Below, piece after piece: positions 1 through 64,000 of a stretch of 64,000 nt of DNA. The notes beneath the pieces are model-generated. The model ran no database searches. It saw nothing but the letters and a program-made list of their open reading frames with translations, and was not told the DNA's origin. Where the stretch lies: the NCBI GenBank assembly GCA_022822725.1, contig JAJEAN010000007.1, positions 936,382 through 1,000,381 of the forward strand. The letters are read 5' to 3'. The stretch comes from Candidatus Latescibacterota bacterium (GTDB lineage: Bacteria > JAAXHH01). A program made the position numbers and the translations under genes. Within the stretch, counting starts at the first letter, position 1. Every line of letters starts with the position of its first letter.

Positions 1-187
1 ATGCTCGAATCCGCGCATCGTCAAGCGGATCATGGATCGCACAAAAGGGACTTCCCCGGCGGTTCGCGCACGGCGTTTTTCGGCACGGTGCATCCACGTC
101 CGTGTATCCGTAGTGTGTCCTCATTGTCAGATTTCGCGGGCCGAATCGGCCTGGAAGCGGGCCAGCCGGCCTGGAAGGAAGTAACGG

Positions 188-1603
188 ATGATCAATCGCG
201 CCGTTTTTGTGTTTACGGGGCTCTCCCTGCTCCTCATGCACCCGGGTGTAACCACGGCCCAGGCGCCGGCGGCTGACCGGTCTAACCTGGTACTCGAGCT
301 ACTGTTCGACGGAGACGCCAGGGATACGAGCGGCGGCGGGCATCACGGCGAGGTATTCGGCGCAGTACCCACGGACGATCGGTTCGGGCGGCCGAACGCC
401 GCCTATGCCTTCGACGGCAAGAACGATTATATCCTCGTCGCGCCTCCACCGGCGCTCATGGAAGACGCGTTTACCCTTTCGGTCTGGGCAAGGTATGATG
501 ATGAGGCCTTCTCGAGATACTGGTCCAACGCAGTCATCACCCAGGACGACGGCGGCGGCGGCGGCAAACGACGCGTCTTTCAACTGAGCCAGTTAGGTCC
601 GCTGCCCACCTGGCACATCATGGGCCGCGGCCGCGACCCACTTATAACTCGTCCCGTCGGAACCTCCGTCTGGCGACACCTGGCTGTCACCCATGACGGC
701 AACGTGCACCGCCTGTACATGGATGGTGTACTGCACGATCAGGTCGAAGCCCCCTTCCCGCCTCATCCGCAAGAACCCGTTAACGTCGGTCGCAAGGGTT
801 CGGGTGAACCGGATTTCTATTTTAAAGGCGCCATCGACGACGTGCGTATCTACACAGAAACACTTTCTCCGGAGGCCATCCTGGCCCTGGCCCGGGAGAA
901 CGGATGGCAGCCTCCACCCCTGGCGGGACTTGAGGTGCCCGACCCACCTGAGTCGTCCCTCGAAAACGCCCTGGTCGCCCACTGGCCCATGGAGACCGCC
1001 GAAATGCGCGACGTGTCGGGAAGCGGATTGAAGTCTATCGTCATGGGACAGCCGGAGGCCATAGCCGGCCGAATGGGCGGGGCGCTCCGATTCGATGGTG
1101 ACGAGGACTGGGCGGTGGTAAAGAATTCATCGCTCGATCTGCTGCACTACCTGACAATAACCTGCTGGATCAGGGGATTCGACACCGAAAGCCAGTACAG
1201 CCAGGTGATCTGGTACGGCGACGGCGCATGGGGACAGGATCCCTATTCCATGTCGATACAGGAAGGCAAGATCGGATTTCGCGTGGACGACGTGGCGACG
1301 CAATGGGAACTGATGACTGAAACGAAGCTCGACCCTGAACGCTGGATCTTCGTTGCGGCGACTTTGAGCACGCGGGCGGATGGACTCATGGATCAGAAAA
1401 TATACCTCAACGGTGAACTTGCCGTGGAACAGGTTACCGAAAATCCCTACCGGTACATCGAACTGGGCCGCATGTGGCTGACCTTCGCGACCTTCGGGGG
1501 CGGATTCGACAAAGAGCCCATGGACCTCGACGACGTAAGGCTGTACAACCGGCCACTGAGCCCGCAGGAAATCGAATCCCTTTTCGAAGGGATAGAGGAG
1601 TAA
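188..1603 (+). CDS. Secreted protein with two LamG (concanavalin-like) domains
   Basis: The protein is 471 residues. Residues 1 to about 25 form a signal peptide (hydrophobic GLSLLLMHPG then TTAQA), so it should leave the cytoplasm. Two LamG/concanavalin A-like jelly-roll domains follow, about 33-240 and 258-470. Each ends with the same kind of closing strand (DDVRIYTETLSPEAI and DDVRLYNRPLSPQEI), which is typical of the Laminin_G_3 family. Such domains usually bind polysaccharide; no catalytic motif is visible, so a binding role is inferred. The ATG is preceded by a GGAAGGAAG ribosome-binding site. It ends four bases before the exported aminotransferase gene, so the two are probably co-transcribed. 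The 187 bases before it hold no gene that I can support. Confidence 0.85.
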   Translation: MINRAVFVFTGLSLLLMHPGVTTAQAPAADRSNLVLELLFDGDARDTSGGGHHGEVFGAVPTDDRFGRPNAAYAFDGKNDYILVAPPPALMEDAFTLSVWARYDDEAFSRYWSNAVITQDDGGGGGKRRVFQLSQLGPLPTWHIMGRGRDPLITRPVGTSVWRHLAVTHDGNVHRLYMDGVLHDQVEAPFPPHPQEPVNVGRKGSGEPDFYFKGAIDDVRIYTETLSPEAILALARENGWQPPPLAGLEVPDPPESSLENALVAHWPMETAEMRDVSGSGLKSIVMGQPEAIAGRMGGALRFDGDEDWAVVKNSSLDLLHYLTITCWIRGFDTESQYSQVIWYGDGAWGQDPYSMSIQEGKIGFRVDDVATQWELMTETKLDPERWIFVAATLSTRADGLMDQKIYLNGELAVEQVTENPYRYIELGRMWLTFATFGGGFDKEPMDLDDVRLYNRPLSPQEIESLFEGIEE

Positions 1604-1607
1604 CAGC

Positions 1608-2981
1608 ATGAATCGCCATACCGACCGCGCAAACGAAGCGCCGTTGGACCGGAAAGAATCGGACGACACAGCACGGGACGACACAGCACGGGACGAACCA
1701 GGAAGCCGGCGCCAGTTTCTCAAAGGGAGCCTCGCGGCGGCGGCCGGTGTCGCAACGGCGTCGATGTGGGACGCGACGGCGGCGATCGCGCAGGAAGACG
1801 AAGAGCCTCTCGCAGGCCCGCCCGACCGTATCGACGACGAAGCCTACTGGGAAAAGGTCCGCGCGCAGTTTCACCTGAAACCGGACACCATATATCTGAA
1901 CAACGGGACCCTCGGGCTGTGCCCTAAACCGGTCACGCAGGCCGTGTACGACGGGTACGTGTATCTCGCGGAGACCGGCAGCGAAGGAAGGTACCAACTC
2001 TGGGACGAAGTGGAGGAAAGCCGGAAGATGGCCGCCCGGTTTCTGGGAGCGGACGAAAAGGAAATCGCGCTGACCCGGAACGCGACGCAAGGGCTCCGGT
2101 TTATCGTGAACGGGATCCGCATGGAACCCGGAGACGAAATGGTCATGACCACGGATGAGCACATCGCAGGTTACCAGCCATGGAACCAGCGTGCCCGGCG
2201 CTACGGCATTCGAGTCAACCAGATTCAGATTCCAAGCCCGCCGGGTAGCAAACAGGAAGTGGTGGACCTCTTTGAACAGGCTTTGACGCCGCGGACGAAA
2301 GTGATTTTCTTCTGCCACGTTACCCGTGGTCCCGGCCTGCTCTATCCGGTCAGGGAACTGTGCGACATGGCCCGTGAAAAGGGCATTGTATCTGCTGTCG
2401 ACGGCGCCCAGACGCCCGGTATGACCCCCGTAAACCTGCATGAGATGGGTTGCGACCTCTTCGCCACGAGCCTGCACAAGTGGGCGCTGACGCCTTCGGG
2501 TACCGGATGTCTATACGTTCGGGAGGGTTTCCAGGACAACTTCTGGCCAGGATCGGGCGGAAACGGACCATGGGATGACCGCGAACAGGGGCTGTGGCAC
2601 GTGGGTCCCCACGGCACTTACGAACGGCCGGTCAGGGCCGCAATCAAGACCGCACTGAATTTCCTCGAATCGATCGGCATGGATGCCATCTTCGCGCGCG
2701 ACCGGATGTTGTCCGATTATCTGAAGGGACAACTCATGGAGTTGCCCGGTGTAAGCCTGGGGACTTCAACGGACCATGCGCTGTCGAGTCCGGGAATCAC
2801 CTCCTTCGGTGTGGAGAGGTGGGATTCCAACCTGCTTCGGGGGATCCTCGAGGGCAAGGCCGGGATCGTCTTGAGCCGGGACCAGAGACGTACCCACGAC
2901 CTGGTCCGGGTGTCCACGCACTTCTACAACACGCCTGGGGAAATCGATCGTCTGATCGAAGTGTTGAAGGAGATCTTGTAG
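1608..2981 (+). CDS. Tat-exported class V aminotransferase
   Basis: This 457-residue protein is a PLP-dependent fold type I enzyme of the class V aminotransferase / cysteine desulfurase / isopenicillin N epimerase-like group. The N-terminus carries a twin-arginine signal (SRRQFLKGSLAAAAG, near residue 30), preceded by an unusually long charged stretch. The PLP lysine is expected at K291 in TSLHKWALTPSGTG, with DGAQTPG as the conserved aspartate region. The substrate cannot be told from sequence. Export of a PLP enzyme implies folding with cofactor before Tat transport. It follows the LamG gene by four bases. A cytoplasmic paralogue lies at 4373. Confidence 0.88.
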   Translation: MNRHTDRANEAPLDRKESDDTARDDTARDEPGSRRQFLKGSLAAAAGVATASMWDATAAIAQEDEEPLAGPPDRIDDEAYWEKVRAQFHLKPDTIYLNNGTLGLCPKPVTQAVYDGYVYLAETGSEGRYQLWDEVEESRKMAARFLGADEKEIALTRNATQGLRFIVNGIRMEPGDEMVMTTDEHIAGYQPWNQRARRYGIRVNQIQIPSPPGSKQEVVDLFEQALTPRTKVIFFCHVTRGPGLLYPVRELCDMAREKGIVSAVDGAQTPGMTPVNLHEMGCDLFATSLHKWALTPSGTGCLYVREGFQDNFWPGSGGNGPWDDREQGLWHVGPHGTYERPVRAAIKTALNFLESIGMDAIFARDRMLSDYLKGQLMELPGVSLGTSTDHALSSPGITSFGVERWDSNLLRGILEGKAGIVLSRDQRRTHDLVRVSTHFYNTPGEIDRLIEVLKEIL

Positions 2982-3004
2982 CCGCCGGTTGGAAACTGGC
3001 GAGA

Positions 3005-3955
3005 TCAAACCCCTCCGTCGATGCAGCCGGTCCCGTCGTTGAAGTGCTCCGCACCTCGGTCCCGCAGGAAATCCAACGCACTGCGCAGATCCGGAATCCC
3101 GGTTCGTCCCCCGAGCCGGGTGCAGCTCAAGGCGGCGACGGCCGATGAGAATACCGCCGTCTTCTCAAGATGCCACTCCTGCAGCAGGCCGAAAACGTAT
3201 GCGCCGTGGTATACGTCGCCCGCGCCGGTCGTATCGACGACCTCCACGGGGAAAGCCGGCGTGTGGAATGTCCGCCCGCCAGCCAGCGTCAGGCTGCCTT
3301 GCTCGCCGAGGGTGACGATCACGACGGATGATCCGCGACTGGACAGGGACTTTGCGGCCGCTGCCGGATCGACCAGGCCGGTCAATTCATCGGCGAACAC
3401 CCGAGATGCGATCAGGTAGTCCGTCGCCCGTAGCAGATCCTCGATATCCTGGGGGCGGGACAGGCTGTCCGCGTCCAGGACCACGGGCACGCCCGCCCCG
3501 CGCGCGATTTCCGCGGCGGCCAGTGCGGCCCGCCGGCCCGTGGTGTCGAGGAGAAGGTACTTTGCGTCGGCGATCATACCGGCAGGAAGCTCCATGGGAG
3601 ACATTTCCACGGTCGTTCCGGCAGCCATGATAGTGCGCTGCCCGGTCGATTCATCGACGAGAATCATGCTGACGGGAGTCGTTGTACCAGGCTCCACGTT
3701 CAATTGGGCCGAATCGACACCATACCGGTCGAATTCCTCCTTCACGGCGCGGCCCGCCATGTCGTTTCCGACTTTGCCCACGAAGGCGGTGGACGCCCCC
3801 AGCCGGGATAGCGTCACCAGCCCGGTGGAGACCATCCCGCCGCCCTGCTGGGTCGAGTCGCTCATCCAGACCTGCTCGTCCTGGTCCGGCATGCGGGGCA
3901 CGATACCCAGGAAGTCCAGGCAGGCGCAGCCAAGTCCGACGACGTCAAAGGCCAT
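3005..3955 (-). CDS. PfkB-family carbohydrate kinase (ribokinase-like)
   Basis: The protein is about 316 residues, a usual length for PfkB sugar/nucleoside kinases. The C-terminal signature DTTGAGDVYHGAYVFGLL supplies the anion hole and the catalytic aspartate; the N-terminal part has the GG motif (QQGGGMVSTGLVTLSRLGA). It probably phosphorylates a sugar or a related metabolite; the substrate is unknown. I start it at the ATG at 3955, because GGGGGA lies about eight bases upstream, rather than at a TTG five codons earlier. It converges with the Tat aminotransferase gene, 23 bases apart. Confidence 0.88.
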   Translation of the reverse strand: MAFDVVGLGCACLDFLGIVPRMPDQDEQVWMSDSTQQGGGMVSTGLVTLSRLGASTAFVGKVGNDMAGRAVKEEFDRYGVDSAQLNVEPGTTTPVSMILVDESTGQRTIMAAGTTVEMSPMELPAGMIADAKYLLLDTTGRRAALAAAEIARGAGVPVVLDADSLSRPQDIEDLLRATDYLIASRVFADELTGLVDPAAAAKSLSSRGSSVVIVTLGEQGSLTLAGGRTFHTPAFPVEVVDTTGAGDVYHGAYVFGLLQEWHLEKTAVFSSAVAALSCTRLGGRTGIPDLRSALDFLRDRGAEHFNDGTGCIDGGV

Positions 3956-4372
3956 CTTCTGTTCCCCCAAATCAACTTCTCGTCAATCAACCGAGCTTCA
4001 CGTGAATGCCCGTTACATCCGCTACGACAGGCAGCGGGTCCGATATGCCTCTCTTCGCGTCCAGACCATCAAGTCTGAATAGGTCAGGTGATCCGTGGCA
4101 TGGATTATTCGGTCCAGGGTCGATATGGAACGAGGAGGTGCGAAAAACTAACCCAACGGACGCCGGCGTCAAGCCCAATTCAATTGACAGGTTCCCCGGG
4201 CAGCCCTACCATTTCACGACGATCGGGACTGGACGCTGCTATGTCCGTTAAAATACCGACCAGCATGAGGCCTTTCAGGTCGCGACCGGCCTGATGAGCC
4301 CGGCCTGGATGAGTCCGGCCTGATGAGACTCAACCACGAGATGCCCACCCGAAACCACAAGGAACACGGTTC
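3956..4372. other. Intergenic region with a promoter and short repeats
   Basis: This stretch of about 400 bases separates the divergent kinase and aminotransferase genes. I see no gene in it. It holds a plus-strand promoter candidate (4184-4212) and, at about 4285-4330, three near-copies of a CCGGCCTGATGAG-type word. Confidence 0.5.
4184..4212 (+). promoter_or_regulatory. Sigma70-type promoter candidate
   Basis: TTGACA (4184-4189) is followed by a 17-base spacer and TACCAT (4207-4212, four of six matches to the -10 consensus). It points at the aminotransferase gene starting at 4373 and would give a leader of about 150 bases. Confidence 0.5.
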
Positions 4373-5545
4373 ATGTCACTGACCGCGGACGTACGGGCCA
4401 TGCTGCCCGACCTGGACGGCTACGCGTATTTCCAGACCAGCGGGTTTTCTCCCAAGCTGAACCTCGTCGTCGATGAAGTCGTCCACTGGCTGAAGTTCCA
4501 GAGCCGGGGTCCCGCCCTTCCTTTCGTCGCCCGGCGGATCGAGGAACTGAAGCGGGATATCCGGAGCAAGGTCGCACGCACCATCAACGCCACGCCTGAA
4601 GAGATCGTCATGACGGAGAACACCACGATCGGTATCAACATCGTGGCCAACGGCATCGACTGGAAACCGGGCGACAACGTGTTGCTGACCACGCACGAGC
4701 ACCCGGGCAACCGGCTGACCTGGTACAACCTGACCGGCCGGCACGACGTGGAACTCCGGTTTGTCCCGTTATACAACGATCACGGCAGAACGCTCGAAGA
4801 GATGGACCGCCTGATCGACGAGCGGACCCGGCTGGTCAGCGTCAGCCACGTCTCAAGACGTACCGGCCTGCGCCTGCCGGGAAGGGAAGTCTGCGACCTG
4901 GCCCACGGTAAAGACACGCCTGTCCTCTACGACGGCGCGCAGTCCTTCGGGGCCGTACCCATCGACGTCCGGGACCTGGACTGCGATTTCTACAGCTTCT
5001 GCGGCCACAAATATACGATGGCGCCCCAGGGAACCGGGGGACTGTTCATCCGCAAGGACCGCATCGAATGGCTCAAGCCGAGCTGGATCGGGTCCCACTC
5101 GCAGAAGTCCTTCGACCAGGAAGGCAACATGGACCTGCACGACGAGGCCAGGCGTTTCGAGTTCGCCACGCGGAGTGTGCCCGACCAGGCGGGTTTCGGC
5201 AAGGCCCTGGACATCTGGGACGGACTGGGATGGGACGCGGTATTCGCGGGTATTGCGTCGTACACGGACCGGATGAAGGCTGCGCTGCGGGAGATTCCGG
5301 AACTGATCCTGGAAACGCCGCCGTCCTACGACGATTCGTCCGGGATCGTCACTTTCCACGTGCCGGGTCTGGAGGCGGGCCCCTTGTCGGAAAGCCTTCA
5401 GCAACATGAGAAAGTGCTGGTCTCCCCGCTCGAATTCGCGGAGGAAAGCACCCGCGTCTCGACCCACGTATTCAACTCGGATGAGGATCTGGAACGGCTG
5501 ACGTCGGGGATTCGAAGGGTACAGCGCGAGGGGTTGGGCTCGTAG
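4373..5545 (+). CDS. Class V aminotransferase
   Basis: The protein is 390 residues with no signal peptide, so it should be cytoplasmic. It has the fold type I PLP architecture of class V aminotransferases: YDGAQSFGAVPID contains the aspartate that contacts the pyridine ring, and the Schiff-base lysine is expected at K213 in FCGHKYTMAPQGTGG. It resembles the Tat-exported paralogue at 1608 in length and motif order. Likely activities include cysteine desulfurase-like, epimerase-like or aminotransferase chemistry; I cannot choose. It has its own promoter candidate upstream and converges with the BIG2 lipoprotein gene. Confidence 0.88.
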   Translation: MSLTADVRAMLPDLDGYAYFQTSGFSPKLNLVVDEVVHWLKFQSRGPALPFVARRIEELKRDIRSKVARTINATPEEIVMTENTTIGINIVANGIDWKPGDNVLLTTHEHPGNRLTWYNLTGRHDVELRFVPLYNDHGRTLEEMDRLIDERTRLVSVSHVSRRTGLRLPGREVCDLAHGKDTPVLYDGAQSFGAVPIDVRDLDCDFYSFCGHKYTMAPQGTGGLFIRKDRIEWLKPSWIGSHSQKSFDQEGNMDLHDEARRFEFATRSVPDQAGFGKALDIWDGLGWDAVFAGIASYTDRMKAALREIPELILETPPSYDDSSGIVTFHVPGLEAGPLSESLQQHEKVLVSPLEFAEESTRVSTHVFNSDEDLERLTSGIRRVQREGLGS

Positions 5546-5605
5546 AACCCATGTGCCACGATGCCGGTCGCGCCCGAGCGTTCCGGTGCACTGTACCTAC
5601 TCATC

Positions 5606-5631
5606 GGCGATTCCGTTCAGGAGGGATCGCC
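5606..5631. terminator. Hairpin between convergent genes
   Basis: GGCGATTCC and GGGATCGCC form a nine-base stem with one G-U pair around an eight-base loop, between the ends of two convergent genes. There is no T tract on either side, so intrinsic termination is only possible, not clear. Confidence 0.35.
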
Positions 5632-5654
5632 GTATATTCAAAGCGCCGCGCCGC

Positions 5655-7286
5655 TTACTGTTCCATTACATTGAACGAAGCAGACCGAGTCGAAACGATG
5701 GACGGCTGAAGCGTGTAAGGCGACATGTCAAGTTCCTGCTCATCAAAATAGTCCAGCCGGTTCGGTATCGACATCATCATAAGCCATCGCTCCGATTCCG
5801 TCAGTCGTTCCGGGCGGTACCGCACCGCGAAGTACGGAAGTATGCTCTCGGCAATGTCTTCCCCATCGGGAAAGTCTCGGGCGTACTCGGAGATTGCGAC
5901 ACCGTCCGCTTCTTGCGCTACGCGCCAGCCGGGGGAGTCACCGTGCTCCCGATCAAGCGACATATGTGCGCCCTCATGCAGGAATACCTCTTCCAGAAAT
6001 CCCTCGCTCACGGCAGCAATGGTTGCTTGATCTTCCGTATGAATTAAGTAACTTCCGTTGTAGCCATTGCCCCCGAAATCCCCTTGCCCCGCATTGACTT
6101 CCACCTCCTTGAGGTTCGACAGAAGGGCCGCCGGCATACGCCCGATCGCCGGCGCGAACACTGCTATCTCCGCGCGCGCTGCCTCGGGGCTCCCGAACTC
6201 CGGATTGAACTGCCATTCTGCCGTCCGATCACCGAATTGCACGTTGAACAAATAGGCATTCACGGTGATCCACTCGTCGACCCGTCTGTCAAAGATCTCC
6301 CGCATCCCGCGGCCGGTATAGGTGACTTCGCCGAACGAAGTGGGGTCCTCAGGGCCAAGTATCTCCGGTGTAATCCATACTGTACCGCTGAACGGCGGTA
6401 ATCCTGTGTGCTCAAGTGTGAAGTGCTGCGTGTAGTCCGAATCCACCGTGATCTCGATGGTTTGTTCCCGGTAGATTGGTTTGGCGCTGACAGTGATCTC
6501 GACCTGCCCTGAAACGTTTGAAAACCGGTACTGCCCACGCTCATCTGCGGTCATGGACTCTTCCGTACCATTTCTTAGTCGAACTGTCGCACCTGGAATC
6601 GCAAGACCCGCTCTCCGACCATCAGTCACTATGCCCGAAAGCGTGTACGTCTCCATAACCGTGACGGTAGCGGTCGAAGACGCGCTGCCCGAACGCGCCG
6701 TGATGGTTGCCACACCATTCGAAACCGCCGTGACCACCCCCTGTGTACTGACGGTGGCTACACCGTCGTCGCTGCTCTGCCAGGATACCATTGCGCCTGA
6801 CACCAGCTGTCCGTTCTGATCCAGCACCGAGGCCGCCAGTTCCACCGTCTTTCCGATTTCCTTGAGGGTGGCCGAGGACGGCTCGATGGTTATGCTGGCG
6901 ACAGACTGCTTAACCGTGACGGTCACGGTCGAAGACGCGCTACCCGAACGCGCCGTGATGGTTGCCACACCATTCGAAACCGCCGTAACCACCCCCAGTG
7001 TACTGACGGTGGCTACACCCGGACTACTGCTTGTCCAGATCACGGAAGCGCTACCAAGCACCGCATTGTTCTGATCGAAGACCTTGGCTGTTATGGACTC
7101 TGTCTGGCCTACAGCGCTGAGTGTAACGGTTGTGAGGGAGACCGTAACCCGGTTAGGTACAGGTACCGGAGGAGGTAACGGCTTAACTGACGCGGGCTGC
7201 GTCGGACTGTCCGTACCGCAAGTCGTCAGCACGGCCATTACCAGAAAAGCCAGAAGAGGTTTGATGTGGGGGCTGGCTTCACGCAA
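5655..7286 (-). CDS. Lipoprotein with two BIG2 domains and an HExxH metalloprotease-like region
   Basis: The 543-residue protein starts with a lipoprotein signal (hydrophobic LLAFLVMAVLTTC, lipid-anchoring Cys around residue 23). Two bacterial Ig-like group 2 domains follow (about 45-125 and 130-210), then a carboxypeptidase regulatory-like domain (about 212-290), then about 250 residues containing HEGAH at 437-441. HExxH is the zinc-binding and catalytic signature of many metallopeptidases, so a surface protease is plausible, though I do not recognise a named peptidase family. The start is a TTG; a stop lies three codons upstream in frame and no ATG precedes the signal. The two BIG2 domains share a nearly identical stretch of about 100 bases, which indicates a recent internal duplication. 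Confidence 0.8.
   Translation of the reverse strand: MREASPHIKPLLAFLVMAVLTTCGTDSPTQPASVKPLPPPVPVPNRVTVSLTTVTLSAVGQTESITAKVFDQNNAVLGSASVIWTSSSPGVATVSTLGVVTAVSNGVATITARSGSASSTVTVTVKQSVASITIEPSSATLKEIGKTVELAASVLDQNGQLVSGAMVSWQSSDDGVATVSTQGVVTAVSNGVATITARSGSASSTATVTVMETYTLSGIVTDGRRAGLAIPGATVRLRNGTEESMTADERGQYRFSNVSGQVEITVSAKPIYREQTIEITVDSDYTQHFTLEHTGLPPFSGTVWITPEILGPEDPTSFGEVTYTGRGMREIFDRRVDEWITVNAYLFNVQFGDRTAEWQFNPEFGSPEAARAEIAVFAPAIGRMPAALLSNLKEVEVNAGQGDFGGNGYNGSYLIHTEDQATIAAVSEGFLEEVFLHEGAHMSLDREHGDSPGWRVAQEADGVAISEYARDFPDGEDIAESILPYFAVRYRPERLTESERWLMMMSIPNRLDYFDEQELDMSPYTLQPSIVSTRSASFNVMEQ
6661..7020. repeat. Direct repeat spanning the BIG2 domains (255-base period)
   Basis: About 105 bases starting at 6661 recur almost unchanged from 6916. 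The offset is 255 bases, exactly 85 codons or one BIG2 domain. The encoded TAVSNGVATITARSGSASS is identical in both copies. Confidence 0.85.
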
Positions 7287-7330
7287 GGCAACTCACCATG
7301 AACGCATACCTGGAAATCCAAACATAGTTA

Positions 7331-8425
7331 TCAACGAAACCAGTCGTAATTCAGCCCCAGCGACCTGTCCTCCAGGGGCAGGTCGACGCGCACGCCGCCC
7401 CTTGCCGAGGAGAGCTTGAGGGCGACTTCCACTTCCAGCGCCATGGCCACGCGGCGGCCCGAGTTCTTCGGTTCGTCCAGCTTTCCCGCCAGGCAGTCCA
7501 TCACGTCGTTCAGCGAATACACCCCGCCATAGGGTGGCACGAACTGGGGTCCCGGCCAGGGTGTTTCCACGCGGTAGGGCCGGCCCTCCACCTCCATCTT
7601 CTCCCACCGCTGCCAGCCCGTGAGGAAATCGTAGGCCAGGTCGCCTTTGCTGCCGTGCAGGCGCACGCCTGGTGCGCCGGTGCGGAAGTGGACCACGAGG
7701 CCGCTTTCGGTCACCATCATGCCCTGACCCGTGAACTCGTCGCTTCCGGACTCCCGCCGCGGTTCATCGCCGGTACCGATTACCCAGACCGGTTCGCTGT
7801 CCAGGAAATAGGACCAGTGCTGGTGTTGGGCGGCGGGTCCCGGCGCTTCGATCGACAGCAACTCCCCGATGCCGCCGTCGCGCACCAGGGCGCCGGCACG
7901 GGCGAAAGATGGATGCGTGGTGGCGATCGCGCCGCAACTCAACGGCACGCCCGCTTCCGCGCAGGTCCGCACCATCCGGTCCGCTTCTTCGAGCGTATGG
8001 GCCATGGGCTTCTCGGTGAATATGCCCTTCGCGCCATGATGCACGGCGAGGCAGGTCAGGTCGGCACGATGCTTGGTGTTCGTGGCAATGGAGACGATGT
8101 CCGGCCGCTCGATGGCCAGCATATCCCCGGCATCGTCATAAAGGGACACGACGTCGTACCGCTCCCTGAAGGCCCGCAACCGCTTCACATCCCGATCCGC
8201 CGCCGCGACGAGGTCGATCTCGGGACGGTCCCACAGCGCCTCGGCGTAGGAGGACGGCAGACCCTCCGTGCCGGGATTCTCATGATAAAGGAAACGCCGG
8301 TGGATATTCAGCTCTGGCGTGGGACGATCGATATCATCCACGTCCCACACGCCCGTCCTTTGGGCGAGATCGTAAAGCATACCCATCCAGCCGAGACCGA
8401 TGAGTCCTGCCCGGTACTTCGCCAC
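7331..8425 (-). CDS. Gfo/Idh/MocA-family oxidoreductase
   Basis: This is an NAD(P)-dependent dehydrogenase of about 364 residues with an N-terminal Rossmann fold (AGLIGLGWMG) and the family motif EKP in FTEKPMAH, whose lysine is catalytic. The C-terminal alpha/beta domain is present. The substrate is probably a cyclic polyol, sugar or amino-sugar derivative. I start it at GTG 8425, because GGGGAGGAGG sits right upstream, instead of at codons ten residues earlier. It is the last gene of a minus-strand run with an Ldh2-type dehydrogenase, an aldolase, a methyltransferase and a second Gfo/Idh/MocA enzyme. Confidence 0.88.
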   Translation of the reverse strand: MAKYRAGLIGLGWMGMLYDLAQRTGVWDVDDIDRPTPELNIHRRFLYHENPGTEGLPSSYAEALWDRPEIDLVAAADRDVKRLRAFRERYDVVSLYDDAGDMLAIERPDIVSIATNTKHRADLTCLAVHHGAKGIFTEKPMAHTLEEADRMVRTCAEAGVPLSCGAIATTHPSFARAGALVRDGGIGELLSIEAPGPAAQHQHWSYFLDSEPVWVIGTGDEPRRESGSDEFTGQGMMVTESGLVVHFRTGAPGVRLHGSKGDLAYDFLTGWQRWEKMEVEGRPYRVETPWPGPQFVPPYGGVYSLNDVMDCLAGKLDEPKNSGRRVAMALEVEVALKLSSARGGVRVDLPLEDRSLGLNYDWFR

Positions 8426-8467
8426 GGATTTCCTCCTCCCCTGTAACCAGGTCAACGGCGAGTCGGC

Positions 8468-9475
8468 CTATTCATTCCAGGGCAGCGGCACGCCCAGCCG
8501 CTCGCTCATTTCCTGTACGGCACGTTGTTCGATCTCGCCGAACCGGATGCCCTGATCCCGGTGGAGCGCCACGCGCGTCTCTTCTATCGCGCCGGGCAAC
8601 AAAGCTTCGTCATATCCCGGCATGGGCTCGTAGGTCTCTCTCACATCCCTTACGAAACGGTCGACTTCCTTCCGAAAATCCGCATTGGGAATCACCGTTT
8701 CGATATGAACCGCCAATACCATGCCGCCATGATTTGCCCCGGGCCACCGCGCCTGAACCTCATCAGCCTCCGGCAGCGCGGCGCCGGCCAGCGCGCATCC
8801 CAGTACCGTGGCGACCGCCCCGTAACCGATGCTCTTGAAGAAGGCGGCAGGTATGCGGGACAGCAAATCGTCGAATTCGGGCGAATGCTGGTAGTCTGCC
8901 AGGATGCGCGTGGCCACGTCCTGTACGATGGGTGGTTCATCGCCCGCCGGTATCCCGAAGCAAAGCGGGGGATTGCCGAGGTACCCGATCTGGGGCTTCG
9001 GGTCCTGGCCTCGGGCATCGCCCATGTTGCGGTAGCCCTGGACCGAGAACCCGATGCAGCCCGACGCCATGCACATGCGGGTGTAGTGGCCCGCCGAGCC
9101 GTAATGGCCAATGTGTCTGACCAGTCCCATGCCCATTCCCGTTTCGCGCGCCCGGGCGATGGCGCCTTCCGTCGCCTCCACCATGGGCCAGTACCCCAGC
9201 GTGCCATCGCCGTCCACGATGACGGAAGTGGGGGATTCGGCAATGACCCGGACGTCGGGGCGAGGGTTCGCCTGCCCCTCGGCGAATGACCGCGTGTAGC
9301 CGGATGCCGCTCGGACCCCGTGGCTGCGTACGCCGCGCAGATCGGAGTTAACGAGCAGGCGGCTGATGATCGAAGCATGGTGATTGGATAGACCCACTTT
9401 TTCGAAACAGGCTGTCGTGAAGGCCAGCAGGGATGTCTCATCGACATGGATATATGCTTCCGGCGGACGATTCAT
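8468..9475 (-). CDS. Ldh2-type malate/L-lactate/ureidoglycolate dehydrogenase
   Basis: The 335-residue protein belongs to the Ldh_2 family of NAD(P)H-dependent 2-hydroxyacid oxidoreductases, which have a non-Rossmann fold. Typical motifs are NSDLRGVRSHGVRAASGY near the N-terminus, RHIGHYGSAGHYTRM, and GYGAVATVLGCALAGA before the C-terminal AVHIE strand. The ATG at 9475 follows AAAGGAACC; a TTG one codon earlier is less likely. Together with the aldolase upstream and the Gfo/Idh/MocA gene downstream it suggests oxidation of a sugar acid or 2-hydroxyacid. Confidence 0.87.
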   Translation of the reverse strand: MNRPPEAYIHVDETSLLAFTTACFEKVGLSNHHASIISRLLVNSDLRGVRSHGVRAASGYTRSFAEGQANPRPDVRVIAESPTSVIVDGDGTLGYWPMVEATEGAIARARETGMGMGLVRHIGHYGSAGHYTRMCMASGCIGFSVQGYRNMGDARGQDPKPQIGYLGNPPLCFGIPAGDEPPIVQDVATRILADYQHSPEFDDLLSRIPAAFFKSIGYGAVATVLGCALAGAALPEADEVQARWPGANHGGMVLAVHIETVIPNADFRKEVDRFVRDVRETYEPMPGYDEALLPGAIEETRVALHRDQGIRFGEIEQRAVQEMSERLGVPLPWNE

Positions 9476-9565
9476 CAATGGTTCCTTTGGAATTGAAGCG
9501 GTGTTTACATATTGGTGGAAATGGCCTGCGTGGTTTAACGAAATGCATGGACGAACAGGTCAGAA

Positions 9566-10291
9566 TCAGACCACCATGGGCGTCTGCAACACCGTGAGGC
9601 CCATGTCTACGTACTTGTCCCGGTCCGACGGATCCAGGAGCGCCAGGCTTACGGCGACCGGCGTGCCCTCCATTTCGCGGGCGACGTGCCGGACGCAGTC
9701 GTCCACGGTGCGGAAAGGCGGCCGGTGGTACCGTTCGATGTCGAACATGAGGTCGTTGGGGCCGAAGGTGAGGACGTCCACGCCGTCCTGGGCCAGTTTC
9801 CGGCAGTTGATGACCGCGTCCACCGACTCGAGTTGCAGCCACAACACGCCGGTGTCATTCCACCAGGCCGCGTACGCGAGGCGGTCGGAACGGTCCCCGA
9901 TGCCGTAGCGCGCGCTTCCTCCCCAGCTTCTCCCGCCGAACTGCGGATAGTAGAAGAAGTGGACCGCCTCACGCACGGTGGCCTCCTCTCTGACTTCGGG
10001 AACGAGGATTCCCGCGGGACCAAGGTCGAGGTAATTACCGATCAGGTAGGTGTGCCGGGTGTGCTTTATGCGCAGGATCACCGGCACGCCCAGCGCTTCG
10101 GCCGCGCTGCAGAAGGATACGATCCGGTCTTCGCTCTGGGGGCCATGCTGGCAGTCGACGTTGAAGAAATCGACCTTGCCCTGCTGAAGAATCCGCGCCA
10201 GATCCTCCTTGCCGGACTCCATAGATGCTCCAACACCGTTTACGATTTCGCCGTTGCGTATGCGCCGTTTCAGCGAGGCCGGATGGGCCAT
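9566..10291 (-). CDS. HpcH/HpaI-family aldolase
   Basis: The 241-residue protein matches the class II (metal-dependent) pyruvate aldolases that cleave 2-keto-3-deoxy sugar acids or similar compounds. VDFFNVDCQHGPQSED carries the catalytic histidine region. The metal-binding glutamate and aspartate are expected in WLQLESVDA and FGPNDL, and ILRIKHT holds the conserved arginine. I use ATG 10291 because GGAAGGGAGA precedes it; an ATG eight codons upstream would overlap that ribosome-binding site. It sits between the methyltransferase and the Ldh2-type dehydrogenase on the same strand. Confidence 0.87.
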   Translation of the reverse strand: MAHPASLKRRIRNGEIVNGVGASMESGKEDLARILQQGKVDFFNVDCQHGPQSEDRIVSFCSAAEALGVPVILRIKHTRHTYLIGNYLDLGPAGILVPEVREEATVREAVHFFYYPQFGGRSWGGSARYGIGDRSDRLAYAAWWNDTGVLWLQLESVDAVINCRKLAQDGVDVLTFGPNDLMFDIERYHRPPFRTVDDCVRHVAREMEGTPVAVSLALLDPSDRDKYVDMGLTVLQTPMVV

Positions 10292-10333
10292 GGCTGGAAT
10301 CTCCCTTCCGTTCATTGAACCTGGTCAGTTTGC

Positions 10334-11077
10334 TTACAGCCGGGTCATTACGCGAATTTGGACCGGGGTATCTACGCGGATATTGGCTTCCGGATGACGA
10401 AGCATGATCCGTTCCAGGCGGCGCCGGTCCGTCACTGGAATGTGCGCCTTGTCCCACCACATCGCCCTGCACCGGTCGAACAGGTCCAGGCGTTCGAAAT
10501 AGTGCCGAAAAATGAAATCCGTGTGCAGATCCAGGGTCAGTCTACGGTCCCTGACCGCCTCCGCCACGACCCGGTCCGCGTAATGAAAATCCACGTAGTC
10601 CCGGGCCAGCGTGGCCACCAGGATTACTTCGTGCTCCACCAGGCAGTACACCTGCTGCCTTGCGTGACGGCGTTTACCCTCATTTACCGGGAAGTACGGC
10701 CGTATATCGACGACGCAACCACCAGGCTTCACAACGCGACAGGCTTCGTGAAGGGCATGCCCCATGCCCTCATGTCGCACTCATCACAGAGACCAGGAGA
10801 ACAGGGCCAGGTCGAAACTGCGGTCCTTAAAGGGCAGACGGGACGCGTCGGCCACGGCGAACCGGGCGGCGTCCTCCAGCCGTTTCCGGGCATGGGCGCG
10901 CCTTACCTCTTCCCCGGCCATGTCAACCCCGACGATTGTACCAATCCAGCCCCTTATCCTGCTAGACAGTCGGCCGTCACCGCAGCCGATATCGAGGACG
11001 CGCGCACCGGCAAACGCTATGTGCCGCTTGAGCATCCGCGCTTCACGCCGTTCCGGGTCGACACGCACTCCCCTCAT
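10334..11077 (-). pseudogene. Class I SAM methyltransferase interrupted by two adjacent in-frame TGA codons
   Basis: Residues 1-97 contain the SAM-binding glycine motif (RVLDIGCGDGRLSSRI) and end FSWSL. Two TGA codons follow (10786-10784 and 10783-10781), after which the same frame continues for 148 codons with VRHEGMGHALHEACRVVKPG, the usual next strand and helix of a Methyltransf_11-type domain. The read-through length of about 249 codons is that of a complete methyltransferase. The start ATG 11077 has a good ribosome-binding site (GGGAGG). No frame change is needed, so this is not an indel error. It is either a pseudogene or a recoded gene: a hairpin at 10752-10770 (7-bp stem, 5-base loop starting with G) lies 10 bases past the second TGA. 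It lies in the probable catabolic operon between a Gfo/Idh/MocA enzyme and the aldolase. Confidence 0.75.
10752..10770 (-). promoter_or_regulatory. Hairpin just downstream of the tandem TGA (SECIS-like candidate)
   Basis: On the minus strand AGGGCAT pairs with ATGCCCT around the loop GGGGC. The apical loop starts 17 bases after the second TGA and begins with G. That shape is compatible with the general description of bacterial SECIS elements, but short GC-rich hairpins are common here, so this is suggestive only. Confidence 0.25.
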
Positions 11078-11114
11078 TTCGGCCTCCCGTGTCTACGTTC
11101 ATGTTCGAGTTCGG

Positions 11115-12137
11115 TCACAACGAGTCGAGTTCGGCCACGTCTTCGATCTCGACCCAGCCGCCCGTGTCCTTCGATTGTTCAATGGCCAGCCCCGTGTGAT
11201 AGAGCTGGGCGGCCATCCTGCCGTCGGTACGGTTCGGCGTGCCCTGCTCGACCGCGCCCAGGAACTCGGCGACGCTCTCCGCTTCGCCGGGCCACCCGCC
11301 CACGACGGGCATCGCCGGCGCGACGTGGGTCGTCTCGCCATCGGCATCGGAATCGGCATCGGACTTGGTGCGCAAGTGGATCGTATTCCGGAAATAGTCG
11401 ACGGTCAGATCACCTTCGTCGCCCGTCACTTCGATCGTGGTTTCCAGCTTGTCCACCGAGTTGATGTTCAGGTGAATCGTGCCCCAGAGACCACCGTAGT
11501 CGAAATGGACCACGCTGTGGAACTGGCGCCTGCCCGCCTGTCCGTGGCCGTCCATGACGAGCACGCGGCCGGGCGACCGGCCTATGATACTGTTCAACCC
11601 GTCGACGTACCAGGGCCCCAGGTGGTGGGCAAGGCACAGATCCGGTCCCCCGAATCCCGCCCAGTCGCTCCGCAATTTCAGGTGGACGGTCTGTGGAGCG
11701 CCAATCGCGCCCGACCGCAACAGTTCCGCGGCACGATGCACGACGGTGGCGTATCCGATCTCGAGATCGCCGTGCGTAACCTGGTCGGCGGCGACCAGCC
11801 GCTTAAGCATCTTGCGTATGCCATCGGGACAGCCGGCAAGCGGTGGTTCGTAATAAGCGGCGACGCCGGCGTCGAGGACGGCATTCATGGCGGCTTCGTG
11901 AATGGCATCCGGTATGGCCAGCATGACCGCGTCGAGTTCGGGACCATCCAGCAACGCCTCGAATCCGCCGTAGACCTGTACGTCCGGGCCCAGTTCCTCG
12001 CGGATTCGTTCCTGCGATGCCTCGCTGAAGGCCGCGGCGGACACGATCCGCACCCGTTCATGCTGCCGAAGGGCAGGCACGAACGCCATCCGGGTCCAGC
12101 CCCCGTAACCGATCAGGCCGACTCGTATGCTGGACAT
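11115..12137 (-). CDS. Gfo/Idh/MocA-family protein with an altered EKP motif
   Basis: The protein is 340 residues with an N-terminal Rossmann fold (VGLIGYGGW) and the typical two-domain layout. Where the family normally has EKP, here it reads YYEPPLAG, so the catalytic lysine is replaced by proline. It may have lost oxidoreductase activity or use other residues. An acidic Ser-Asp-Ala repeat (SDADSDADGE) lies in the C-terminal domain. The ATG has an AAAGGTG ribosome-binding site. It is the first gene of the minus-strand run that continues into the interrupted methyltransferase, the aldolase and the Ldh2-type dehydrogenase. Confidence 0.85.
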   Translation of the reverse strand: MSSIRVGLIGYGGWTRMAFVPALRQHERVRIVSAAAFSEASQERIREELGPDVQVYGGFEALLDGPELDAVMLAIPDAIHEAAMNAVLDAGVAAYYEPPLAGCPDGIRKMLKRLVAADQVTHGDLEIGYATVVHRAAELLRSGAIGAPQTVHLKLRSDWAGFGGPDLCLAHHLGPWYVDGLNSIIGRSPGRVLVMDGHGQAGRRQFHSVVHFDYGGLWGTIHLNINSVDKLETTIEVTGDEGDLTVDYFRNTIHLRTKSDADSDADGETTHVAPAMPVVGGWPGEAESVAEFLGAVEQGTPNRTDGRMAAQLYHTGLAIEQSKDTGGWVEIEDVAELDSL

Positions 12138-12243
12138 GGTGCACCTTTCTATGGGTCGCCTTACGGATTACTAATCGTTTCACTACGGGTGGATACCGAG
12201 GTATATTACGACAATGAATACCGCCGCGTATCGCAATGGCAAG

Positions 12244-12249
12244 TATAAT
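12244..12249 (+). promoter_or_regulatory. Possible -10 element
   Basis: A perfect TATAAT lies in the divergent region between the Gfo/Idh/MocA gene and the DUF481-type gene. I see no good -35 at the right distance. Confidence 0.25.
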
Positions 12250-12356
12250 GTAAAACGGAATGTCATGGACTCATCCCGAATAGTGTGCGGTGGCCGGTTC
12301 GGGATCGATCCCGCTCATGTTCTGCCGACCTCACGGTTCGTGCATGGAGACGCCAG

Positions 12357-13127
12357 GTGAGATGTCTTAGCACACTTGTCCTGCTGTCCCTGGTGCTGGC
12401 GTCGGGCCAGTCATCGGCCCAGGTCAACATCGAAGCACTCCGCCGTGATGCGGATTCAACCGGTCTCTCGGGAGCCCTGGCATTGAACCTGGAGATGCAT
12501 ACGGGAAATACGGACCTGAAGGAAATCGGATTGGAAGGCCGGTTGGATTTCAATCATCCCAGGGTAAACACGTTGATCCTGGCCCGTAATGACTTCGGAT
12601 GGGAACAGGGAGAGCGGTTTGCCGATGAGGGGTTGATACATCTCAGGCAGCATTACCCCCTTCACGGGCGGATCGGTCTCGAAGCGTTTACACAGTACAA
12701 TTACGACGCGACCTATCGGCTCGACACCCGTGCACTGGCCGGTGGGGGATTTCGATTCCACCTGATCGAATCCTATGCTTTTCACCTGTGGGAAGGCGCC
12801 TCCGCGTTCCTTGAGCACGAACGCCTGGACGAGTTGCCGGAAGGTGACCTGCACCCCGTCAGGTCCACCGTGGTCCGGTGGAGTCATTACCTCTCATCAC
12901 GAATCGCCGTCAACGACCGGGTGGTATCCACGTGCACGATCTATGTTCAACCCCTGTGGGACGCGATTGGCGACACCCGCATCCTGGGGGAGCTCAATCT
13001 CGAAGTAGACCTGGCCGGACCGCTCGTGCTGGCATTGAGTTTCGTCACGCGGTACGACAGCCGTCCGCCAGCAGGCGTCAGCAGGCTGGATACCGTGCTT
13101 GAGAATGGTTTGGCCGTTACGTTTTGA
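12357..13127 (+). CDS. DUF481-like outer-membrane beta-barrel protein
   Basis: The 256-residue protein has a signal peptide (CLSTLVLLSLVLASGQSSAQ, residues 3-22). The rest is rich in alternating aromatic and polar residues (EMHTGNTDLKEIGLEGRLDF) and ends in a hydrophobic beta-strand with terminal phenylalanine (GLAVTF), as outer-membrane barrels do. It resembles the YdiY/DUF481 family. I start at GTG 12357, preceded by GGAGA at a spacing of six; that start gives a clean signal peptide, whereas the longer frame adds an arginine-rich stretch. The function is unknown. It stands alone, with a divergent neighbour upstream. Confidence 0.75.
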   Translation: MRCLSTLVLLSLVLASGQSSAQVNIEALRRDADSTGLSGALALNLEMHTGNTDLKEIGLEGRLDFNHPRVNTLILARNDFGWEQGERFADEGLIHLRQHYPLHGRIGLEAFTQYNYDATYRLDTRALAGGGFRFHLIESYAFHLWEGASAFLEHERLDELPEGDLHPVRSTVVRWSHYLSSRIAVNDRVVSTCTIYVQPLWDAIGDTRILGELNLEVDLAGPLVLALSFVTRYDSRPPAGVSRLDTVLENGLAVTF

Positions 13128-13294
13128 AATGGTAAATTCGGGTACTGACTCATGCTGAATCGGCTCCTTCATATGACCATGGCCGCACCGGACCAGGCAC
13201 CTTGCATCAGTTTCTACGGCAACACCATTATGAACGAGCGTGCAGGCATATGAATAAGCGATGGTGCGCTGCTTTAGAATAGGAGTACGGGTAC

Positions 13295-14047
13295 ATGGCA
13301 TTCAACAGTCGGCTCAAAGAAGATTTCGACCGCGACGGCTTCGTGCTGCTAAAAGGGTATCTGTCTTCGGCGGAAGCTGCCGAGATCAACAGCAATATCG
13401 ACCGGTTCATCGAAGAGGTGCTTCCAGGAGCGCCGGATACGACGGCCTTCTACGAGGACATAGAGGATCCGTCGTCCATCAAGCGGCTGCAGAACATGGC
13501 TGAACTGGACCCGTACTTCGACGGGCTGTTCGGGTCCTACAATTTCACCGAACTGGCCGGATTCCTGCTCGCGGACGACGTGCTTCCCAAGAACCCGCAG
13601 TGGTTCAACAAACCGGCCAGGGTGGGCGAGGTCACCCCGCCCCACCAGGACGGCTTCTATTTCATGCTGGAACCCAACGAGGCCTTGACCCTGTGGATCG
13701 CGCTGGACGATATCGACGAGGAAAACGGATGCATGCGGTACGTGCGGGGATCGCACCGGCGGGGCATGCGTCCCCACCGCTTGTCGAATGTCCTGGGATT
13801 TTCGCAGGGCGTGTCGGATTTTTCGGACGAAGACCTGGCGCAGGAAGTGGCCATGCGCGCCAGCCCGGGCGACGTCTTCGCCCATCACAGCATGGTCATT
13901 CACCGGGCCGACGCGAACCGGTCCGACCGACGACGCGCGGCCCTTGGCCTGGTTTACTTTGCGGCGCGCGCGAAAAAGGATGAGGAAAAAGCCGAACAAT
14001 ATCGCAAGGAACTCTTCGCCCGGTGGGAAAAAGAAGGCAAGATCTAG
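13295..14047 (+). CDS. Phytanoyl-CoA dioxygenase (PhyH) family protein
   Basis: This 250-residue protein belongs to the PhyH family of Fe(II)/2-oxoglutarate oxygenases. The iron-binding His-x-Asp is in PPHQDGFYFM, the distal histidine is in HHSMVIHRADANRS, and the arginine that binds 2-oxoglutarate follows in SDRRRAALG. The jelly-roll core motif NGCMRYVRGSHRRG is present. Members hydroxylate diverse small molecules; the substrate here is unknown. The ATG is preceded by AGGAG. A likely terminator follows the gene. Confidence 0.9.
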   Translation: MAFNSRLKEDFDRDGFVLLKGYLSSAEAAEINSNIDRFIEEVLPGAPDTTAFYEDIEDPSSIKRLQNMAELDPYFDGLFGSYNFTELAGFLLADDVLPKNPQWFNKPARVGEVTPPHQDGFYFMLEPNEALTLWIALDDIDEENGCMRYVRGSHRRGMRPHRLSNVLGFSQGVSDFSDEDLAQEVAMRASPGDVFAHHSMVIHRADANRSDRRRAALGLVYFAARAKKDEEKAEQYRKELFARWEKEGKI

Positions 14048-14063
14048 TGAGCGACCACACTGC

Positions 14064-14084
14064 AACAGCCGGACCGCTGTTTTT
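14064..14084 (+). terminator. Rho-independent terminator candidate
   Basis: AACAGC and GCTGTT form a six-base stem around CGGACC and run into a T tract, just after the PhyH gene. Confidence 0.5.
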
Positions 14085-14128
14085 CGCTGATTCTCGCTAT
14101 TCCTTGCGTTCCGCCTTGCTATCCCTCG

Positions 14129-14680
14129 CTATCCCTGATCGCGGTCCTCGGCAAGCCCACCACCCCACAGGTCCATGGTGTTGACCGGCTTGCCCTGGAG
14201 TTTCAGGTAGTAGAACAGCTGCCCCTTGTGCTGGGCGAGATGCTGTACCATCTCCATCATGCGATGTCCCAGCACGGGAGTGGACGGGTCCCACGGTGCG
14301 GGAGCGGGTTCGCTGCGCATTCTTTCCTCGCCGGCAAGCTTCAGCATTTCAAATGCCAGGTCCCGGTCCGCCACGAGCATTTCCTTTGCTTCCGCCACCG
14401 ATGCGACGGTCTGCATCGATTCGGCCGGGGGCAACATGTCGCCCGATCCCATGTCTTCCGCGCTGACGCCCTCGGGCAGTCCGAAGTCGCCGGTCACGAA
14501 TCCCTTGATCGCCATGCCACAGGCTTCAGCCACGTGGTACAGCAGCTGGCCGGTGGTCATCCAGTTATCGCCCGTGGATGGCTTCCAGTCGAGGTCTTCA
14601 TCGTCGACGAGATCCATCAATCCATCTGCTGCCTGGTATGTATATTCCATTTCACGGGTCAGTATCTCGGTCCAGTTCAT
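14129..14680 (-). CDS. DinB-superfamily (four-helix, metal-binding) protein
   Basis: The 183-residue protein has the DinB/YfiT-like four-helix pattern, with metal-ligand histidines in QLLYHVAEAC and VQHLAQHKGQLFYYL. Many relatives are thiol-dependent transferases (bacillithiol, mycothiol or glutathione type) or unknown hydrolases. The name is historical: this is not the DNA polymerase DinB. The ATG is preceded by AAGGAG. It lies next to a VOC gene on the same strand, 38 bases apart, so the two may be co-transcribed. Confidence 0.82.
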   Translation of the reverse strand: MNWTEILTREMEYTYQAADGLMDLVDDEDLDWKPSTGDNWMTTGQLLYHVAEACGMAIKGFVTGDFGLPEGVSAEDMGSGDMLPPAESMQTVASVAEAKEMLVADRDLAFEMLKLAGEERMRSEPAPAPWDPSTPVLGHRMMEMVQHLAQHKGQLFYYLKLQGKPVNTMDLWGGGLAEDRDQG

Positions 14681-14718
14681 GCCTGCTCCTTTTCACTGCA
14701 TCTTTGCGCCATGACGCG

Positions 14719-15135
14719 TTATTCATTCTCGCTGGAACTACTTCCCCAGGATCCCTCATTCAGTTCGACGAGCATGATATGGTTGCCACAGGTATCGTCG
14801 AAAACAGCCTGGACGCCGAAGTCCTGCTTCGTCGGATCCATGCTGAATTTCACACCCAGTTTCTTCAGCCGTTCGTATTCTGTAGCGATATCGTCTACGG
14901 AGAACACTATAGAAGGCAGTCCGGACTCATAGAGCTCCTTCTGATACACCCGGGCGAATTCAGTGCCTTTCGGTTCCAGCAGAAGCGAGGTACCTTCCGG
15001 TTCTTCGGGAGAAGCCACGATGGCAAGGTTGGCATCGGGTACGAACATGATCTCCTTGAAGCCCAGGGTCTTCGTGTAGAACTCGTGCGCTTCAATAGGA
15101 TCGTTCACAAAGACTCCGGTCATTTCGATACGCAT
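14719..15135 (-). CDS. VOC-family (glyoxalase/dioxygenase fold) protein
   Basis: The 138-residue protein shows the paired beta-alpha-beta-beta-beta VOC fold: FVNDPIEAHEFYTKTLGFKE at the N-terminus and FGVQAVFDDTCGNHIMLVEL at the C-terminus. VOC proteins bind a divalent metal and include lyases, dioxygenases and drug-resistance proteins; the activity here is unknown. A strong AAGGAGG ribosome-binding site precedes the ATG. It is probably the first gene of a pair with the DinB-fold gene. Confidence 0.85.
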   Translation of the reverse strand: MRIEMTGVFVNDPIEAHEFYTKTLGFKEIMFVPDANLAIVASPEEPEGTSLLLEPKGTEFARVYQKELYESGLPSIVFSVDDIATEYERLKKLGVKFSMDPTKQDFGVQAVFDDTCGNHIMLVELNEGSWGSSSSENE

Positions 15136-15290
15136 TGCTGTCCTCCTTCTCCTGTTTGCATCGAATTGTGGTGCCGATTTTCCGGCCTGGTTGAGCAGTA
15201 CAGTAATTACAGTTCAAAGTACGAACCGCAGGTGCGGAAAGCCACAGGTTTCGATGGGGCCTGAGACGACTCGAACCGGCCCGCGCGAAG

Positions 15291-15319
15291 TTGACAGACT
15301 CCCTGCCCGTGTCTACATT
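15291..15319 (+). promoter_or_regulatory. Sigma70-type promoter candidate
   Basis: TTGACA (15291-15296), a 17-base spacer and TACATT (15314-15319) lie about 60 bases before the BNR propeller gene. Confidence 0.6.
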
Positions 15320-15380
15320 GTTTGATGATGACAGGTTGTGAAGATTCAGGAGATACGAGCAGGACCCAAAAGGAGCGGAT

Positions 15381-16496
15381 ATGGACAGGGTCAGGGTGCT
15401 GGTGGGCACTAAAAAAGGGGCGTTTATCCTCTCGTCGGATGGCGCGCGTAAAGACTGGCAAATCGACGGTCCGCATTTTGGCGGTTGGGAAATCTACCAT
15501 ATCACCGGATCCGCGGCCGATCCGGATCGCCTGTACGCTGCACAGGGTACCGGCTGGTTCGGGCAGTTGCTGCAGCGCTCGGACGATGGCGGAAAGAGCT
15601 GGAACCCGGTGGACAATGAATTCACCTTCGAGGGAGAAGCGGGCACCCACCTTGACTTCGACGACACCCCGTGCCCCTGGGAATTCAAGCGGGTCTGGCA
15701 CCTCGAACCTTCGCCGTCCGATCCGGATACCGTATTCGCCGGCGTCGAGGACGCGGCGCTGTTCCGTACCACGGACGGGGGTCGGTCCTGGCATGAACTC
15801 GCCGGCCTGAGAAACCACCCTTCGAGCGAGGGCTGGCATCCCGGCGCGGGCGGGCTGTGCCTGCATACCATTATCCTGGACCAGGGCGACCCGAACCGGT
15901 TGATTGTCGCGATTTCCGTGGCCGGTGCTTTCCGGTCCCTGGACGGCGGTAAATCGTGGGAACCGATTAACAGGGGCCTGCATTCCGATTACATCCCGGA
16001 GCCCGAGGCGGAGGTGGGCCACTGCGTCCATCGCCTCGCCATGAACCCGTCCCGTCCGGACGTGCTGTTCATGCAGAGCCACCGGAACATCATGCGCAGC
16101 GACAACGGGGGAGATTCCTGGACCAATGTGAGTGGCAACCTGCCCAGCGATTTCGGCTTTCCCATCGGCGTGCACGCCCACGAACCCGAGACGATCTACG
16201 TCGTCCCGATGAAGGGCGATTCCGAGCACTACCCGGACGAAGGCCACCTGCGCGTGTACCGGAGCCGGACCGGGGGAAATGAATGGGAACCCCTGTCTTC
16301 CGGACTGCCGCAGAAAAACTGCTACGTCAACGTCCTGCGGGACGCCATGGCCGTGGATGTGCTCGATGACTGCGGGATTTACTTCGGAACTTCCGGGGGT
16401 GCGGTCTACGTGTCTCCCGACGGTGGCGACCACTGGACGGCCATCGTGGAGAACCTCCCGCCCGTGATGTCCGTCGAAGTCCAGACGCTCTCATGA
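15381..16496 (+). CDS. BNR/sortilin-like beta-propeller protein
   Basis: The 371-residue protein is made of repeated Asp-box blades such as [50 protein letters not shown] and [12 protein letters not shown]. This is the layout of cytoplasmic WD40/YVTN/BNR propellers often annotated as exo-alpha-sialidase, but I see no signal peptide and no sialidase arginine triad that I can assign. The ATG follows AAGGAG. Its stop overlaps the start of a MoaD/ThiS-like gene (ATGA), which implies translational coupling and a joint function. Confidence 0.85.
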
Positions 16497-16795
16497 TACG
16501 CGTCGTATTGCCCTATCATCTGCGGAACCTGGCGGGGCTGCCCGGCAAGGAAATCACTTTAGAGGTCGAGGCCGGGATCGTGACACAGCGGAAGATCCTC
16601 GACGCCCTGGAAGCGCACTTTCCCCAACTCGGGGGAACGGTCCGGGATTACGGTACCGGCGCGCGCCGGCCCCTCGTAAGGTTCTTCGGCTGCGGCAGGG
16701 ATCTTTCCCTCGAACCGCCCGACGCCCCGGTTCCGGACACCATCGCGCGGGGCGAGGAACCATACCTGATCGTGGGCTCGGTGGCCGGCGGGTAG
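16493..16795 (+). CDS. MoaD/ThiS-like ubiquitin-fold protein
   Basis: This 100-residue protein has a beta-grasp layout and ends in SVAGG. The C-terminal Gly-Gly is the hallmark of MoaD, ThiS and small archaeal modifier proteins, where it is adenylated and thiocarboxylated or conjugated. The gene starts inside the stop codon of the propeller gene (four-base overlap). No E1-like MoeB/ThiF gene and no molybdopterin or thiamine gene is in the window, so the partner enzyme is unknown and a plain MoaD role cannot be assumed. Confidence 0.82.
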
Positions 16796-16822
16796 CCGAT
16801 GCACCGAATGCGGCGGTTTTTT
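16795..16822 (+). terminator. Weak terminator candidate
   Basis: An imperfect GC hairpin (GCC-GCA paired with TGC-GGC) is followed by GG and six T residues, right after the MoaD/ThiS-like gene. Confidence 0.3.
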
Positions 16823-16839
16823 CCATCAGCAACGGGGAC

Positions 16840-19083
16840 TCATTTCAACATATCCGCGATATCGCTGTGCCCTGCCTTCTGCGCCCGGGCCAGGGGCGTC
16901 GCCCATTCCGCGGCGCCGCCCCTCGGGTTCGCACCCCGGTCCAACAGGAAACCCGCCAGTTCCCGGTGTCCCCAGTGCGCCGCCCAACCCAGCGGCGTGG
17001 AACACCACTCGTCGTCGACGGCTTCCAGGTCGGCCCCACGGTCCAGCAGCAGGGCGGCTTTCTGCACGTCTCCGATCGCCGCCAGCTTGTGCAGGTAGGT
17101 CACGCCGTGCCAGTTCGCATTATTCGGATCGGCGCCGTGGTCGAAGAACAGGTTCAGCATGTCCAGGACATCTTCGTTGGGATTCATGCTGGCGCCGTTC
17201 AGACTCCAGCCTTTCCTCCGGCGGAACGCGTAGCCCATGTAGTTGTTGGCGTACCACGGCCGGTTCAGTTCGGCGCCCGCGCGGATCAGCATTTCGATGA
17301 TCTCCCTGCTGGCGAAACCGGCCGCCATGCACAGCACCCCGTAGTCCCCTCCGAAATTGGCCAGACCGGGGTCCGCGCCAAGGAGTTCCCCTACCACGGG
17401 TATATTGTCCAGCAATACGTACATGCTGATTTCCGCCGTGGCGCCGTGGCGATACAACAGGTTGATCATTTCCGTGTTATTCTTGCCCAGGGCCTGCGTC
17501 AGCGGATTCCCACTGGATTCCACCTGGGCATTCGGGTCGGCGCCGTGATCCAGGAGCAGTTTCGCCGTATCCAGGTGATTGCCCGCCACGGCTTCGTATA
17601 ATGCATGTCCTCGGGGTGCGTTGCGTTCGGGGGCATTGGGGTCCGCGCCATGATCGAGCAGAAGCTGCACGATTTCCGTATTCCCGTGGCAAGCAGCGCT
17701 GAAGAGCGGAGAATACCTGCAGGTATCCTGATCGGAGGCTGCACTCCGATCCCCGGAGAGCAGTTCCCTTACGCGCCGAATGTCACCCAGGAGGCAGGCG
17801 ACCGTCATGCTGTACTTCGCTCCCCTGGCAATCAGGTATCCGGTCAGGAGCGGATTGGCCAGCCCGTGTCGTTTCCTCGCATGAAACACGGCCAGGTGCA
17901 GGGGCTTGCATCCATCCCACCGGACGGGATCGGGTTCCGCGCCCCGGTCCAGGAGCAACTCGGCCATATCCAGGTTGAACGCTTCAACGGCCGCGTGCAA
18001 AGGGCGGGTGCCCCTTTCATCGCTTGCGTTTACGAGTTCCGGGGAAGCGTCGAAAAACGCACGCGCTTCCGCCAGATCGCCCCTGCGAACGACTTCGCAG
18101 GCGCGTTCGCCCACGGGAGGCGAGTCGTATCTGGATTCGATAGCGTCGGTCAGAAGCCCGGCAATTTCATTGAAACCGCGATCCCTGGCCCGCTCCAGAG
18201 GCGTTACGTGGTATTCCAGCCCCGAGTCCTTCGACGGATTCGCACCGTGTTCGAGCAACAGGCGCACCACATCCGTGTGGCCTTCCCTGGCGGCGAAGTG
18301 CAGCGGCTGGTAGTAGGCCCAGTTACAGTTGGCCAGCCCGGAATCTTCTTTCAGCAATTGCTCCACGCGAACCAGGTCACCCTCCGCAGACGCCAGCAGC
18401 ATGTCCCACACTTTGTCTGGCTGGCCATCCATGAAATTTCCCTGCTCGTTCGAAAAATCAGGTCGTATCCATTTCATAATGCGGTCTCCGAATGCATGGT
18501 CTGATGACGGCGCGAAATCTTCAAGGTCTTTTGACAACACGCGGAGCAGTTGCGGCTTCAGCTTGCCCCTCGCTTCGTACAGCCTCTTGCGCACCGTGCC
18601 CGGTCTCAAGTCCATGAATCGCGCGATTTCAGCCGCCGAATAGTCTCCAATATACCGCAGTAACGTTACTTCTCTTAAAGTTTCGGGCAATGCCGCGACC
18701 GTATTACGTACCTTTTCACTGATATCTCTGCGCGCTACCCGTTCCAGCGGATCTTCACGCTCCGATTCCAGGTCACCCCTCATGGGAACAAGACAGCTAT
18801 GCCTGCTTCTATTGAACCGGTAACACTGCCACTGAATTATCCTTCTGAGCCAGGCCGGAAACGAATCGGGCTCACGCAGCGACCGGATGTTCTGCCAGGC
18901 CGCTAAAAAACCTTCCTGCGTGGCATCCTCAGCAAGGTGACGTTCTCCCAGCAGACTCAGCGCGTATCCGAAGGCCATGTCCTGGTAGTGAACCACCAAC
19001 TTCCCGAAGGCGAGGCTGCGATCCGAATCGGGAATCGTTGTATCGGTGGAAATCTGTATATACTGTTTGAGATCGTGGGTCAT
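16840..19083 (-). CDS. ECF sigma factor fused to an ankyrin-repeat array
   Basis: The protein is 747 residues. Residues 25-95 are sigma-70 region 2 (MAFGYALSLLGERHLAEDAT, then FPAWLRRI), which binds core polymerase and the -10. Residues 128-180 are region 4 with a helix-turn-helix (YSAAEIARFMDLRPGTVRKR). From about 221 to the end there are roughly a dozen ankyrin repeats such as PLHFAAREGHTDVVRLLLEH, several of them degenerate. ECF factors are usually about 180-200 residues and use a separate anti-sigma factor; none is adjacent here. The ankyrin part could hold or release the sigma domains in response to a partner, but that is inference. There is no transmembrane segment, so it should be cytoplasmic. 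The ATG has no strong ribosome-binding site. Confidence 0.9.
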   Translation of the reverse strand: MTHDLKQYIQISTDTTIPDSDRSLAFGKLVVHYQDMAFGYALSLLGERHLAEDATQEGFLAAWQNIRSLREPDSFPAWLRRIIQWQCYRFNRSRHSCLVPMRGDLESEREDPLERVARRDISEKVRNTVAALPETLREVTLLRYIGDYSAAEIARFMDLRPGTVRKRLYEARGKLKPQLLRVLSKDLEDFAPSSDHAFGDRIMKWIRPDFSNEQGNFMDGQPDKVWDMLLASAEGDLVRVEQLLKEDSGLANCNWAYYQPLHFAAREGHTDVVRLLLEHGANPSKDSGLEYHVTPLERARDRGFNEIAGLLTDAIESRYDSPPVGERACEVVRRGDLAEARAFFDASPELVNASDERGTRPLHAAVEAFNLDMAELLLDRGAEPDPVRWDGCKPLHLAVFHARKRHGLANPLLTGYLIARGAKYSMTVACLLGDIRRVRELLSGDRSAASDQDTCRYSPLFSAACHGNTEIVQLLLDHGADPNAPERNAPRGHALYEAVAGNHLDTAKLLLDHGADPNAQVESSGNPLTQALGKNNTEMINLLYRHGATAEISMYVLLDNIPVVGELLGADPGLANFGGDYGVLCMAAGFASREIIEMLIRAGAELNRPWYANNYMGYAFRRRKGWSLNGASMNPNEDVLDMLNLFFDHGADPNNANWHGVTYLHKLAAIGDVQKAALLLDRGADLEAVDDEWCSTPLGWAAHWGHRELAGFLLDRGANPRGGAAEWATPLARAQKAGHSDIADMLK

Positions 19084-19192
19084 TGGCGGTTACAAAATGG
19101 TCAACATTCGTATTGGTCTGTACTTCCCGTTCTGGTACATTAGTGTCGATTGCCGGAACCGGCGTTACAAATTCAAGGAAAGGAGTCGTACG

Positions 19193-19564
19193 GTGGGTAA
19201 TCTGAAAGTGAACGCGCTAAGGGTCTTCGTCCCGGCAAAGGACCACGACGTATCGACGAGGTTCTACGAGGATCTCGGGTTCGAAACCGTCTGGTCCGGA
19301 CACGAAGTCAATGAGATGAGGATCGAAGGGTTCAGTTTTTTTCTGCAGAACTACTACCAGCAGGAATGGGCGGACAATTTCATGGTTCAGTTGTTAGTAG
19401 CCGACCTGGACGCGTGGTGGCGGCACATCGAGGGAAAGGACCTCGTGGCACGTTACGAAGGCGTCCGCGCTTCGCCACCGAAAGACTTCCCCTGGGGGCT
19501 CCGCGAGATCCACCTGATCGACCCGGCGGGTGTACTCTGGCACATCGCCCAGAATCCGGACTGA
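19193..19564 (+). CDS. VOC-family protein
   Basis: The 123-residue protein has the VOC fold pattern: LRVFVPAKDHDVSTRFYEDL at the start and LREIHLIDPAGVLWHIAQ at the end. It resembles glyoxalase/bleomycin-resistance-type proteins. I use GTG 19193 because AAGGAG lies eight bases upstream; the longer frame has no better start. It is divergent from the sigma-ankyrin gene, and the region between them (19084-19192) should carry both promoters, although I see no strong consensus there. It converges with the DNA glycosylase gene. Confidence 0.82.
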   Translation: MGNLKVNALRVFVPAKDHDVSTRFYEDLGFETVWSGHEVNEMRIEGFSFFLQNYYQQEWADNFMVQLLVADLDAWWRHIEGKDLVARYEGVRASPPKDFPWGLREIHLIDPAGVLWHIAQNPD

Positions 19565-19587
19565 CCCTCGCACGAGGGGTGAGTTGA

Positions 19588-20496
19588 TCAGGTTCCGCCT
19601 GAGCCGTAATCCGCCAGGAGGTACTGCACAGCAAGGTTGGTAAAGTCACCCCAACGGACCGCGAAATCCCGAACCTGTTCTTCTGACACGCGCGCTCCAT
19701 CGAAGTAGTGCCGTTCTATGGAGCGTTTGACCGCCAGGTCGCCGGCCGCCAGGACATTGCCCCGGCCCAGGTAACGCGCGAGAAACCAGTCCGCCGTCCA
19801 CCGCCCGATGCCTACCAGAGCCGTCAGTTCCCGTTGTACGGTAGTGTCGTCCTTCTCCGCCAATCCGGCCAGGTCGATTTCACCGGAACATACTGCCCTG
19901 GCCAGGTTGAGTATATACCGTTCCTTCTGTCTCGAAAACTGCAGCGGCAACAGATCGCCCGGGTTTAAATCCGCAAGCCTTTCGGGCGCCGGAAAGGCAT
20001 AATACGGCTCGCCATTAATCTGCGAGATTTCGCCATACTCGGCTACCAGCCTGCCGCGGACCGTATAGGCGAATCTCAGGTTGATCTGTTGGGCCGTGAT
20101 GGAAGCGACGATCATTTCAAAGGGATCGACCTGCAGGTTGGGCCGCAGGCCGTGATGACGCTCGACCGAGGAGGCCAGGACCGGGTCCTGCGATGCGAAA
20201 TCGTAGAACGCCCGCAACGGGAAACCCAGCCCTAGGACCTTCCTGGCCGCATCAAGCGCAACGGCGGAGACCGATTGGTCCGGCTCGACTGCACGGACCC
20301 CGGGCTTCATTTCCATCTCGATCCGGCCATCCACCTGTTGCACAGCAATCAGACACGGTCCCTTCGGAGTAGGAATCACCTTGCTGAAGACGCCGTCCTC
20401 GAACCGGTTGGCCAGATCGCTGCCATACCGCCGGTACCGGTCGAGCGTGGCCTCGAAGTCGATGATCGTATCTCTGTCCGTCAGCGCAATCGCCAC
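19588..20496 (-). CDS. AlkA-like DNA glycosylase (HhH-GPD superfamily)
   Basis: The protein is about 302 residues. The C-terminal half has the helix-hairpin-helix with Gly/Pro-Asp loop: LVGIGRWTADWFLARYLG followed by AAGDLAVKR, whose aspartate is the expected catalytic residue. It should excise alkylated or oxidised bases in base excision repair. The N-terminal part resembles the AlkA/OGG accessory domain. The likely GTG start at 20496 lies two bases after the stop of the VOC gene upstream, which suggests coupling. A longer frame would overlap that gene and is less likely. Confidence 0.85.
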   Translation of the reverse strand: MAIALTDRDTIIDFEATLDRYRRYGSDLANRFEDGVFSKVIPTPKGPCLIAVQQVDGRIEMEMKPGVRAVEPDQSVSAVALDAARKVLGLGFPLRAFYDFASQDPVLASSVERHHGLRPNLQVDPFEMIVASITAQQINLRFAYTVRGRLVAEYGEISQINGEPYYAFPAPERLADLNPGDLLPLQFSRQKERYILNLARAVCSGEIDLAGLAEKDDTTVQRELTALVGIGRWTADWFLARYLGRGNVLAAGDLAVKRSIERHYFDGARVSEEQVRDFAVRWGDFTNLAVQYLLADYGSGGT

Positions 20497-20498
20497 GG

Positions 20499-20852
20499 CT
20501 ACGATTCCAGCGGCTTCCACAGTCCGACGAAGGTGCCTTCGTTGTCCGCAATCCACGCGAAATGGCCCATGCCCGGGACTTCGGTAGGCGGTACGATGCC
20601 CGCTCCGCCCAGTTCCTCGGCCTTTGCGACGTATGCTTCCAGATCGTCAACCTGCACATAGACCAGCGTGTAGTTGTGCGGCTCGTGCCCCAGGGCTGAA
20701 ATATGCCCGTTGATCCCTTCATCTCCCGCGGTGTCGATCATGGAGGCATGTTCATGGGACTCCATATTCCACCCGAACAGGCCGGCGTAGAAAGCCTGGG
20801 TTTCTTCTCTGTTCTTGCATCCGATCTCGAAATGCATGACGGGGTTCGGCAT
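20499..20852 (-). CDS. VOC-family protein
   Basis: This 117-residue protein has a VOC fold: VMHFEIGCKNREETQAFYAG at the N-terminus and GHFAWIADNEGTFVGLWKP at the end. It belongs to the group of short VOC proteins often annotated as glyoxalase-like. I start at ATG 20852, which has GGAAGGGAAG upstream, rather than nine codons earlier. It is co-directional with the AlkA-like gene, which starts two bases after its stop. Confidence 0.84.
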   Translation of the reverse strand: MPNPVMHFEIGCKNREETQAFYAGLFGWNMESHEHASMIDTAGDEGINGHISALGHEPHNYTLVYVQVDDLEAYVAKAEELGGAGIVPPTEVPGMGHFAWIADNEGTFVGLWKPLES

Positions 20853-20924
20853 GATACTTCCCTTCCTTTTGTGGTACATGGTGAAACGATCGCGACACGC
20901 ACCGTGCGGTCGCTGGACTGAAAC

Positions 20925-21518
20925 CTACTTCTTGTACTTGTCGTTGAGCCCATGTCCGGCAAGGATCATCGGCATGATCTTCTCGAGGCGCTTCAACCGG
21001 GTTTCCTCCCTTTTGGCATCGGCGATGTAATCGGCGTACTCACGGCGGCGCCCGGGCGTCAGCGCCTCGAACCGCGCGCCGGCGTTCCGGTCGTCCTTCA
21101 GGGCGTTGGCCAGTACATCGGGCATCTCCACCGGCTTGTTCCGCTGCGCCTTGATCTCTTTTCCCCGCCGCTGGTTTTCGATGGCCTCATCCACGTAGGC
21201 GCGCAGGAGGGGTTCGTCGACCTCCTCGACCGACTGAAACCTCCACTGCCGCATGGCCCTGGTCTTGCCTTCCTGCGCATTGACCAGGATACCCTTTTCG
21301 TCGCGCAGCAGCGCGCCCTGAAAGAACCAGACGCTCACGAAATCCTTGAACGCCCCGATACTCGCCACGTTCTTTCCGCCATGTATATAACAGGGGATGC
21401 CCCATTTTACGGTCTCTTCGACCCCGCATCCGTTCAGGATTGTTCGCAATCTCTCCAGCAACGGCCGCCAGTCCCCGTGGCCATCCAAATAATCTTCCAC
21501 AGTTTTGAACCGTTGCAC
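20925..21518 (-). CDS. YdeI/DUF1801-type protein
   Basis: The 197-residue protein has an N-terminal DUF1801/YdhG-like region (VEETVKWGIPCYIHGGKNVA, then FVSVWFFQGALL) and a C-terminal YdeI/OmdA-like tail (LTPGRRREYADYIADAKREE) with EKIMPMILAG. Relatives are named bacteriocin-protection proteins, but the biochemical role is not established. I use GTG 21518, placed five bases after AAAGGAG. The gene stands between the VOC gene and the DNA polymerase gene on the same strand. Confidence 0.82.
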   Translation of the reverse strand: MQRFKTVEDYLDGHGDWRPLLERLRTILNGCGVEETVKWGIPCYIHGGKNVASIGAFKDFVSVWFFQGALLRDEKGILVNAQEGKTRAMRQWRFQSVEEVDEPLLRAYVDEAIENQRRGKEIKAQRNKPVEMPDVLANALKDDRNAGARFEALTPGRRREYADYIADAKREETRLKRLEKIMPMILAGHGLNDKYKK

Positions 21519-21571
21519 TATCGCTCCTTTCTGATAATCCCACGCAGTGCGCGAACCCACGGCATGGTGAG

Positions 21572-24265
21572 CTATTTCGACACCTCGGTCGGACCGGCCA
21601 CGCGCCGCGAAGCGCCCGGGACGCTCCCGAACAGGTTGAGGCGGCCCGACATGGCGGCCTCCACGTCCAGGTCGTACACCTGGGCGACGGTCGTCACGAT
21701 GGGCCGGATCTGTTTTTCGACGTAATGGCCGTAATCGATCGGGGAGGTAAGCCGGCTCTCCGGTTGCGGTCCGTCCCGCGTGATCACGTAGCGGATGACG
21801 CCCGTCGGGTTTTCCATGAGCCGGGCCGCCTTCACGTGGGGCGGGACCGAACGGGTGTAGGACTCGACGGGCTTGCGCAGGTTCTTGCGGTACACGAGCA
21901 GGTCGTCCCGGCGGCCGTTTTGCACCGACTGGACCCAATCGAAGACCTCTGCTTCGATTTCGGCACCGGGGACCTCGTGGAATACCCGGTCCAGCAGGAC
22001 GGCCTGCAGTTGGTGGGCCAGGTCGGTCCAGTCCCTTCGCACGGCCTCCATGCCTACGATTTCCACGCGGTCGCCACCGGGACCCCGCCGAAGCCCCGCG
22101 TATCCCTTGGCCCGGCCTCTTTCGCTGTCACCCCGCATGGACGGCAGCAGAAACCGGTGGTAGCGTTTCTCCAGTTCAAGTTCGAGGAATGAGGTTACGC
22201 CGTACTTTTCCTGCACGTGAGCGGCCAAACGGGCATTGATCCGGTCGCAAACCTCCTGTCCGGGTCGCTCGGAATGGCCGGGTCGCTCGGCCTGGCCGGG
22301 GTCGTCCTGATCGGCCATGTTGAGGTCCACGAAAACCGAATCGGTATCCCCGTAAAGCACCTTGTACCCGTCCCGCTCCAGTTCATCACGGCACCACTTC
22401 AAAATGTAATGGCCGAATTCCGTGATCGCGCCGGCCAGTTGGGGCGCGGCGAAGCGGCAGGAAGCCGAGGCCAACACGCCGTAGAACGAATTCATGACGA
22501 TCTTGTAGGTGAACGAGGCCAGTTCGTCCCCGCTTTTCCTGGCCTCGTCGCGACGCGCGAAAAACTGCTCCAGCATGGATGGAAGAATGCCCGGTGTGCG
22601 GGAGAACCGCGCGCCATTGGGGGCTTCGAGACAGTCTTCTGGCCGTCCGGCGTCAGCCCCATCGCCAGGATCCCGGACCGCCCCATACTCACGATCGGCG
22701 TCAGCCCCATCGCCAGGTACCGCGACTGCCCCATCGCCAGATACCGCGTCGGATTCGTCCGTAATCACGCCCTGGGCCTCGATATGCGCCAGGGGATCGA
22801 TGTTGAACGTCCGGATAATGGACGGATACAGACTCTTGAAATCGAAGACGAACACGTTGCGGTACAGTCCCGCCCTGGCGGGAATAATCATACCACCGGG
22901 AGCACCGGCGCCCGGGGTGCGGTCCACGCCGGTCGTCGGCGCCACCATGCCGCGTTGGTGCAAGGCATTGATGTAGATGTTGTCGAAGGCCGCTACGCTC
23001 ACCCACGCCCGTTCCAGGGGAAGCCCGGTAAGCAATCCCCTGCGAAGGGTAAGGTTGATCAGCCCCTCCGCTTTCAGGATGTCGAGTACCAGGCGGGCGT
23101 CCTCCAGGCAATAGGCGCAGAAGGTCGCCCGGTCCTCTCGGTAGACCTCCGTTATCTTTTCCGCCCTGGAACTTCCGTCTTCCTCCTCGAGCAGCTTGCC
23201 CCGCCCCAGTATGGCCTGGGCCACCGTGCCCAGCCGGTAGTCGTCGAACCTCTGCAGTGTGCCGCGAAGCAGGTGCAGGGCGTCCAGGATCTGGCGTCCG
23301 TGTATCACCATGGTGCTTCCGCCCCAGACCTCGCCGGACCGATACCAGGACTGGTCCCCGGTCCGCCCGAGTTGAAACGGTACGTTCAGGTCCCTGAAGC
23401 GTCGCTGCAGAACTTTCAGATCGAAATCGACCAGATTCCATCCGGTGAGCAGGTCGGGGTCCATTTCGAGCATTCGGGCCGCCACTCCGCGCAGCATGGA
23501 AGCCTCGTCGGCCCAGCAGACCAGTTGTGCGGGATCATCGAAGGCCGGTTCGCCGACCATGTGGATTTCTTCAGATTCCGTAACGCCGGCGGGATCGGAA
23601 AGGACCAGTCCAACAGCGTAAACGGTGGTGGCCTCGGGGTCCGTTTCGATATCGAGGGCCAGCACGCGGAAGGCAGGTTCCCAGTACGCCGGTTGAAGAT
23701 CGGGGTTGATGTACACCCGGCCGACGCGGTCGCCGGGCGTCCAGGGGCCCTTTACCAGGACGCCACCCCGGAGTCCGCGTCCGATCAGGTATTGCCTTCC
23801 GAAGGGCAGATCACCCTCGTACGTCCGGGTGTGCTGTGCCTCCAGGCTCTTGACCAGGCTTCGCTGGTCGCGTATGCGGTCGAGCTCGACGCCAGCGACC
23901 GGTTCGCCGTCCATCGTGGTGAAATCGGTGGGTTCTACGCGTGCGGAGATTCCATCCGAACGAATCCGTGCATCAGCCGCCGGCGCTTCAGAGACCCGGA
24001 CATAGAGGGTCGGCGGCACCCGGTCGTCTTTAAAGAGGAAAGTCTGTCCGTTCTGGAGTCTGCCCACACCGCAAATGATGTCGCGTCCTTGCTCGGTGCG
24101 ATGAAAGACATGGAGCAGGTATCCCACGTCTTCGCCCGTGGTTTGCCGCGCGGGAGCGGAGGCGTCCCCGACTGGAACGGAGGCTTCCCCGCCTGTAGTG
24201 GCTGCTTTTCGCGCGGGAGCGGAGGCTGCCCCGCCGGCGGCGCTATGCGGACGCATGACGGACAT
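21572..24265 (-). CDS. polB: Family B DNA polymerase (Pol II type)
   Basis: The 897-residue protein has the 3'-5' exonuclease motifs [10 protein letters not shown] (about residue 202), [11 protein letters not shown] and [13 protein letters not shown]. It also has the polymerase motifs [13 protein letters not shown] (about 478), [13 protein letters not shown] (about 590) and [11 protein letters not shown] (about 638), all intact. The FNIDP after motif A matches the Pol II subgroup. It probably acts in repair or restart synthesis. It is longer than the Escherichia coli enzyme (about 780) because of an Ala/Gly-rich N-terminus and a repetitive Gly-Asp-Gly-Ala insert between motifs A and B. The start overlaps the end of uvrA by 23 bases, so the two are probably co-translated. 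Confidence 0.93.
22646..22745. repeat. Repeats inside polB
   Basis: CGGCGTCAGCCCCATCGCCAGG occurs twice about 50 bases apart, with further partial copies, and encodes the Gly-Asp-Gly-Ala-rich insert between polymerase motifs A and B. Confidence 0.7.
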
Positions 24266-27242
24266 GGCTCAAGTGATCGCGCAGAAACCGGCCGGTAAAG
24301 GACGCGTCGATGCCCGCCACTTCCTCGGGCGTGCCGGTGGCGATGACTTCACCGCCGCTGTGGCCGCCTTCCGGACCCAGGTCGATGATGTGGTCGGCCG
24401 TTTTGATCACGTCGAGATGGTGCTCGATCACCACGACGCTGTGACCGGCTTCGATCAGCCGGTTGAGGCTGGACAGCAGGTGGACGATGTCGGCCAAATG
24501 CAGTCCGGTGGTGGGTTCGTCCAGGATGTACAGGATATGGCTGCCGCGGCGCAGCTTCCCCAGTTCGCTCGCCAGCTTGATGCGCTGGGCTTCGCCGCCG
24601 GAGAGGGTAGTGGCGGACTGGCCCAGGGTGAGGTATCCCAGGCCCAGCTGGTCGAGCGTCCGGATCTTCCTGGCGATGGTAGGCTTTTCCTCGAAGAAGG
24701 TGACCCCCTCCTCGACAGACATGTTCAACACGTCGGCAATGGTCTTGCCCCGGTAGGTCACTTCCAGCGTCTCCGGGTTGTACCTGGCCCCCTTGCAGGC
24801 CTCGCAACGCACCTCCACGTCCGGCATGAAGTAGAGCTGCGTAGTGATCGTGCCCTCTCCGTTGCATTCGGCGCAGCGCCCCTCGGCCACGTTGAAGCTG
24901 AACCGGCCGGGCCGGTAGCCCCGCGATACCGCCTCGTCCGTCTTCGAAAAAAGCGTCCTGATCTGATCGTAGAACCCGATGTAGGTGGCCGGGTTCGAAC
25001 GGGCGTTCCGGCCGATCGGGGACTGGTCGATGTTGATGACATGCTTGATGTGCTCGACGCCTTCCAGCCGGTCGTGGTCCCCCGCGAGCACCCGGCTGTC
25101 GTACAGCTGGTTGTAGAGCTTTTTGAACAGCACTTCGTTGATCAGCGTACTTTTCCCGGATCCGGATGCACCGGTAACGCATACGAACTGTCCCAGGGGA
25201 ATCTCGACGTCTATATCTCTGAGGTTGTTCTCCCGCGCGCCCAGGATGCGCAGCGCCTTTCCGGTAGGCCCGCGCCGTGTCTGCGGGGTCTCGATGGTCC
25301 GAACGCCCGAGAGATACTGGCCGGTAGGCGACGCGGCACAGTGCAGGATATCGTCGAGACCGCCCTGAACCACCACCAATCCGCCGTGCACGCCCGGACC
25401 CGGTCCCATTTCCACGATGTGGTCGGCGGCCCGGATGGTCTCCTCGTCGTGCTCCACCACGATGACCGTATTGCCGAGATCGCGCAATTGCCTGAGTGTA
25501 CGGATCATCTTCACGTTATCGCGGGGATGCAGCCCGATACTCGGTTCGTCCAGCACGTACAGCATGCCCATCAGGCCCGATCCGATCTGCGTTGAGAGCC
25601 GGATGCGCTGCGCTTCGCCGCCCGAGAGGGTGCCGGCGCGGCGGTTGAAGTTGAGATAGTCCAGTCCGATACCCAGCAGCAGGTCGAGCCGGCCGGAAAT
25701 CTCCCGGATCACCTGGCGGCCGGCCAGTTCCTGGCGCCCCGCGGGTTCGATGGCATCCAGTTCGGCGCGGAGTTCGTCGAAATTGATCTCCCCGAAATCA
25801 TGGACCGTGCGGCCGTTGATCCGGAACAGGTGGCGCGACTCCCTGAGCCGGGAACCGTTGCAGTCGGGACACACCCGCTCCACCATGACCTTTTCCAGCC
25901 AGGCCTCCATGCCTGAACTGGCCACCTGCTTCTGGCGGTACCGCTTGTAGTTTCGCTCGATACCCTTGCCGATTCCGCCGAAACCCCATGGCTTGCCAAG
26001 CAGCTTGTGATCGGGTTCCTTCGCATCGGGCGGCGCCAGCAGGGGGAATTTGTCCGGCGTGCCGTCGAAAAGCACGTCCTGAACGTGCGGAGATAATGCA
26101 CGGAAGGGCGTATCGAGGCTGAATCCCATGTGCTTCGAAAGGCTGTACATGACCCGTCCGGACCAGGTGTCCGGCTTGTAGTTGAAGGCGTCCTTGACGA
26201 AGCAGCCGTCCCGGATGCTCAGCGACTTGTCCGGCACCAGCAGGTCCCGGTGCACGACCATGTAGGTACCGAGCCCGAGACAGGTCCGGCACGCGCTGGA
26301 CGGATTGTTGAACTGGAAGTAGTCCGGAGACAGGTCGCCCACCGCGATATGGTGTTCCGGGCAGCCGAAGGACGCGTAGAACCGTTCGGCGTCGCGCTTG
26401 CTGCGGCAGGTTGCCACGTGGACCCTGAGAAACTGATCTCCCACGGCGAGGGCGTTCTGAATCCCCTTGGCCAACTGTTTTTCCACGCCGGGCTTCAGGA
26501 CGAACCGGTCGACGATGACTTCCATGCGCAAGTCGCCTGTCTCGTCGACGTCGATCTCGCCGCTGATATCCATGAGGGTCTCGTTGATCACCATGTGGCG
26601 GTGTCCCTTCTTGCGGATTTCCGCGAAGAGAAAGTCGAGGTCCTCCCCATAGATCCGGGAAACCGGCGCGCGCAGTTCCACTTCGGAGCCTTCGGGCAAC
26701 GACAGCAGTTCATCGAGTATCTGCACGCTGGTCTTGACCGGCAGGTCGTGGCTGCAATAGGGACAGCCGGCGCGGCTGATCGTGGCGAACAGCAGGTTCA
26801 GGTAACTGCTGACGTCGGTCATGGTGCCCACGGTGGACCGGGGATTGCGCGCGACCGTCTTCTGCTCGATGGCGATGACGGGCGAAAGGCCGAAGAGATA
26901 GTCCACGTCCGGCTTGGCCACCTGCTGGATGAACCGGCGGGCATAGGACGAGAGCGACTCCATGTACCGCCGCTGGCCTTCCGCGTAGATGGTATCGAAG
27001 GCCAGGGACGATTTCCCCGAACCGGAAAGACCCGTCACCACGATCAACCGGTCGCGCGGCAGTTCGACGGTGATGTCCCGGAGGTTGTGTTCGCGGGCGC
27101 CCTGCACCAGGATCGTCGTGCGTGGACCGGTCCCGTCGCCGCTTTCGATGGCGTGCGGGCCGGCCGGTGCGGGACCAGCCGATGGGCGATTGGCCGACGC
27201 GGGTCCGTCGGAAGTCCGTGACCGGACCGGGATTTCTGACAT
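24243..27242 (-). CDS. uvrA: Excinuclease ABC subunit A
   Basis: The 999-residue protein is the damage-recognition ATPase of nucleotide excision repair. It has two ABC modules: Walker [10 protein letters not shown] (about residue 72) and GASGSGKST (about 692), with signatures LSGGEAQRI near 542 and 881. Zinc-binding sites appear as CAECNGEG with CEACKGARY, and [10 protein letters not shown]. The first zinc site reads CPEH then CRTC, so a histidine may replace one cysteine. A Ser/Ala/Pro-rich extension of about 40 residues precedes the first nucleotide-binding domain. I start at ATG 27242 (GGGAG upstream). It follows the nucleotidyltransferase gene by 26 bases and overlaps polB. Confidence 0.95.
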
Positions 27243-27268
27243 GAGACACTCCCGGATCGCCGTGGCGT

Positions 27269-28225
27269 TCACACGCGATGGTAGTAGAAGGCGAGTTCCT
27301 CGTAATCCACGTTGCTCTTCAGCGTCAGGCGCAGGGGGCTGGATACCCGGGTGATGATGTCCTTGTCGGCGAGCCATTCGCACACGGTGGTCACGCCCCG
27401 GAGATTCATCTGGTTGTCGAACCAGGTCTCGATCTCCGTAACCGACCGGGCCGAACCTTCTTCTTCGAGATAATCGAGAATCGGCTGGAACAATGCCGTC
27501 ACGCGGTCGGTGAGATAGGCGTCGATCCGCGCGAGCGCTTCCCCCACCGCCTCCTCGGTCTTCGGCCGATCGATCAGGTCCGTGTACACGGCGTTAAAAA
27601 ACCCGGGATTGAGTTCGAGCGCCTGCTGGATGACTTCGCGGCCCGCGAGCTGGTCGTGCATGAAGACTTCGATCTGCGCGAGACCGTTGATACAGTACAT
27701 GATGTAGTGAAAGGCATAGTGGAGATCGCGACGGACATGCAACCACTTCTCGGCCTTGTACAGGGTGGGGATCACGTGGGAGGCCGCGTGCATGAGCTGA
27801 ACCTGGCGGTCTCTCGCGTTTAACGCCCGAATACCGTCGTAGAGGTCCCTGATCGATTCGTCGTGGGTGAACAGCAGGCGGCTTTGGGCCAGGGCCGAGT
27901 GCATGAAAGAGCTCTGCAATCCGCCTTCGATCATTTTCCTGAATGCGGAGCGCGGCTGCATGAATACGTGAATGTACACGTCGTTTTCGAGCAGTGCGGC
28001 GCCTTCCGATACCTCGTCGTCATCCTTGCTTTCCTTCCTGAACAGTTTCTTGTCGTCCCGCGTTATGACGATCAGGTCGATGTCCGACTTCTCCCATACC
28101 CGGTCGGCGGAGAGGCTGCCGAAGAGTATGGCGGCCAGGACGTGGCGATCTTCCCGCGCCTTGCTCACGAAAGCGTCCAGGGCCGACTCGAATTGCCGTT
28201 CAACTGCCGAGGGCGGATTTTGCAT
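27269..28225 (-). CDS. Nucleotidyltransferase-domain protein
   Basis: The 318-residue protein has the Pol-beta-type nucleotidyltransferase signature [19 protein letters not shown], with the GS and Asp-x-Asp residues that bind nucleotide and metal, at about residues 35-55. The rest is helical and may recognise a substrate. Such proteins can transfer nucleotides to small molecules, proteins or tRNA; the target is unknown. I use ATG 28225 because the longer frame runs through the upstream promoter. It is the first gene of the uvrA-polB run, which may point to a role in stress or damage responses (inference). Confidence 0.8.
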
Positions 28226-28305
28226 TGGATACACCGGGCAGATTGGCCGAAAAGGATAAGGCACATACCGCAAAACCGCGACTGGTCCGAGGATGTGCCC
28301 GTTTT

Positions 28306-28334
28306 TATATAACCCGCGCCGCCGCAATCGTCAA
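28306..28334 (-). promoter_or_regulatory. Sigma70-type promoter candidate for the nucleotidyltransferase-uvrA-polB run
   Basis: On the minus strand TTGACG (28334-28329), a 17-base spacer and TATATA (28311-28306) are followed about 80 bases later by the nucleotidyltransferase start. No LexA-like box is evident to me. Confidence 0.6.
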
Positions 28335-28472
28335 TCTGCAAATACGTGACGCGGAGCGACGAAAACCTTGATATGCGGACGCGATTTAGGCTACTATGCC
28401 CTGAGGCCCGCGTACCGGCCCAGGGGATATCTCCAACACGGAACAGCCAAAACATAACCGGAGGATGCTGCA

Positions 28473-30041
28473 GTGCCTGCATCGCCATCTACGGACGATT
28501 CGTCCCGGGTCCGGACCTTACTGGCCCACAGGGGAAGGCTGGCCTCCCTATTACGTCCCGATCCGACTTTGTTTGAACGGATTGGCGGCCGGTCCGTCGT
28601 CGCCCGTATCATCGACGGCCTGTACGACCGGATCGAGGACGATGACAGCCTGCGGGCCATGTTTACGCGTACCCTGACCTCCGAGCGCATGAAGCAGAAG
28701 GCGTTCATGGAGGAGTGGATGGGCGGCGAGCCGGACTACACGCGCCACCACGCCTACGGCGGCATCCGAAACCGGCACGGACATATCCATATTACACGGG
28801 CATCCGCCGACCGGTGGCTTTCGCATATGTCCGCTTCCCTGCGGGATCACATCGGCGAGGAACCGCTCGTGGAGGAGGTGCTCGACACGCTCAGGCCTCT
28901 CGCCCACGGACTCGTCAACGAGGAGAAGCCCGTCCGAAACAAGTGGGAAATGAGATGTCACCGGGAGAAGCGGTGGAGACAGCCGGCCAAGATGGCGGCC
29001 AGGGGCCAGGTGGAAGCGTTGAAGCGGCGACTGGATGAGGAACCCGGTATACTGGATGATCCCCGCCACGGCGCGATCATCCTCGGCGAAGCGGCGTCAA
29101 GGGGCCATACGCCGGTAGTGGCGCTGCTGCTGGATCATGGGGTGGACGTGAACATACCGTCCGCCCATGCAAGCGATATCATGATGACCGCCCACTGCGC
29201 CGCACGGAGCAGGAAGAAAGAGGAAACCGCCGATTTTCTGCTGGAACGCGGCGCCGTGTACGACGTCTTCAGCGCCTGTTTCCTCGGCGACCTGACCCGG
29301 GTTTCCGAGCTGCTGGAGGAGGAACCCGGCCTGGTCAATGCACACGACCCCGCCTGCGACCTGCTGCCCGTGACGCCCTTGCACCATGCCGTGTACGGCG
29401 GGCATGAACAAGTCGCAAGTTTCCTGTTTGACCGGGGCGCCGAGACCGGTGTGAACAGCACGGCCCTGGTCGGCTACGCCGCGGGGCACGGGCAAACAAC
29501 CCTGGTCCGGTTGTTACTGGAACACGGTGCGGACGCCACGAGGATCGGTTGCGGCCGATGGGTACTGGATGACGAAGAGGCTGCCCTGCTTATCGCCCGT
29601 GGCGCCGATGTCAACTACCCGGAAGGCAATTGGATCTGGACGGCCTGTACCGGGAACAACAGCCAGCGGGACGATCCCGCCTATGTACAGGCCTTACTGG
29701 ACAGGGGAGCCCGGATCGACACGGTGCTGCGCGGCGCCGGGGCCCTGCACTTTGCCGCAAAGGCCGGATTCACGGGAGTCATGGAAGTGCTGCTGGACAA
29801 CGGGGCACCGGTCGACGCACCGAGCGAAAAGGGCGAGACGCCCCTGTTTTACGCGTTGAAGGCGGGACCCAGGGCGGACATGGTGAAGTCTGTCGATCTG
29901 TTACTTTCCCGTGGCGCGGCCCCGACCCAGGAAGATAGCCAGGGCAAGACGCCCCTCGCCATTGCCCGTCGAATGAAGCGTCCCGACAGGGAACGCATCG
30001 TAGCACTGTTCGAAGCCGCTATTCCTCTTGCGACGGCGTAA
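28473..30041 (+). CDS. Truncated haemoglobin fused to ankyrin repeats
   Basis: The protein is 522 residues. Residues about 32-140 form a truncated (2/2) haemoglobin of the group II/trHbO type: FERIGGRSVVARIIDGLYD (Tyr B10 at 51), the haem-proximal histidine expected at H102 in RNRHGHIHIT, and TrpG8 at 115 in DRWLSHM. From about 165 to the end are ankyrin repeats, for example AAKAGFTGVMEVLLDNGAPV. Group II globins bind oxygen or NO; here the globin may gate binding of the ankyrin part to a partner, which is inference. I use GTG 28473 with GGAGG upstream. The 3' end overlaps the convergent ankyrin gene by 23 bases. Confidence 0.88.
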   Translation: MPASPSTDDSSRVRTLLAHRGRLASLLRPDPTLFERIGGRSVVARIIDGLYDRIEDDDSLRAMFTRTLTSERMKQKAFMEEWMGGEPDYTRHHAYGGIRNRHGHIHITRASADRWLSHMSASLRDHIGEEPLVEEVLDTLRPLAHGLVNEEKPVRNKWEMRCHREKRWRQPAKMAARGQVEALKRRLDEEPGILDDPRHGAIILGEAASRGHTPVVALLLDHGVDVNIPSAHASDIMMTAHCAARSRKKEETADFLLERGAVYDVFSACFLGDLTRVSELLEEEPGLVNAHDPACDLLPVTPLHHAVYGGHEQVASFLFDRGAETGVNSTALVGYAAGHGQTTLVRLLLEHGADATRIGCGRWVLDDEEAALLIARGADVNYPEGNWIWTACTGNNSQRDDPAYVQALLDRGARIDTVLRGAGALHFAAKAGFTGVMEVLLDNGAPVDAPSEKGETPLFYALKAGPRADMVKSVDLLLSRGAAPTQEDSQGKTPLAIARRMKRPDRERIVALFEAAIPLATA

Positions 30042-31230
30042 TCCCTTCCAGGTAGGACACCAACGCTTCCCGCGCAGGCGTTGAACCATGAATTTCAATC
30101 CCGACCCGCGCCCACACCAGCGGCGTCGTGCCGTGTTCATCGTCCGTCGCGCCTGGATCTGCGCCGGCCTCGACGAGTGCCTTCGCGATCTCCACGTCCC
30201 CGCACAGATGCAAGGGCGTCTGACCTGAATCCGCCCGGGCGTTCGCGTCCGCACCCCAGCCAAGCAGCGCATTGACGGTCTCTTCCTGCCCATGCTGCAC
30301 CGCGGCGTGCAGCGGCGTGCCCACCACGGCGTGAACCCCGATCTTTCCTCGGTATCCGATCAGATCCACTTCGGTCTCTCGAAGTTTTTCTAGCCGATCC
30401 GTCCGTCCAAGCGCGGCAAGTTGACAGGCGTCGGCCGGCGCACCGCGGTCGATCAGGTAATCCGCCAGACCGCGGCAACGATCTCCACGGCCTATCGCAG
30501 TGCCGAGCGGCGTGTTGCCTTCGCAGTCTCGCGTATCCAGCTGCGCTCCATGGTCGAGCAGGATGCCTGCCGTTTCCGCGGACACGGCCACGTGAAGCGG
30601 CGGTTCTCCGCCCAGTCCCGGCCGCGATGCGGCTTCCGGATCGTCCGCCAGGATCGCCGAAACGCGGCGGACGTCGTCCAGCAGGCATGCGGCATGGATA
30701 TCGACTTGGGCGCCGCGTTCCCGCAGCAACGCGGCCGCTTCCATGTGACCCCAGTGCGCGGCAAGGTGCAGGGCCGTCCATCCGCCGTAGGTGTCCGTAC
30801 CGCCGTCTGGTTCCGCCCCGCTATCCAGCAAGAGACTGATCATGCCGGCCTGGCCCCGTTCGGCCGCCAGCTGTATAGGCGTGGGCAAACCTCCCCACCG
30901 GGGATGGGACACCGCGTCATTTACGATTCCACCATCCTGTTTCAGCACCTTCGCGGCGGCTGTCCTGTCGCTACGCCAGATGGCACTGCGCAGCCGGCGA
31001 CGGTTCACTTCCCGGCGGAGGACGGGCCAACTCGGGAATCCGTAACTCCGCGCAATGACCAGTTGGGCGTCGGTCAGTTTGGCCGTGGAAGGATCAATCG
31101 TACGAGGGTGCGCGGCAAAGACTTTAAGCGCGTCTGCGTCACCCGAACGAAATGCATTGAGGAGTTCCCTCGCCTGGGTTTTGAGCTGATCCAGGTCGGG
31201 ATCCAGGGGAAGCTTGCGAGGATTGTTCAT
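30019..31230 (-). CDS. Ankyrin-repeat protein with the shared N-terminal module
   Basis: The 403-residue protein begins with LPLDPDLDQLKTQARELL and, some 40 residues later, DAQLVIARSYGFPSWPVLRR. This N-terminal module recurs in the ankyrin proteins at 49590, 50981 (weaker) and 54983. Residues about 110-400 are ankyrin repeats (PIQLAAERGQAGMISLLLDS, TALHLAAHWGHMEAAALLRE). There is no signal peptide or membrane segment. Ankyrin arrays bind proteins; the partner is unknown. It converges with and overlaps the globin-ankyrin gene by 23 bases. Confidence 0.88.
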   Translation of the reverse strand: MNNPRKLPLDPDLDQLKTQARELLNAFRSGDADALKVFAAHPRTIDPSTAKLTDAQLVIARSYGFPSWPVLRREVNRRRLRSAIWRSDRTAAAKVLKQDGGIVNDAVSHPRWGGLPTPIQLAAERGQAGMISLLLDSGAEPDGGTDTYGGWTALHLAAHWGHMEAAALLRERGAQVDIHAACLLDDVRRVSAILADDPEAASRPGLGGEPPLHVAVSAETAGILLDHGAQLDTRDCEGNTPLGTAIGRGDRCRGLADYLIDRGAPADACQLAALGRTDRLEKLRETEVDLIGYRGKIGVHAVVGTPLHAAVQHGQEETVNALLGWGADANARADSGQTPLHLCGDVEIAKALVEAGADPGATDDEHGTTPLVWARVGIEIHGSTPAREALVSYLEGITPSQEE

Positions 31231-31633
31231 CGGCGAATTCCTTTCCGTGACCCTCCGATTCCGCGTTTTCGGAGAAGAAAGAGATTCGCACCATCTGCCG
31301 GTTCATCGAGGATCGGGTAGGCTCAGCCTTTTCCGCGGAATGGAGGCGCCCCTGAACGCCGCATGTCTGAACTTAGGTCCTGCTCCGTTCCTGGTCAAGT
31401 CCATCGTCACCCGACGACGGACGAGATTCATCGATATCGGATGCTCGCCGCACGGTGTGGTGTTTCACGGTACTCCGGTATATCCACCAACCCGTCAAGA
31501 TACCGTCATCGAATAGTAGTATGGATTTAACCAATTCACCACGCGCATTTCACCCAATGGTCACAATGGGAAGCTATGTTATAGCCAGATTCGGTGTTGA
31601 AGGCGCAATTCCATCCAATGGAAGGTGAATCGA
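31231..31633. other. Intergenic region without a recognised gene
   Basis: About 400 bases between the divergent ankyrin and membrane-protein genes. A short plus-strand frame at 31214-31516 lacks a ribosome-binding site and family features. I see no convincing promoter, repeat or RNA. Confidence 0.5.
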
Positions 31634-32317
31634 ATGTCTATTACCAGGGTTCTGGCTCGACGGGAAGGCGAAGGCGGTGACGAGATGCTGGTACATACGG
31701 GAGGGCAGGGTTCCTATCGGATGCATCAGATCCTGCTCGTACCGGGCTGGGTGGAAGGCGCGGCCCAGTGGATTTCCGTGGCGCTCAGTCCGCCCCTGTG
31801 CCTGCTGGCCATTACTTTCCTTTCTATCCAGTCCACACAAAACGGCCCGGTCTGGGGTTGGGTGCTGGCGCATTCTCTTCTCGCCATACTGTTGCCCCTG
31901 CTGTACCTGGTACGGCTGTTCCGCAGAGGCGCGGTATCCGACCTGGAATTGAACAGGAGGATGGAACGCATCAGGCCCCTTGGAGCTACGCTGGTGGGTT
32001 CGCTGGCCTCGATGGCGGTATTGCTGTGGGGTCAGGCGCCTCCTGTACTGGTGCTTGTGGCCAGCCTCAGTGCGCTGCAGACGGGGGTGTTTCTGCTGAT
32101 TACGCTGTGGTGGAAAATCAGCGCCCACGCGCTGACGGCAACAGGACTGGCGGTCGCAGGTTTCTTCACGATCGGGATGGCGGCCATGCCGGCCGTCTTC
32201 CTGGCCGTTCTGGTTGCCTGGTCAAGGGTCCAACTGGGCGCCCACACCCTGGCGCAAACCGTTGCCGGAGCCTTGTTGGGTGGAGGGCTATGGACTGTCG
32301 GACTGCTCACTTTCTGA
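31634..32317 (+). CDS. PAP2-like integral membrane protein
   Basis: The protein is about 227 residues with five or six hydrophobic segments (for example LLAITFLSIQ, GLAVAGFFTIGMAAMPAVFL). The C-terminal SRVQLGAHTLAQTVAGALLG resembles the last part of the PAP2 phosphatase signature (SR...H), but the KxxxxxxRP motif and the final catalytic-type residue are not seen, so activity is doubtful. The ATG at 31634 is favoured by GGAAGGTG upstream; a GTG three codons earlier is possible. It is followed after ten bases by a glycosyltransferase gene, which suggests a joint role in lipid or cell-envelope metabolism. Confidence 0.7.
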   Translation: MSITRVLARREGEGGDEMLVHTGGQGSYRMHQILLVPGWVEGAAQWISVALSPPLCLLAITFLSIQSTQNGPVWGWVLAHSLLAILLPLLYLVRLFRRGAVSDLELNRRMERIRPLGATLVGSLASMAVLLWGQAPPVLVLVASLSALQTGVFLLITLWWKISAHALTATGLAVAGFFTIGMAAMPAVFLAVLVAWSRVQLGAHTLAQTVAGALLGGGLWTVGLLTF

Positions 32318-32327
32318 GGAAAACATC

Positions 32328-33485
32328 ATGCGTATCGCCATAACGACCGAGACTTTTCTTCCGAAAATCGATGGCATCGTCACGACGCTGTGCCACCTGC
32401 TCGACCACCTGCAGATCCGGGGCCACGAGTCGATGGTATTCGCGCCGGAAGGGGGGCCGCGCCTCTACGCCGCTTCCGACGTGATCGGACTGCGAAGCTA
32501 CCACTTTCCCCTGTATCCGGAACAGAAAGTGGTAACGCCCTTCGCGAGGCTGGGAAAGCGGCTGGCGCGTTTCCGGCCGGATGTAGTCCACCTGGTAAAT
32601 CCCGTCTCGCTGGGATACGCCGGACTCCGGTACGCGGAGAAATCCGGCATTCCGGTGATTGCTTCGTACCACACGGACCTGCCCGGTTACCTGGAACGCT
32701 GGGGATACCGGTCTCTGAGCCCGTTCGCATGGAGCTATCTGCGTTGGATCCACAACCGCGTGGACATCAATTTGTGTCCGAGTCCATCAACCCGGAATAC
32801 GCTCGTGGCCCATGGATTCAAAAACGTGCGCGTATGGGGGAAGGGGGTGGATACGAAGCGGTTTCATCCCTGTTACCGCAGCCGGCAAACAAGGCATCTC
32901 CTCACCGCCGGGCATCCCGACAAACCTCTTTTGCTGTACGTCGGCAGACTGGCCCTTGAAAAACAGCTCGAATCCCTGCGACCGGTGCTGGATATCCTGC
33001 CCGATACAAGACTGGCCTTCGTGGGAGACGGACCGGACCGCGGGAGACTCGAACGCTGTTTCGCCGGGACGCCCACTGTATTCACCGGGTACCTGAAAGG
33101 CCTCCAGCTCTCACGGGCCTACGCGTCTTCGGACGTTTTCGTCTTCCCGTCGACATCGGAAACCTTCGGAAACGTGATCGTCGAAGCCCAGGCGTCCGGG
33201 ATACCGGTCGTTGCCGCAAGGGCGGGCGGGCCGGTCGACATCATCCGGGAAGGCGAGACCGGACTTTTCTTCGAACCCGGCGAACCCGAGGCGTTGGCCG
33301 GGACTGTACGAAAACTCATCAGGGAACCAGGCTACGCCGGGGAAATCGCTGCCGCCGGACGCCGCCATGCCGGACGCCGTTCCTGGGAAACCGTCATGGA
33401 TGATCTGCTGATCCGGTATGCCGAGGCTATTCGAACGTACGGATCTTCTCGTAGTGCGTCGCCTCTGCTGTCGCCTGCGCAGTAG
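32328..33485 (+). CDS. Group 1 glycosyltransferase (GT4, MgtA/SQD2-like)
   Basis: The 385-residue protein has a GT-B fold. The N-terminal TETFLPKIDGIVTTL is characteristic of the MgtA/SQD2-like glycolipid and mannosyl transferases, and the C-terminal EAQASGIPVVAARAGGPVDI contains the EX7E-type nucleotide-sugar binding site. It probably adds a sugar to a lipid or envelope polymer using a nucleotide sugar. The ATG at 32328 follows GAGGA, ten bases after the PAP2-like gene. Its last 59 bases overlap the convergent glycosyltransferase gene. Confidence 0.88.
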   Translation: MRIAITTETFLPKIDGIVTTLCHLLDHLQIRGHESMVFAPEGGPRLYAASDVIGLRSYHFPLYPEQKVVTPFARLGKRLARFRPDVVHLVNPVSLGYAGLRYAEKSGIPVIASYHTDLPGYLERWGYRSLSPFAWSYLRWIHNRVDINLCPSPSTRNTLVAHGFKNVRVWGKGVDTKRFHPCYRSRQTRHLLTAGHPDKPLLLYVGRLALEKQLESLRPVLDILPDTRLAFVGDGPDRGRLERCFAGTPTVFTGYLKGLQLSRAYASSDVFVFPSTSETFGNVIVEAQASGIPVVAARAGGPVDIIREGETGLFFEPGEPEALAGTVRKLIREPGYAGEIAAAGRRHAGRRSWETVMDDLLIRYAEAIRTYGSSRSASPLLSPAQ

Positions 33486-34680
33486 CCGTTCCGGAGGTGG
33501 AACGCAGAGCCGACACGTATCGTCTCACGATCGTCGGCCAGGCGAATTCCCTCGAATACCGACGCGTCCTTCGGGCCAGCTTTTCCAGCCGCACGGGCCT
33601 GTGCAAATACCTTGTAATCGCCCGTACGAAGGCCGGTGCGTTACCGCTTTTCACCAGGTGGCCGTTTGTACCTTCGCGTATGACGTCGCGAATGCCCTCC
33701 AGGTGCGCGGCAATGGTAGGCAGGCCGCAGAGTCCGGCTTCCAGCATCACTACGCCGAATCCCTCCATGGTCCCGGGCAGCCTGATGTTCGGCATGATGA
33801 ACAGGTCCGCACTGCGATACATGGTCAGCAAGTCGCGTTCGGAGATGCTGCCCAGCAGATGGACGCGATGATTCAATCGCCCGTTTTCCACCGCGGCCAG
33901 TATGTGTTCCGCTTCGGGACCTGACCCCGCGAGACAGTAATGAATGTTCTCAGGCAACGCGGGCATCACGTGTTCCACGAACCAGGCGAATCCCTTGCGC
34001 GGCACCTGGCGGCCGACGCTGCATAGCAGGAACGCATCTTCCGGCGCAAGATCGGCCCCACAGTACTCAACCAGGAATCTTTCCGCTGATAACCGGTCTC
34101 GGCCGTCTTCCAAAGACGCGAATCGATCGACATTGATGCCGTTGGGGATTACCCGGAGACGGTCTCTTGAAAGGCCGCGCTCCCCACAGGCCATGCCCGT
34201 AGCCCAGCTGACCGATACAACCAGGTCCAGCCTGCGCAGTACGCGGCGTATCATGGACTGGTAGAGCCGATGCGGCCAGAGGACGTCATCGCCGTGGGCA
34301 ATGGCCGCGACCTTGACCCCGTGTCGGCGGATCCGGGACAGGAACGGCAGCATGAGTCCAGCAGCCAGCACCGAAGAAAACAGTACCACGTCGAACCGTC
34401 CTGTTCTGGCCAGGTATAGCACAGACGGGCATATGCGCGCAATGAAGGCGGGCGTTTTGAGGTATATCCACCGCCAGGGCGTGCGCAGTACGTACGACCT
34501 GAGTTGTACGTCCGGGCAGTCCAGCAGGGCGTGATGCAGTTCGACGGCGACCCGCTGCATCCCGCCGATGCTCTCGAGGGTGCGGTCCTGCGGGGGGAAG
34601 GTGTGGGAAACGAACAATACACGGAGCGCAGACGCGCCACCGGTGTCGTCGGCTTCCCTTGCGACTGTAACTGGCGTCAT
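33427..34680 (-). CDS. Group 1 glycosyltransferase (GT4)
   Basis: The 417-residue protein has a GT-B layout: VLFVSHTFPPQDRTLESIGG at the N-terminus, VIPNGINVDRF at the domain junction, and EGFGVVMLEAGLCGLPTIAA as the C-terminal nucleotide-sugar site. It likely acts in exopolysaccharide or lipid glycosylation. The C-terminal tail (about 20 residues) is encoded opposite the end of the other glycosyltransferase gene. The start has no strong ribosome-binding site, so the first 15 residues are uncertain. A minus-strand gene of unknown function lies 116 bases upstream. Confidence 0.85.
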   Translation of the reverse strand: MTPVTVAREADDTGGASALRVLFVSHTFPPQDRTLESIGGMQRVAVELHHALLDCPDVQLRSYVLRTPWRWIYLKTPAFIARICPSVLYLARTGRFDVVLFSSVLAAGLMLPFLSRIRRHGVKVAAIAHGDDVLWPHRLYQSMIRRVLRRLDLVVSVSWATGMACGERGLSRDRLRVIPNGINVDRFASLEDGRDRLSAERFLVEYCGADLAPEDAFLLCSVGRQVPRKGFAWFVEHVMPALPENIHYCLAGSGPEAEHILAAVENGRLNHRVHLLGSISERDLLTMYRSADLFIMPNIRLPGTMEGFGVVMLEAGLCGLPTIAAHLEGIRDVIREGTNGHLVKSGNAPAFVRAITRYLHRPVRLEKLARRTRRYSREFAWPTIVRRYVSALRSTSGTATAQATAEATHYEKIRTFE

Positions 34681-34796
34681 GATCTGTCGTCACGAACCGA
34701 TACGTATGCGGACAGCAGCAATCGTTATACGGGCAACGTAAACGCGTCGAATTACGGTTATGTGACGATCAGGCTACAATTGCCGTTCAGATCGAT

Positions 34797-35492
34797 TCAT
34801 GCGCCGTGTTTCTCGAGTATGCGCGACAGCAACCGGTATCTGCGCGTGCCAAATGGCGTATTCCGACGAATGGTACGCATGCGCCGGTCGCATTCCGGCA
34901 GCGCATAGGACAACGCGCGGCGGGCATTGGGCGTGTCTAATTCGGACAGGGCAAGGAGGGTGTAGTAAAAAGGGAACCGGCGCCACTGACCGGCGCCGTC
35001 CTGATGGCTCATCAGCACACCGATCCCTTCATCCAGGTGACGGGCATAGTCACCGAGACCGCCCGCGGCCATGTGCCGCCACACCGACACCGTGCACGGA
35101 CCGCAGCAGAACGTTCCCCGCGGCTTTCCCTTTGCGTGCGCCTGCTCGAAACACCCGAGCAGTATGGACGTTGCCGCCTCGAGTTCGGGCAGCCGATCGC
35201 GCCCGACGCTGCGATTCAGCAGGATGATCGCCCGGCAGGTTTCCTCGGCGTGGATATGCCGCAACGACGCCGACTGAAGCCGCTCGCCCGTGAAGGTGTA
35301 GAGTTTGGACCGGCTGTCCTGTTCCGTAACGCCGAACGTCCCGGCATAGGCGGAGTCCGTGCCGAATCGACCGGCCAGCCAGTCCACAGTTCGTTCTGCT
35401 TCGGTCCGGCCGAACGATTCGCCGAGGAAGTAACGTTCGTTTATACGGTCCAGCGTAATGTTGAGACTGTGGGGATGGGGTATGCTGTCCAT
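34797..35492 (-). CDS. Protein of unknown function, possibly alpha/alpha-toroid-like
   Basis: The 231-residue protein has no signal peptide or membrane helix. It has repeated helical segments with TVSVWRHMAAGGLGDYARHL and a GQWRRFPFYYTLLALSELD stretch. That last pattern recalls the helical barrels of prenyltransferase/terpene-cyclase-like proteins, but I cannot assign a family. It lies upstream of the glycosyltransferase gene on the same strand and may be co-transcribed with it. Confidence 0.7.
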   Translation of the reverse strand: MDSIPHPHSLNITLDRINERYFLGESFGRTEAERTVDWLAGRFGTDSAYAGTFGVTEQDSRSKLYTFTGERLQSASLRHIHAEETCRAIILLNRSVGRDRLPELEAATSILLGCFEQAHAKGKPRGTFCCGPCTVSVWRHMAAGGLGDYARHLDEGIGVLMSHQDGAGQWRRFPFYYTLLALSELDTPNARRALSYALPECDRRMRTIRRNTPFGTRRYRLLSRILEKHGA

Positions 35493-35588
35493 GGACTTTC
35501 CGGGTTCCCGCCAGGGATCGATTTGCCGGTGGATGGGTGCCGGCCGTCCATCTGGCGGCGCGAGGCCGGTCGTTTCACCCGAATTATA

Positions 35589-35617
35589 TTGACAAAAATG
35601 ACATTACGCCAGAAAAT
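35589..35617 (+). promoter_or_regulatory. Sigma70-type promoter candidate
   Basis: TTGACA (35589-35594), a 17-base spacer and GAAAAT (35612-35617) lie about 55 bases before the BNR protein gene. Confidence 0.45.
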
Positions 35618-35671
35618 CATCCTCTCTTCACACACGTTGCCCGCAGGATCCGCGCACCATCAAGGACAACC

Positions 35672-36844
35672 ATGCAACACCGAATAGTTGTGAAAGAAAA
35701 CGGACGCTACAACGCGTTCCCCGTATTGAATCAACTTCCGGACGGGCGGCTTACGATCGGCTGCATCTCTTCGCCTTTCGGGGATCACTACGGATTGGCG
35801 GACTGGCTGACGTTCGAGTCCCGCGACGGCGGACGAACCTGGACGCCGTCGGAAGATCCTCTGCTGCCGCCCAACTGGCCGGGCACATCGCCGCGGGAGC
35901 GGTACGACAGGCTTTCCGGCGTTTTGCCCGACGGTACCTTGATGGCGGTGGGTTCGGTGGGACAGGAAATGTGGACGCTGGACCGCCGGGAGGAAGCCGA
36001 GGCCCGCGGCCTGCGTTTCGTGGAGGATGAGACGTACACGTCCCTTTTTCCGGGAAAGTTGATCATCCTGGGGTATCGACTGTCGGTGATACGATCCCGT
36101 GATGGGGGACATACCTGGGACCGGCGCACCTGGACCGTGCCGGGCTATGAATCCACGGTCGGTTTTCCGCGCGGCACCGTACTCGAAGACGGTACGTGGC
36201 TGTTACCCGTATACGCGATGCGAGCCGGGGGCGAGACCGATGGTCTCATATTCCGGTCCAGCGACGACGGAGAGACCTGGCAACTTCATGAGGCGGTGGC
36301 GCGTATCGGCAGCGAATGGGCCCTGGTGGAGACGGAGCCGAACCGCGTCCTTGGCCATATCCGCTCGACGTGTTACTGGTCGCCGGCCGAGGTCGAGCGT
36401 ACCTATCACAAGGACCGGTTCCACACCCTGGAAACCTGGTCCGATGACGGCGGCAAGACCTGGACCCACCCTGTAGAGACGTCATTCGAGGGCTATCCGA
36501 ACCACCTGCTCAAACTGCGTGACGGACGTATTCTGTGTACCTGCGGTTATCGGCGCGCCCCGATGGGCATACGTGCCCTGATCAGTGAAGACGGCGGCCG
36601 CACCTGGGACACGGACCACGAATACGTGCTCAGAGATGACGGCGGTGGCATTTCGAGCGCGTGGCCGCCGGAGAAGCGGCCCCGGATGGGCGGCGCCGAC
36701 GTGGGCTATCCGATTTCGGCTGAATTGGATGACGGTACCATCCTGACCGTCTATTACATCACGACGGAAGATGAGATCACCCATGTCGCATCCACGCACT
36801 GGCATCCCGACCGGGACAGGCCGCCCGGTTCTCGAGGACGGTAA
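35672..36844 (+). CDS. BNR-repeat sialidase-like protein
   Basis: The 390-residue protein has five Asp-box motifs: SRDGGRTWTP, SRDGGHTWDR, SSDDGETWQL, SDDGGKTWTH and SEDGGRTWDT. That is the pattern of a six-bladed propeller of the sialidase/neuraminidase superfamily. An arginine near the N-terminus and TVYYITTEDE near the C-terminus fit the active-site layout, but sialidase activity is not certain. There is no signal peptide from ATG 35672, so it is probably cytoplasmic. AAGGA precedes the ATG. It ends 13 bases before the convergent ankyrin gene. Confidence 0.82.
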   Translation: MQHRIVVKENGRYNAFPVLNQLPDGRLTIGCISSPFGDHYGLADWLTFESRDGGRTWTPSEDPLLPPNWPGTSPRERYDRLSGVLPDGTLMAVGSVGQEMWTLDRREEAEARGLRFVEDETYTSLFPGKLIILGYRLSVIRSRDGGHTWDRRTWTVPGYESTVGFPRGTVLEDGTWLLPVYAMRAGGETDGLIFRSSDDGETWQLHEAVARIGSEWALVETEPNRVLGHIRSTCYWSPAEVERTYHKDRFHTLETWSDDGGKTWTHPVETSFEGYPNHLLKLRDGRILCTCGYRRAPMGIRALISEDGGRTWDTDHEYVLRDDGGGISSAWPPEKRPRMGGADVGYPISAELDDGTILTVYYITTEDEITHVASTHWHPDRDRPPGSRGR

Positions 36845-36857
36845 GCCATCTGTGCGC

Positions 36858-38567
36858 TCAGGAAACGGCGCCGGCATCCCGCAGCCGGTCCGCGACGGCA
36901 ACATGCCCGTACCGTTCGGCCCAGGCAAGCGGTGTGGTCCAGGATTCCCCATGGGGCTGCGGATCGGCGCCATGCTGAAGATACAGTTCGACCAGGTCCT
37001 CGCGGGCCCAGCGAGCTGCCCAGGCAATCGGCGTGGAATGGAGCAGCGAATCCCTGCCGTCGAGCGAAGCGCCGAACTCGAGGAACATCCGGGCGAAGGT
37101 GATTCGCTCTTCGTCGGTCAAAACCGGTTCGCCCCAGACTTTGCCGGTGGCCGCGACATGGTGCAGCAATGACGTGTTGCGCCGGCCTTTCACGTTCGGA
37201 TCCACCCCGTGTTCAAGGAACATCCGCACGATCTCCGGAAAAACGGAGCGATCGAAATCCCGGAACTTGCGGTGGGGGCAGCACGGCCACAGACGAATAG
37301 GCTGGATGATCAGTCCATACCAGCGCGGGTCGTCCGGCGCCCAGTCCAGTTTGCGCAGGCACACGCCGACGACGCTGGGATCGCCACCGCAGGCGGCGCC
37401 CCACAGGATTTCCTCCACCAGGTCGGGTTTAAGGTTCAGGGCCATGACCGCGGCCGAGGTGTCGCATTCCAGTGCCGCGCCGTCCGGCGTCATCGTTCCC
37501 CCGTAGCGGTACAGCAATCGCTTCATGCGTTCGTCCCGGTTGTTGTAGGCGCGGCTCATGGGATTGCCGGAAGCGTAGACGGCGGCGTTGGGATCGGCGC
37601 CCCGTTCGAGCAGCAACTGCGCGATATCGTGCTGGCCGTCGCCGGCCGCGATCCACAGCGGTTCGCCCCAGTTGTACGTCTCTTCCTCCAGGGACTGGAT
37701 GCGGTACCGCTGGTCCGGGTCCATGCCGAGGTCCAGCAACAGCTTCACCATGTCGTACCGGTTATGGCGGACTGCGTCGCCCAGTAAGTGGGTTTCTGTT
37801 GCAATATCCGGTTCGAACAGATCGGGATGACTCGCGGCGACCTCGCGTACAGCTTCCGCGTCTCCCAGCATCACGTTCGTTCGCAGGCTCCGGGGAGCAC
37901 CCGCGCTCATGAGGATGCCGGCGGCCATGAAACACCCTTCCGACCGCCGCCGGTCCGTCGCGGCCGTTAGATCTACGGCCAGTTCGAGGGGGGTCCGGCC
38001 TTCGAGGTTGGTCTTGCCCGTGTCGGCTTTGACAGATAGCAGCGCCTGAACGAGTCCGGGATGTCCGTGGCTGGCCGCGTGGTGCAGGACCGTATTCCCG
38101 TCTTCGTCGCAGGCCTCCGCGAGTTCCGGCGCGGCGTGGATTTGCCGCATCGCACCGGCCACGTCACCGTCCGCGACTATCTCGGCGAGTCGCACCACTT
38201 CCGGTGAAACGGTCAGATTCGGGCAGAGGTTCGCCTCGCGCCTCCGCTCCAGCTCCTCATTGATCGTTTCAATGACATCATCGAATCCGCGGTCGCGCGC
38301 CATGACCAGAGGCGTGGACGCGTCCCTGTGGGGATAGACCCCCTGGTTGGGATCGGCGCCCGCGGACATGAGCGCGGAAACGGCTTCCGTCTGGCGGTTT
38401 ATCACCGCGTGGTGCAGGGCGCGGTGCTCGTCGTAGGACGCCGTATCCACCCCCACCAGGTGGGGGGCGACGGCCAGAATGGTATTCAGGCGTTCCATGT
38501 CGCCACCGGCCGATGCCTCGCACAGTTCGGCCACGGTGAAGGCGCCGGATGTCGTCTCGTTAGTCAT
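36858..38567 (-). CDS. Ankyrin-repeat protein
   Basis: The 569-residue protein is ankyrin repeats almost throughout (HRALHHAVINRQTEAVSALM, TVLHHAASHGHPGLVQALLS, PLWIAAGDGQHDIAQLLLER). Its C-terminal cap (STPIAWAARWAREDLVELYL then TTPLAWAERYGH) matches the cap of the sigma-ankyrin protein, so the two are related beyond the generic repeat. A Cys/Trp-rich stretch (RLWPCCPHRKF) lies at about residue 430. The start ATG overlaps the stop of the AHSA1-type gene (ATGA), which implies translational coupling. Confidence 0.9.
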   Translation of the reverse strand: MTNETTSGAFTVAELCEASAGGDMERLNTILAVAPHLVGVDTASYDEHRALHHAVINRQTEAVSALMSAGADPNQGVYPHRDASTPLVMARDRGFDDVIETINEELERRREANLCPNLTVSPEVVRLAEIVADGDVAGAMRQIHAAPELAEACDEDGNTVLHHAASHGHPGLVQALLSVKADTGKTNLEGRTPLELAVDLTAATDRRRSEGCFMAAGILMSAGAPRSLRTNVMLGDAEAVREVAASHPDLFEPDIATETHLLGDAVRHNRYDMVKLLLDLGMDPDQRYRIQSLEEETYNWGEPLWIAAGDGQHDIAQLLLERGADPNAAVYASGNPMSRAYNNRDERMKRLLYRYGGTMTPDGAALECDTSAAVMALNLKPDLVEEILWGAACGGDPSVVGVCLRKLDWAPDDPRWYGLIIQPIRLWPCCPHRKFRDFDRSVFPEIVRMFLEHGVDPNVKGRRNTSLLHHVAATGKVWGEPVLTDEERITFARMFLEFGASLDGRDSLLHSTPIAWAARWAREDLVELYLQHGADPQPHGESWTTPLAWAERYGHVAVADRLRDAGAVS

Positions 38568-39073
38568 GTCTGTTTCTCCTCGTCCGACATGTCACTGTCG
38601 TCGTTGCCCGTGACCAGGTGACCGTACCGATCCGCGTAAGTCTTCATCAGGTTGTCGTATCGGTCTTCTACCGTGGTCCCGGCCATATACGGTCCCAGGT
38701 GGTCGATGAAGGCGTGCCAGCCCGCTGCGAATCCCAGGAGGATATCGGGCATGGCGTGGGAATTCGTGAATCGAAGCCGCGTACCGCCTTCACAGGGTTC
38801 GAGCTCCCATCTTACCACGGAGAGACCCCAGGTATAGGCGAACACTCGTTCAGGCACCCATTCACAGACGGTCCCCTCCAGGCTGCCTTCCGATTTGAAA
38901 TCCACGAAGATCCTGCCGCCGATCCGGCGCTCCAGCGTGGTCTCGTATTTCATCCACGAAGAGATCCCGTCCGCCGTCGTGACGGCCTCCCAGACCCGGG
39001 AGACCGGATGGGCGTACGTTCGTTCGATTTCTATACAGTATTCCGGCGTTATCCTGGCCAGCGATTCTGCCAT
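38564..39073 (-). CDS. AHSA1/SRPBCC-type protein
   Basis: The protein is about 169 residues with the START/Bet v1-like AHSA1 fold: YCIEIERTYAHPVSRVWEAV at the N-terminus, IGGRIFVDFKSEG in the middle, and GWHAFIDHLG near the end. Such proteins bind hydrophobic ligands or act in stress responses. It is coupled to the ankyrin gene downstream by a four-base overlap. I use ATG 39073; no strong ribosome-binding site is visible. The C-terminal tail (DDSDMSDEEK) is acidic. Confidence 0.85.
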   Translation of the reverse strand: MAESLARITPEYCIEIERTYAHPVSRVWEAVTTADGISSWMKYETTLERRIGGRIFVDFKSEGSLEGTVCEWVPERVFAYTWGLSVVRWELEPCEGGTRLRFTNSHAMPDILLGFAAGWHAFIDHLGPYMAGTTVEDRYDNLMKTYADRYGHLVTGNDDSDMSDEEKQT

Positions 39074-39222
39074 GGCGATCACGTTTATTTAGTGCCCAAA
39101 AGCAAAGGTGCCGTTACAAAAAACTGAAGCCTCGGTGCGGGATTCATAATACTCAAGGGTAGAAACCGCGGCCCGGTTGACTACGGGGACCGGTTTCGCC
39201 GGCAAGTATGTCGACGTTTGTA

Positions 39223-39251
39223 TTGACAGTACGGCACGGCGGCACTAACCA
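39223..39251 (+). promoter_or_regulatory. Promoter candidate
   Basis: A perfect TTGACA (39223-39228) is followed after 17 bases by TAACCA (39246-39251), a weak -10, just before the ankyrin gene at 39279. Confidence 0.35.
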
Positions 39252-39278
39252 TGTTTATCGGTATTATGGGAGATGAAA

Positions 39279-40073
39279 ATGCGGTTTGACAAGGAAAAAC
39301 AGTGGATCGGCGCCGTGTACGCCGGCGACCTCGAACTCATGGCCGATATGCTGGCCGAAGACCCGTCGTTGGCGGACTTCAGGCATGAAGCCCTCGACGA
39401 TCCGTACCGCGAAGGCCGCTTTCCCGTCGCCACCCTGGCCTTTGCCGTGTGTGGACCGCCGCATCAGCAGATAGATTGGCGCCAGGTCGAGCGAAGGCTC
39501 AACTTCGACATGGTGAAACTGCTCGTCGAAGCAGGTGCCGACCCCAATATCGACAACATCCATGGACGGCCACTCTGTCTTTGTCGGGACGAAGGCATGG
39601 CGCGGTACCTGATCGACCACGGCGCCGATATCAACCTGTGGCACGATAACGGCGGCGCGCCCGTCTACTTCTCGGTCTGGCAAATCGATCCGGAACGGCT
39701 GAAGATGCAGATCCGGCTGGGAGCCGATCCCGGACAGATCAATCCCCACAACGGTTCATCCGCTTTACATTCCGCCGCGGAAGTCAGGCCAGGTGACGAA
39801 CATCTTGCCGATCACCTCGAAACCATTCGCATGCTGAAGGAAGCCGGCCTGGATCCCAATCACCGGGCGGGAATCGGCGTTCAGTCGGACTGGGGCCCCG
39901 TCTACCAGGGCGATGCGCCGCTGCACATGGCCGCCCAGTTGAACAGGCCCGAAGTGATCGAGGCGCTGATTGCCGCAGGTTGCGACCGGTCACAGACCAA
40001 CGTCGCCCATGAAACGCCGCGCGAAGTAGCCCAGCGGGTCGGGCGAGGCGAGGACATCGTCCGTCTGCTATAG
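39279..40073 (+). CDS. Ankyrin-repeat protein
   Basis: The 264-residue protein has ankyrin repeats such as MVKLLVEAGADPNIDNIHGR and PLHMAAQLNRPEVIEALIAA. There is no signal peptide, and no fused domain is seen at the N-terminus. I use ATG 39279 because GGGAG lies six bases upstream; an ATG two codons earlier overlaps that site. It is divergent from the AHSA1-ankyrin pair and is followed by a short tandem repeat. Confidence 0.87.
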   Translation: MRFDKEKQWIGAVYAGDLELMADMLAEDPSLADFRHEALDDPYREGRFPVATLAFAVCGPPHQQIDWRQVERRLNFDMVKLLVEAGADPNIDNIHGRPLCLCRDEGMARYLIDHGADINLWHDNGGAPVYFSVWQIDPERLKMQIRLGADPGQINPHNGSSALHSAAEVRPGDEHLADHLETIRMLKEAGLDPNHRAGIGVQSDWGPVYQGDAPLHMAAQLNRPEVIEALIAAGCDRSQTNVAHETPREVAQRVGRGEDIVRLL

Positions 40074-40082
40074 GCCGGCATC

Positions 40083-40170
40083 GGGAAGCGACCGGAGAGG
40101 GAATCGTCCGGCAACGGGAAGCGACCGGAGAGGGAATCGGGCGGCGAGGGGAAGCGACCGGCGACGGGCA
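40083..40170. repeat. 33-base tandem repeat
   Basis: A word beginning GGGAAGCGACCGG recurs at 40083, 40116 and 40149, giving a 33-base period; the first two copies are nearly identical and the third is diverged. It lies in the gap between the ankyrin and SDR genes. Confidence 0.75.
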
Positions 40171-40223
40171 GCGCCCGGCAGCCAGCACTGCTGTCCGGGA
40201 CTTCGGGACTGGGGGAACGGGTC

Positions 40224-40973
40224 ATGTCATACGACTTTACCGGCAAAGCCGCACTGGTAACCGGTGCGTGCAATGGAATCGGGCGATTCACGACGATCGC
40301 CATGCTGGAAGCCGGCGCTTCGGTGACCGCGGCGGACCTGGTCCCCTGTCCACGCACCCTGGAGCTTTTCCGGACACGCAGCGAAAAAGTGCACTTCATT
40401 CGTACCGATGTAACCGATGCCGCCCAGGTTCGGGCAGCGGTACGGCAGAACGGTAAACGGTTCGGCCGCCTGGATTTCGCGGTAAACAACGCGGGCGTCT
40501 ACAGGTACCAGGCTCTGACGCACAAGTGGAGAGAAGACCGGTGGGATGAAATGATCGACGTCAACCTCAAGGGCGTCTGGCTTTCCATGAAGTACGAGAT
40601 TCCCGCCATGCTCGATCAGGGCGGCGGGGCTATCGTGAACGTCTCGTCCGTCGCCGGCCTTGTGGGCATAGGCGGGATGTCCGGCTATGCCGCCAGTAAG
40701 CACGGCGTGATCGGCCTGACGAAAACCGCGGCGCTGGAATACGCCCGGGAAGGCATTCGAGTCAACTCGGTATGCCCCGGCAGCCTTGCCCGTCCGTCCC
40801 TTCGCTTCCCGCGCGTATTCACCGAGGACAGGGAGGATGACGGACGGCACCCCATGGGACGGTTCTGCAAGGGCGAGGAGGTGGCGGATGCCATTCTCTG
40901 GCTGTGCTCGGACCGGTCGTCCTTCACGACTGGACACGCCCTGTCCGTAGACGGCGGGTGGACGGCGCGCTGA
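40224..40973 (+). CDS. Short-chain dehydrogenase/reductase
   Basis: The 249-residue protein is a classical SDR: cofactor motif VTGACNGIGR, NNAG in AVNNAGVYR, the catalytic serine in NVSSVAG and the Tyr-x3-Lys in GYAASKHG. It would reduce or oxidise an alcohol/ketone with NAD(P)H; the substrate is unknown. A GGGGGAACGGG stretch precedes the ATG. It converges with the Gfo/Idh/MocA gene. Confidence 0.9.
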   Translation: MSYDFTGKAALVTGACNGIGRFTTIAMLEAGASVTAADLVPCPRTLELFRTRSEKVHFIRTDVTDAAQVRAAVRQNGKRFGRLDFAVNNAGVYRYQALTHKWREDRWDEMIDVNLKGVWLSMKYEIPAMLDQGGGAIVNVSSVAGLVGIGGMSGYAASKHGVIGLTKTAALEYAREGIRVNSVCPGSLARPSLRFPRVFTEDREDDGRHPMGRFCKGEEVADAILWLCSDRSSFTTGHALSVDGGWTAR

Positions 40974-41217
40974 AAGACGTACTGCTTCAGGTCACAGAAT
41001 CTCAGGACACTGAATCCCGGGTCAAGCCGGTCTCCGATCTTTGACGACCTGAGTATCGAATCCCGATTGCCAGGTCCTGCCATCATATTGCCCGGGATCC
41101 TCTGCCACCAGAGTTCGGCCGCCGGCGCCCTGAAGATCAGCGACTCTCTGGCCGGCATCGATCGGCGGCGCCATCGTCCTATCCTGGCAGTATTCGTATC
41201 GATGACGCCTCGTGCAC

Positions 41218-42261
41218 TCAGCCGATGTGAACCTTTTCGCCGGTCTTCGCGCTGTCGTACATCGCGTCGAGCAACAGCATGTACCGATAGGCGTCATGCG
41301 CATTCACATCGGGCTCTACGCGGCCGGCGACCGCCCGGGCGAAGTGTTCGACTTCATGGAAGAAGGGCAGTCCCTCTTCCGGTGGTTCGGAATGCGGCAC
41401 GTCGGATTCGTCTTCGATCTCCGTCGAAGTGAAAACCCCGTCCTCCATACGCCACAGTTTACCGTGGGAATAGGCGCCTTCACTTCCGTAGACCTCCACC
41501 ACGGTGGGCGTATCGCAGTGCACCCAGCGGGAGCAGTCTATCTGGATCGTCTTGCCTCCTTCGAAACCGGCTATACCCGATAGGTAGTCCTCGGCCGGCC
41601 CCTCCGGACCGTCATACAGCGCCTCGACGACGTGACTGGCGGCAAAAGCCCATTGGGGATCCGGACGCCCCATCCACCACCAGGCCAGGTCCAGCTCGTG
41701 AGACGCGTGCTGACCGAGGGCGCCGCCCTTCTGGCCGTACACGTGGGTCCAGGCTTCGGGACTGTCCAGCGGCGCCCTGTGGTTGTATTTCAGAAAGATG
41801 CGGGCATGGTACGGCTCGCCGATGCGCCCCCGGCTTAACGCGACGCGCGTCCTGCGGTTCACCGGATCGTGACGCATGAAGTAGCAGAACTGCATCGTTA
41901 CGCCTGCGCGCTCGGCCGCTTCCTTGAACGTCAGGATGTGGTCGGCGCGGGTGGCGTGCGGTTTCTGCACCAGCACGTGCTTGCCCGCGGCGATCGCGTC
42001 GAGGACCATGGGATAGCGGGCGGGTGGGTTCACCGCCAGGAGGACGGCCTCCACCTCTTTGTCGGCCAGCAGGTCCTGACAGGATCCGTAAAGACGCTGG
42101 ATGCCTTCCGCACGGCCCACCCGGTTCCGGCGCGCTTCGTCCAGGTCGCTGATCGCGACGACGTCGAGCAACGTGCTGGCACAGGCCGAACGTATGGCGG
42201 CATGGCCGGCCCATCCGCAGCCCACTACGCCGAACTGAATCGCTTTTTGCTTTGGTGTCAT
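41218..42261 (-). CDS. Gfo/Idh/MocA-family oxidoreductase
   Basis: The 347-residue protein has an N-terminal Rossmann fold (GVVGCGWAGHAAIR) and the catalytic motif as QKP (KHVLVQKPHA), with the lysine retained. The second domain shows HELDLAWWWMG. It probably oxidises or reduces a sugar or polyol derivative. It lies 30 bases downstream of pdxH on the same strand. Confidence 0.88.
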   Translation of the reverse strand: MTPKQKAIQFGVVGCGWAGHAAIRSACASTLLDVVAISDLDEARRNRVGRAEGIQRLYGSCQDLLADKEVEAVLLAVNPPARYPMVLDAIAAGKHVLVQKPHATRADHILTFKEAAERAGVTMQFCYFMRHDPVNRRTRVALSRGRIGEPYHARIFLKYNHRAPLDSPEAWTHVYGQKGGALGQHASHELDLAWWWMGRPDPQWAFAASHVVEALYDGPEGPAEDYLSGIAGFEGGKTIQIDCSRWVHCDTPTVVEVYGSEGAYSHGKLWRMEDGVFTSTEIEDESDVPHSEPPEEGLPFFHEVEHFARAVAGRVEPDVNAHDAYRYMLLLDAMYDSAKTGEKVHIG

Positions 42262-42291
42262 CGCCGGTTTCCCATGTCAGGGACGGCGGAT

Positions 42292-42930
42292 CTAGGGCGA
42301 CAGCCGTTCGATCTCCCAGTTGCCGTCCGCGCCGCGCCGGTACCGAATACGGTCGTGCAGACGGAGTTCCCGTCCCTGCCAGAACTCGAACTCATCGGGC
42401 GAAACGCGGAACCCGCCCCAGTTTTCGGGACAGGGCATGTCGCCGGAGAGGTGCGCCGTCCTCAGTGCCTCGTAGCGGTCCTCCAGCACCTTCCGATCGG
42501 AAATCACCTCGCTCTGGCTCGAGGCCATGGCCGCCAGACGGCTCTCCAGGGGCCTGGTCCGGAAGTATCGGTCGGATTCTTCTTCGGTAACCCGGTGCAC
42601 CGCGCCCGAAATCCGGACCTGGCGCCCGAGTTCGCGCCAGTAGAACACCAGGGCGGCCCTGGGGTTTTCGTCCAAGTCCCGGCTCTTCGCGCTTCGGTAG
42701 TCCGTGTAGAATACGAACCCCCGTTCGTCGACGCCCCGAAGTACGACGATCCTGGCCGACGGCACACCGTCCTTCGAAGCCGTGGCGACCGTCATCACGT
42801 CCGCCAGCTCGATCCCCGCGTCGACCGCGTTCCCGAACCAGGTGTCGAACTGCCTGAACGGGTCTGCGTCCAGATCCTGTTCATCCAGACTGGCGAATAC
42901 GTATTCCCTGCGGAGTGCGTCTGGGTCCAT
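42292..42930 (-). CDS. pdxH: Pyridoxine/pyridoxamine 5'-phosphate oxidase
   Basis: The 212-residue protein makes pyridoxal 5'-phosphate in the salvage pathway using FMN. Family signatures are RIVVLRGVDERGFVFYTDYR and, at the C-terminus, PDEFEFWQGRELRLHDRIRY. The length matches the family. The product is the cofactor for the PLP enzymes in this window (two class V aminotransferases and the SelA-like protein), although they are not linked to it. It is followed by a Gfo/Idh/MocA gene. Confidence 0.95.
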   Translation of the reverse strand: MDPDALRREYVFASLDEQDLDADPFRQFDTWFGNAVDAGIELADVMTVATASKDGVPSARIVVLRGVDERGFVFYTDYRSAKSRDLDENPRAALVFYWRELGRQVRISGAVHRVTEEESDRYFRTRPLESRLAAMASSQSEVISDRKVLEDRYEALRTAHLSGDMPCPENWGGFRVSPDEFEFWQGRELRLHDRIRYRRGADGNWEIERLSP

Positions 42931-42972
42931 TGGGTTACTTTCCGTGCTGGCTGTGCTGTCCGTGCTGGCCGC

Positions 42973-43377
42973 CTAACGCCACACGGCGAGAATCGCGCCC
43001 ATCAGCACGCTGTACAGCACACGGTATCCGGACTGGATCAGCCAGAGTTTCAGTCCCGTGTCGCCGAAGGCACTGTCCGAGGCCATCGCCGTTGCGATGA
43101 AGCCGATGCCCACGAGGAGCCCGATCGACACGCCTCCGCCCAGGGTCGATATGTCCAGGGCGCTGATGAACATCGCGAGTACGACCGCCGTAATCAGAGC
43201 GGTGAAGAAACTGATGACAAACGGCGCGGCGGACGGTTGGATCTGGTCCGTCGTCTTGCCCAGTGCGGACAGCCAGGCCTCGCCGAAAATCGGGCCGTAC
43301 CAGATCGCTCCGAGCGCGAACCCAGCCACCGTTGCCACGAGAATGGCCAGCCAGTTCAGTCCGGTTAACTCAAGCAT
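42973..43377 (-). CDS. DUF1761-type membrane protein
   Basis: The 134-residue protein has about four hydrophobic segments (LAILVATVAGFALGAIWYGP, FVISFFTALITAVVLAMFIS) and the DUF1761 motif GAIWYGPIFG near the N-terminus. The function is unknown. A strong AAGGAGG ribosome-binding site precedes the ATG. It lies 42 bases upstream of pdxH; the gap contains a few copies of a GTGCTG word. Confidence 0.85.
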   Translation of the reverse strand: MLELTGLNWLAILVATVAGFALGAIWYGPIFGEAWLSALGKTTDQIQPSAAPFVISFFTALITAVVLAMFISALDISTLGGGVSIGLLVGIGFIATAMASDSAFGDTGLKLWLIQSGYRVLYSVLMGAILAVWR

Positions 43378-43419
43378 GACGCCTCCTTGGTTCAGCAGGA
43401 TTTATTGTGGTACGACGGT

Positions 43420-44094
43420 CTATTCCAACGGTTCGCTTTCGTTCTTTCCGCCAGGTTCCGTGGTGGTTCCGCCATCCGATGATTCCGTCACCGGACGGAC
43501 CACGTACCGCAGGATGGTGACGTATTCCTCGGGGTTTCCCCTGAAAATCATGCCGGGTCCCTTCAGGTACTCCTCCTCGTGGGGACCTGCGAACGCATAT
43601 CCCCTTTCTGCCGCGAAACTGCGCAGTCTTTCTACGGAGGGAGTCTCGTCTTCATAGGGACCGATGTAAAGCAGTTCCACGACTTCTCCGTAATCCCAGG
43701 TCGTGAGCGATACCGTCATGCCGGGAATGTGGACGTACTCCGGCAGTTCCGCCACCGTGTCCGGAACGGGTATGCCATAGATACCGACCCACTCTTCCCT
43801 GGGCCGGTCGGGCAGGATCGGCCACCGGGCCCTCGGTGCCGGAACGGGCCAGTAATCCACGCCACCGACACTGTAGTACAGATCGTACAGCAATTCATAC
43901 GCATCGGACGCCACGTCGTTCGGGTCGCCCCTGGCCTCGACTACGATCATTCGTTGGGGCTGCATGGTTGAAATCGCGGGTTCGACGAGATGGCCATAGG
44001 ATGAAAGGTCGGGACCTTTCCACAGGTAATAGCCCATCACGGACACACCGGCGACAACCGCGACGACAAAGACCAGCAACAGTTTTTTTATCAT
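43420..44094 (-). CDS. GyrI-like ligand-binding domain with N-terminal membrane anchor
   Basis: The 224-residue protein starts with a single hydrophobic segment (LLLVFVVAVVAGVSVMGYYL), an anchor or signal peptide, followed by a GyrI-like/SOUL-type small-molecule-binding domain (for example IPGMTVSLTTWDYGE, then LYIGPYEDETPSVERLRSFA). It probably binds a small ligand in the periplasm or at the membrane. GGGAGGGAT precedes the ATG. Confidence 0.75.
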   Translation of the reverse strand: MIKKLLLVFVVAVVAGVSVMGYYLWKGPDLSSYGHLVEPAISTMQPQRMIVVEARGDPNDVASDAYELLYDLYYSVGGVDYWPVPAPRARWPILPDRPREEWVGIYGIPVPDTVAELPEYVHIPGMTVSLTTWDYGEVVELLYIGPYEDETPSVERLRSFAAERGYAFAGPHEEEYLKGPGMIFRGNPEEYVTILRYVVRPVTESSDGGTTTEPGGKNESEPLE

Positions 44095-44164
44095 ATCCCT
44101 CCCGTCCCTGTCAATCGCAGGTTCGAACGCAGATCGGGATTTTGCTATGAATCAGGTTCATCGC

Positions 44165-45337
44165 TCACCAGGCTTTCATCGCGGTTGCGCCGTGTCGAAT
44201 GGCGCGGCGGCCGTAGCGGTCCCTGATGGTGTCGAGCGCGCGCACGAGACGATCCGACTTCCCGTCGCCATCCCTGAAGAGATCGGTCTGTACGGGCTCT
44301 TCAGGCCTGACCAGGTTGCCGACGGCCACGCCGAGAAGCCGTATGCCCGTCTTGCCGTCCCATACGCCGTCGAACAGTTCCACGGCTGCCTTGCCGATAA
44401 CGAAATCGTTGTCTGTCGGTGCCACGGCGGCCTGCCGGGTCAGGGTCCTGAAATCCCCGAATCGGACCTTGATCCGGACCGTCCTGCCCAGGCGCCCCGC
44501 TTTACGCAGCCGGCGTCCCACCTTTTCGCTCTGGTCCACCAGCACACCGTGGCATTCCTCCCGGTCCGCCAGGTCCGTACCGAAGGTGTTTTCGTGGCCG
44601 ACCGACTTCGCGGGATGCCCGGTCACCACGGGCCGGTCGTCCTGCCCGCGTGAGATCCTTGCGAAATGGGCGCCGGCGGCGTTGCCGAGCAACCGTTGCA
44701 GTTCCTCGGCTGATCGCTGCTGCACATCCCCGATCGTCCTGAGTCCGATTCGGACCATACGCTCCTGCATTTCCCTGCCCGCGCCCCAGAGACAGGAAAC
44801 GGGCAGCGGCGCCAGGAAATCCGGTACGCGGTCCGGTGGGACGATCACCAGGCCATCGGGCTTGTCCAGGTCGGAGGCCACTTTGGACACGAACTTGCAC
44901 GGGGACACGCCTACGGATATGGTGAGGCGCGTTTCCTTCAGCACGTCCGCCTTGATTGACCGGGCGATTGCCTCGCCGTCGCCGAACAGCTGCGACGAAC
45001 CGGTGACGTCCAGGAACGCCTCGTCGAGCGACAACGGCTCGACGAGGGGCGTATACCGGTGGAAGACCTCCTGAACCTGCCGTGAAACCGCTCCGTAGGC
45101 CTCCGATCTGACGGGCAGGAAGATCCCGTCGGGACACAGCTTCCTGGCCGTTGTGCCCGGCATGGCGGAATGGACGCCGTATTCGCGCGCCTCGTAGGAA
45201 CAGGTGGAGACGACGGACCGAGGCCCATCGCCGCCGACGATGACCGGTTTGCCGCGCAACTCGGGTCGGTCCCGCTGCTCGACAGCCGCGAAAAAGGCAT
45301 CCATGTCCGCGTGCAGGATCGTACGTTGGCGATTCAC
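44165..45337 (-). CDS. dinB: DNA polymerase IV (Y family)
   Basis: The protein is about 390 residues. Translesion polymerase motifs are HADMDAFFAAVEQR (catalytic Asp), EAREYGVHSAM, SLDEAFLDVTGS (catalytic Asp-Glu) and GVSPCKFVSKVASD, followed by the helix-hairpin-helix thumb and the little-finger domain. It copies damaged DNA. I prefer GTG 45337, because family members begin just before the HADMD strand; a longer frame reaches 45418 from a TTG. It is not related to the DinB-fold protein at 14129. Confidence 0.93.
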   Translation of the reverse strand: MNRQRTILHADMDAFFAAVEQRDRPELRGKPVIVGGDGPRSVVSTCSYEAREYGVHSAMPGTTARKLCPDGIFLPVRSEAYGAVSRQVQEVFHRYTPLVEPLSLDEAFLDVTGSSQLFGDGEAIARSIKADVLKETRLTISVGVSPCKFVSKVASDLDKPDGLVIVPPDRVPDFLAPLPVSCLWGAGREMQERMVRIGLRTIGDVQQRSAEELQRLLGNAAGAHFARISRGQDDRPVVTGHPAKSVGHENTFGTDLADREECHGVLVDQSEKVGRRLRKAGRLGRTVRIKVRFGDFRTLTRQAAVAPTDNDFVIGKAAVELFDGVWDGKTGIRLLGVAVGNLVRPEEPVQTDLFRDGDGKSDRLVRALDTIRDRYGRRAIRHGATAMKAW

Positions 45338-45469
45338 GGTTATAGTAAGGCGACGTGCATGTGAATGTGTTGAACGGACTATACATCCAATTAAATGATT
45401 CATGCGCCGGGCGTACAAGGGCTTTGTTGCCCAATCGCAGAGTAAGCTGCGACTCCGATGAAAAGCACT

Positions 45470-46525
45470 TCAGTGTGTATCCGGTCGCAGCCGGCGCGGC
45501 ATGCGGAAGTCCAGGAGCGCCTCTTGAAATGCTGGCGTCGGTACCGGGTCGACTGCGCACATGAACGTCCAGCCCTCGGCGTTTTCTGATGCGTTTCCGT
45601 ATAGCCCGGACAGCACGCCCGTCATACCCTCTGAAGCGTCGATGGAGGACCGGACGGGAAATACCGTGCCCGGGTGGTCTGTGCGCGTCCCGGTCTTCCG
45701 CGACAATTCGTCCGAATAGCGCGTCAGCGAAACCCGGTACCCCGTCCCCTCGCGCTCGACACGGACCAGGTGGCCCCGGTCCACGCATTCTGCGCGGATG
45801 GTGTCCCACGGGATGATGACCCGCGGATTCGAGACGTGGAAGCGCAGGTCCGGCGTCCACTCAAGTGCAACCGCCAGGACGGGCAGCCGGTCCTCCACTT
45901 CGCAGAATGCCCTGGCGAATGCGAAATCCGTGTGATAGTCCGGGAGAAAAGCCCTGGCGTTGCCGTGGTGGATCAGGAACAGCAGGGCGCCTTGCTTTCC
46001 CTCCGCGCGCATCTGTGCCAGCGCCAGCACATGCCTGCGCCCCCGTTCCGTGACCGCGTCGGGAAACATGGCGATACCGTTTGCCGACAGGGTACAGGAT
46101 TTGACTTCCAGGAACAGGTCCGCCGCGTTGTCCCGCAAGAGGAGGTCGAACCGGTGAGCGCCGAAGGCCACCTCCGTTCCCGCGACCGCGAAGTGCCTCA
46201 GTCCGGGGATCGCCCTGTCTTCGGCCAGTCTGTGTGCCACCGCGTTATTTAGATGGGTGTGGAGGAACACGGTGCGTTCCCTGTAGTGCACGGCCATCAC
46301 CGTATACCGGGTCCGTCGGCCTACCCGCCGGCCGTGATCGGCCAGGATCAGCTGCACCCCCGGCAGAAGCAGTTCTCTCATCCTGCCGGGATTCGGCATA
46401 TGGACGTATTCCTCCAGGCCATTTACCAGGCACGTTGCGCTGAATCGGTTGGGCCGGGAAAGATAGGTCCCCTCGGCGAGGGGCAGGGAAGTAACCGGCG
46501 GGTAGAACGAAGTCGTATCGGGCAT
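45470..46525 (-). CDS. sfsA: SfsA family protein with a C-terminal extension
   Basis: The 351-residue protein contains the SfsA core, with EEYVHMPNPGRMRELLLPG, LFLEVKSCTL (a nuclease-type E-x-K) and a DAVTERGRRHV stretch. SfsA has been linked to sugar fermentation regulation and to a nuclease fold. The core takes about 240 residues; the remaining 110 or so at the C-terminus do not resemble the family and their role is unknown. I use ATG 46525; a TTG further upstream is possible. It lies between DNA polymerase IV and the SelA-like gene. Confidence 0.87.
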   Translation of the reverse strand: MPDTTSFYPPVTSLPLAEGTYLSRPNRFSATCLVNGLEEYVHMPNPGRMRELLLPGVQLILADHGRRVGRRTRYTVMAVHYRERTVFLHTHLNNAVAHRLAEDRAIPGLRHFAVAGTEVAFGAHRFDLLLRDNAADLFLEVKSCTLSANGIAMFPDAVTERGRRHVLALAQMRAEGKQGALLFLIHHGNARAFLPDYHTDFAFARAFCEVEDRLPVLAVALEWTPDLRFHVSNPRVIIPWDTIRAECVDRGHLVRVEREGTGYRVSLTRYSDELSRKTGTRTDHPGTVFPVRSSIDASEGMTGVLSGLYGNASENAEGWTFMCAVDPVPTPAFQEALLDFRMPRRLRPDTH

Positions 46526-46592
46526 GCTGTCGTTGTTTGTTCGGTGGACGTTTGGGCTTGCGGTTTTGACCAACGGGCAGGCGGTTCAGCCA

Positions 46593-47675
46593 CTAAGCCG
46601 AAAGCAGCTCCCGCAACCGCCGGATGACGAGATCCACATCGCCCGGCTGCAGCGTTCCCAGCTTCACCCGGAAGCGACCGTTCCTGCACCAGGTCACGAT
46701 CGAAGGCTCTCCATCGAGTAACAGCCGCTCGAACTCATGGTCCGACCACCCCGGCCGCTCGAGATCGATTTCAATGTGCACCACGTCACCGCTCCGCCTG
46801 ACCGACTGGACCAGGGACGACGAAGACAGCCCCTTGCGGATATCCAGCCCCATGCGGTTGATTTCCCTGCGGACCGCGTCCTCGTCTCTTTCCATGATGT
46901 ACTTGACTGCCGCGTAGATGCCGGCCAGTTCTTCCTTCCCGACCTTCATGGTGCGGCCGATGGCCCGGTTCGGATTGCCGTGGGCGGCACAACCCTCAAT
47001 GATGGACCTTTTACCGATGACCAGTCCCGTGGTCTGGGGCCCGCGGATCGCCTTGCCCCCGCTCGCGATGATGGCGTCGACACCGAGATCCCGGGTGAAG
47101 TACCGGAAATTGGCCTTGGGCGGTATGCTGAATGCGGCGTCCAGGAGCACGGGCACGCCGCACGCGTGGGCGATGAGGACGATGCGGTCGACGGGCAGCA
47201 TGCGGCCCCAGGGCGGCAGGGTCAGCACCGCGGCCGTGCGTTCGTTTATGCACGCGGCAAGTTGCTCCTCTGTGGCGCCGCGTTCATCGCCCATTTCCAC
47301 GATCACCGCGCCTGGCGCCTGGATCGAGATATCTTCGTAAAACCGCGCACAGCGGTGCACGATGACCTCGTTCTTCATGCCCGTTGTATCGGGCAATCGT
47401 TCGATCTTCTCCGGGTCCGTTCCAGCCATGCAGGCCGCGACGGCCAGCGCGATCCCGCCCGCCGCACCGCAGCTCACGTAGGCGGCTTCGTTCCCCGTCA
47501 TCCCGGCGATGGCCTCGCCGACCCGCGTCTGCATCTCGTACAGGTTGACGTAGTGGCGGGAGGCTTCGACCATGGCCTCCACGGCGCAGGGCCACATGAC
47601 CGACCCGCCGAACCGCGTGTAGTGGTCCGCGGCGTTGATGAACGGCTGGACGCCGAGTTCTTGGTATATGCCCAC
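46593..47675 (-). CDS. SelA-like PLP-dependent enzyme
   Basis: The 360-residue protein is a fold type I PLP enzyme of the SelA-like/DgaE group: the Schiff-base lysine is expected at K208 in ASGGKAIRGPQTTG, with LLDAAFSIPP holding the conserved aspartate. Relatives include D-glucosaminate-6-phosphate ammonia-lyase and amino-acid lyases or racemases. The N-terminal domain of true selenocysteine synthase is not seen, so I do not call it selA. I use GTG 47675 with AAGGAGA upstream; the longer frame adds over 50 residues with no family match. Confidence 0.87.
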   Translation of the reverse strand: MGIYQELGVQPFINAADHYTRFGGSVMWPCAVEAMVEASRHYVNLYEMQTRVGEAIAGMTGNEAAYVSCGAAGGIALAVAACMAGTDPEKIERLPDTTGMKNEVIVHRCARFYEDISIQAPGAVIVEMGDERGATEEQLAACINERTAAVLTLPPWGRMLPVDRIVLIAHACGVPVLLDAAFSIPPKANFRYFTRDLGVDAIIASGGKAIRGPQTTGLVIGKRSIIEGCAAHGNPNRAIGRTMKVGKEELAGIYAAVKYIMERDEDAVRREINRMGLDIRKGLSSSSLVQSVRRSGDVVHIEIDLERPGWSDHEFERLLLDGEPSIVTWCRNGRFRVKLGTLQPGDVDLVIRRLRELLSA

Positions 47676-47981
47676 GTCCTGTCTCCTTCTCGCCTGTCTT
47701 CCAATGTGCTGCGCCGTGGCCTCACCGGATTCCCCTGTCGCCAAATGAACGTACTTCCGCCCTGGAAGACGAACAAGCCCAATCTCAACGCTGTTTTTCT
47801 TTGCCAGCATGCCATGGGGAGCGTAGGTTTTGAAAGAACCGCATACCAAATACCCGGGCCGTTCCAGTCGTCACCGGAATCCCTTTTCCCGCCTTCGCCG
47901 GCGATGATGCCCATGATCGTCGAATGAAAGTCGGTTATTATCATTCCGCACAACAATATGCACATTAACTGATGAGGATAC
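47676..47981. other. Intergenic region without a recognised gene
   Basis: About 300 bases between the divergent SelA-like and membrane-protein genes. A TATTAT word at 47936 could be a -10 for the membrane-protein gene, but no convincing -35 is present. Confidence 0.4.
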
Positions 47982-48395
47982 ATGATGGGTAAGAAGATCA
48001 GGATTATCCTGGCCGTGCTGGCCGGTCTGGCCGTTGGGAGCGTTGTAAACATGGGGCTGATTCTGTTGAGTCCCATGGTCATTCCGCCTCCTCCGGGTGT
48101 CGACGTGACCGATATGGAGTCTCTGGCAGCTTCCATGCACCTGTTCCAGTTCAGGCATTTTGTCTTTCCGTTCCTGGCCCACGCCGGCGGTACCCTGGTG
48201 GCCGCGTACCTGGCCGTCATGATCGCGTCGGGGTACCGGCTGAAACTATCCATGGTGGTCGGATCGTTCTTCCTCCTCGGCGGGATTGCCAATGCCACGT
48301 TGTTACCTGCGCCCGGCTGGTATATCGCGGTGGATCTGATCGGCGCGTATATACCCATGGCCTGGATCGGCGGCCGGCTGACGGGCAAGGAGTAG
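47982..48395 (+). CDS. Small integral membrane protein of unknown function
   Basis: The 137-residue protein has about four hydrophobic segments (IILAVLAGLAVGSVVNMGLI, GGTLVAAYLAVMIAS, SMVVGSFFLLGGIANATLL, DLIGAYIPMAWIGG). I do not recognise a named family. GAGGA precedes a pair of ATG codons, and either could be the start. The next gene, an ankyrin protein, begins 29 bases later on the same strand. Confidence 0.75.
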   Translation: MMGKKIRIILAVLAGLAVGSVVNMGLILLSPMVIPPPPGVDVTDMESLAASMHLFQFRHFVFPFLAHAGGTLVAAYLAVMIASGYRLKLSMVVGSFFLLGGIANATLLPAPGWYIAVDLIGAYIPMAWIGGRLTGKE

Positions 48396-48424
48396 CTTTC
48401 ACCTGGCGTATTAGTCGAACCAAT

Positions 48425-49297
48425 ATGGAAAACGGATCCGACGGTTCTTTCCTTTCGATATTTGAACGCGGCGACCTGGCAGCAGCCCGGACCTATATCG
48501 ACGCCCATCCATCTATTGGGCGATACGACGGCTACGAAGCGCACCCGTTGCTGCGGGAGTTCGTACGTCGGAATCACGGACATTGTAATAAGCCCGCACA
48601 CCGTACCATCGCCGATCTGCTGATCCCCGATAGGGTCCGTACTTTCAGAGATGTCGTAATGTCGGACCGGATCGAAGACGTCCGTGCTCAACTGGCAGCC
48701 GACCCGAAACTGGCTCGCGCCGAGTTCACCGGAGGCCGGGGGATCGCCCAGGCGGTACATCACTGGAAGTCCATCCCCGCCGGCAAGCTGCTCCTGGATA
48801 GCAGCGCCGACGTAAATGCCCTGACCACGGTGGGTTGCTTGGGCGAGACGCCGCTCATGATGCAACTGAGATTCGGCACCCTGGAAGGTGCGCGTTTACT
48901 CCTGGAGCGGGGAGCCAACCCCAATCTGGGCGGACTTAAGCATACGCCCAGCAGGTCGATGGCAGAGGCACTTGCACTGTTGATTCAACACGGGTGGGAC
49001 ATCAACGAACAGGTGGGTTGCCGCACGCTGCTCCATCATGACGCCAATCACGGCCATGGCCGGAGGGTCCGTCTCCTGCTGGAGCACGGCGCCGACCCGA
49101 ATATTCGGGATGCCGAAGGCCGAACGGCCCTGCACCTGGTGAGTGCGCGGGGCGTCGGCGGGGAGGCGATCCGGGCCCTGGTCGATGCCGGCGCCGATTT
49201 GAACGCCCGCGATCAGGCGGGCAAGACCCCGTTGGACTATGCCGAGTCGGCAAGAAGCCAGGTAGCTACCCGTGCGCTTACGGCGCTTGGCGCCTAG
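48425..49297 (+). CDS. Ankyrin-repeat protein
   Basis: The 290-residue protein has about six ankyrin repeats, clear ones being ETPLMMQLRFGTLEGARLLL and TALHLVSARGVGGEAIRALV. It lacks the shared N-terminal module of the two ankyrin genes that follow. There is no strong ribosome-binding site, so it may be translated with the membrane-protein gene upstream. It opens the densest ankyrin cluster of the window. Confidence 0.87.
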   Translation: MENGSDGSFLSIFERGDLAAARTYIDAHPSIGRYDGYEAHPLLREFVRRNHGHCNKPAHRTIADLLIPDRVRTFRDVVMSDRIEDVRAQLAADPKLARAEFTGGRGIAQAVHHWKSIPAGKLLLDSSADVNALTTVGCLGETPLMMQLRFGTLEGARLLLERGANPNLGGLKHTPSRSMAEALALLIQHGWDINEQVGCRTLLHHDANHGHGRRVRLLLEHGADPNIRDAEGRTALHLVSARGVGGEAIRALVDAGADLNARDQAGKTPLDYAESARSQVATRALTALGA

Positions 49298-49326
49298 TAG
49301 ATTACGCTCAAGTGAACGGACGGTCA

Positions 49327-49458
49327 ATGCATTGCACTGGAGCGACGCAATGGAGGTCCTTCATCGAACACGGGGCGCAGGTGAACGCACTGGACGAGCA
49401 AGATGGCCAGACCACTCCGATTACCCTTGACCCTCGGCACCGGCAGGACTTACCCTAA
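49327..49458 (+). pseudogene. Ankyrin-repeat gene remnant
   Basis: A 43-codon frame reads FIEHGAQVNALDEQDGQTTP and then ends at TAA. That is the end of one ankyrin repeat and the start of the next, in a different frame from the gene before it. It looks like what is left of a lost copy between two complete ankyrin genes. Confidence 0.55.
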
Positions 49459-49589
49459 AGTCGGTGCGGGACAGGCCGCCTCCGGTCCGTGGACAGGGTA
49501 GAAGCCCACCTGTTGGTCAGCCATCATATAGCTGAACTTCCTTCAGCCCGATCATACGGACACCGGGCAGCCAGTCAAGGAGCTCAGCC

Positions 49590-50831
49590 ATGTCGGAATC
49601 CGCCGTTGTACAACTCCCCGATCAACCCGATCTGCGCCACCTGAAAGACCAGGCGAAAGACCTGGTGCGGGCTGGATCCTGCCCGACGCTGGCCGATGCG
49701 CTGTTCAGCATCGCGCGCCGGTACGGTTTTCCCAGTTGGCCGAAGCTGAAGGCCTACGTAGGGTCCGTCGGGTCCATGGGGGAGCTCGAACAGGCCATCC
49801 TCGAAGACGATGCCGGCCGGGTAAGGGACCTGCTGGCCGAGGACCCCGGCCTGATACACCGAGAGGGGCACTGGGTCAGGCGCCGCCGCCACAATGGCTA
49901 CCGCCCGCTCGCTTATGCCGCGTTTTTCGGAAAGTCGAAGGTCATGGAAGTCCTGATTGCCGCCGGCGCGGATGTGCATGAAGGGGGAGAAAGGGCATTG
50001 CGTGCCGCGGCGTACTTCGATATAAACATGAGCGCCGTCGATCTGCTGCTCAACCACGGCGCCGATCCGAATGCAACGACGGTATCGCCGTCCGGCCGTC
50101 CATACAGGGTAATCGACTATCCCTGCATGACGCTGGCGTCCGGGATGTTGCGCCACCTCGTGTCGCATGGCGGCAGGCTGCTGCCGGAAAATGCGGGCAT
50201 GATCCTGTCCACCAATGAGCGCAGACCACAGGATAAGGCCGATTGTCTTCGCGTCATGACGGAAGCGGGGTTCGCGTTGCCGGACACGCCGCCCATGGCC
50301 CTGCACCGGAGGGATACCCGGCTCCTGGAAGCGCACCTGCGCAGGGATCCCCAGATGACGTCGCGCCTGTTCTCGGAAAGGGACGTTTTCCCATCTGGGT
50401 TCGGTATCGAACTCCCTTCTCCGTACGCCTACGTGACCCCTCTTTCCAGCGGGGTTACCCTGCTTCACATAGCTGCCGAATTCTGTGATGTTGAAATGGC
50501 CCGGTGGCTCCTCGAACACGGTGCCGATGTCAATGCGCCTACCGGTATGGACCGGGGCGGGTTCGGCGGCTGGACGCCCTTGTTTCACGCCATGGCCACG
50601 CTGCACGTGCCGCGACATTTTCCCGACATGGCGGAACTGCTCCTCGAGCGCGGCGCCGACCCGGCGGTCAGGGCGTCCATCAGAAAGCCGGCCGCGGACG
50701 GCGGAGAGACGACCTGGAACGACGTCACGGCCGCGGATTACGCCCAACAGTTCATTGAACCGGATCTTGTTAATCACGAAGCCCTGCAGCGAGTGTCGCA
50801 GGCAGTCGAGAGAAGTAACGGGGCCGATTGA
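49590..50831 (+). CDS. Ankyrin-repeat protein with the shared N-terminal module
   Basis: The 413-residue protein begins VVQLPDQPDLRHLKDQAKDL and has FSIARRYGFPSWPKLKAYV about 45 residues in: the same module as the proteins at 30019 and 54983. Ankyrin repeats fill the rest (PLAYAAFFGKSKVMEVLIAA, TLLHIAAEFCDVEMARWLLE). AAGGAG precedes the ATG. A short hairpin (GCTGAA/TTCAGC) lies in its leader at 49531-49547. The next ankyrin gene follows after about 150 bases. Confidence 0.9.
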   Translation: MSESAVVQLPDQPDLRHLKDQAKDLVRAGSCPTLADALFSIARRYGFPSWPKLKAYVGSVGSMGELEQAILEDDAGRVRDLLAEDPGLIHREGHWVRRRRHNGYRPLAYAAFFGKSKVMEVLIAAGADVHEGGERALRAAAYFDINMSAVDLLLNHGADPNATTVSPSGRPYRVIDYPCMTLASGMLRHLVSHGGRLLPENAGMILSTNERRPQDKADCLRVMTEAGFALPDTPPMALHRRDTRLLEAHLRRDPQMTSRLFSERDVFPSGFGIELPSPYAYVTPLSSGVTLLHIAAEFCDVEMARWLLEHGADVNAPTGMDRGGFGGWTPLFHAMATLHVPRHFPDMAELLLERGADPAVRASIRKPAADGGETTWNDVTAADYAQQFIEPDLVNHEALQRVSQAVERSNGAD

Positions 50832-50980
50832 CGAAGCCGAATTACGGTCCGAATTACGAGGTCGGTGACGGGGCCGATTGACGTAGACGGCCGGTGTCCT
50901 GTTTCAAGCTCAGGAGAGCAAACGATCCGGTAACGATCCGTCCTGGATTCGCAGCGGGTTTACCAACACAAAACGAGCAC

Positions 50981-52810
50981 ATGACAGCTAACCATCATAG
51001 TCCTACCAGAACGTGGCCCTACCCGGTTGTTCAAGTCGATGTCGAGCGCGAAGCCCTGAACCTGTTCCAGGGGTACAGATCCGGCCAGGCTGAGGCTGTG
51101 GCGGATGTCCACCGTTATGGATCCTCCACGGATCCTTCATCCTTCGATTTAGCCGATGCCCGGGACGTGCTGGCAAGGAGTTACGGGTTTCCGGGCTGGG
51201 CACAGGTGGAACGATACTTCCAGACGGTAGCAAACTTCTCGCGCAGTCCCAACGTGGAACCCGCGTCCCAGGAACGGCGCGGCACGCAGGAACGCGCTAG
51301 TGATTTCCTCCGTCTTGCCTGCCTGACCCAGGGTGCCCAGGATCACCCGTCGAGATGGACCAGGGCCAGAACCATGCTGGATGCCCGTCCGGAACTTTCC
51401 TGGACGAGTATCTACACCGCCGCCGCGGCCGGCGACGTTTCGGCCATGGGTGATTTCCTGAAAGCAAATCCTGAACTGGCGAAGACTCCCGGTGGTCCCC
51501 ATGACTGGGAACCCTTGCTTTACGTGGCCCTTTCGCGTCTGGACCACGGTACCCCGAAAAATTCGGCCGTCGAGGTCGCCCGTTTATTGCTTGACCATGA
51601 TGCCGACCCGAACGCGGGCTATCTCTGGGCCGGGTTCCCCTGTCCCTACACCGTCCTTACCGGCGTGTTCGGCGAGGGGGAAAACGGTCCCGCCAGGTGT
51701 CCGCCGCACCGGGACTGCTATGAACTCGCCGAGATCCTGATCGATGCCGGTGCCGATCCCAACGACGCGCAGACACTCTACAACCGGATGTTCAGCCGCG
51801 ACGACGGACACTTACGTTTCTTGTTCGCCCACGGACTTGGAAAGGAAGGGAACGGGCCCTGGCACAGGTTGCTGGGCGAGCAGTCACGCGGCTGGGTGGC
51901 CGATCCGGACGACATGCTGGCCTATCAACTGCAGTGGGCCGCCCGATGGAACTACCCGGAAAGGGTCAAGTTGCTGGTCGAAAACGGGGCCGACGTAAAC
52001 CGACCATCCAATCGGCCCGATGCGCGGTCACCCTACGGGGAAGCCGTCTACCACGGGAACCAGGCTATTGCCGAATACCTTGCGGCTTGCGGCGCGGAGA
52101 CCTTTCCGCTGGAAGACCCGGACCGGTTCGCGGGTGCATGCATCAGTGGAGACGCGGAACGTGCCCGCGCCTTGCTTGCACGCGATCCGTCGTTGATAGA
52201 CAAATTGGGAGCACGCGGAAACGCCCTCATGGAGAACGCCATCGGATCGGACAACCGGGACGCGGTCCGACTGATGGCCAAATTGGGCTTCGACCTGAAC
52301 GCCTTCGGCATGCACGACGCAGCCCGTTACGGCCATCTGGATATGATTAAACTTCTAGTCGAGCTCGGTGCCGATGCCTCTCAAAAGGAACCGGGCCACG
52401 AGATCAGTGCCCTGGGCTATGCCAGCCACTACCAGCAGGAACACGTGATCGGCTACCTGGCGCAGTTTGCCGGGATTCACCGGGCCGTGCAGTCAGACCT
52501 GCTGGACCGCGTTCGTGATCTGCTCGAAAACGACCCCACCTGCGCCGGCGAACAGGACGCCGATGGGAACACGCCGCTGCACTGTCTTGACGTGGACAAC
52601 CGGATGGAAGATACGGAGGAGATACTACGTTTGCTCGTAGCCCACGGAGCCGACGTCAACGCCAGGAACAAGGAAGGCCTGACTCCGCTAGACAGGCTGG
52701 AGCGTCTTACGGGCATCAGCAAAAGAGACGACCTGGCCGAACGGCTGCGTGGGTACGGAGCCGTGGAATCAGATTCCAGCGGCGAGTCCAGGGACCACCC
52801 GGTGTCCTGA
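50981..52810 (+). CDS. Ankyrin-repeat protein with a related N-terminal module
   Basis: The protein is about 609 residues from ATG 50981; a GTG at 50894 would add 29 residues. The N-terminus has EALNLFQGYRSGQAEAVADV and ARDVLARSYGFPGWAQVERY, a weaker form of the module. Ankyrin repeats follow to the C-terminus (AARYGHLDMIKLLVELGADA, TPLHCLDVDNRMEDTEEILR). A Gly/Pro-rich segment (PGGPHDWEPLLYVALSRL) also occurs in the protein at 54983 (KGGPKDWPPILYATWS), so these two share an interior region as well. Confidence 0.88.
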   Translation: MTANHHSPTRTWPYPVVQVDVEREALNLFQGYRSGQAEAVADVHRYGSSTDPSSFDLADARDVLARSYGFPGWAQVERYFQTVANFSRSPNVEPASQERRGTQERASDFLRLACLTQGAQDHPSRWTRARTMLDARPELSWTSIYTAAAAGDVSAMGDFLKANPELAKTPGGPHDWEPLLYVALSRLDHGTPKNSAVEVARLLLDHDADPNAGYLWAGFPCPYTVLTGVFGEGENGPARCPPHRDCYELAEILIDAGADPNDAQTLYNRMFSRDDGHLRFLFAHGLGKEGNGPWHRLLGEQSRGWVADPDDMLAYQLQWAARWNYPERVKLLVENGADVNRPSNRPDARSPYGEAVYHGNQAIAEYLAACGAETFPLEDPDRFAGACISGDAERARALLARDPSLIDKLGARGNALMENAIGSDNRDAVRLMAKLGFDLNAFGMHDAARYGHLDMIKLLVELGADASQKEPGHEISALGYASHYQQEHVIGYLAQFAGIHRAVQSDLLDRVRDLLENDPTCAGEQDADGNTPLHCLDVDNRMEDTEEILRLLVAHGADVNARNKEGLTPLDRLERLTGISKRDDLAERLRGYGAVESDSSGESRDHPVS

Positions 52811-52833
52811 ATCGGCCGCCCGGCGCGTCAGGA

Positions 52834-53160
52834 CTATTTCCCCCACTTCGAAACGATCAGCCCGGTCAGCAGGCCGATGACGATCCCCGTGGGTACGATC
52901 TCCACGTACGATCCCGTGGAAATCGCCGCAAGCAGAGAAAGGACGGCACCCACCGCGCCGCCGGCAAGCGCATTCTTGCCTGTCCCCTCGACTTTGCACG
53001 CAATCACACCGACCAGCAGTCCGGTGACCAGGCCCTTCCCCGTTCCCCACAGGATGATCTCCGTCATCATGCCCCGGGCTTCGGGAATCAGGAACGCGGA
53101 CAGCCCGTCGAGGAGCCCAAGCGCGCCGCCGGCGATCAAACCCAATGGCACGCGCTTCAT
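52834..53160 (-). CDS. Small integral membrane protein of unknown function
   Basis: The 108-residue protein is mostly hydrophobic and Gly-rich, with about four segments (LGLIAGGALGLLDGLSAFLI, GGAVGAVLSLLAAISTG, VPTGIVIGLLTGLIVS). I do not recognise a family. Its start overlaps the stop of the PhnB-like gene by four bases (ATGA), so the two are translationally coupled. Confidence 0.75.
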   Translation of the reverse strand: MKRVPLGLIAGGALGLLDGLSAFLIPEARGMMTEIILWGTGKGLVTGLLVGVIACKVEGTGKNALAGGAVGAVLSLLAAISTGSYVEIVPTGIVIGLLTGLIVSKWGK

Positions 53161-53582
53161 GATGACTGCTCCGGTGTATGCGTGTGACAGTTGAACATCC
53201 AGTTTATGCCGTATTTGTCCGTGATCGTTCCGAATCGCGCGCCCCAGAACGTGTCCTGCAGCGGCATGGTCACCTCGCCGCCCGCCGACATGGCGTTGAA
53301 CGCCTGCTCCAGTTCGTCCACGCTCGCGAAATCGATCGACAACGAGATGTTGGTATCGGAAGGGACCGTTTCAATATGGTCGGAACCCATGAGCACGTTA
53401 TCCCCGAACTGGATAGACATGTGCATGGCCTGACCCTCCATATGGTCGGGGACTTCCATGCCGATGTCCTGGTCTTTGCTGTAGTGACTCAGATTTACGA
53501 CCGTTCCGCCCAGACAGTCCCGGTAAAACCCGAGCGCCTCCTCGCATTGGCCGTTGAACGCCAGATAGGGTACCAGTTTCAC
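53157..53582 (-). CDS. PhnB-like VOC-family protein
   Basis: The 141-residue protein matches the PhnB-like (3-demethylubiquinone methyltransferase-like) branch of the VOC fold: KLVPYLAFNGQCEEALGFYR at the start and DTFWGARFGTITDKYGINWM near the end. No methyltransferase activity is implied. I start at GTG 53582, which has AAGGAGA upstream; the longer frame begins in noncoding sequence. It is coupled to the small membrane-protein gene downstream and lies behind the AraC regulator. Confidence 0.86.
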   Translation of the reverse strand: MKLVPYLAFNGQCEEALGFYRDCLGGTVVNLSHYSKDQDIGMEVPDHMEGQAMHMSIQFGDNVLMGSDHIETVPSDTNISLSIDFASVDELEQAFNAMSAGGEVTMPLQDTFWGARFGTITDKYGINWMFNCHTHTPEQSS

Positions 53583-53726
53583 GTTGAGTCTCCTTACGGT
53601 TGGCCACCTCGCGGGTGGCGAATTGTTCCGGTCTACGTGCCGGTGGTGGATTCGCCGCAATCAACTAACTGTCATGACAAAGATACAACACACGGCGCGG
53701 TTAGATTGTAAAAAAGAGACACCGGA

Positions 53727-54533
53727 CTATAGCTCCGCGAATTTCACGTTGTTTTTCGCAAAGAACGCCTTCGGGGTAAACCCGGTAAAGGCTTTGAATT
53801 CCCGGATGAAATGGGCTTGATCGTAATACCCGCATTCGTGGGCCAGCCGGGTCAGCGTCCTGCCTCGGTACCTGTCGAGGTGATGGCAGATGTTCAGGAA
53901 CCGGCTGACACGGGCGAAGATCTTTGGCGTCGTCCCGACCGTAGACACAAACTTCCGCTCCAACTGCTTCCGGGTAAGACCGACGCGTTCACCGACCTCT
54001 TCGATGGACAATTCCCCGCCCGTGGACCGGATGAACTTGACCGCTTCGTCGAGCGCGGTATCGTCCTTGTGATACTCTTTCAACCGATCCAGCAGGAACC
54101 GCTGCACGACATCGGCGAATTCCACACCTCCCGTCGCCTGGTGAAGCTCCTCCATCAATTCCTCATGATTTGCCGGCCAGAGCGTCTCGGTGCCGACCGT
54201 ATCATCCAGAAAGCTGTGCACGGGCCGGTCGAAGAAATGGTAGGCTCCCCATGGATAGAAACGGACCGATACGAACCCGGTCCGGCCGTTGGATTCGATC
54301 TCGATGTATTTGCGCATCTGGGAGATCGCGAAGCTCCGGGGCTGTACCACGCTTTTCCCGCCCGCCACGGTCGTGATCCACGGATCGCCGTAGTGAAAGA
54401 CGATCTCCACGATGCCGTCGGGCACGATGAGCGATCTGGGCCCGTGGTCGTCCTCATGTTCGGATTCCATCATCCACACGAGTTGGACATAGGGCGTGAG
54501 ATCAGCATGCGTTTCAAGTTCGCGATATATCAT
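53727..54533 (-). CDS. AraC-family transcriptional regulator
   Basis: The 268-residue protein has an N-terminal ligand-binding-type region (SLIVPDGIVEIVFHYGDPW) and a C-terminal AraC helix-turn-helix pair (about 170-262: LSIEEVGERVGLTRKQLERK and TRLAHECGYYDQAHFIREFK). It likely regulates a nearby gene; the PhnB-like and membrane-protein genes just downstream on the same strand are the obvious candidates. Confidence 0.88.
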   Translation of the reverse strand: MIYRELETHADLTPYVQLVWMMESEHEDDHGPRSLIVPDGIVEIVFHYGDPWITTVAGGKSVVQPRSFAISQMRKYIEIESNGRTGFVSVRFYPWGAYHFFDRPVHSFLDDTVGTETLWPANHEELMEELHQATGGVEFADVVQRFLLDRLKEYHKDDTALDEAVKFIRSTGGELSIEEVGERVGLTRKQLERKFVSTVGTTPKIFARVSRFLNICHHLDRYRGRTLTRLAHECGYYDQAHFIREFKAFTGFTPKAFFAKNNVKFAEL

Positions 54534-54702
54534 GACCGATATGATATTCCGTTTTCTTCGCGTGGTGACGTGTCATGCACCGGTCCGCCGGAGCAAAACC
54601 ACCGTCCGGAACGATAGGACAAGTAACCGGCAACAGTCGAAGGCGTCAAGCAGCGGAACGCGTGCTGCAGCCACCATTCGTTCTGAACCTGACCGTCGTT
54701 CC

Positions 54703-54812
54703 CCCGGACGCTTCTGCCCGGACGCTTCTGCCCGGACGCTTCTCCCCGGACGCTTCTCCCGACACTTCTCCTTGGACGCTTCTCCCCTGAACGCTTTCTC
54801 TTGACGCTTCTC
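54703..54812. repeat. 14-base tandem repeat
   Basis: About eight units of CCCGGACGCTTCTG/C run head to tail. The first four are 14 bases and nearly identical; the later ones vary from 12 to 16 bases. No spacers are present, so it is not a CRISPR array. Confidence 0.85.
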
Positions 54813-54950
54813 CCTGCACACCTTTACATTTCCACACCGGCGTGTGCGGGACGCCGCCCGTCCGCGGAAAGAACACAAGTTCACCTGTATCGGTACCCAT
54901 CTGTCGTGGCAACCTTCTTCTTGCCCGTTCGGCGGACGCACGGGTGTCTT

Positions 54951-54970
54951 AAGCGATCTCATGATCGCTT
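54951..54970 (+). promoter_or_regulatory. Perfect inverted repeat before the ribosome-binding site
   Basis: AAGCGATC and GATCGCTT pair around TCAT, and the AAGGAGG of the ankyrin gene follows at once. It could be an operator or an mRNA hairpin that controls translation. Confidence 0.5.
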
Positions 54971-54982
54971 GAAGGAGGTTCT

Positions 54983-56503
54983 ATGCCGTCCCTGCCCCCA
55001 AATTCCGATCTACGCCATCTCAAGCTGCAGGCTAAAACGCTGCTGAAGTCAGCCCGCGGTGGCGATGAGGATGCCACCGAAAGGATCCGTTCGGCCTCCG
55101 GCGGCCGGCGCGAGCGCATCGTGCTGTCGGACGCCTATCATGCCGTCGCCAGGGAATACGGGTTCAGGTCCTGGCCCCATCTCAAGATCCATCTCGAGAT
55201 CGCCGCCAAGAGTCTGGAAGAAAGACTGGACACGTTTCTGTCATCGGCCTGGCTGTGGGGCGACCGGAAACGCGCCGAGGCCGTGCTCGGTTCGGCACCG
55301 GAACTTGCCGGGGCAGATATCTACGCCGCCTGCGCCGCCGGAGACACGGATGCGGTCTCGCGCATCCTGGAGACCAATCCCGCCGCGGCCACGACGAAGG
55401 GCGGCCCGAAGGACTGGCCCCCGATCCTCTACGCGACCTGGTCCTGCTTCCTCGCAGAGCGCACCGACGCCATGGTCCGTATTCTTGAACTGTTGCTGCG
55501 TCACGGCGCCGACCCGGACAGCTACTGGGTGAACGAGTCCGACTGGAAGGAGTCGGCGCTCTACGGATGCGTGGAGAACAACTGCGTGGCGGCGGCCCGG
55601 GTACTGGTGGACGCGGGCGCCGACCCCAACGACAACGAATCCCTCTACCACGCCTGCGAGAAATTCAATCTCGAACTGCTCGACGTTGTTGCGGTAAACG
55701 GTCTGGATCCAGAGGCGGTTTCCTATTGCATCAAGCATGCCATGGATATGAACTGGACAGAGGGGATCCTTTGGTTCCTCGGCCAGGGCGCGGCCCCCAA
55801 CGCGCTCCATCCCGCCGACAACGAAACGTCCCTGCACTGGGCGGTAAAGAGAAACTGTTCGATCGACGTGATCGGCGCGCTGCTAGATGCCGGGGCGGAT
55901 CCCAACGCGCGTACGTCCACCGGGAAGAGTACGTCCCTCGGGATCGTCGGCTGGACGCCGCTCGACTTCGCCATGCGGCTCGGTCGCGGGGATATCGCGG
56001 AACTCCTCCGGCGGCATGGTGCGGCGCCGTCCACCCTGTCCGAATACGACCGCTTCGTGGTCGCCTGCGCCAATGCGGACCGGGACGTCGTGGAGGACCT
56101 GAAAGACCGCAATCTGGCCGGCCTGACCGACGACGACCGGACCCTGATCAGCCACGTGGCCCAGGTGGACAACTGGGCGGCGGTGCGTCTCATGGCGGAA
56201 CTGGGCTGGCCCATAGACGCCCGGGGCTGGATGAATGCCACGCCCCTCTACTGGGCCCTGTGCAAGGGCCAGCCCGAAATGGTCGGTTTCCTCCTTCGGC
56301 AGGGCGCTTCCACCGATCCTATCGGCGGGTATTTCCAGCATCCGGTACACGCCGTCACGCACTGCCAGTGGTATAGCGACAGGGGGAATTACCCCGCCGC
56401 GCTCGAACTGATCCTGGAACACGGTGCGGCGATTCCGGACGGGTTCTACCCCTGCGGAAATGCGGCGATAGACGAAGTCCTTACTCGCTACATCGAGGAC
56501 TGA
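54983..56503 (+). CDS. Ankyrin-repeat protein with the shared N-terminal module
   Basis: The 506-residue protein begins LPPNSDLRHLKLQAKTLL and carries YHAVAREYGFRSWPHLKIHL about 50 residues later, the clearest copy of the module. Ankyrin repeats include TSLHWAVKRNCSIDVIGALL and TPLYWALCKGQPEMVGFLLR. AAGGAGG gives a strong ribosome-binding site, right after a perfect hairpin. It stands alone behind the tandem-repeat region and is divergent from the AraC regulator. Confidence 0.9.
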   Translation: MPSLPPNSDLRHLKLQAKTLLKSARGGDEDATERIRSASGGRRERIVLSDAYHAVAREYGFRSWPHLKIHLEIAAKSLEERLDTFLSSAWLWGDRKRAEAVLGSAPELAGADIYAACAAGDTDAVSRILETNPAAATTKGGPKDWPPILYATWSCFLAERTDAMVRILELLLRHGADPDSYWVNESDWKESALYGCVENNCVAAARVLVDAGADPNDNESLYHACEKFNLELLDVVAVNGLDPEAVSYCIKHAMDMNWTEGILWFLGQGAAPNALHPADNETSLHWAVKRNCSIDVIGALLDAGADPNARTSTGKSTSLGIVGWTPLDFAMRLGRGDIAELLRRHGAAPSTLSEYDRFVVACANADRDVVEDLKDRNLAGLTDDDRTLISHVAQVDNWAAVRLMAELGWPIDARGWMNATPLYWALCKGQPEMVGFLLRQGASTDPIGGYFQHPVHAVTHCQWYSDRGNYPAALELILEHGAAIPDGFYPCGNAAIDEVLTRYIED

Positions 56504-56591
56504 GGCGTCACTGGTCGAGTGCCGTACGCCGGAAAGAACGGGCGGCGTGCTCGTTCGTGCGCTGCGATACCCGGAAGCGGCCGCGGCCAAC

Positions 56592-56620
56592 TTGACAAAC
56601 ACGGGGCGGAGCGGTATATA
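56592..56620 (+). promoter_or_regulatory. Sigma70-type promoter candidate
   Basis: TTGACA (56592-56597), a 17-base spacer and TATATA (56615-56620) lie about 100 bases before yggX. It is one of the best promoters in the window. Confidence 0.65.
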
Positions 56621-56725
56621 GCCTGTGCTCAATGCACGCGATTCCAGACCGGCGAACAGCACCGGAGTAAAAACAACACAGGCATATGAACAGCGAAGTG
56701 CACGCCAGTTACGAGGAGGTCCGGC

Positions 56726-57001
56726 ATGGCCCGCATGGTCCACTGCGTCAAGCTCAACGAGGAACTTGAAGGACTCGATTTCGTCCCCTTCCCCAACGAG
56801 CTTGGCCAGCGCATATACGACAATATATCCAAACAGGCCTGGCAGTTGTGGATCAACTATTCGGTCATGGTGATCAACGAGTACCGCCTGAATCTCGCGA
56901 CGACCGAGGCCCAGGAGATTTACGACCGGCACCTGGAAGCGTTCTTCTTCGGTGAAGGCGCCGAAATGCCGCCGGGATACCAGCCCCCTCAGTCCAAGTA
57001 A
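56726..57001 (+). CDS. yggX: Fe(2+)-trafficking / oxidative damage protection protein
   Basis: The 91-residue protein is a full-length YggX: MVHCVKLNEELEGLDF with the conserved cysteine, then ISKQAWQLWINYSVMVINEY and YDRHLEAFFFGEG. It is linked to iron traffic and protection of Fe-S clusters from oxidants in the cytoplasm. GAGGAGG precedes the ATG, and a clear promoter and terminator frame it as a single-gene unit. Confidence 0.95.
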   Translation: MARMVHCVKLNEELEGLDFVPFPNELGQRIYDNISKQAWQLWINYSVMVINEYRLNLATTEAQEIYDRHLEAFFFGEGAEMPPGYQPPQSK

Positions 57002-57031
57002 CCCCGGCCGTCACGGCAGCCGCGGGGTTTT
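57000..57031 (+). terminator. Rho-independent terminator of yggX
   Basis: AACCCCG and CGGGGTT pair across a short inner hairpin (GCCG/CGGC), followed by TTTT, starting in the stop codon of yggX. Confidence 0.6.
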
Positions 57032-57059
57032 GCAGGAAGTGTGTCGGAAGGCGCGGCGT

Positions 57060-58259
57060 TCAGGAAGTATATCCGTCCTGCGCGGCGCCGCAGTGCTGCG
57101 GCCGGGCCGGCGCCCGGTATTGCACGCGGTGATCGGGCGTCTCCAGGCGGATGCCGCCCCGATGCTTCGACGTGAGGCAGTGGTCCAGGATGCCGCAGAC
57201 GGTCAGCGTCCGTTCCACCGGGATCGGGGACACCCCGGTCTCGAACATCTCGTCGATCCGTGACACAAGGCAGGCGGAATAGGTGACCGGCGGTGTGGGC
57301 GGCAGGAAGAACTGGGTCGACTTCGGATCCCGTTCACCCTTCAGGCGGGTGGCGAAGCAGTAGTCGCCAATGGCGCCGTTGAGCATGAGCAGCGTGGTTT
57401 TCAAACCGTCCACGTGTTCGATGAAGTACGCTGCCGGCTCCTCGGCCAGTCGGCGCAGCTCGCCCGTGCCCAACAGGTCCTGCGTGCGGCCGTCTTTTTC
57501 GGGCAGCCCCTTTGGACTGTCGCAGCGTGACAGCGCCGATTCCAGCAGCTCCTTCGAATAGCGCCCCTGCTCGCCGGCTTCCCAGACTTCATCGCCCACG
57601 ATCATCTGTACCGCTTTGACCCCCGTCTCTCCGCCCCTGCGCCGCTCGATCATGCACTGCATGGCTTCGAGGGCGTGGTAGTCCATGGCGTCCGAACCGC
57701 CGACGCCCACCATGAGCGCTTCCTCGATGTCGCATTCAAGCGGGAGTTCCAGGTCGGGCAGCCGCCAGGTGACCGGCAGGCTCGAGCCCGCGAGCACGGG
57801 GAACCCGAGCCGTTTCGAATCAGCCACCATTTCCAGGCCCCTGTCGAAGCTGTAGGAGAGGTTCTTGTCGTTGTAGACCGGCACGGAGCGGCCGTCCTCC
57901 TCGAACACCTCGACGCAGGCCTTGAACATCTCGTAGCGCGGGTAGAGCTTCTGGCCTTTTTCGTTGTTCGGATAATCACCGTGTTCGCAGATGATGAGTA
58001 TGCCGTCCACGGCCAGCGAATCCCCGCCGCATCGCAGCGCTTCGGCGATGGTGGGATATACCTCGAAACCGAACTCGCGGGCTCGATCGGTACTCTGGTC
58101 GCCTTCGGGCCGCTGGTCGACGTAGAGCGATACAACCTCCGCGTCCGGCCTGCGCCAGCGGCCGGAGTGCGGATAGCCCACGAGGAACCGGTCCGCGAAA
58201 TGCTGCGTGTGGGAGAGATAGGTGTAGATGGAACTGATGACAGCGAGCCGTTTGGGCAT
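57060..58259 (-). CDS. Conserved protein of unknown function (paralogue of the next gene)
   Basis: The 399-residue protein is of unknown function. Its conserved core includes VVSLYVDQRPEGD, TIAEALRCGGDSLAVDGILI, EHGDYPNNEKGQKLYPRYEM and GSSLPVTWRLPDLELPL. The opening SSIYTYLSHTQHFADRFLVG suggests an alpha/beta, perhaps Rossmann-like, start. It shares the same motifs in the same order with the protein at 58264. There is no signal peptide. It begins four bases after that gene, so the two form an operon. Confidence 0.85.
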   Translation of the reverse strand: MPKRLAVISSIYTYLSHTQHFADRFLVGYPHSGRWRRPDAEVVSLYVDQRPEGDQSTDRAREFGFEVYPTIAEALRCGGDSLAVDGILIICEHGDYPNNEKGQKLYPRYEMFKACVEVFEEDGRSVPVYNDKNLSYSFDRGLEMVADSKRLGFPVLAGSSLPVTWRLPDLELPLECDIEEALMVGVGGSDAMDYHALEAMQCMIERRRGGETGVKAVQMIVGDEVWEAGEQGRYSKELLESALSRCDSPKGLPEKDGRTQDLLGTGELRRLAEEPAAYFIEHVDGLKTTLLMLNGAIGDYCFATRLKGERDPKSTQFFLPPTPPVTYSACLVSRIDEMFETGVSPIPVERTLTVCGILDHCLTSKHRGGIRLETPDHRVQYRAPARPQHCGAAQDGYTS

Positions 58260-58263
58260 GATG

Positions 58264-59457
58264 TCAGTATCTCCAGAACGTGGAGTGCTCGGGCGCCGGA
58301 TAGGCGACGTCGAGGTGAGGCGTTTCCAGACGCACCTGTCCCTCGTGCAGGCTGTCGACCCCCGCCGCGGTGAGGCCCGTCGTCAGCAGGGTCCGTTCGA
58401 CCGGGTACGCGGCCTCGCCGGTGAGGAACATCTGTTCCACGTTGTTGACCTGCGGCGAGAAGAAGTTGGCCAGCGAGGTGCGGGCGGGCGGCATGGGCAG
58501 GTACATCTGCGTCGAAAGCGGCTCACTGCGTCCCGCGAGGCGCGCCGCGAAGTTGAAGTCCTCCACCAGACCGCTGAAGAGAATCATGGTGCATTTGACC
58601 CCGTCGCGGTGCCCGTACGTGTAGGCCACGGGATCTTCTACCATCCGCTTCATCTCGTTGATGGTGGGGAAGATGTTGTTGAATCCGTCGCGGGAAGGCT
58701 TCAGCGTGTGGCTGCGGCACAGGGCCGCTTCGAATAACTCCCGGGACCACACTTCGTCGTGGTAGGCTTCCCAGAAGGCTTCGCCCCGCCGGGCGTGAAG
58801 CCAGGCAACGCCCGTTTCACCGCCACTGCGCCGTTCGACCATGCATTGCAACGTCTCCAGGCCGTGGAAATCGTAGCTGTCGACGCCGCCGTAGCACACG
58901 CACACGGCCTCTTCCACCTCGGCGTGCAGCGGCATGTCGACCGAAGGCGTCCGCCAGGTCACCGGCAGGCTGGAACCCGCCATGAAGGCGAACCCCAGCC
59001 GCTGCGACGTTTCGTACATCTCCCGGGCCCAGTCCCAGTTCCACGAAAGGTGCTTGTCGTTGAAGATCGGCGCGGAACGGCCGCTGGCCTCGAAGACCTC
59101 TACGATCTCGCGGAACAGTTCGTAGCGCGGATAGAGCCGCTGCCCCTTCTCGTTGGTCGGATACTCGCCGTGCTCGCCCACCAGGAGGACACCGTCCACC
59201 TGCAGTGAATCCCCGCCCAGGGTGAGGGCGTCGGCGACCGTGGGGTATATCTGCATGCCGGGGAACCGCGCGGCCCGGTCCCTGCTGAGATCGTTCTCGC
59301 GCACCTGGTCCACGTACAGGGACACCAGGTCCATGGGCGGGTGGTGGTGCCGTCCGGCCCAGCCGTACCCCTCCAGGAAGCGGTCTACGATGTGCTGGGT
59401 ATGGGCGTAGGGGTGGTAAATGGTCGTTATAGCGGCGATCTTCGGTCGGTTGGGCAT
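58264..59457 (-). CDS. Conserved protein of unknown function (paralogue of the previous gene)
   Basis: The 397-residue protein has the same motifs as its neighbour: LVSLYVDQVRENDLSRDRAA, EHGEYPTNEKGQRLYPRYEL and GSSLPVTWRTPSVDMPL. The His-Gly-x-Tyr-Pro and Lys-Gly-Gln-x-Leu-Tyr-Pro-Arg residues are strictly shared, so they are probably catalytic or binding residues. I cannot name a family. It starts nine bases after the stomatin-like gene upstream and has no obvious ribosome-binding site. Confidence 0.85.
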   Translation of the reverse strand: MPNRPKIAAITTIYHPYAHTQHIVDRFLEGYGWAGRHHHPPMDLVSLYVDQVRENDLSRDRAARFPGMQIYPTVADALTLGGDSLQVDGVLLVGEHGEYPTNEKGQRLYPRYELFREIVEVFEASGRSAPIFNDKHLSWNWDWAREMYETSQRLGFAFMAGSSLPVTWRTPSVDMPLHAEVEEAVCVCYGGVDSYDFHGLETLQCMVERRSGGETGVAWLHARRGEAFWEAYHDEVWSRELFEAALCRSHTLKPSRDGFNNIFPTINEMKRMVEDPVAYTYGHRDGVKCTMILFSGLVEDFNFAARLAGRSEPLSTQMYLPMPPARTSLANFFSPQVNNVEQMFLTGEAAYPVERTLLTTGLTAAGVDSLHEGQVRLETPHLDVAYPAPEHSTFWRY

Positions 59458-59466
59458 GGTCGTAAG

Positions 59467-60411
59467 CTAGACGCGCCCCCGGTCGCCGTTGTCCGCCGCC
59501 CGGTCGTGCTTGATCACGGACATGGCCGACGCGATGATGGAACTGACGTCACTGAGATTGGAGGGTATGATCAGGCTGTTGGCCGACTTGGCCAGGTTAC
59601 CGAAAGTCTCGATGTACTGCTCGGCCACCCGCAGCTGCACGGCCTCGTCGCCTCCATCGGACTTGATGGCCCCGGCAATGGCCCGTACGCCCTCGGCCGT
59701 GGCGTTGGCCACGGTGAGGATGGCCTGGGCTTCGCCCTCGGCCTCGTTGATCTGCTGCTGCTTCTTGGCCTCGGACTCCTTGATGACCTTCTGCTTCTCG
59801 CCTTCGGCCTGGTTGATGTTGGAGTCTCGCATCCCTTCCGAATTCAGGATGGCCGCGCGCTTCTCCCGCTCGGCCCGCATCTGTTTCTCCATGGCTTCCA
59901 GGACGTCCCGTGGCGGACTGATGTTTCGGATCTCGTACCGCAGGACCTTTACGCCCCAGGGATCGGACGCCTTGTCCAGTTCGCTGACCACGGAAAAGTT
60001 GATGGCGCCGCGCTCTTCGAAGGTCTTGTCCAGGTCGATCTTCCCGACTTCGCTTCTCAGGGTCGTCTGGGCGAGTTGCGTGATGGCCATGTCGTAATCG
60101 GCTATGCCGTAGGAGGCCCGTTCCGCGTCCAGCACCTGCATGTAGAGTACCCCGTCCACGCCGACCTGCACGTTGTCCCGCGTGATACAGAGCTGTTCCG
60201 GGATGTCGATGGACTGTTCCTTCAGCGTGTGCCGGTAGGCCACCCGGTCCACGAAGGGCAGCAGGATGTAGAAACCGGCGTTCAGCGTCTTGCTGTACTT
60301 CCCCAGCCTTTCGATCACGCGGGCTTCCTGCTGAGGCACGACGATGATCAGGTTTCTCAGGAATATGATCGCGGCGATCGCGACGACGATGGTTACAATC
60401 AGTGTATCCAT
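59467..60411 (-). CDS. SPFH/stomatin-family membrane protein
   Basis: The 314-residue protein has an N-terminal membrane segment (IVTIVVAIAAIIFLRNLIIV), an SPFH/Band 7 domain (about 25-200: RVIERLGKYSKTLNAGFYIL) and a charged Ala/Glu/Lys coiled coil (about 195-245). It resembles the QmcA/stomatin group, which forms oligomers in membrane microdomains. It follows an NfeD-type gene, which is the usual partner of stomatins. Confidence 0.92.
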   Translation of the reverse strand: MDTLIVTIVVAIAAIIFLRNLIIVVPQQEARVIERLGKYSKTLNAGFYILLPFVDRVAYRHTLKEQSIDIPEQLCITRDNVQVGVDGVLYMQVLDAERASYGIADYDMAITQLAQTTLRSEVGKIDLDKTFEERGAINFSVVSELDKASDPWGVKVLRYEIRNISPPRDVLEAMEKQMRAEREKRAAILNSEGMRDSNINQAEGEKQKVIKESEAKKQQQINEAEGEAQAILTVANATAEGVRAIAGAIKSDGGDEAVQLRVAEQYIETFGNLAKSANSLIIPSNLSDVSSIIASAMSVIKHDRAADNGDRGRV

Positions 60412-60482
60412 TAAACGTTCCTTCCAGTGCGAGTTGGAGACGGGTGAGGTCTTGCAGACCCCTACACGCCATCCGGGTGCGT

Positions 60483-60914
60483 TTACGCGCTCCTGACCCA
60501 GAGTGTGACACCTTCAACACGTTCGACCAGACAGGCCTGTCCTTGCTCGATAAGCGTGTCTCCCTTGTTCACGGCGTTCCATCCCGTGCCCCGCACTTCC
60601 ACCTTGCCGGTGCCCTGGGTCGGGATGTCCTCGAGGGCTTTTCCTGATTCGCCCTCCAGGGTGTTTATCTTCGTGGCGGGCCCTTTTGGATTCAGTCTTT
60701 CGGTCAACATCCGCCGGAACAGGACGAGCGAAGCGATGGAGACGACCGAGAACAGGAGGAACTGAACCCAGGTCGTTTCCACCAGGCCCATCCAGGCCAG
60801 CACGCCGACCACGAGCGCGGCTACGCCGAAGAACAGCAGGTAGAAGGCGCCCGGTGTGGCCATCTCGGCCAGGCAGAGCAACACGCCGCCAACAATCCAG
60901 ACCCACCAGTCCAT
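60483..60914 (-). CDS. Short NfeD-family protein
   Basis: The 143-residue protein has about three membrane segments in its first half (WVWIVGGVLLCLAEMATPGA, LLFFGVAALVVGVLAWMGLV, FLLFSVVSIASLVLFRRML) and a C-terminal OB-fold domain (about 85-143: GTGKVEVRGTGWNAV). It lacks a protease domain, so it is the short form. NfeD proteins pair with SPFH proteins such as the one encoded just downstream. GGGAGG precedes the ATG. Confidence 0.9.
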   Translation of the reverse strand: MDWWVWIVGGVLLCLAEMATPGAFYLLFFGVAALVVGVLAWMGLVETTWVQFLLFSVVSIASLVLFRRMLTERLNPKGPATKINTLEGESGKALEDIPTQGTGKVEVRGTGWNAVNKGDTLIEQGQACLVERVEGVTLWVRSA

Positions 60915-60952
60915 GGTCGCCTCCCGGAATCGGGTAAATCACCGTAAGAACG

Positions 60953-62302
60953 TCACACTTCGAGCAACAAAGCCGCGGGCACCTCGATCAGGGATTTGAC
61001 CCTGGCCAGGAACTGCACGGCTTCCCGGCCGTCGATGATCCGGTGGTCGTAGCTCAGCGCCACGTACATCATGGGACGGATCACGACCTCTCCGTCGACG
61101 GCTACAGGCCGGTCGTCGATACGGTGCAGCCCCAGTATGCCGACTTGCGGCGGGTTCAGGATGGGCGTGCTCAGCATCGAACCGAACACCCCGCCGTTCG
61201 TGATCGTAAAGGTGCCGCCGCGCAGGTCCTCCAGCGACAGCTTGCCCTCGCCCGCCTTTGCCGCGTACTGTCTGATATTGCCTTCGATCTCGGCGAATGA
61301 CATGCGGTCCGCGTCACGCAGGACCGGCACCACGAGCCCATCCTCGGCGCCGACCGCGATCCCGATGTCGTAGTAGTGTTTCCTGACGATCGCATCGCCA
61401 CGGATTTCGGCGTTGAGTTCGGGGAAATCCCTGAGCGCCCCGATCACAGCCTTGACGAAGAAGGACATGAATCCAAGCCGGACGCCGTGCCGTTCTTCGA
61501 ACGCCTCCCGGTTCCTGCGGCGTATTGTCATCACCGTGCTCATGTCGATCTCGTTGAAGGTCGTCAGCATCGCCGCGGTCTGCTGCGCCTCCACGAGTCG
61601 GCTGGCGATGGTGCGACGGCGCCGGGACATGGGTACGATCTCTTCCCGGGCGTCTCGAGGCGTTACGGCGGGACTGGTTTCGGCGGGACTGGTTTCGGCG
61701 GGACTGGCGGTCTCCACGGCCTGGGCGGGACTGGCAGTTTCCCCAGCCTGGGCGGTACCGTCCTGATCTCTTCTCGCCGTCACGGCCCGTTCCACGTCCT
61801 CCCTGCGGATCCGGCCGCCCATTCCGGTCCCTTCCACGTCCGAAAGGGAAATCCCCGCTTCATCCGCCATGCGCCGCGCCACGGGCGTTACCCGGTCGTC
61901 GGAAACGGCTTCGGATTGCCCGGACGCTTCCCGGGCGGACTCGGGGGGTTGATCCGCTGAATCGGGTTCATCCGCGGAACGGGGTTCATCCGAGGTGGCG
62001 TCCGCGCTGTCCGCGACGGTGGTGTCCGCGCTGTCCGCGCCGGTGGCTGTGCCTGCCGCATCGCCGTTTTCATCCAACACACCGAGCAGATCGCCGATCT
62101 GGACGTCCTCGCCCGCGGCTCGTTCGATGCGGGCAAGTATGCCGCTGTCGTTGGCGTTCACCTCGAGGGTGACTTTCTCTGTCTCTAGCTCCAGGAGGGC
62201 TTCGCCGGTCGTGACCTGGTCGCCTTCCTGTTTGAACCACTGGACGACGGTTGCCTCAACGATGGATTCACCCAGTTGCGGCACGGTGATATCAATGGCC
62301 AT
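60953..62302 (-). CDS. sucB: 2-oxoglutarate dehydrogenase E2, dihydrolipoamide succinyltransferase
   Basis: The 449-residue protein is the core of the 2-oxoglutarate dehydrogenase complex. Residues 1-77 are the lipoyl domain (lipoyl-lysine K43 in [11 protein letters not shown]), about 140-175 the E1/E3-binding domain ([20 protein letters not shown]), and 215-449 the acyltransferase with [16 protein letters not shown], whose His and Asp are catalytic. The linkers are repetitive: [10 protein letters not shown] and repeats of SPAET. GGGGAG precedes the ATG. It lies after sucA on the same strand and before the NfeD/stomatin pair. Confidence 0.95.
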
Positions 62303-62445
62303 TCAAACTCCCCGGGTCTTCACGGTGAACTCAGCGGCTGACTGACGGCGGGAAGGCCGCCAGGGATGCCGCGGCCGGTCTCTTGGGAACGGACTTTCGC
62401 GTCATACGCTGGAATCGTACAAAATGCGCCGGACGACGCGATCTG

Positions 62446-64000
62446 TCAATGCATCTCGATATTACCCGACGCGCCCATGGCAAAGGCCATTTTCACGAGG
62501 TTCTGCTGGTTGTGGTTGTGAATGGCCGTCGAACCCTCCGAGGGCACGGCACTCGGCGGACGGGAAACTCGGTAGATCGGACACCGGCCATCCACGGCCG
62601 TCTCCAGGACCTTGCGGATGTAGTCCCAGGCGCCCATGTTCTCGGGCTCTTCCTGGAGCCAGACCACTTCCTCAGTCCCGGGAAACTGCCCGATGATCCC
62701 GGCCACCTGGTCTTCCGCCACCGGATAGAGTTGTTCAATTCGAACGACCGCGGCATGGGTCGCGCTTTGCCACAGTTCGTCGTTCATCAGGTCGACGTAC
62801 ACCTTGCCGCTGCAGAACACCAGTCTCCGAACCTGCTCCGGACGTTCCTGCGCACGCCGGTCTTCGATCATCGGCATCCACTTCCCTTCGGCCAGCTCCC
62901 GGGTGGAAGAGGCCACGTCGGGATGACGCAGCAGGCTCTTGGGCGTCATGATGATGAGGGGCAGCGGGTCGGATTCCAGGAGCCTCGACTGCCGCCTCAG
63001 CAGGTGGAAGTACTGGGCCGCCGTGGTGCAGTTGGCGATGCGGATGTTGAAATCGGCGCCAAAGGACAGGAAGCGTTCCATCAACCCGCTGGAGTGATCC
63101 GGGCCCTGCCCTTCGAACCCGTGCGGGAGCAGCATGGTCAGGGAGGAGTTCTGCCCCCACTTGGCGCGGCCGGAAACGAGGAATTCGTCGATGATGATCT
63201 GGGCGCCATCCACGAAGTCGCCGTACTGGGCTTCCCAGAGTACGAAGCGCTCCGGAGCCTGGATGCTGTACCCATACTCGAATCCCAGCGCGGCGTACTC
63301 GGTCAGCGGCGTGTTCCGCGTCTCGAAGGAGGCGTTCGCCTGGGGCAACCGCCGCAGCGGCGTCCAGGCCCGGTCGGTCTCGTAGTCGTGCAGCACGTTG
63401 TGCCGCTGGCTGAAGGTTCCCCGCTCCACGTCCTGGCCGGTGAGGCGGACCGGCACGCCGTCCTCGATGATGGAGGCGAAGGCCAGGATCTCGGCATGGG
63501 CCCAGTCGATTTTCCGGGCGTCCACGTCGTCCAGCGCCCGCCGCCGTCGTTCGATCACCCGCTTAAGCCGGGGATGCAGCGTGAAATTGTCCGGAAACGT
63601 CCACAGCGCCTCGTTCAGGTTCTTCAGTCGGCGCATGGAAACCGAAGAGCGTGTGCGCTTCGCGGTGCCCGATCTCGGCGGCTTGTAGTAGGGCTCCGTG
63701 AGCACTTCTTCCGGTTTCAGCTCATCCAGCATCGTCTGCATGGCCCCCATGCGGCCGGCGACCAGTTCATCCGGCTTGCCTGCTTCGATCCTTCCCTCCG
63801 ACACGAGCCGGTCGGCCCAGAGCTTTCTCACCGTGGGATGGGCGTCGATCCTCCGGTAGAGGCTGGGATGGGTGAGCGAAGGGTCGTCTCCCTCGTTGTG
63901 GCCGTGCCGGCGATACCCGATCAGGTCGATCAGGAAATCCTTGCGGAACTTGACCCGATAGGCGTAGGCGATGCGCGCGGCCTCCACGCAGGCCACCGGG
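62446..64000 (-). CDS. sucA: 2-oxoglutarate dehydrogenase E1 (partial)
   Basis: About 518 C-terminal residues are present, and the N-terminus lies beyond the window edge. The fragment begins inside the thiamine diphosphate domain (IGYRRHGHNEGDDPSLTHPS) and continues through the transketolase-type domain (LPHGFEGQGPDHSSGLMERF) to the C-terminal domain (EEVVWLQEEPENMGAWDYI). It decarboxylates 2-oxoglutarate and passes the succinyl group to SucB, encoded 143 bases downstream. Confidence 0.95.
   Translation of the reverse strand, partial: PVACVEAARIAYAYRVKFRKDFLIDLIGYRRHGHNEGDDPSLTHPSLYRRIDAHPTVRKLWADRLVSEGRIEAGKPDELVAGRMGAMQTMLDELKPEEVLTEPYYKPPRSGTAKRTRSSVSMRRLKNLNEALWTFPDNFTLHPRLKRVIERRRRALDDVDARKIDWAHAEILAFASIIEDGVPVRLTGQDVERGTFSQRHNVLHDYETDRAWTPLRRLPQANASFETRNTPLTEYAALGFEYGYSIQAPERFVLWEAQYGDFVDGAQIIIDEFLVSGRAKWGQNSSLTMLLPHGFEGQGPDHSSGLMERFLSFGADFNIRIANCTTAAQYFHLLRRQSRLLESDPLPLIIMTPKSLLRHPDVASSTRELAEGKWMPMIEDRRAQERPEQVRRLVFCSGKVYVDLMNDELWQSATHAAVVRIEQLYPVAEDQVAGIIGQFPGTEEVVWLQEEPENMGAWDYIRKVLETAVDGRCPIYRVSRPPSAVPSEGSTAIHNHNQQNLVKMAFAMGASGNIEMH

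Follow-up and report, generated by a model that had tools for sequence, protein, structure and literature searches.

In the 64,000-nucleotide stretch of DNA analysed here (the window), a gene on the minus strand very probably encodes a methyltransferase with two neighbouring selenocysteines (Sec, U), a reading that rests on comparative evidence only, no protein having been observed. The features involved are:

10334..11077, minus strand: putative double-selenocysteine methyltransferase gene, class I SAM-dependent, 247 codons plus TAA
10781..10786, minus strand: tandem TGA TGA, codons 98-99 (Sec98-Sec99) in the motif SWSLUUV, invariant in 14/14 homologues
10752..10770, minus strand: putative bacterial SECIS hairpin A-GGGCATG-GGG-CATGCCC-T, 8 bp with loop GGG, under synonymous constraint
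10643..10645, minus strand: codon of C145, aligned with the second arsenic-ligand Cys of ArsM and conserved in 13/14 homologues

The reading frame starts with an ATG (11077-11075) that has a ribosome-binding-like GGGAGG upstream, ends with a TAA (10336-10334), and is interrupted solely by the TGA pair, the first TGA occupying positions 10786-10784 and the second 10783-10781. A first-pass annotation of this DNA had placed the gene at 10334-11077, which is correct, the strand being minus. It had also stated that both halves lie in one frame and together make a normal-length methyltransferase, and this is borne out by the 247 residues of the protein obtained by reading through the TGAs and by its match to Pfam Methyltransf_11 (residues 28-122, E 2.4e-19), which runs across the junction. 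With 70.2 bits against a cut-off of 21.2 for the domain, and with a Rossmann-like fold supported by structure matches, the protein qualifies as a class I SAM-dependent methyltransferase, and the motifs DIGCGDGR, D52 and RVLKPGG are kept. On the opposite strand, an open frame of 494 codons (window 10764-12248, plus strand) overlaps the methyltransferase and its upstream neighbour and resembles a high-GC shadow ORF.

A search of 16 genomes of the phylum gave 14 homologues, the window's own counted, with one per genome; the others are 85 to 42% identical to the window protein and are spread over four genera. Each has exactly two TGAs, in the same place, and the alignment of the 14 members reads S-x-S-(L/Y)-U-U-V, then x-x-(E/K)-G-M-G-H-A; a DNA pattern for recognising further members would be TGATGAGT, 7-10 bases, GGCATGGGGCATGCC. 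As judged from this alignment, the recurrence of TGA TGA is far beyond chance, and because it is found in all 14 homologues from 14 genomes, a sequencing error is very unlikely. A single genome alone would show the same picture if two nonsense mutations had inactivated an ordinary methyltransferase, but such a pseudogene would not be expected to present the identical two TGAs in every homologue, across genera. Moreover, dN/dS values calculated within the genus against the window gene are 0.12-0.21 before the TGA pair and 0.21-0.28 after it, and the gene has no other lesion. Both halves are, by these estimates, under purifying selection, which excludes the pseudogene for practical purposes. The in-frame TGAs of the family could also be taken to mean that TGA has become an amino acid codon in this lineage. 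This is hardly conceivable, because TGA is the commonest stop of the long ORFs in the window (21/45) and itself ends family members, although only two of the 14. Even so, fewer than half of these long ORFs end in TGA, and yet all 14 homologues keep TGA TGA.

The family appears to be confined to the phylum. No member was found outside it when 384 genomes, the majority of them belonging to other phyla, were searched with a profile, and a scan of GTDB r220 contigs revealed at least four members, all within the phylum among the matches listed, the named relatives being MAGs labelled Gemmatimonadetes, Candidatus Latescibacterota and uncultured bacterium. Scores exceed 360 bits for members and reach at most 74 for the next methyltransferases, which have EH, HH, TH and similar pairs in the UU columns. 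None of the relatives found carries Cys-Cys at these columns. The first-pass annotation had suggested looking for precisely such homologues, and had regarded unrelated residues at the two positions as a refutation; what distant methyltransferases carry is indeed EH, HH or other pairs, but the missing Cys-Cys form does not amount to that refutation, since UU is retained in the orthologues. Homologues with Cys in place of Sec commonly back up a bacterial selenoprotein gene without being strictly required, and this support is lacking here. As no Cys form is known, a selenoprotein family of this kind would escape searches based on Cys homologues. Two non-Sec methyltransferase paralogues, in which ordinary residues take the place of UU, were also noted within the phylum (L030:770-1195 in genome G015, 40% identity; L031:548-883 in genome G001, 35%).

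Downstream of TGA TGA, every family member has GGCATGGGGCATGCC, which forms an 8-bp stem with a GGG loop; in the window gene the core GGGCATG-GGG-CATGCCC lies at 10769-10753. The first-pass annotation had located this hairpin correctly (10752-10770), whereas its distance of 17 bases after the second TGA does not hold: the stem begins about 10-11 nt past that codon, and the start of the apical loop is 18 nt downstream of UGA 2 and 21 nt downstream of UGA 1. The SECIS-like character then attributed to the hairpin has gained support, in that it fits the bSECIS model of PMC13188914, spacing included, for both UGAs, is under synonymous constraint and shows one compensatory pair. Among 47 degenerate columns that are invariant at the amino acid level, five have synonymously invariant codons, and four of these five are the hairpin codons G104, G106, H107 and A108, an arrangement that random placement would produce with a P of about 3e-5 (shared ancestry ignored). 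The sole compensatory change in the hairpin is a G-C to A-U replacement in one member (L028), by which the stem is preserved. Since the observed covariation is equalled in 36 of 500 shuffles, covariation alone constitutes weak evidence. A scan of the window with Rfam gave no match at gathering thresholds.

The same region offers some footing for a split methyltransferase, made as two polypeptides through termination and re-initiation with the hairpin aiding the coupling, since the codon following TGA TGA is GTG in 12/14 members and all members keep an in-frame ATG (M105). Yet two members have GTC at codon 100, M105 falls within the hairpin, and the stops are TGA in 28 of 28 cases, never TAA or TAG. 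In addition, the break would cut the SAM domain in two after strand 4 and before the helix that follows, and the Sec machinery is present, all of which renders the split highly improbable. It could still be argued that one UGA only is read as Sec and the other by a near-cognate tRNA, considering that tandem Sec decoding in bacteria is undocumented in the sources searched and that service of both codons by one SECIS is unproven. We give this a slender chance, however, as both codons are invariably TGA when replacing either with a sense codon would spare the cost of termination, and as the distance to the hairpin is permitted for both UGAs.

The machinery for selenocysteine insertion is encoded in the window's genome, where selA and selB are found above cut-off, selD is present, and the tRNA-Sec gene (selC, anticodon TCA) adjoins selB. 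All four genes that the first-pass annotation had proposed to look for are thus accounted for. Across the phylum, selA occurs in 15 of the 16 genomes and selB in 14, and both genomes devoid of the UU methyltransferase miss one part of the machinery, G013 being without selA and G007 (87% complete) without selB. In G014, which has the UU methyltransferase, selB was not found in a fragmented, 85% complete assembly. One selD (L032, G000:C9:294246-295187) lies in a long open frame that extends upstream by several hundred codons in the same frame, possibly an N-terminal fusion. No in-frame TGA was seen in the examined stretches of two molybdopterin oxidoreductase genes of the window's genome.

Between the two readings that had been left side by side at the outset, pseudogene or double-selenocysteine protein, the latter is favoured by the machinery, the TGA TGA in 14/14 homologues, the constraint on the hairpin and the purifying selection. 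According to this double-selenocysteine reading, both successive UGAs would be decoded as Sec by SelA/SelB/SelC/SelD, with one hairpin, its loop 18 and 21 nt away, directing insertion at both. While the frame, its conservation, the machinery genes and the hairpin constraint are matters of observation, the reading of both UGAs as Sec in the cell is inferred. Against it stand the lack of a Cys-Cys homologue, the existence of one compensatory change only, and the failure to find selB in G014.

Among the 119 prokaryotic selenoprotein families catalogued in 2026, none is listed with a UU motif, the families of Haft and Tolstoy 2025 being covered only to the extent that the 2026 review relays them, and none of the NCBIfam selenoprotein models reaches its cut-off with the UU protein. 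Two of these models, MduS (NF045649) and the methyltransferase/UXPK-star double selenoprotein (NF047649), combine a methyltransferase domain with two Sec, as is inferred for the UU protein, but their motifs are CxxU or UxxG and no adjacent pair is listed. An identity with MduS can be rejected (33.6 bits against a cut-off of 380; no MduS in the 16 genomes of the phylum), and the score with NF047649 is 48.1 of 460 bits. The only precedent found for adjacent Sec residues is the algal PDI_e with its GUGUU motif, reported in 2020 as the first selenoprotein with two consecutive Sec (PMC7539508); no bacterial case was found in the open-access literature. The algal protein shares the consecutive Sec residues inferred for the UU protein, but it is eukaryotic, has a thioredoxin-like fold and depends on a different SECIS system. 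If true, the bacterial case would be one in which a single hairpin serves two successive UGAs, and would offer a direct test of SelB acting twice at one SECIS and of the limits of spacing. It would also add a selenoprotein family and a methyltransferase with a naturally occurring vicinal selenolate site.

An AlphaFold2 model of the UU protein, built from 5 sequences and of moderate quality (mean pLDDT 73.6), presents a class I methyltransferase in which strand 88-94 is followed by the UU loop and by helix 102-115. The best PDB matches include AtmM (6uv6), TleD (5gm1), RebM (3bus) and BioC, with the small-molecule methyltransferases TleD, RebM and AtmM among the best in both sequence and fold. 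In the sequence alignment, the counterpart of UU is C-H in TleD and approximately H-H in RebM; neither these enzymes nor AtmM have selenium. By alignment, the pair falls in the loop that follows beta-strand 4, at the entrance to the SAM pocket and on the substrate side of that pocket.

The gene neighbourhood is of limited help regarding function. The window (7331-12137, minus strand) has a same-strand series formed by a Gfo/Idh/MocA oxidoreductase, the methyltransferase, an HpcH/HpaI aldolase, an Ldh_2 dehydrogenase and another Gfo/Idh/MocA protein, most of which recurs within the genus. As the upstream oxidoreductase and the downstream aldolase are shared only within the genus, they say little on function. 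In G014 (L133:2856-11146) the neighbours of the UU methyltransferase are a member of the fatty-acid-hydroxylase family, a gene for a heavy-metal P-type ATPase about 1 kb downstream and, slightly beyond it, one for an AcrB-type (RND) efflux protein.

The second arsenic-ligand Cys of the ArsM proteins of the same phylum (GEC/TGC) aligns with C145, which is replaced by Gly only in L029, and the first lies no more than 2-3 residues away from UU, in a register that differs between aligners. Presumably, Cys156 and Cys206 of human arsenite methyltransferase (AS3MT) correspond to the ArsM cysteines of the SNC and GEC/TGC motifs. In the human enzyme, these two have been established as arsenic-binding (PMC3877260). 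ArsM and AS3MT resemble the UU protein in being class I methyltransferases and, as far as the ambiguous register of the loop allows, in having one chalcogen residue behind strand 4 besides the one that aligns with C145, and Sec forms of them are known. Nevertheless, the UU protein lacks the Cys-rich N-terminus seen in ArsM, and an ArsM identity was discarded given its score below the curated cut-off (35 bits against 263, NF008823). The ArsM selenoprotein fusions NF041537 and NF041536 score likewise low (51.9/510 and 42.7/575 bits), and the Sec motif listed for them is UxxG, not UU.

Vicinal selenolates, probably together with C145, would be able to bind a soft, thiophilic methyl acceptor of SAM, for instance As(III) or a different metal(loid). 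A soft metal(loid) is our best guess because of the arsenic-ligand alignments, C145 and the metal-transport neighbours in G014. That the enzyme methylates such a substrate held by its selenolates is inferred from how a single loop and a single Cys align, has not been shown, and seems to us to have somewhat less than an even chance of being right. The composite proposal, namely one SECIS programming two Secs, a vicinal selenolate active site and the binding and methylation of a soft metal(loid), all holding jointly, is put forward with more reserve, as a tentative one. When oxidised, the pair could close into a vicinal diselenide. Hence the selenocysteines might serve in redox, as a diselenide switch or in thiol/peroxide chemistry, instead of holding a substrate, in agreement with the notion that most prokaryotic selenoproteins are redox proteins (PMC13188914). 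Such a purely redox function appears somewhat less likely in an enzyme that retains DIGCGDGR, D52 and RVLKPGG and whose UU pair lies, by alignment, on the substrate side of the SAM pocket, but neither a redox role nor a thiol/selenide substrate can be ruled out.

Genes of the ArsM type occur in two of the 16 genomes of the phylum, G013 (L141, L143) and G015 (L142, L144), and are absent from 13 of the 14 genomes carrying the UU methyltransferase. The former genome has ArsM and neither the UU gene nor selA, and the latter has ArsM together with both. This distribution is suggestive of the replacement of one gene by the other, in too few genomes to go further. A Sec at the end of the G015 ArsM was also considered and dismissed, the in-frame TGA found there looking like an ordinary stop.

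Follow-up and report, generated by a model that had tools for sequence, protein, structure and literature searches.

The gene at 16840–19083 of the window (the whole stretch of 64,000 nucleotides that was analysed) joins an ECF sigma factor to a long array of ankyrin repeats, and it raises the question of how such a sigma factor is controlled and which promoters it serves. The source genome comprises 3.8 Mb in 9 contigs, and the bacterium is probably a sponge associate, which fits the literature on Latescibacterota. Judging from sequence, we hold with moderate confidence that the protein is a self-contained one-component ECF factor, regulated by its own extension, which would drive its own gene and an operon encoding an SRPBCC protein and a further ankyrin protein. 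The fusion gene is laid out as follows.

16840–19083, minus strand: the whole ECF sigma–ankyrin fusion gene, with an ATG start and 747 codons (747 aa) without an internal stop (Pfam)
18802–18999, minus strand: sigma-70 region 2 (residues 29–94), AED..QE..F core intact (Pfam PF04542 and alignments)
18559–18717, minus strand: sigma-70 region 4 (residues 123–175), helix-turn-helix (Pfam PF08281)
18421–18543, minus strand: linker (residues 181–221) with an APSSDHAF motif (sequence comparison; low AlphaFold confidence)
16843–18420, minus strand: ankyrin array (residues 222–747), of the same family as stand-alone arrays (Pfam; AlphaFold pLDDT mostly 80–95)
17227–17352, minus strand: the most conserved ankyrin fingers, GGDYGVLCMAAG...RPWYANNYMGYA (residues 578–619), largely invariant as far as Paenibacillus

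Pfam recognised Sigma70_r2 (PF04542; E 2e-14, 53.4 bits against a cut-off of 24), Sigma70_r4_2 (PF08281; E 1e-11, 44.4 bits against 25.7) and, from about residue 230 to 747, multiple consecutive ankyrin repeats (Ank_2, PF12796, and related models; E 6e-50). The uninterrupted reading frame and these matches bear out the initial annotation, which had described sigma-70 regions 2 and 4 followed by more than 500 ankyrin residues in a single frame; the ankyrin part amounts to about 525 residues, and a short linker separates it from region 4. The gap between regions 2 and 4 is 28 residues, and no region 3 or region 1.1 domain was found by Pfam between or before them, so that by profile matches the protein is an ECF (group 4) sigma factor; the TIGR02937 sigma70-ECF model scored it at 77.7 bits against a cut-off of 42.9. 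The AED..QE..F core of region 2.2, through which sigma factors contact the polymerase, is kept and aligns with solved ECFs, e.g. SigW; loss of the polymerase-binding residues of region 2, named in the initial annotation as grounds for rejecting a functional fusion, was not observed. An xPSxxDxF-like motif after sigma4 also occurs in most other ankyrin fusions of the phylum and in fusions to VOC domains.

Full-length orthologues (residues 1–747, 77–79% identity) were found in 10 of the 11 other genomes of the genus, and in the eleventh (G009) residues 149–747 and 1–144 lie on separate contigs with the contig break between them. A sigma-ankyrin gene is present in all 16 phylum genomes compared, counting a shorter fusion of 418 aa in one of them (G014). 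Because the full-length form is conserved across many separate genomes, a chance fusion or an assembly join can be ruled out. We also considered whether translation from an internal ATG could yield the ankyrin part as a protein of its own. The SD-like sequence preceding the internal ATG proved to be present only in the window and absent from the ten orthologues compared; a separately initiated ankyrin product is therefore unsupported, and with it the two-protein alternative that had been raised earlier. Purifying selection acts on both halves of the fusion: pN/pS was 0.20 in sigma2, 0.16 in sigma4 and 0.175 in the ankyrin part, whereas the two linkers reached 0.42 and 0.41, and residues 575–625, which contain the conserved fingers, gave 0.03. 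Six members of the genus also carry a further sigma-ankyrin paralogue (L064–L069), directly downstream of a one-domain GlnE-like gene and in the same direction.

In the aligned upstream DNA of the orthologues, a bipartite promoter-like element, GTAAC-N16/17-G(A/G)(C/T)ACT, was visible 84–104 nt before the fusion start, and its AAC is typical of ECF -35 boxes. The same type of element stands before a second operon in the window.

19142–19168, minus strand: GTAAC-N16-GACACT, a promoter-like element lying 85 nt before the fusion start codon and seen in each of the 10 inspected genus members whose upstream DNA is intact
39091–39117, minus strand: GTAAC-N16-GGCACT, the corresponding promoter-like element before the SRPBCC-ankyrin operon (pattern scans and inspection)
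38564–39082, minus strand: SRPBCC (AHSA1) gene, first in the predicted co-regulated operon (36858–39082), conserved in 10 genus loci (Pfam)
36858–38567, minus strand: stand-alone ankyrin protein of 569 aa, whose array belongs to the same family as that of the fusion; its start and the SRPBCC stop overlap

When 11 whole genomes of the genus were scanned with GTAACRCCN{13,14}GRYACT, 15 matches were obtained, 11 at the fusion and four before the orthologous SRPBCC-ankyrin operon, and TGTAACN{15,17}GRYACTA gave 16 (seven and nine, respectively); since the patterns were built from the sigma-ankyrin promoter, only the SRPBCC matches are independent. Neither scan of the 11 genomes gave a match beyond these two loci, and the reversed control patterns gave 3 and 10 matches. 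By direct inspection the element was found before the SRPBCC gene in the window and in ten relatives, one of them with a GCCACT variant. It ends near the SRPBCC start codon, so the leader would be very short if the element is the promoter. No clear form of the element was seen upstream of the fusions in other genera. Another sigma factor among the 12 other ECF-like matches of the genome could also read it.

In the mechanism that we propose, the sigma2–sigma4 pair would bind core RNA polymerase and recognise a GTAAC-type promoter, while the array, carried on flexible linkers, would stand in for a separate anti-sigma factor; a ligand or partner recognised by its conserved finger surface would determine the amount of free sigma. 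The predicted targets are the fusion's own gene (autoregulation) and the operon of the SRPBCC protein and the stand-alone ankyrin protein, the latter possibly a feedback partner. We infer three points: the element is the promoter of the fusion's sigma, the array gates the sigma, and there is a ligand or partner. This reading offers a concrete, testable regulon of two promoters.

Among the flanking genes tested with Pfam (VOC, HhH-GPD, BNR, DinB and one untyped ORF) none matched an anti-sigma family, in agreement with the earlier remark that no anti-sigma factor is adjacent, and the 100-aa ORF at 16493–16795 beside the fusion matches no Pfam family. Control by an extension has precedents. At least 26 ECF groups with extensions are known, including the repeat types TPR (ECF42) and WD40 (ECF57), and the review describing them does not mention an ankyrin extension (PMC8999054). 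The fusion resembles ECF42, ECF57 and the SnoaL-bearing ECF41 and ECF56 in that sigma2–sigma4 is followed by a C-terminal module and no anti-sigma factor is present, and it resembles the first two also in that the extension is a repeat protein (PMC8999054). It differs from ECF42 in the size of the extension (about 525 residues of ankyrin versus about 200 residues of TPR; PMC8999054), in the C-terminal repeats themselves (Pfam finds ankyrin and no TPR) and in the absence of the adjacent YCII/DGPF gene among the flanking genes tested, and from ECF41 in the absence, by Pfam, of the SnoaL-like C-terminal domain. Ankyrin arrays would be a further kind of module that may serve in place of an anti-sigma factor.

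MzaA, the MZA anti-phage sigma-70 protein (NCBIfam NF041931), also appears from profile matches to combine ankyrin-like repeats with a sigma-70 domain, although in the opposite order (ankyrin at about 6–100, sigma at 462–718). Its sigma part matches four other genes of the fusion's genome (E down to 4e-78) and not its ECFs, which suggests a primary-type sigma. The fusion does not belong to this family, having scored 78 bits against the NCBIfam equivalog cut-off of 800; membership of a defence system was likewise rejected, the matches (MzaA; PADLOC PDC-M72A and Ankyrin) being driven by the ankyrin repeats. Those neighbours of the fusion that have Pfam matches fall in families other than MZA. 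Literature searches for MzaA returned unrelated papers only.

The structure of the fusion was predicted with AlphaFold using an 18-row alignment (pTM 0.64). The pLDDT was about 81–90 in sigma2 and about 67–79 in sigma4; most of the array exceeded 80, with ankyrin helix pairs at high values over most of residues 222–747; the linkers at residues 95–115 and 184–216 were below 50. This pattern is consistent with flexibly tethered domains, whether or not they dock. Additionally, the most constrained ankyrin surface, GGDYG-LCMA...PWYANNYMGYA...NWxGVTYLH, is common to Paenibacillus arrays that have no sigma domain, and it is therefore probably directed at some ligand or partner that is not the fusion's sigma, so that sigma gating is not its sole possible role.

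These results bear on the suggestion in the initial annotation that the ankyrin part acts as a built-in anti-sigma factor. In this special form of array gating, the repeats would fold over sigma2/sigma4 and keep them from binding polymerase, and cleavage or displacement of the repeats would lift this block. The suggestion agrees with the lack of a separate anti-sigma factor among the flanking genes tested, and extension-regulated ECFs, some of them released by proteolysis, provide a precedent (PMC8999054). However, it was not borne out, as two AlphaFold runs gave no confident sigma-ankyrin contact or domain arrangement and the most conserved surface is the one shared with sigma-free arrays; we consider it rather unlikely. 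A weaker candidate still is an array that serves as a scaffold or localiser rather than as a sensor, with the sigma active whenever it is made and its control transcriptional only. Flexible linkers without confident docking would suit such a role, as would the autoregulation suggested by the conserved upstream element and the occurrence of the array module without a sigma; on the other hand, the persistence across the genus of both highly constrained modules in a single chain suggests coupling, and unrestrained autoregulation would tend toward runaway, which makes this explanation quite improbable in our view. 

The array also has a history of its own. The stand-alone arrays of Paenibacillus and Bacillus are 44–46% identical to that of the fusion and contain an identical PWYANNYMGYA segment, whereas their proteins have no sigma domain and no sigma was recognised in the adjacent ORFs inspected. 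In the array tree we counted seven changes between the fused and the stand-alone state, at least five of which are forced by well-supported branches. One genome (G013) carries several broken forms. In one of them the sigma and the array are split by a stop and a frame change, which could be an assembly error; a second array retains only a region-4 stub of the sigma, and a third fusion (L074, 1768–3858) has sigma region 4 and the ankyrin array, with region 2 missing. In the first two forms the stand-alone array still begins with the linker motif found after sigma4 in the fusions. Read in this way, the relics appear to show loss of the sigma half from fusions. Alternatively, the ankyrin part could be the main actor, for instance in contact with the host, a role that has been suggested for other ankyrin proteins of sponge symbionts, with the sigma domain a decaying passenger. 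Such a view would fit the array family standing alone in several lineages and the lost or broken sigma in the G013 copies, but sigma2 and sigma4 are constrained as much as the array in the genus, the cores of regions 2 and 4 are intact and secretion is hard to square with a sigma domain, so we give this view hardly any weight. If the favoured reading holds, genome surveys of sponge symbionts that tally ankyrin proteins as host-directed effectors may be counting some cytoplasmic transcription regulators among them.

In the sigma tree, ECFs extended by ankyrin, DUF1835, VOC, PheS-like, NMT1-like and GNAT-like modules formed one clade (support 93/94); the modules were assigned by Pfam or an ankyrin profile, the GNAT-like one from sequence reading only. 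All 28 sampled clade members have a C-terminal extension, with no plain sigma inside the clade among the sampled rows, a pattern that is suggestive, because the rows of the tree were picked by similarity. The DUF1835- and VOC-fused ECFs of Paenibacillaceae resemble the fusion in belonging to this clade, the VOC types sharing a PSRDxxF linker, but differ from it in that their C-terminal module is not ankyrin. We tentatively suggest, as a fair possibility, that the clade is a general one-component platform with a constant sigma2–sigma4 half and an interchangeable C-terminal module (ankyrin array, DUF1835, VOC, PheS-like synthetase core, NMT1-like binding domain or GNAT-like). Through its module, each type would place transcription under the direct control of a different ligand or partner, and the ankyrin version in this lineage would command a two-locus ankyrin regulon. 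One sigma lineage with swapped C-terminal modules, the PheS-like one included, would offer a route to study how sigma factors gain new inputs.

Several clade members and related proteins can be recorded here. In L287 (1408–2760), L288 (763–2004) and L289 (1426–2733), all in the same sigma clade, the ECF carries a phenylalanyl-tRNA synthetase class II core-like domain (PF01409, lowest E 2e-38). Two clade ECFs of one Paenibacillus-family genome (L263, 4729–6666; L264, 5950–7818) are fused to VOC (glyoxalase) and have a middle region that is LamG-like by eye, and an IMG/VR contig (L271, 1456–2874) encodes an ECF with an NMT1-like solute-binding domain. Kinship of the VOC gene neighbouring the fusion with the VOC domains of the Paenibacillaceae fusions was rejected, no significant similarity having been found. 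The window's own genome contains, on contig 4 of G000 (L188, 6841–10929), a tandem pair of ECFs of 623–624 aa with a C-terminal region of unassigned type.

The initial annotation had proposed a search for other proteins joining sigma-70 regions 2 and 4 to ankyrin repeats, and these were found across the genus, the phylum and two unrelated lineages. The latter (G154 and G342) emerged from a search of 384 genomes sampled throughout the domain; as only two candidates were scored per genome, further fusions may have been missed and the number outside the phylum is at least two. Among 68 genomes of the phylum of G154, a fusion of about 540 residues occurs in 7, from three families, with 40–60% identity to the G154 protein. 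The family of a Paenibacillus genome, represented by 105 genomes, yielded stand-alone arrays and other extended sigma factors but no sigma-ankyrin fusion. A phage or plasmid origin was rejected, no record, viral contigs included, covering both halves of the fusion. Foldseek gave generic ankyrin proteins among the matches listed. The earlier statement that no characterised protein has this layout agrees with the literature searched: no paper in open-access full text describes it, which is weak evidence, most subscription papers lying outside that scope.

Finally, the fusion lies at one end of an ankyrin-rich stretch (16840–56503) with at least nine ankyrin ORFs, containing 9 of the 11 strong Ank_2 matches of the genome.

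16840–19083, 28473–30041, 30019–31230, 36858–38567, 39273–40073, 48425–49297, 49590–50831, 50894–52810 and 54983–56503: ankyrin ORFs of this stretch

One of them, at 28473–30041, encodes a protein of 522 aa that combines a truncated (bacterial-like) globin domain with an ankyrin array.

Follow-up and report, generated by a model that had tools for sequence, protein, structure and literature searches.

Why would a truncated haemoglobin be joined in one chain to a long array of ankyrin repeats? This question is raised by a gene of Candidatus Latescibacterota in the stretch of DNA analysed here (64,000 nucleotides, hereafter the window), which a sequence-only reading took to encode a gas-sensing adaptor. 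The open reading frame lies where that reading had placed it, and it lays out a short extension, a group II truncated haemoglobin, a linker of ~25 residues, and an ankyrin array, in that order:

28368..28397, plus strand: promoter-like TTGATA-N18-TACTAT (one found by the scan, 0.2 expected)
28460..28465, plus strand: ribosome-binding site GGAGGA, 7 nt 5' of the GTG (GAGGAT invariant across the genus)
28473..30041, plus strand: globin-ankyrin fusion gene, GTG start at 28473, stop at 30041, 522 amino acids
28473..28553, plus strand: N-terminal extension, residues 1-27; HRG (19-21), its one non-variable part, is shared with the fusions of a second phylum
28566..28913, plus strand: group II truncated haemoglobin domain, residues 32-147 (Pfam Bac_globin, E 6.8e-19)
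28923..28997, plus strand: linker, residues 151-175, with a helix predicted at 157-176
28995..30026, plus strand: ankyrin array, residues about 175-518 (Pfam Ank_2 and predicted model)

The GTG start is supported because the GGAGGA 7 bases upstream is conserved in the genus. In the upstream alignment, CTTGAT and TACTxTG columns are retained in most genus orthologues, and no regulatory palindrome is evident. An assembly artefact or a frame join can be ruled out, as independent assemblies yield 12 full-length orthologues with the same single frame. No signal sequence was seen by eye, and the protein is probably cytoplasmic.

The globin half and its predicted haem pocket

The N-terminal half matches Bac_globin well above the Pfam cut-off, and among solved sequences it comes nearest to group II truncated haemoglobins, above all to 2bkm of Geobacillus (E 4.6e-18). 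A predicted model of this domain alone (pLDDT 87) adopts the 2/2 fold of that group. Foldseek placed group II proteins in its top rows (TM 0.78-0.83 by query length), and VIA-align gave Z 17.9-19.0 for a dozen group II truncated haemoglobins, the best being Z 19.0 over 123 residues at an rmsd of 2.0. Group II 2/2 globins match the fold best, by a wide margin over 3/3 globins, and Bac_globin is the only globin match in Pfam, so that no 3/3 sensor globin of the globin-coupled sensor type was found. The codons of the pocket residues are:

28623-28625, plus strand: Tyr51 (B10)
28683-28685, plus strand: Glu71 (E7)
28695-28697, plus strand: Gln75 (E11)
28776-28778, plus strand: His102 (F8), the haem ligand position
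28815-28817, plus strand: Trp115 (G8)

In the alignment with B. subtilis 1ux8, these residues correspond to Tyr25 (Tyr51), Thr45 (Glu71), Gln49 (Gln75), His76 (His102), and Trp89 (Trp115), which agrees with the haem histidine and the G8 tryptophan first noted from the sequence; the helix names are those that we take to apply to the 1ux8 residues. The proximal His, Trp G8, and Tyr B10 expected of a group II truncated haemoglobin are thus all present. Y51, Q75, H102, W115, and Phe64 are invariant in the 12 full-length orthologues, and Y51, H102, W115, and the GG motif remain so in 23 rows, when 11 stand-alone globins are added. Known members of the group (M. tuberculosis HbO 1ngk, B. subtilis YjbI 1ux8, Geobacillus 2bkm, and B. 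anthracis 5v3t) have the same fold and share with the fusion the F8 His, B10 Tyr, G8 Trp, GG motif, and the RH at the proximal ligand, and Gln at E11 is as in 1ux8. However, they are single-domain proteins, whereas the fusion adds the HRG extension and an ankyrin array of ~345 residues and has Glu at E7 and AYG instead of GHP. According to the alignment with stand-alone globins, AYG replaces the usual group II GHP before the F helix and is followed by RHxHIHI; in the window the latter reads RHGHIHI (28773-28793), with H104 and H106 just past the haem ligand and invariant in 12/12 orthologues.

Judged by its residues, the distal pocket TyrB10/GlnE11/TrpG8 is of the oxygen-avid type, a set common to B. 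subtilis 1ux8, whose structure is titled 'oxygen-avid'. The globin therefore probably binds haem and would be expected to have a high affinity for O2. Haem can be made by this organism, as a ferrochelatase is encoded in the genome (E 1.3e-86), and the fusion is the only Bac_globin match in its 3.8 Mb, i.e., its sole truncated globin. A haem-less globin that merely caps the ankyrin array structurally would fit the change from GHP to AYG, a region that is also the least certain part of the predicted model (low-confidence loop 90-99). Nevertheless, the invariance of the F8, B10, E11, and G8 residues and Phe64 in the orthologues makes such a cap very improbable.

The pocket also bears on the proposed gas-sensing adaptor, in which the haem ligand would alter ankyrin binding and a single chain would act as an O2 or NO switch. 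The order of domains favours it, as globin-coupled sensors likewise carry a globin first and a protein-binding or other partner module after it (PMC1457004). However, known globin-coupled sensors have 3/3 globins and variable signalling outputs, whereas the fusion has a 2/2 globin and ankyrins; its chain contains no kinase, cyclase, or regulator domain according to Pfam. In addition, globins with high affinity are usually redox enzymes and sensors usually have low affinity (PMC4720485), which sits poorly with an oxygen-avid type of pocket. What stands of the original proposal is the joining of a globin to ankyrins; the sequence itself reveals neither a ligand-dependent effect nor a partner or regulator, and we regard the switch as possible but doubtful.

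Distribution, selection, and origin of the fusion

As the sequence-only reading had suggested, we looked for the same fusion in related genomes. Of 16 genomes of the phylum, all 12 from the organism's genus carry it, as do G013, a member of the same family, and G015, a member of the same order; no copy was found in G012 or G014. The copy of G011 is split across two contigs, and that of G007 is frameshifted near its end. Among named records, close copies come from Candidatus Latescibacterota or from bins that carry the label Gemmatimonadetes. Comparison of the window copy with ten orthologues gave dN/dS values of 0.10-0.14 for the globin, 0.12-0.18 for the linker plus ankyrin part, and 0.22-0.40 for the N-terminal 27 residues; purifying selection acts on both halves.

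Outside the organism's phylum, the fusion was not found in a 384-genome sample centred on the organism. Other long globin-bearing frames from that search (in G260, G110, G100, G043, G191, G142, G278, G262, and G307) are not globin-ankyrin fusions: several turned out to be spurious upstream frames, while two are double globins and a further one carries TPR repeats. The last, from G307 (L095:829-1611, minus strand), has Bac_globin and then TPR repeats after a signal-like N-terminus, and the exported-looking proteins of G142 and G278 have two tandem truncated-globin domains (L092:836-1954, L092:2209-3342; L093:1010-2083). Viral contigs held no relative of the fusion, and no plasmid record covered 80% of the query, the matches listed being ankyrin-only or globin-only.

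A search of 84 genomes of a second phylum, that of G054, which may, at a guess, be Poribacteria, identified two fusions in one genus (G391, L133:4450-6183, and G390, L134:5033-6769). Their frames encode 578 and 579 amino acids, are 35-36% identical to the query over residues 19-495, and contain Bac_globin with E values of 4.7e-15 and 5.4e-17. They have the same domain order as the window fusion, an ankyrin part of the same family, and the HRG extension. As the fusion is retained throughout the sampled genus and recurs in a distant second phylum, the combination is real and maintained by selection. In the second-phylum proteins, F8, B10, and G8 are again His, Tyr, and Trp, whereas E11 is occupied by Leu and E7 by Gly; the high-affinity pocket is therefore not universal, and the loss of the E11 Gln would fit a weaker-binding sensor there.

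The second phylum also contains the ankyrin half as a stand-alone protein of about 390 amino acids (e.g., L145:4995-6170, with 50-odd relatives), mostly 34-41% identical to the ankyrin half of the fusion and single-copy in most of its genomes. In contrast to the fusion, it has no globin, and its loops differ (CRGD instead of CTGNN). A tree of the ankyrin half separates 14 fused from 12 stand-alone rows by one branch (100/99), and in the globin-half tree the fused rows cluster at 90/91, under the starred level. Both trees fit one fusion event followed by transfer or loss, which is the simplest reading; it falls short of proof because the branches are long and the trees have no outside root.

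It could be argued that the fusion is a loose one, in which the globin is an ordinary truncated haemoglobin, the ankyrin half keeps its old job, and only their expression is tied. The single-copy stand-alone ankyrin proteins and the common occurrence of group II globins on their own are consistent with this idea. However, the joined form is retained across the genus and in two phyla, and fused ankyrins have common positions that are missing from the stand-alone ones; a loose fusion is hence unlikely.

In 6/6 loci of one family (f42), the stand-alone ankyrin gene lies directly downstream of two tandem PhyH dioxygenase genes and near Antibiotic_NAT. The cluster (L141-L146) comprises the two PhyH genes, the stand-alone ankyrin gene, and the Antibiotic_NAT acetyltransferase gene, with a small Pfam-less gene in 4/6. 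Poribacteria genomes are known to have many PhyH genes (PMC3909097). The window has a PhyH gene as well (13295-14047), but it is only weakly like those of the stand-alone ankyrin loci (27% over 75 residues) and therefore does not reproduce their cluster. An APH-type kinase gene starts 4 bp after the second-phylum fusion. Genes of three classes that also occur among aminoglycoside-modifying enzymes (APH kinase, nucleotidyltransferase, and acetyltransferase) lie beside relatives of this ankyrin family (L133:3519-4442, L134:6777-7694, window 27269-28327, and L145:6203-6949), which may be chance.

The ankyrin array and its surroundings

Pfam finds Ank_2 in five stretches of the fusion (E 7.9e-39), and the whole-chain model (pLDDT 86) has ankyrin helices beginning at about residue 180, with ankyrins and DARPins as structure matches. 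Both lines of evidence give several consecutive repeats, and the extent of the array accords with the 'about 350 residues' first estimated. Matches to NCBIfam MzaA and Legionella Ank families are ankyrin-only and far below the cut-off, and a role in defence was rejected, as the PADLOC matches are confined to the ankyrin repeats. Pfam shows no reductase domain in the chain, which sets it apart from flavohaemoglobin-type NO dioxygenases; a separate reductase could still serve it. Two loops stand out:

29340..29393, plus strand: ankyrin loop AHDPACDLLPVTPLHHAV (290-307), with A290, D292, A294, D296, and H305 in fused proteins of both phyla
29646..29684, plus strand: ankyrin loop CTGNNSQRDDPAY (392-404), with N395, R399, and Y404 specific to fused proteins

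The five residues of the first loop are absent or rare in stand-alone ankyrin relatives. In total, 23 ankyrin positions are identical in the fused proteins of both phyla and rare in their stand-alone relatives, and they cluster at 290-307 and 392-407; such a pattern would be expected of a fused array with fixed contacts of its own. These conserved loops suggest that the array docks to a specific partner, although the same positions could form a contact face between globin and ankyrins, which would suit a gas-sensing adaptor.

The genes on both sides of the fusion are:

27269..28327, minus strand: Polbeta-fold nucleotidyltransferase gene (Pfam), divergent neighbour
30019..31230, minus strand: ankyrin protein gene, convergent neighbour, whose 3' end shares 23 bp with that of the fusion

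Both stay beside the fusion in most of the genus, where a block of DNA polymerase B, uvrA, nucleotidyltransferase, fusion, and convergent ankyrin genes is intact, and joint action is a candidate only. Outside the genus the block is not kept, the fusions of G013 and G015 having different neighbours; that of G013 faces a methionine sulfoxide reductase (PMSR) gene (L106:4824-5474) in convergent orientation. No neighbour recurs between the phyla, and therefore none is taken as firm evidence. Neither a partner or reductase gene nor a secretion gene adjoins the fusion.

At least nine ankyrin genes lie within the 64 kb window between 16840 and 56503, starting at 16840, 28473, 30019, 36858, 39273, 48425, 49590, 50894, and 54983. 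The first is the sigma-ankyrin protein (16840-19083, minus strand, 747 amino acids), which is real as first described, with Sigma-70 regions 2 and 4 and a long ankyrin array, and in G004 and G007 it is retained (78-79% identity), again upstream of that block of genes. Like the fusion, it has its array behind an unrelated N-terminal domain, but the array is a different one and follows sigma-70 regions, not a globin. Ankyrin arrays thus stand behind both a globin and a sigma-70 protein here; that they serve as the output of several sensors, as was suggested, would follow from domain order only.

This abundance (29 Ank_2 matches in the source genome vs 37-43 in most genus-mates) invites the view that the fusion is a sponge-symbiont protein acting at or near host cells, with the globin clearing host NO. 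Sponge-associated Latescibacterota do have ankyrin and other eukaryote-like proteins (PMC12993501). However, the protein has no signal sequence or adjoining secretion gene, and a sponge origin of these assemblies, though plausible, is absent from their records. A host-directed function therefore appears improbable.

A proposed tethered haem protein and its significance

The reading that we tentatively favour, at somewhat less than even chances, is an oxygen-avid haem module docked through its ankyrins to a cytoplasmic partner. The N-terminal globin would bind O2 tightly and carry out haem chemistry with O2, i.e., NO dioxygenation, peroxide reduction, or O2 supply; the array behind it would hold it to one particular protein. 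In its favour are the globin match and fold, the invariant F8, B10, E11, and G8 residues, the selection on both halves, the ferrochelatase, a two-phylum fusion that fits one origin, the clean split of fused from stand-alone ankyrins, and the 23 fused-specific positions. The O2-using PhyH dioxygenases beside the stand-alone relative, though not the window gene, add an oxygen-linked setting. Against it count the lack of an adjoining partner or reductase gene, the E11 Leu and E7 Gly of the second phylum, and AYG in place of GHP. We place tethered haem chemistry above a ligand-switched adaptor because of the oxygen-avid-like pocket and the rule relating affinity to function (PMC4720485).

The combination of a truncated haemoglobin with ankyrins is the new point, as both domains are well known separately; no report of it was found in the literature searched, whose coverage was incomplete, and domain databases may list the architecture. 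Also new is the same fusion in one genus of a second phylum that has the stand-alone ankyrin half. A 2006 census recognised flavohaemoglobins and globin-coupled sensors as globin chimeras, both of them 3/3 (PMC1457004). The truncated-haemoglobin nitrate reductase of raphidophytes, mentioned in a review (PMC3820574), is a chimera like the fusion, but its partner is a reductase. It is conceivable, though we hold the idea loosely, that a new kind of haem-protein adaptor is represented here, a truncated haemoglobin permanently wired to a scaffold of ankyrins and serving either to switch or to supply a specific O2- or NO-using partner; it would have arisen once and be common to two ankyrin-rich phyla.

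What most truncated haemoglobins do physiologically is unsettled, and the surveys consulted describe single-domain proteins, the raphidophyte reductase chimera aside. A conserved docking array would offer a handle on this problem, as the partner of the ankyrin half, for which the array could be used as bait, would tell which process the globin serves. The fusion further shows that these uncultured bacteria do not keep ankyrin arrays only as free host-interaction proteins but also attach them to putative haem-binding or regulatory domains.
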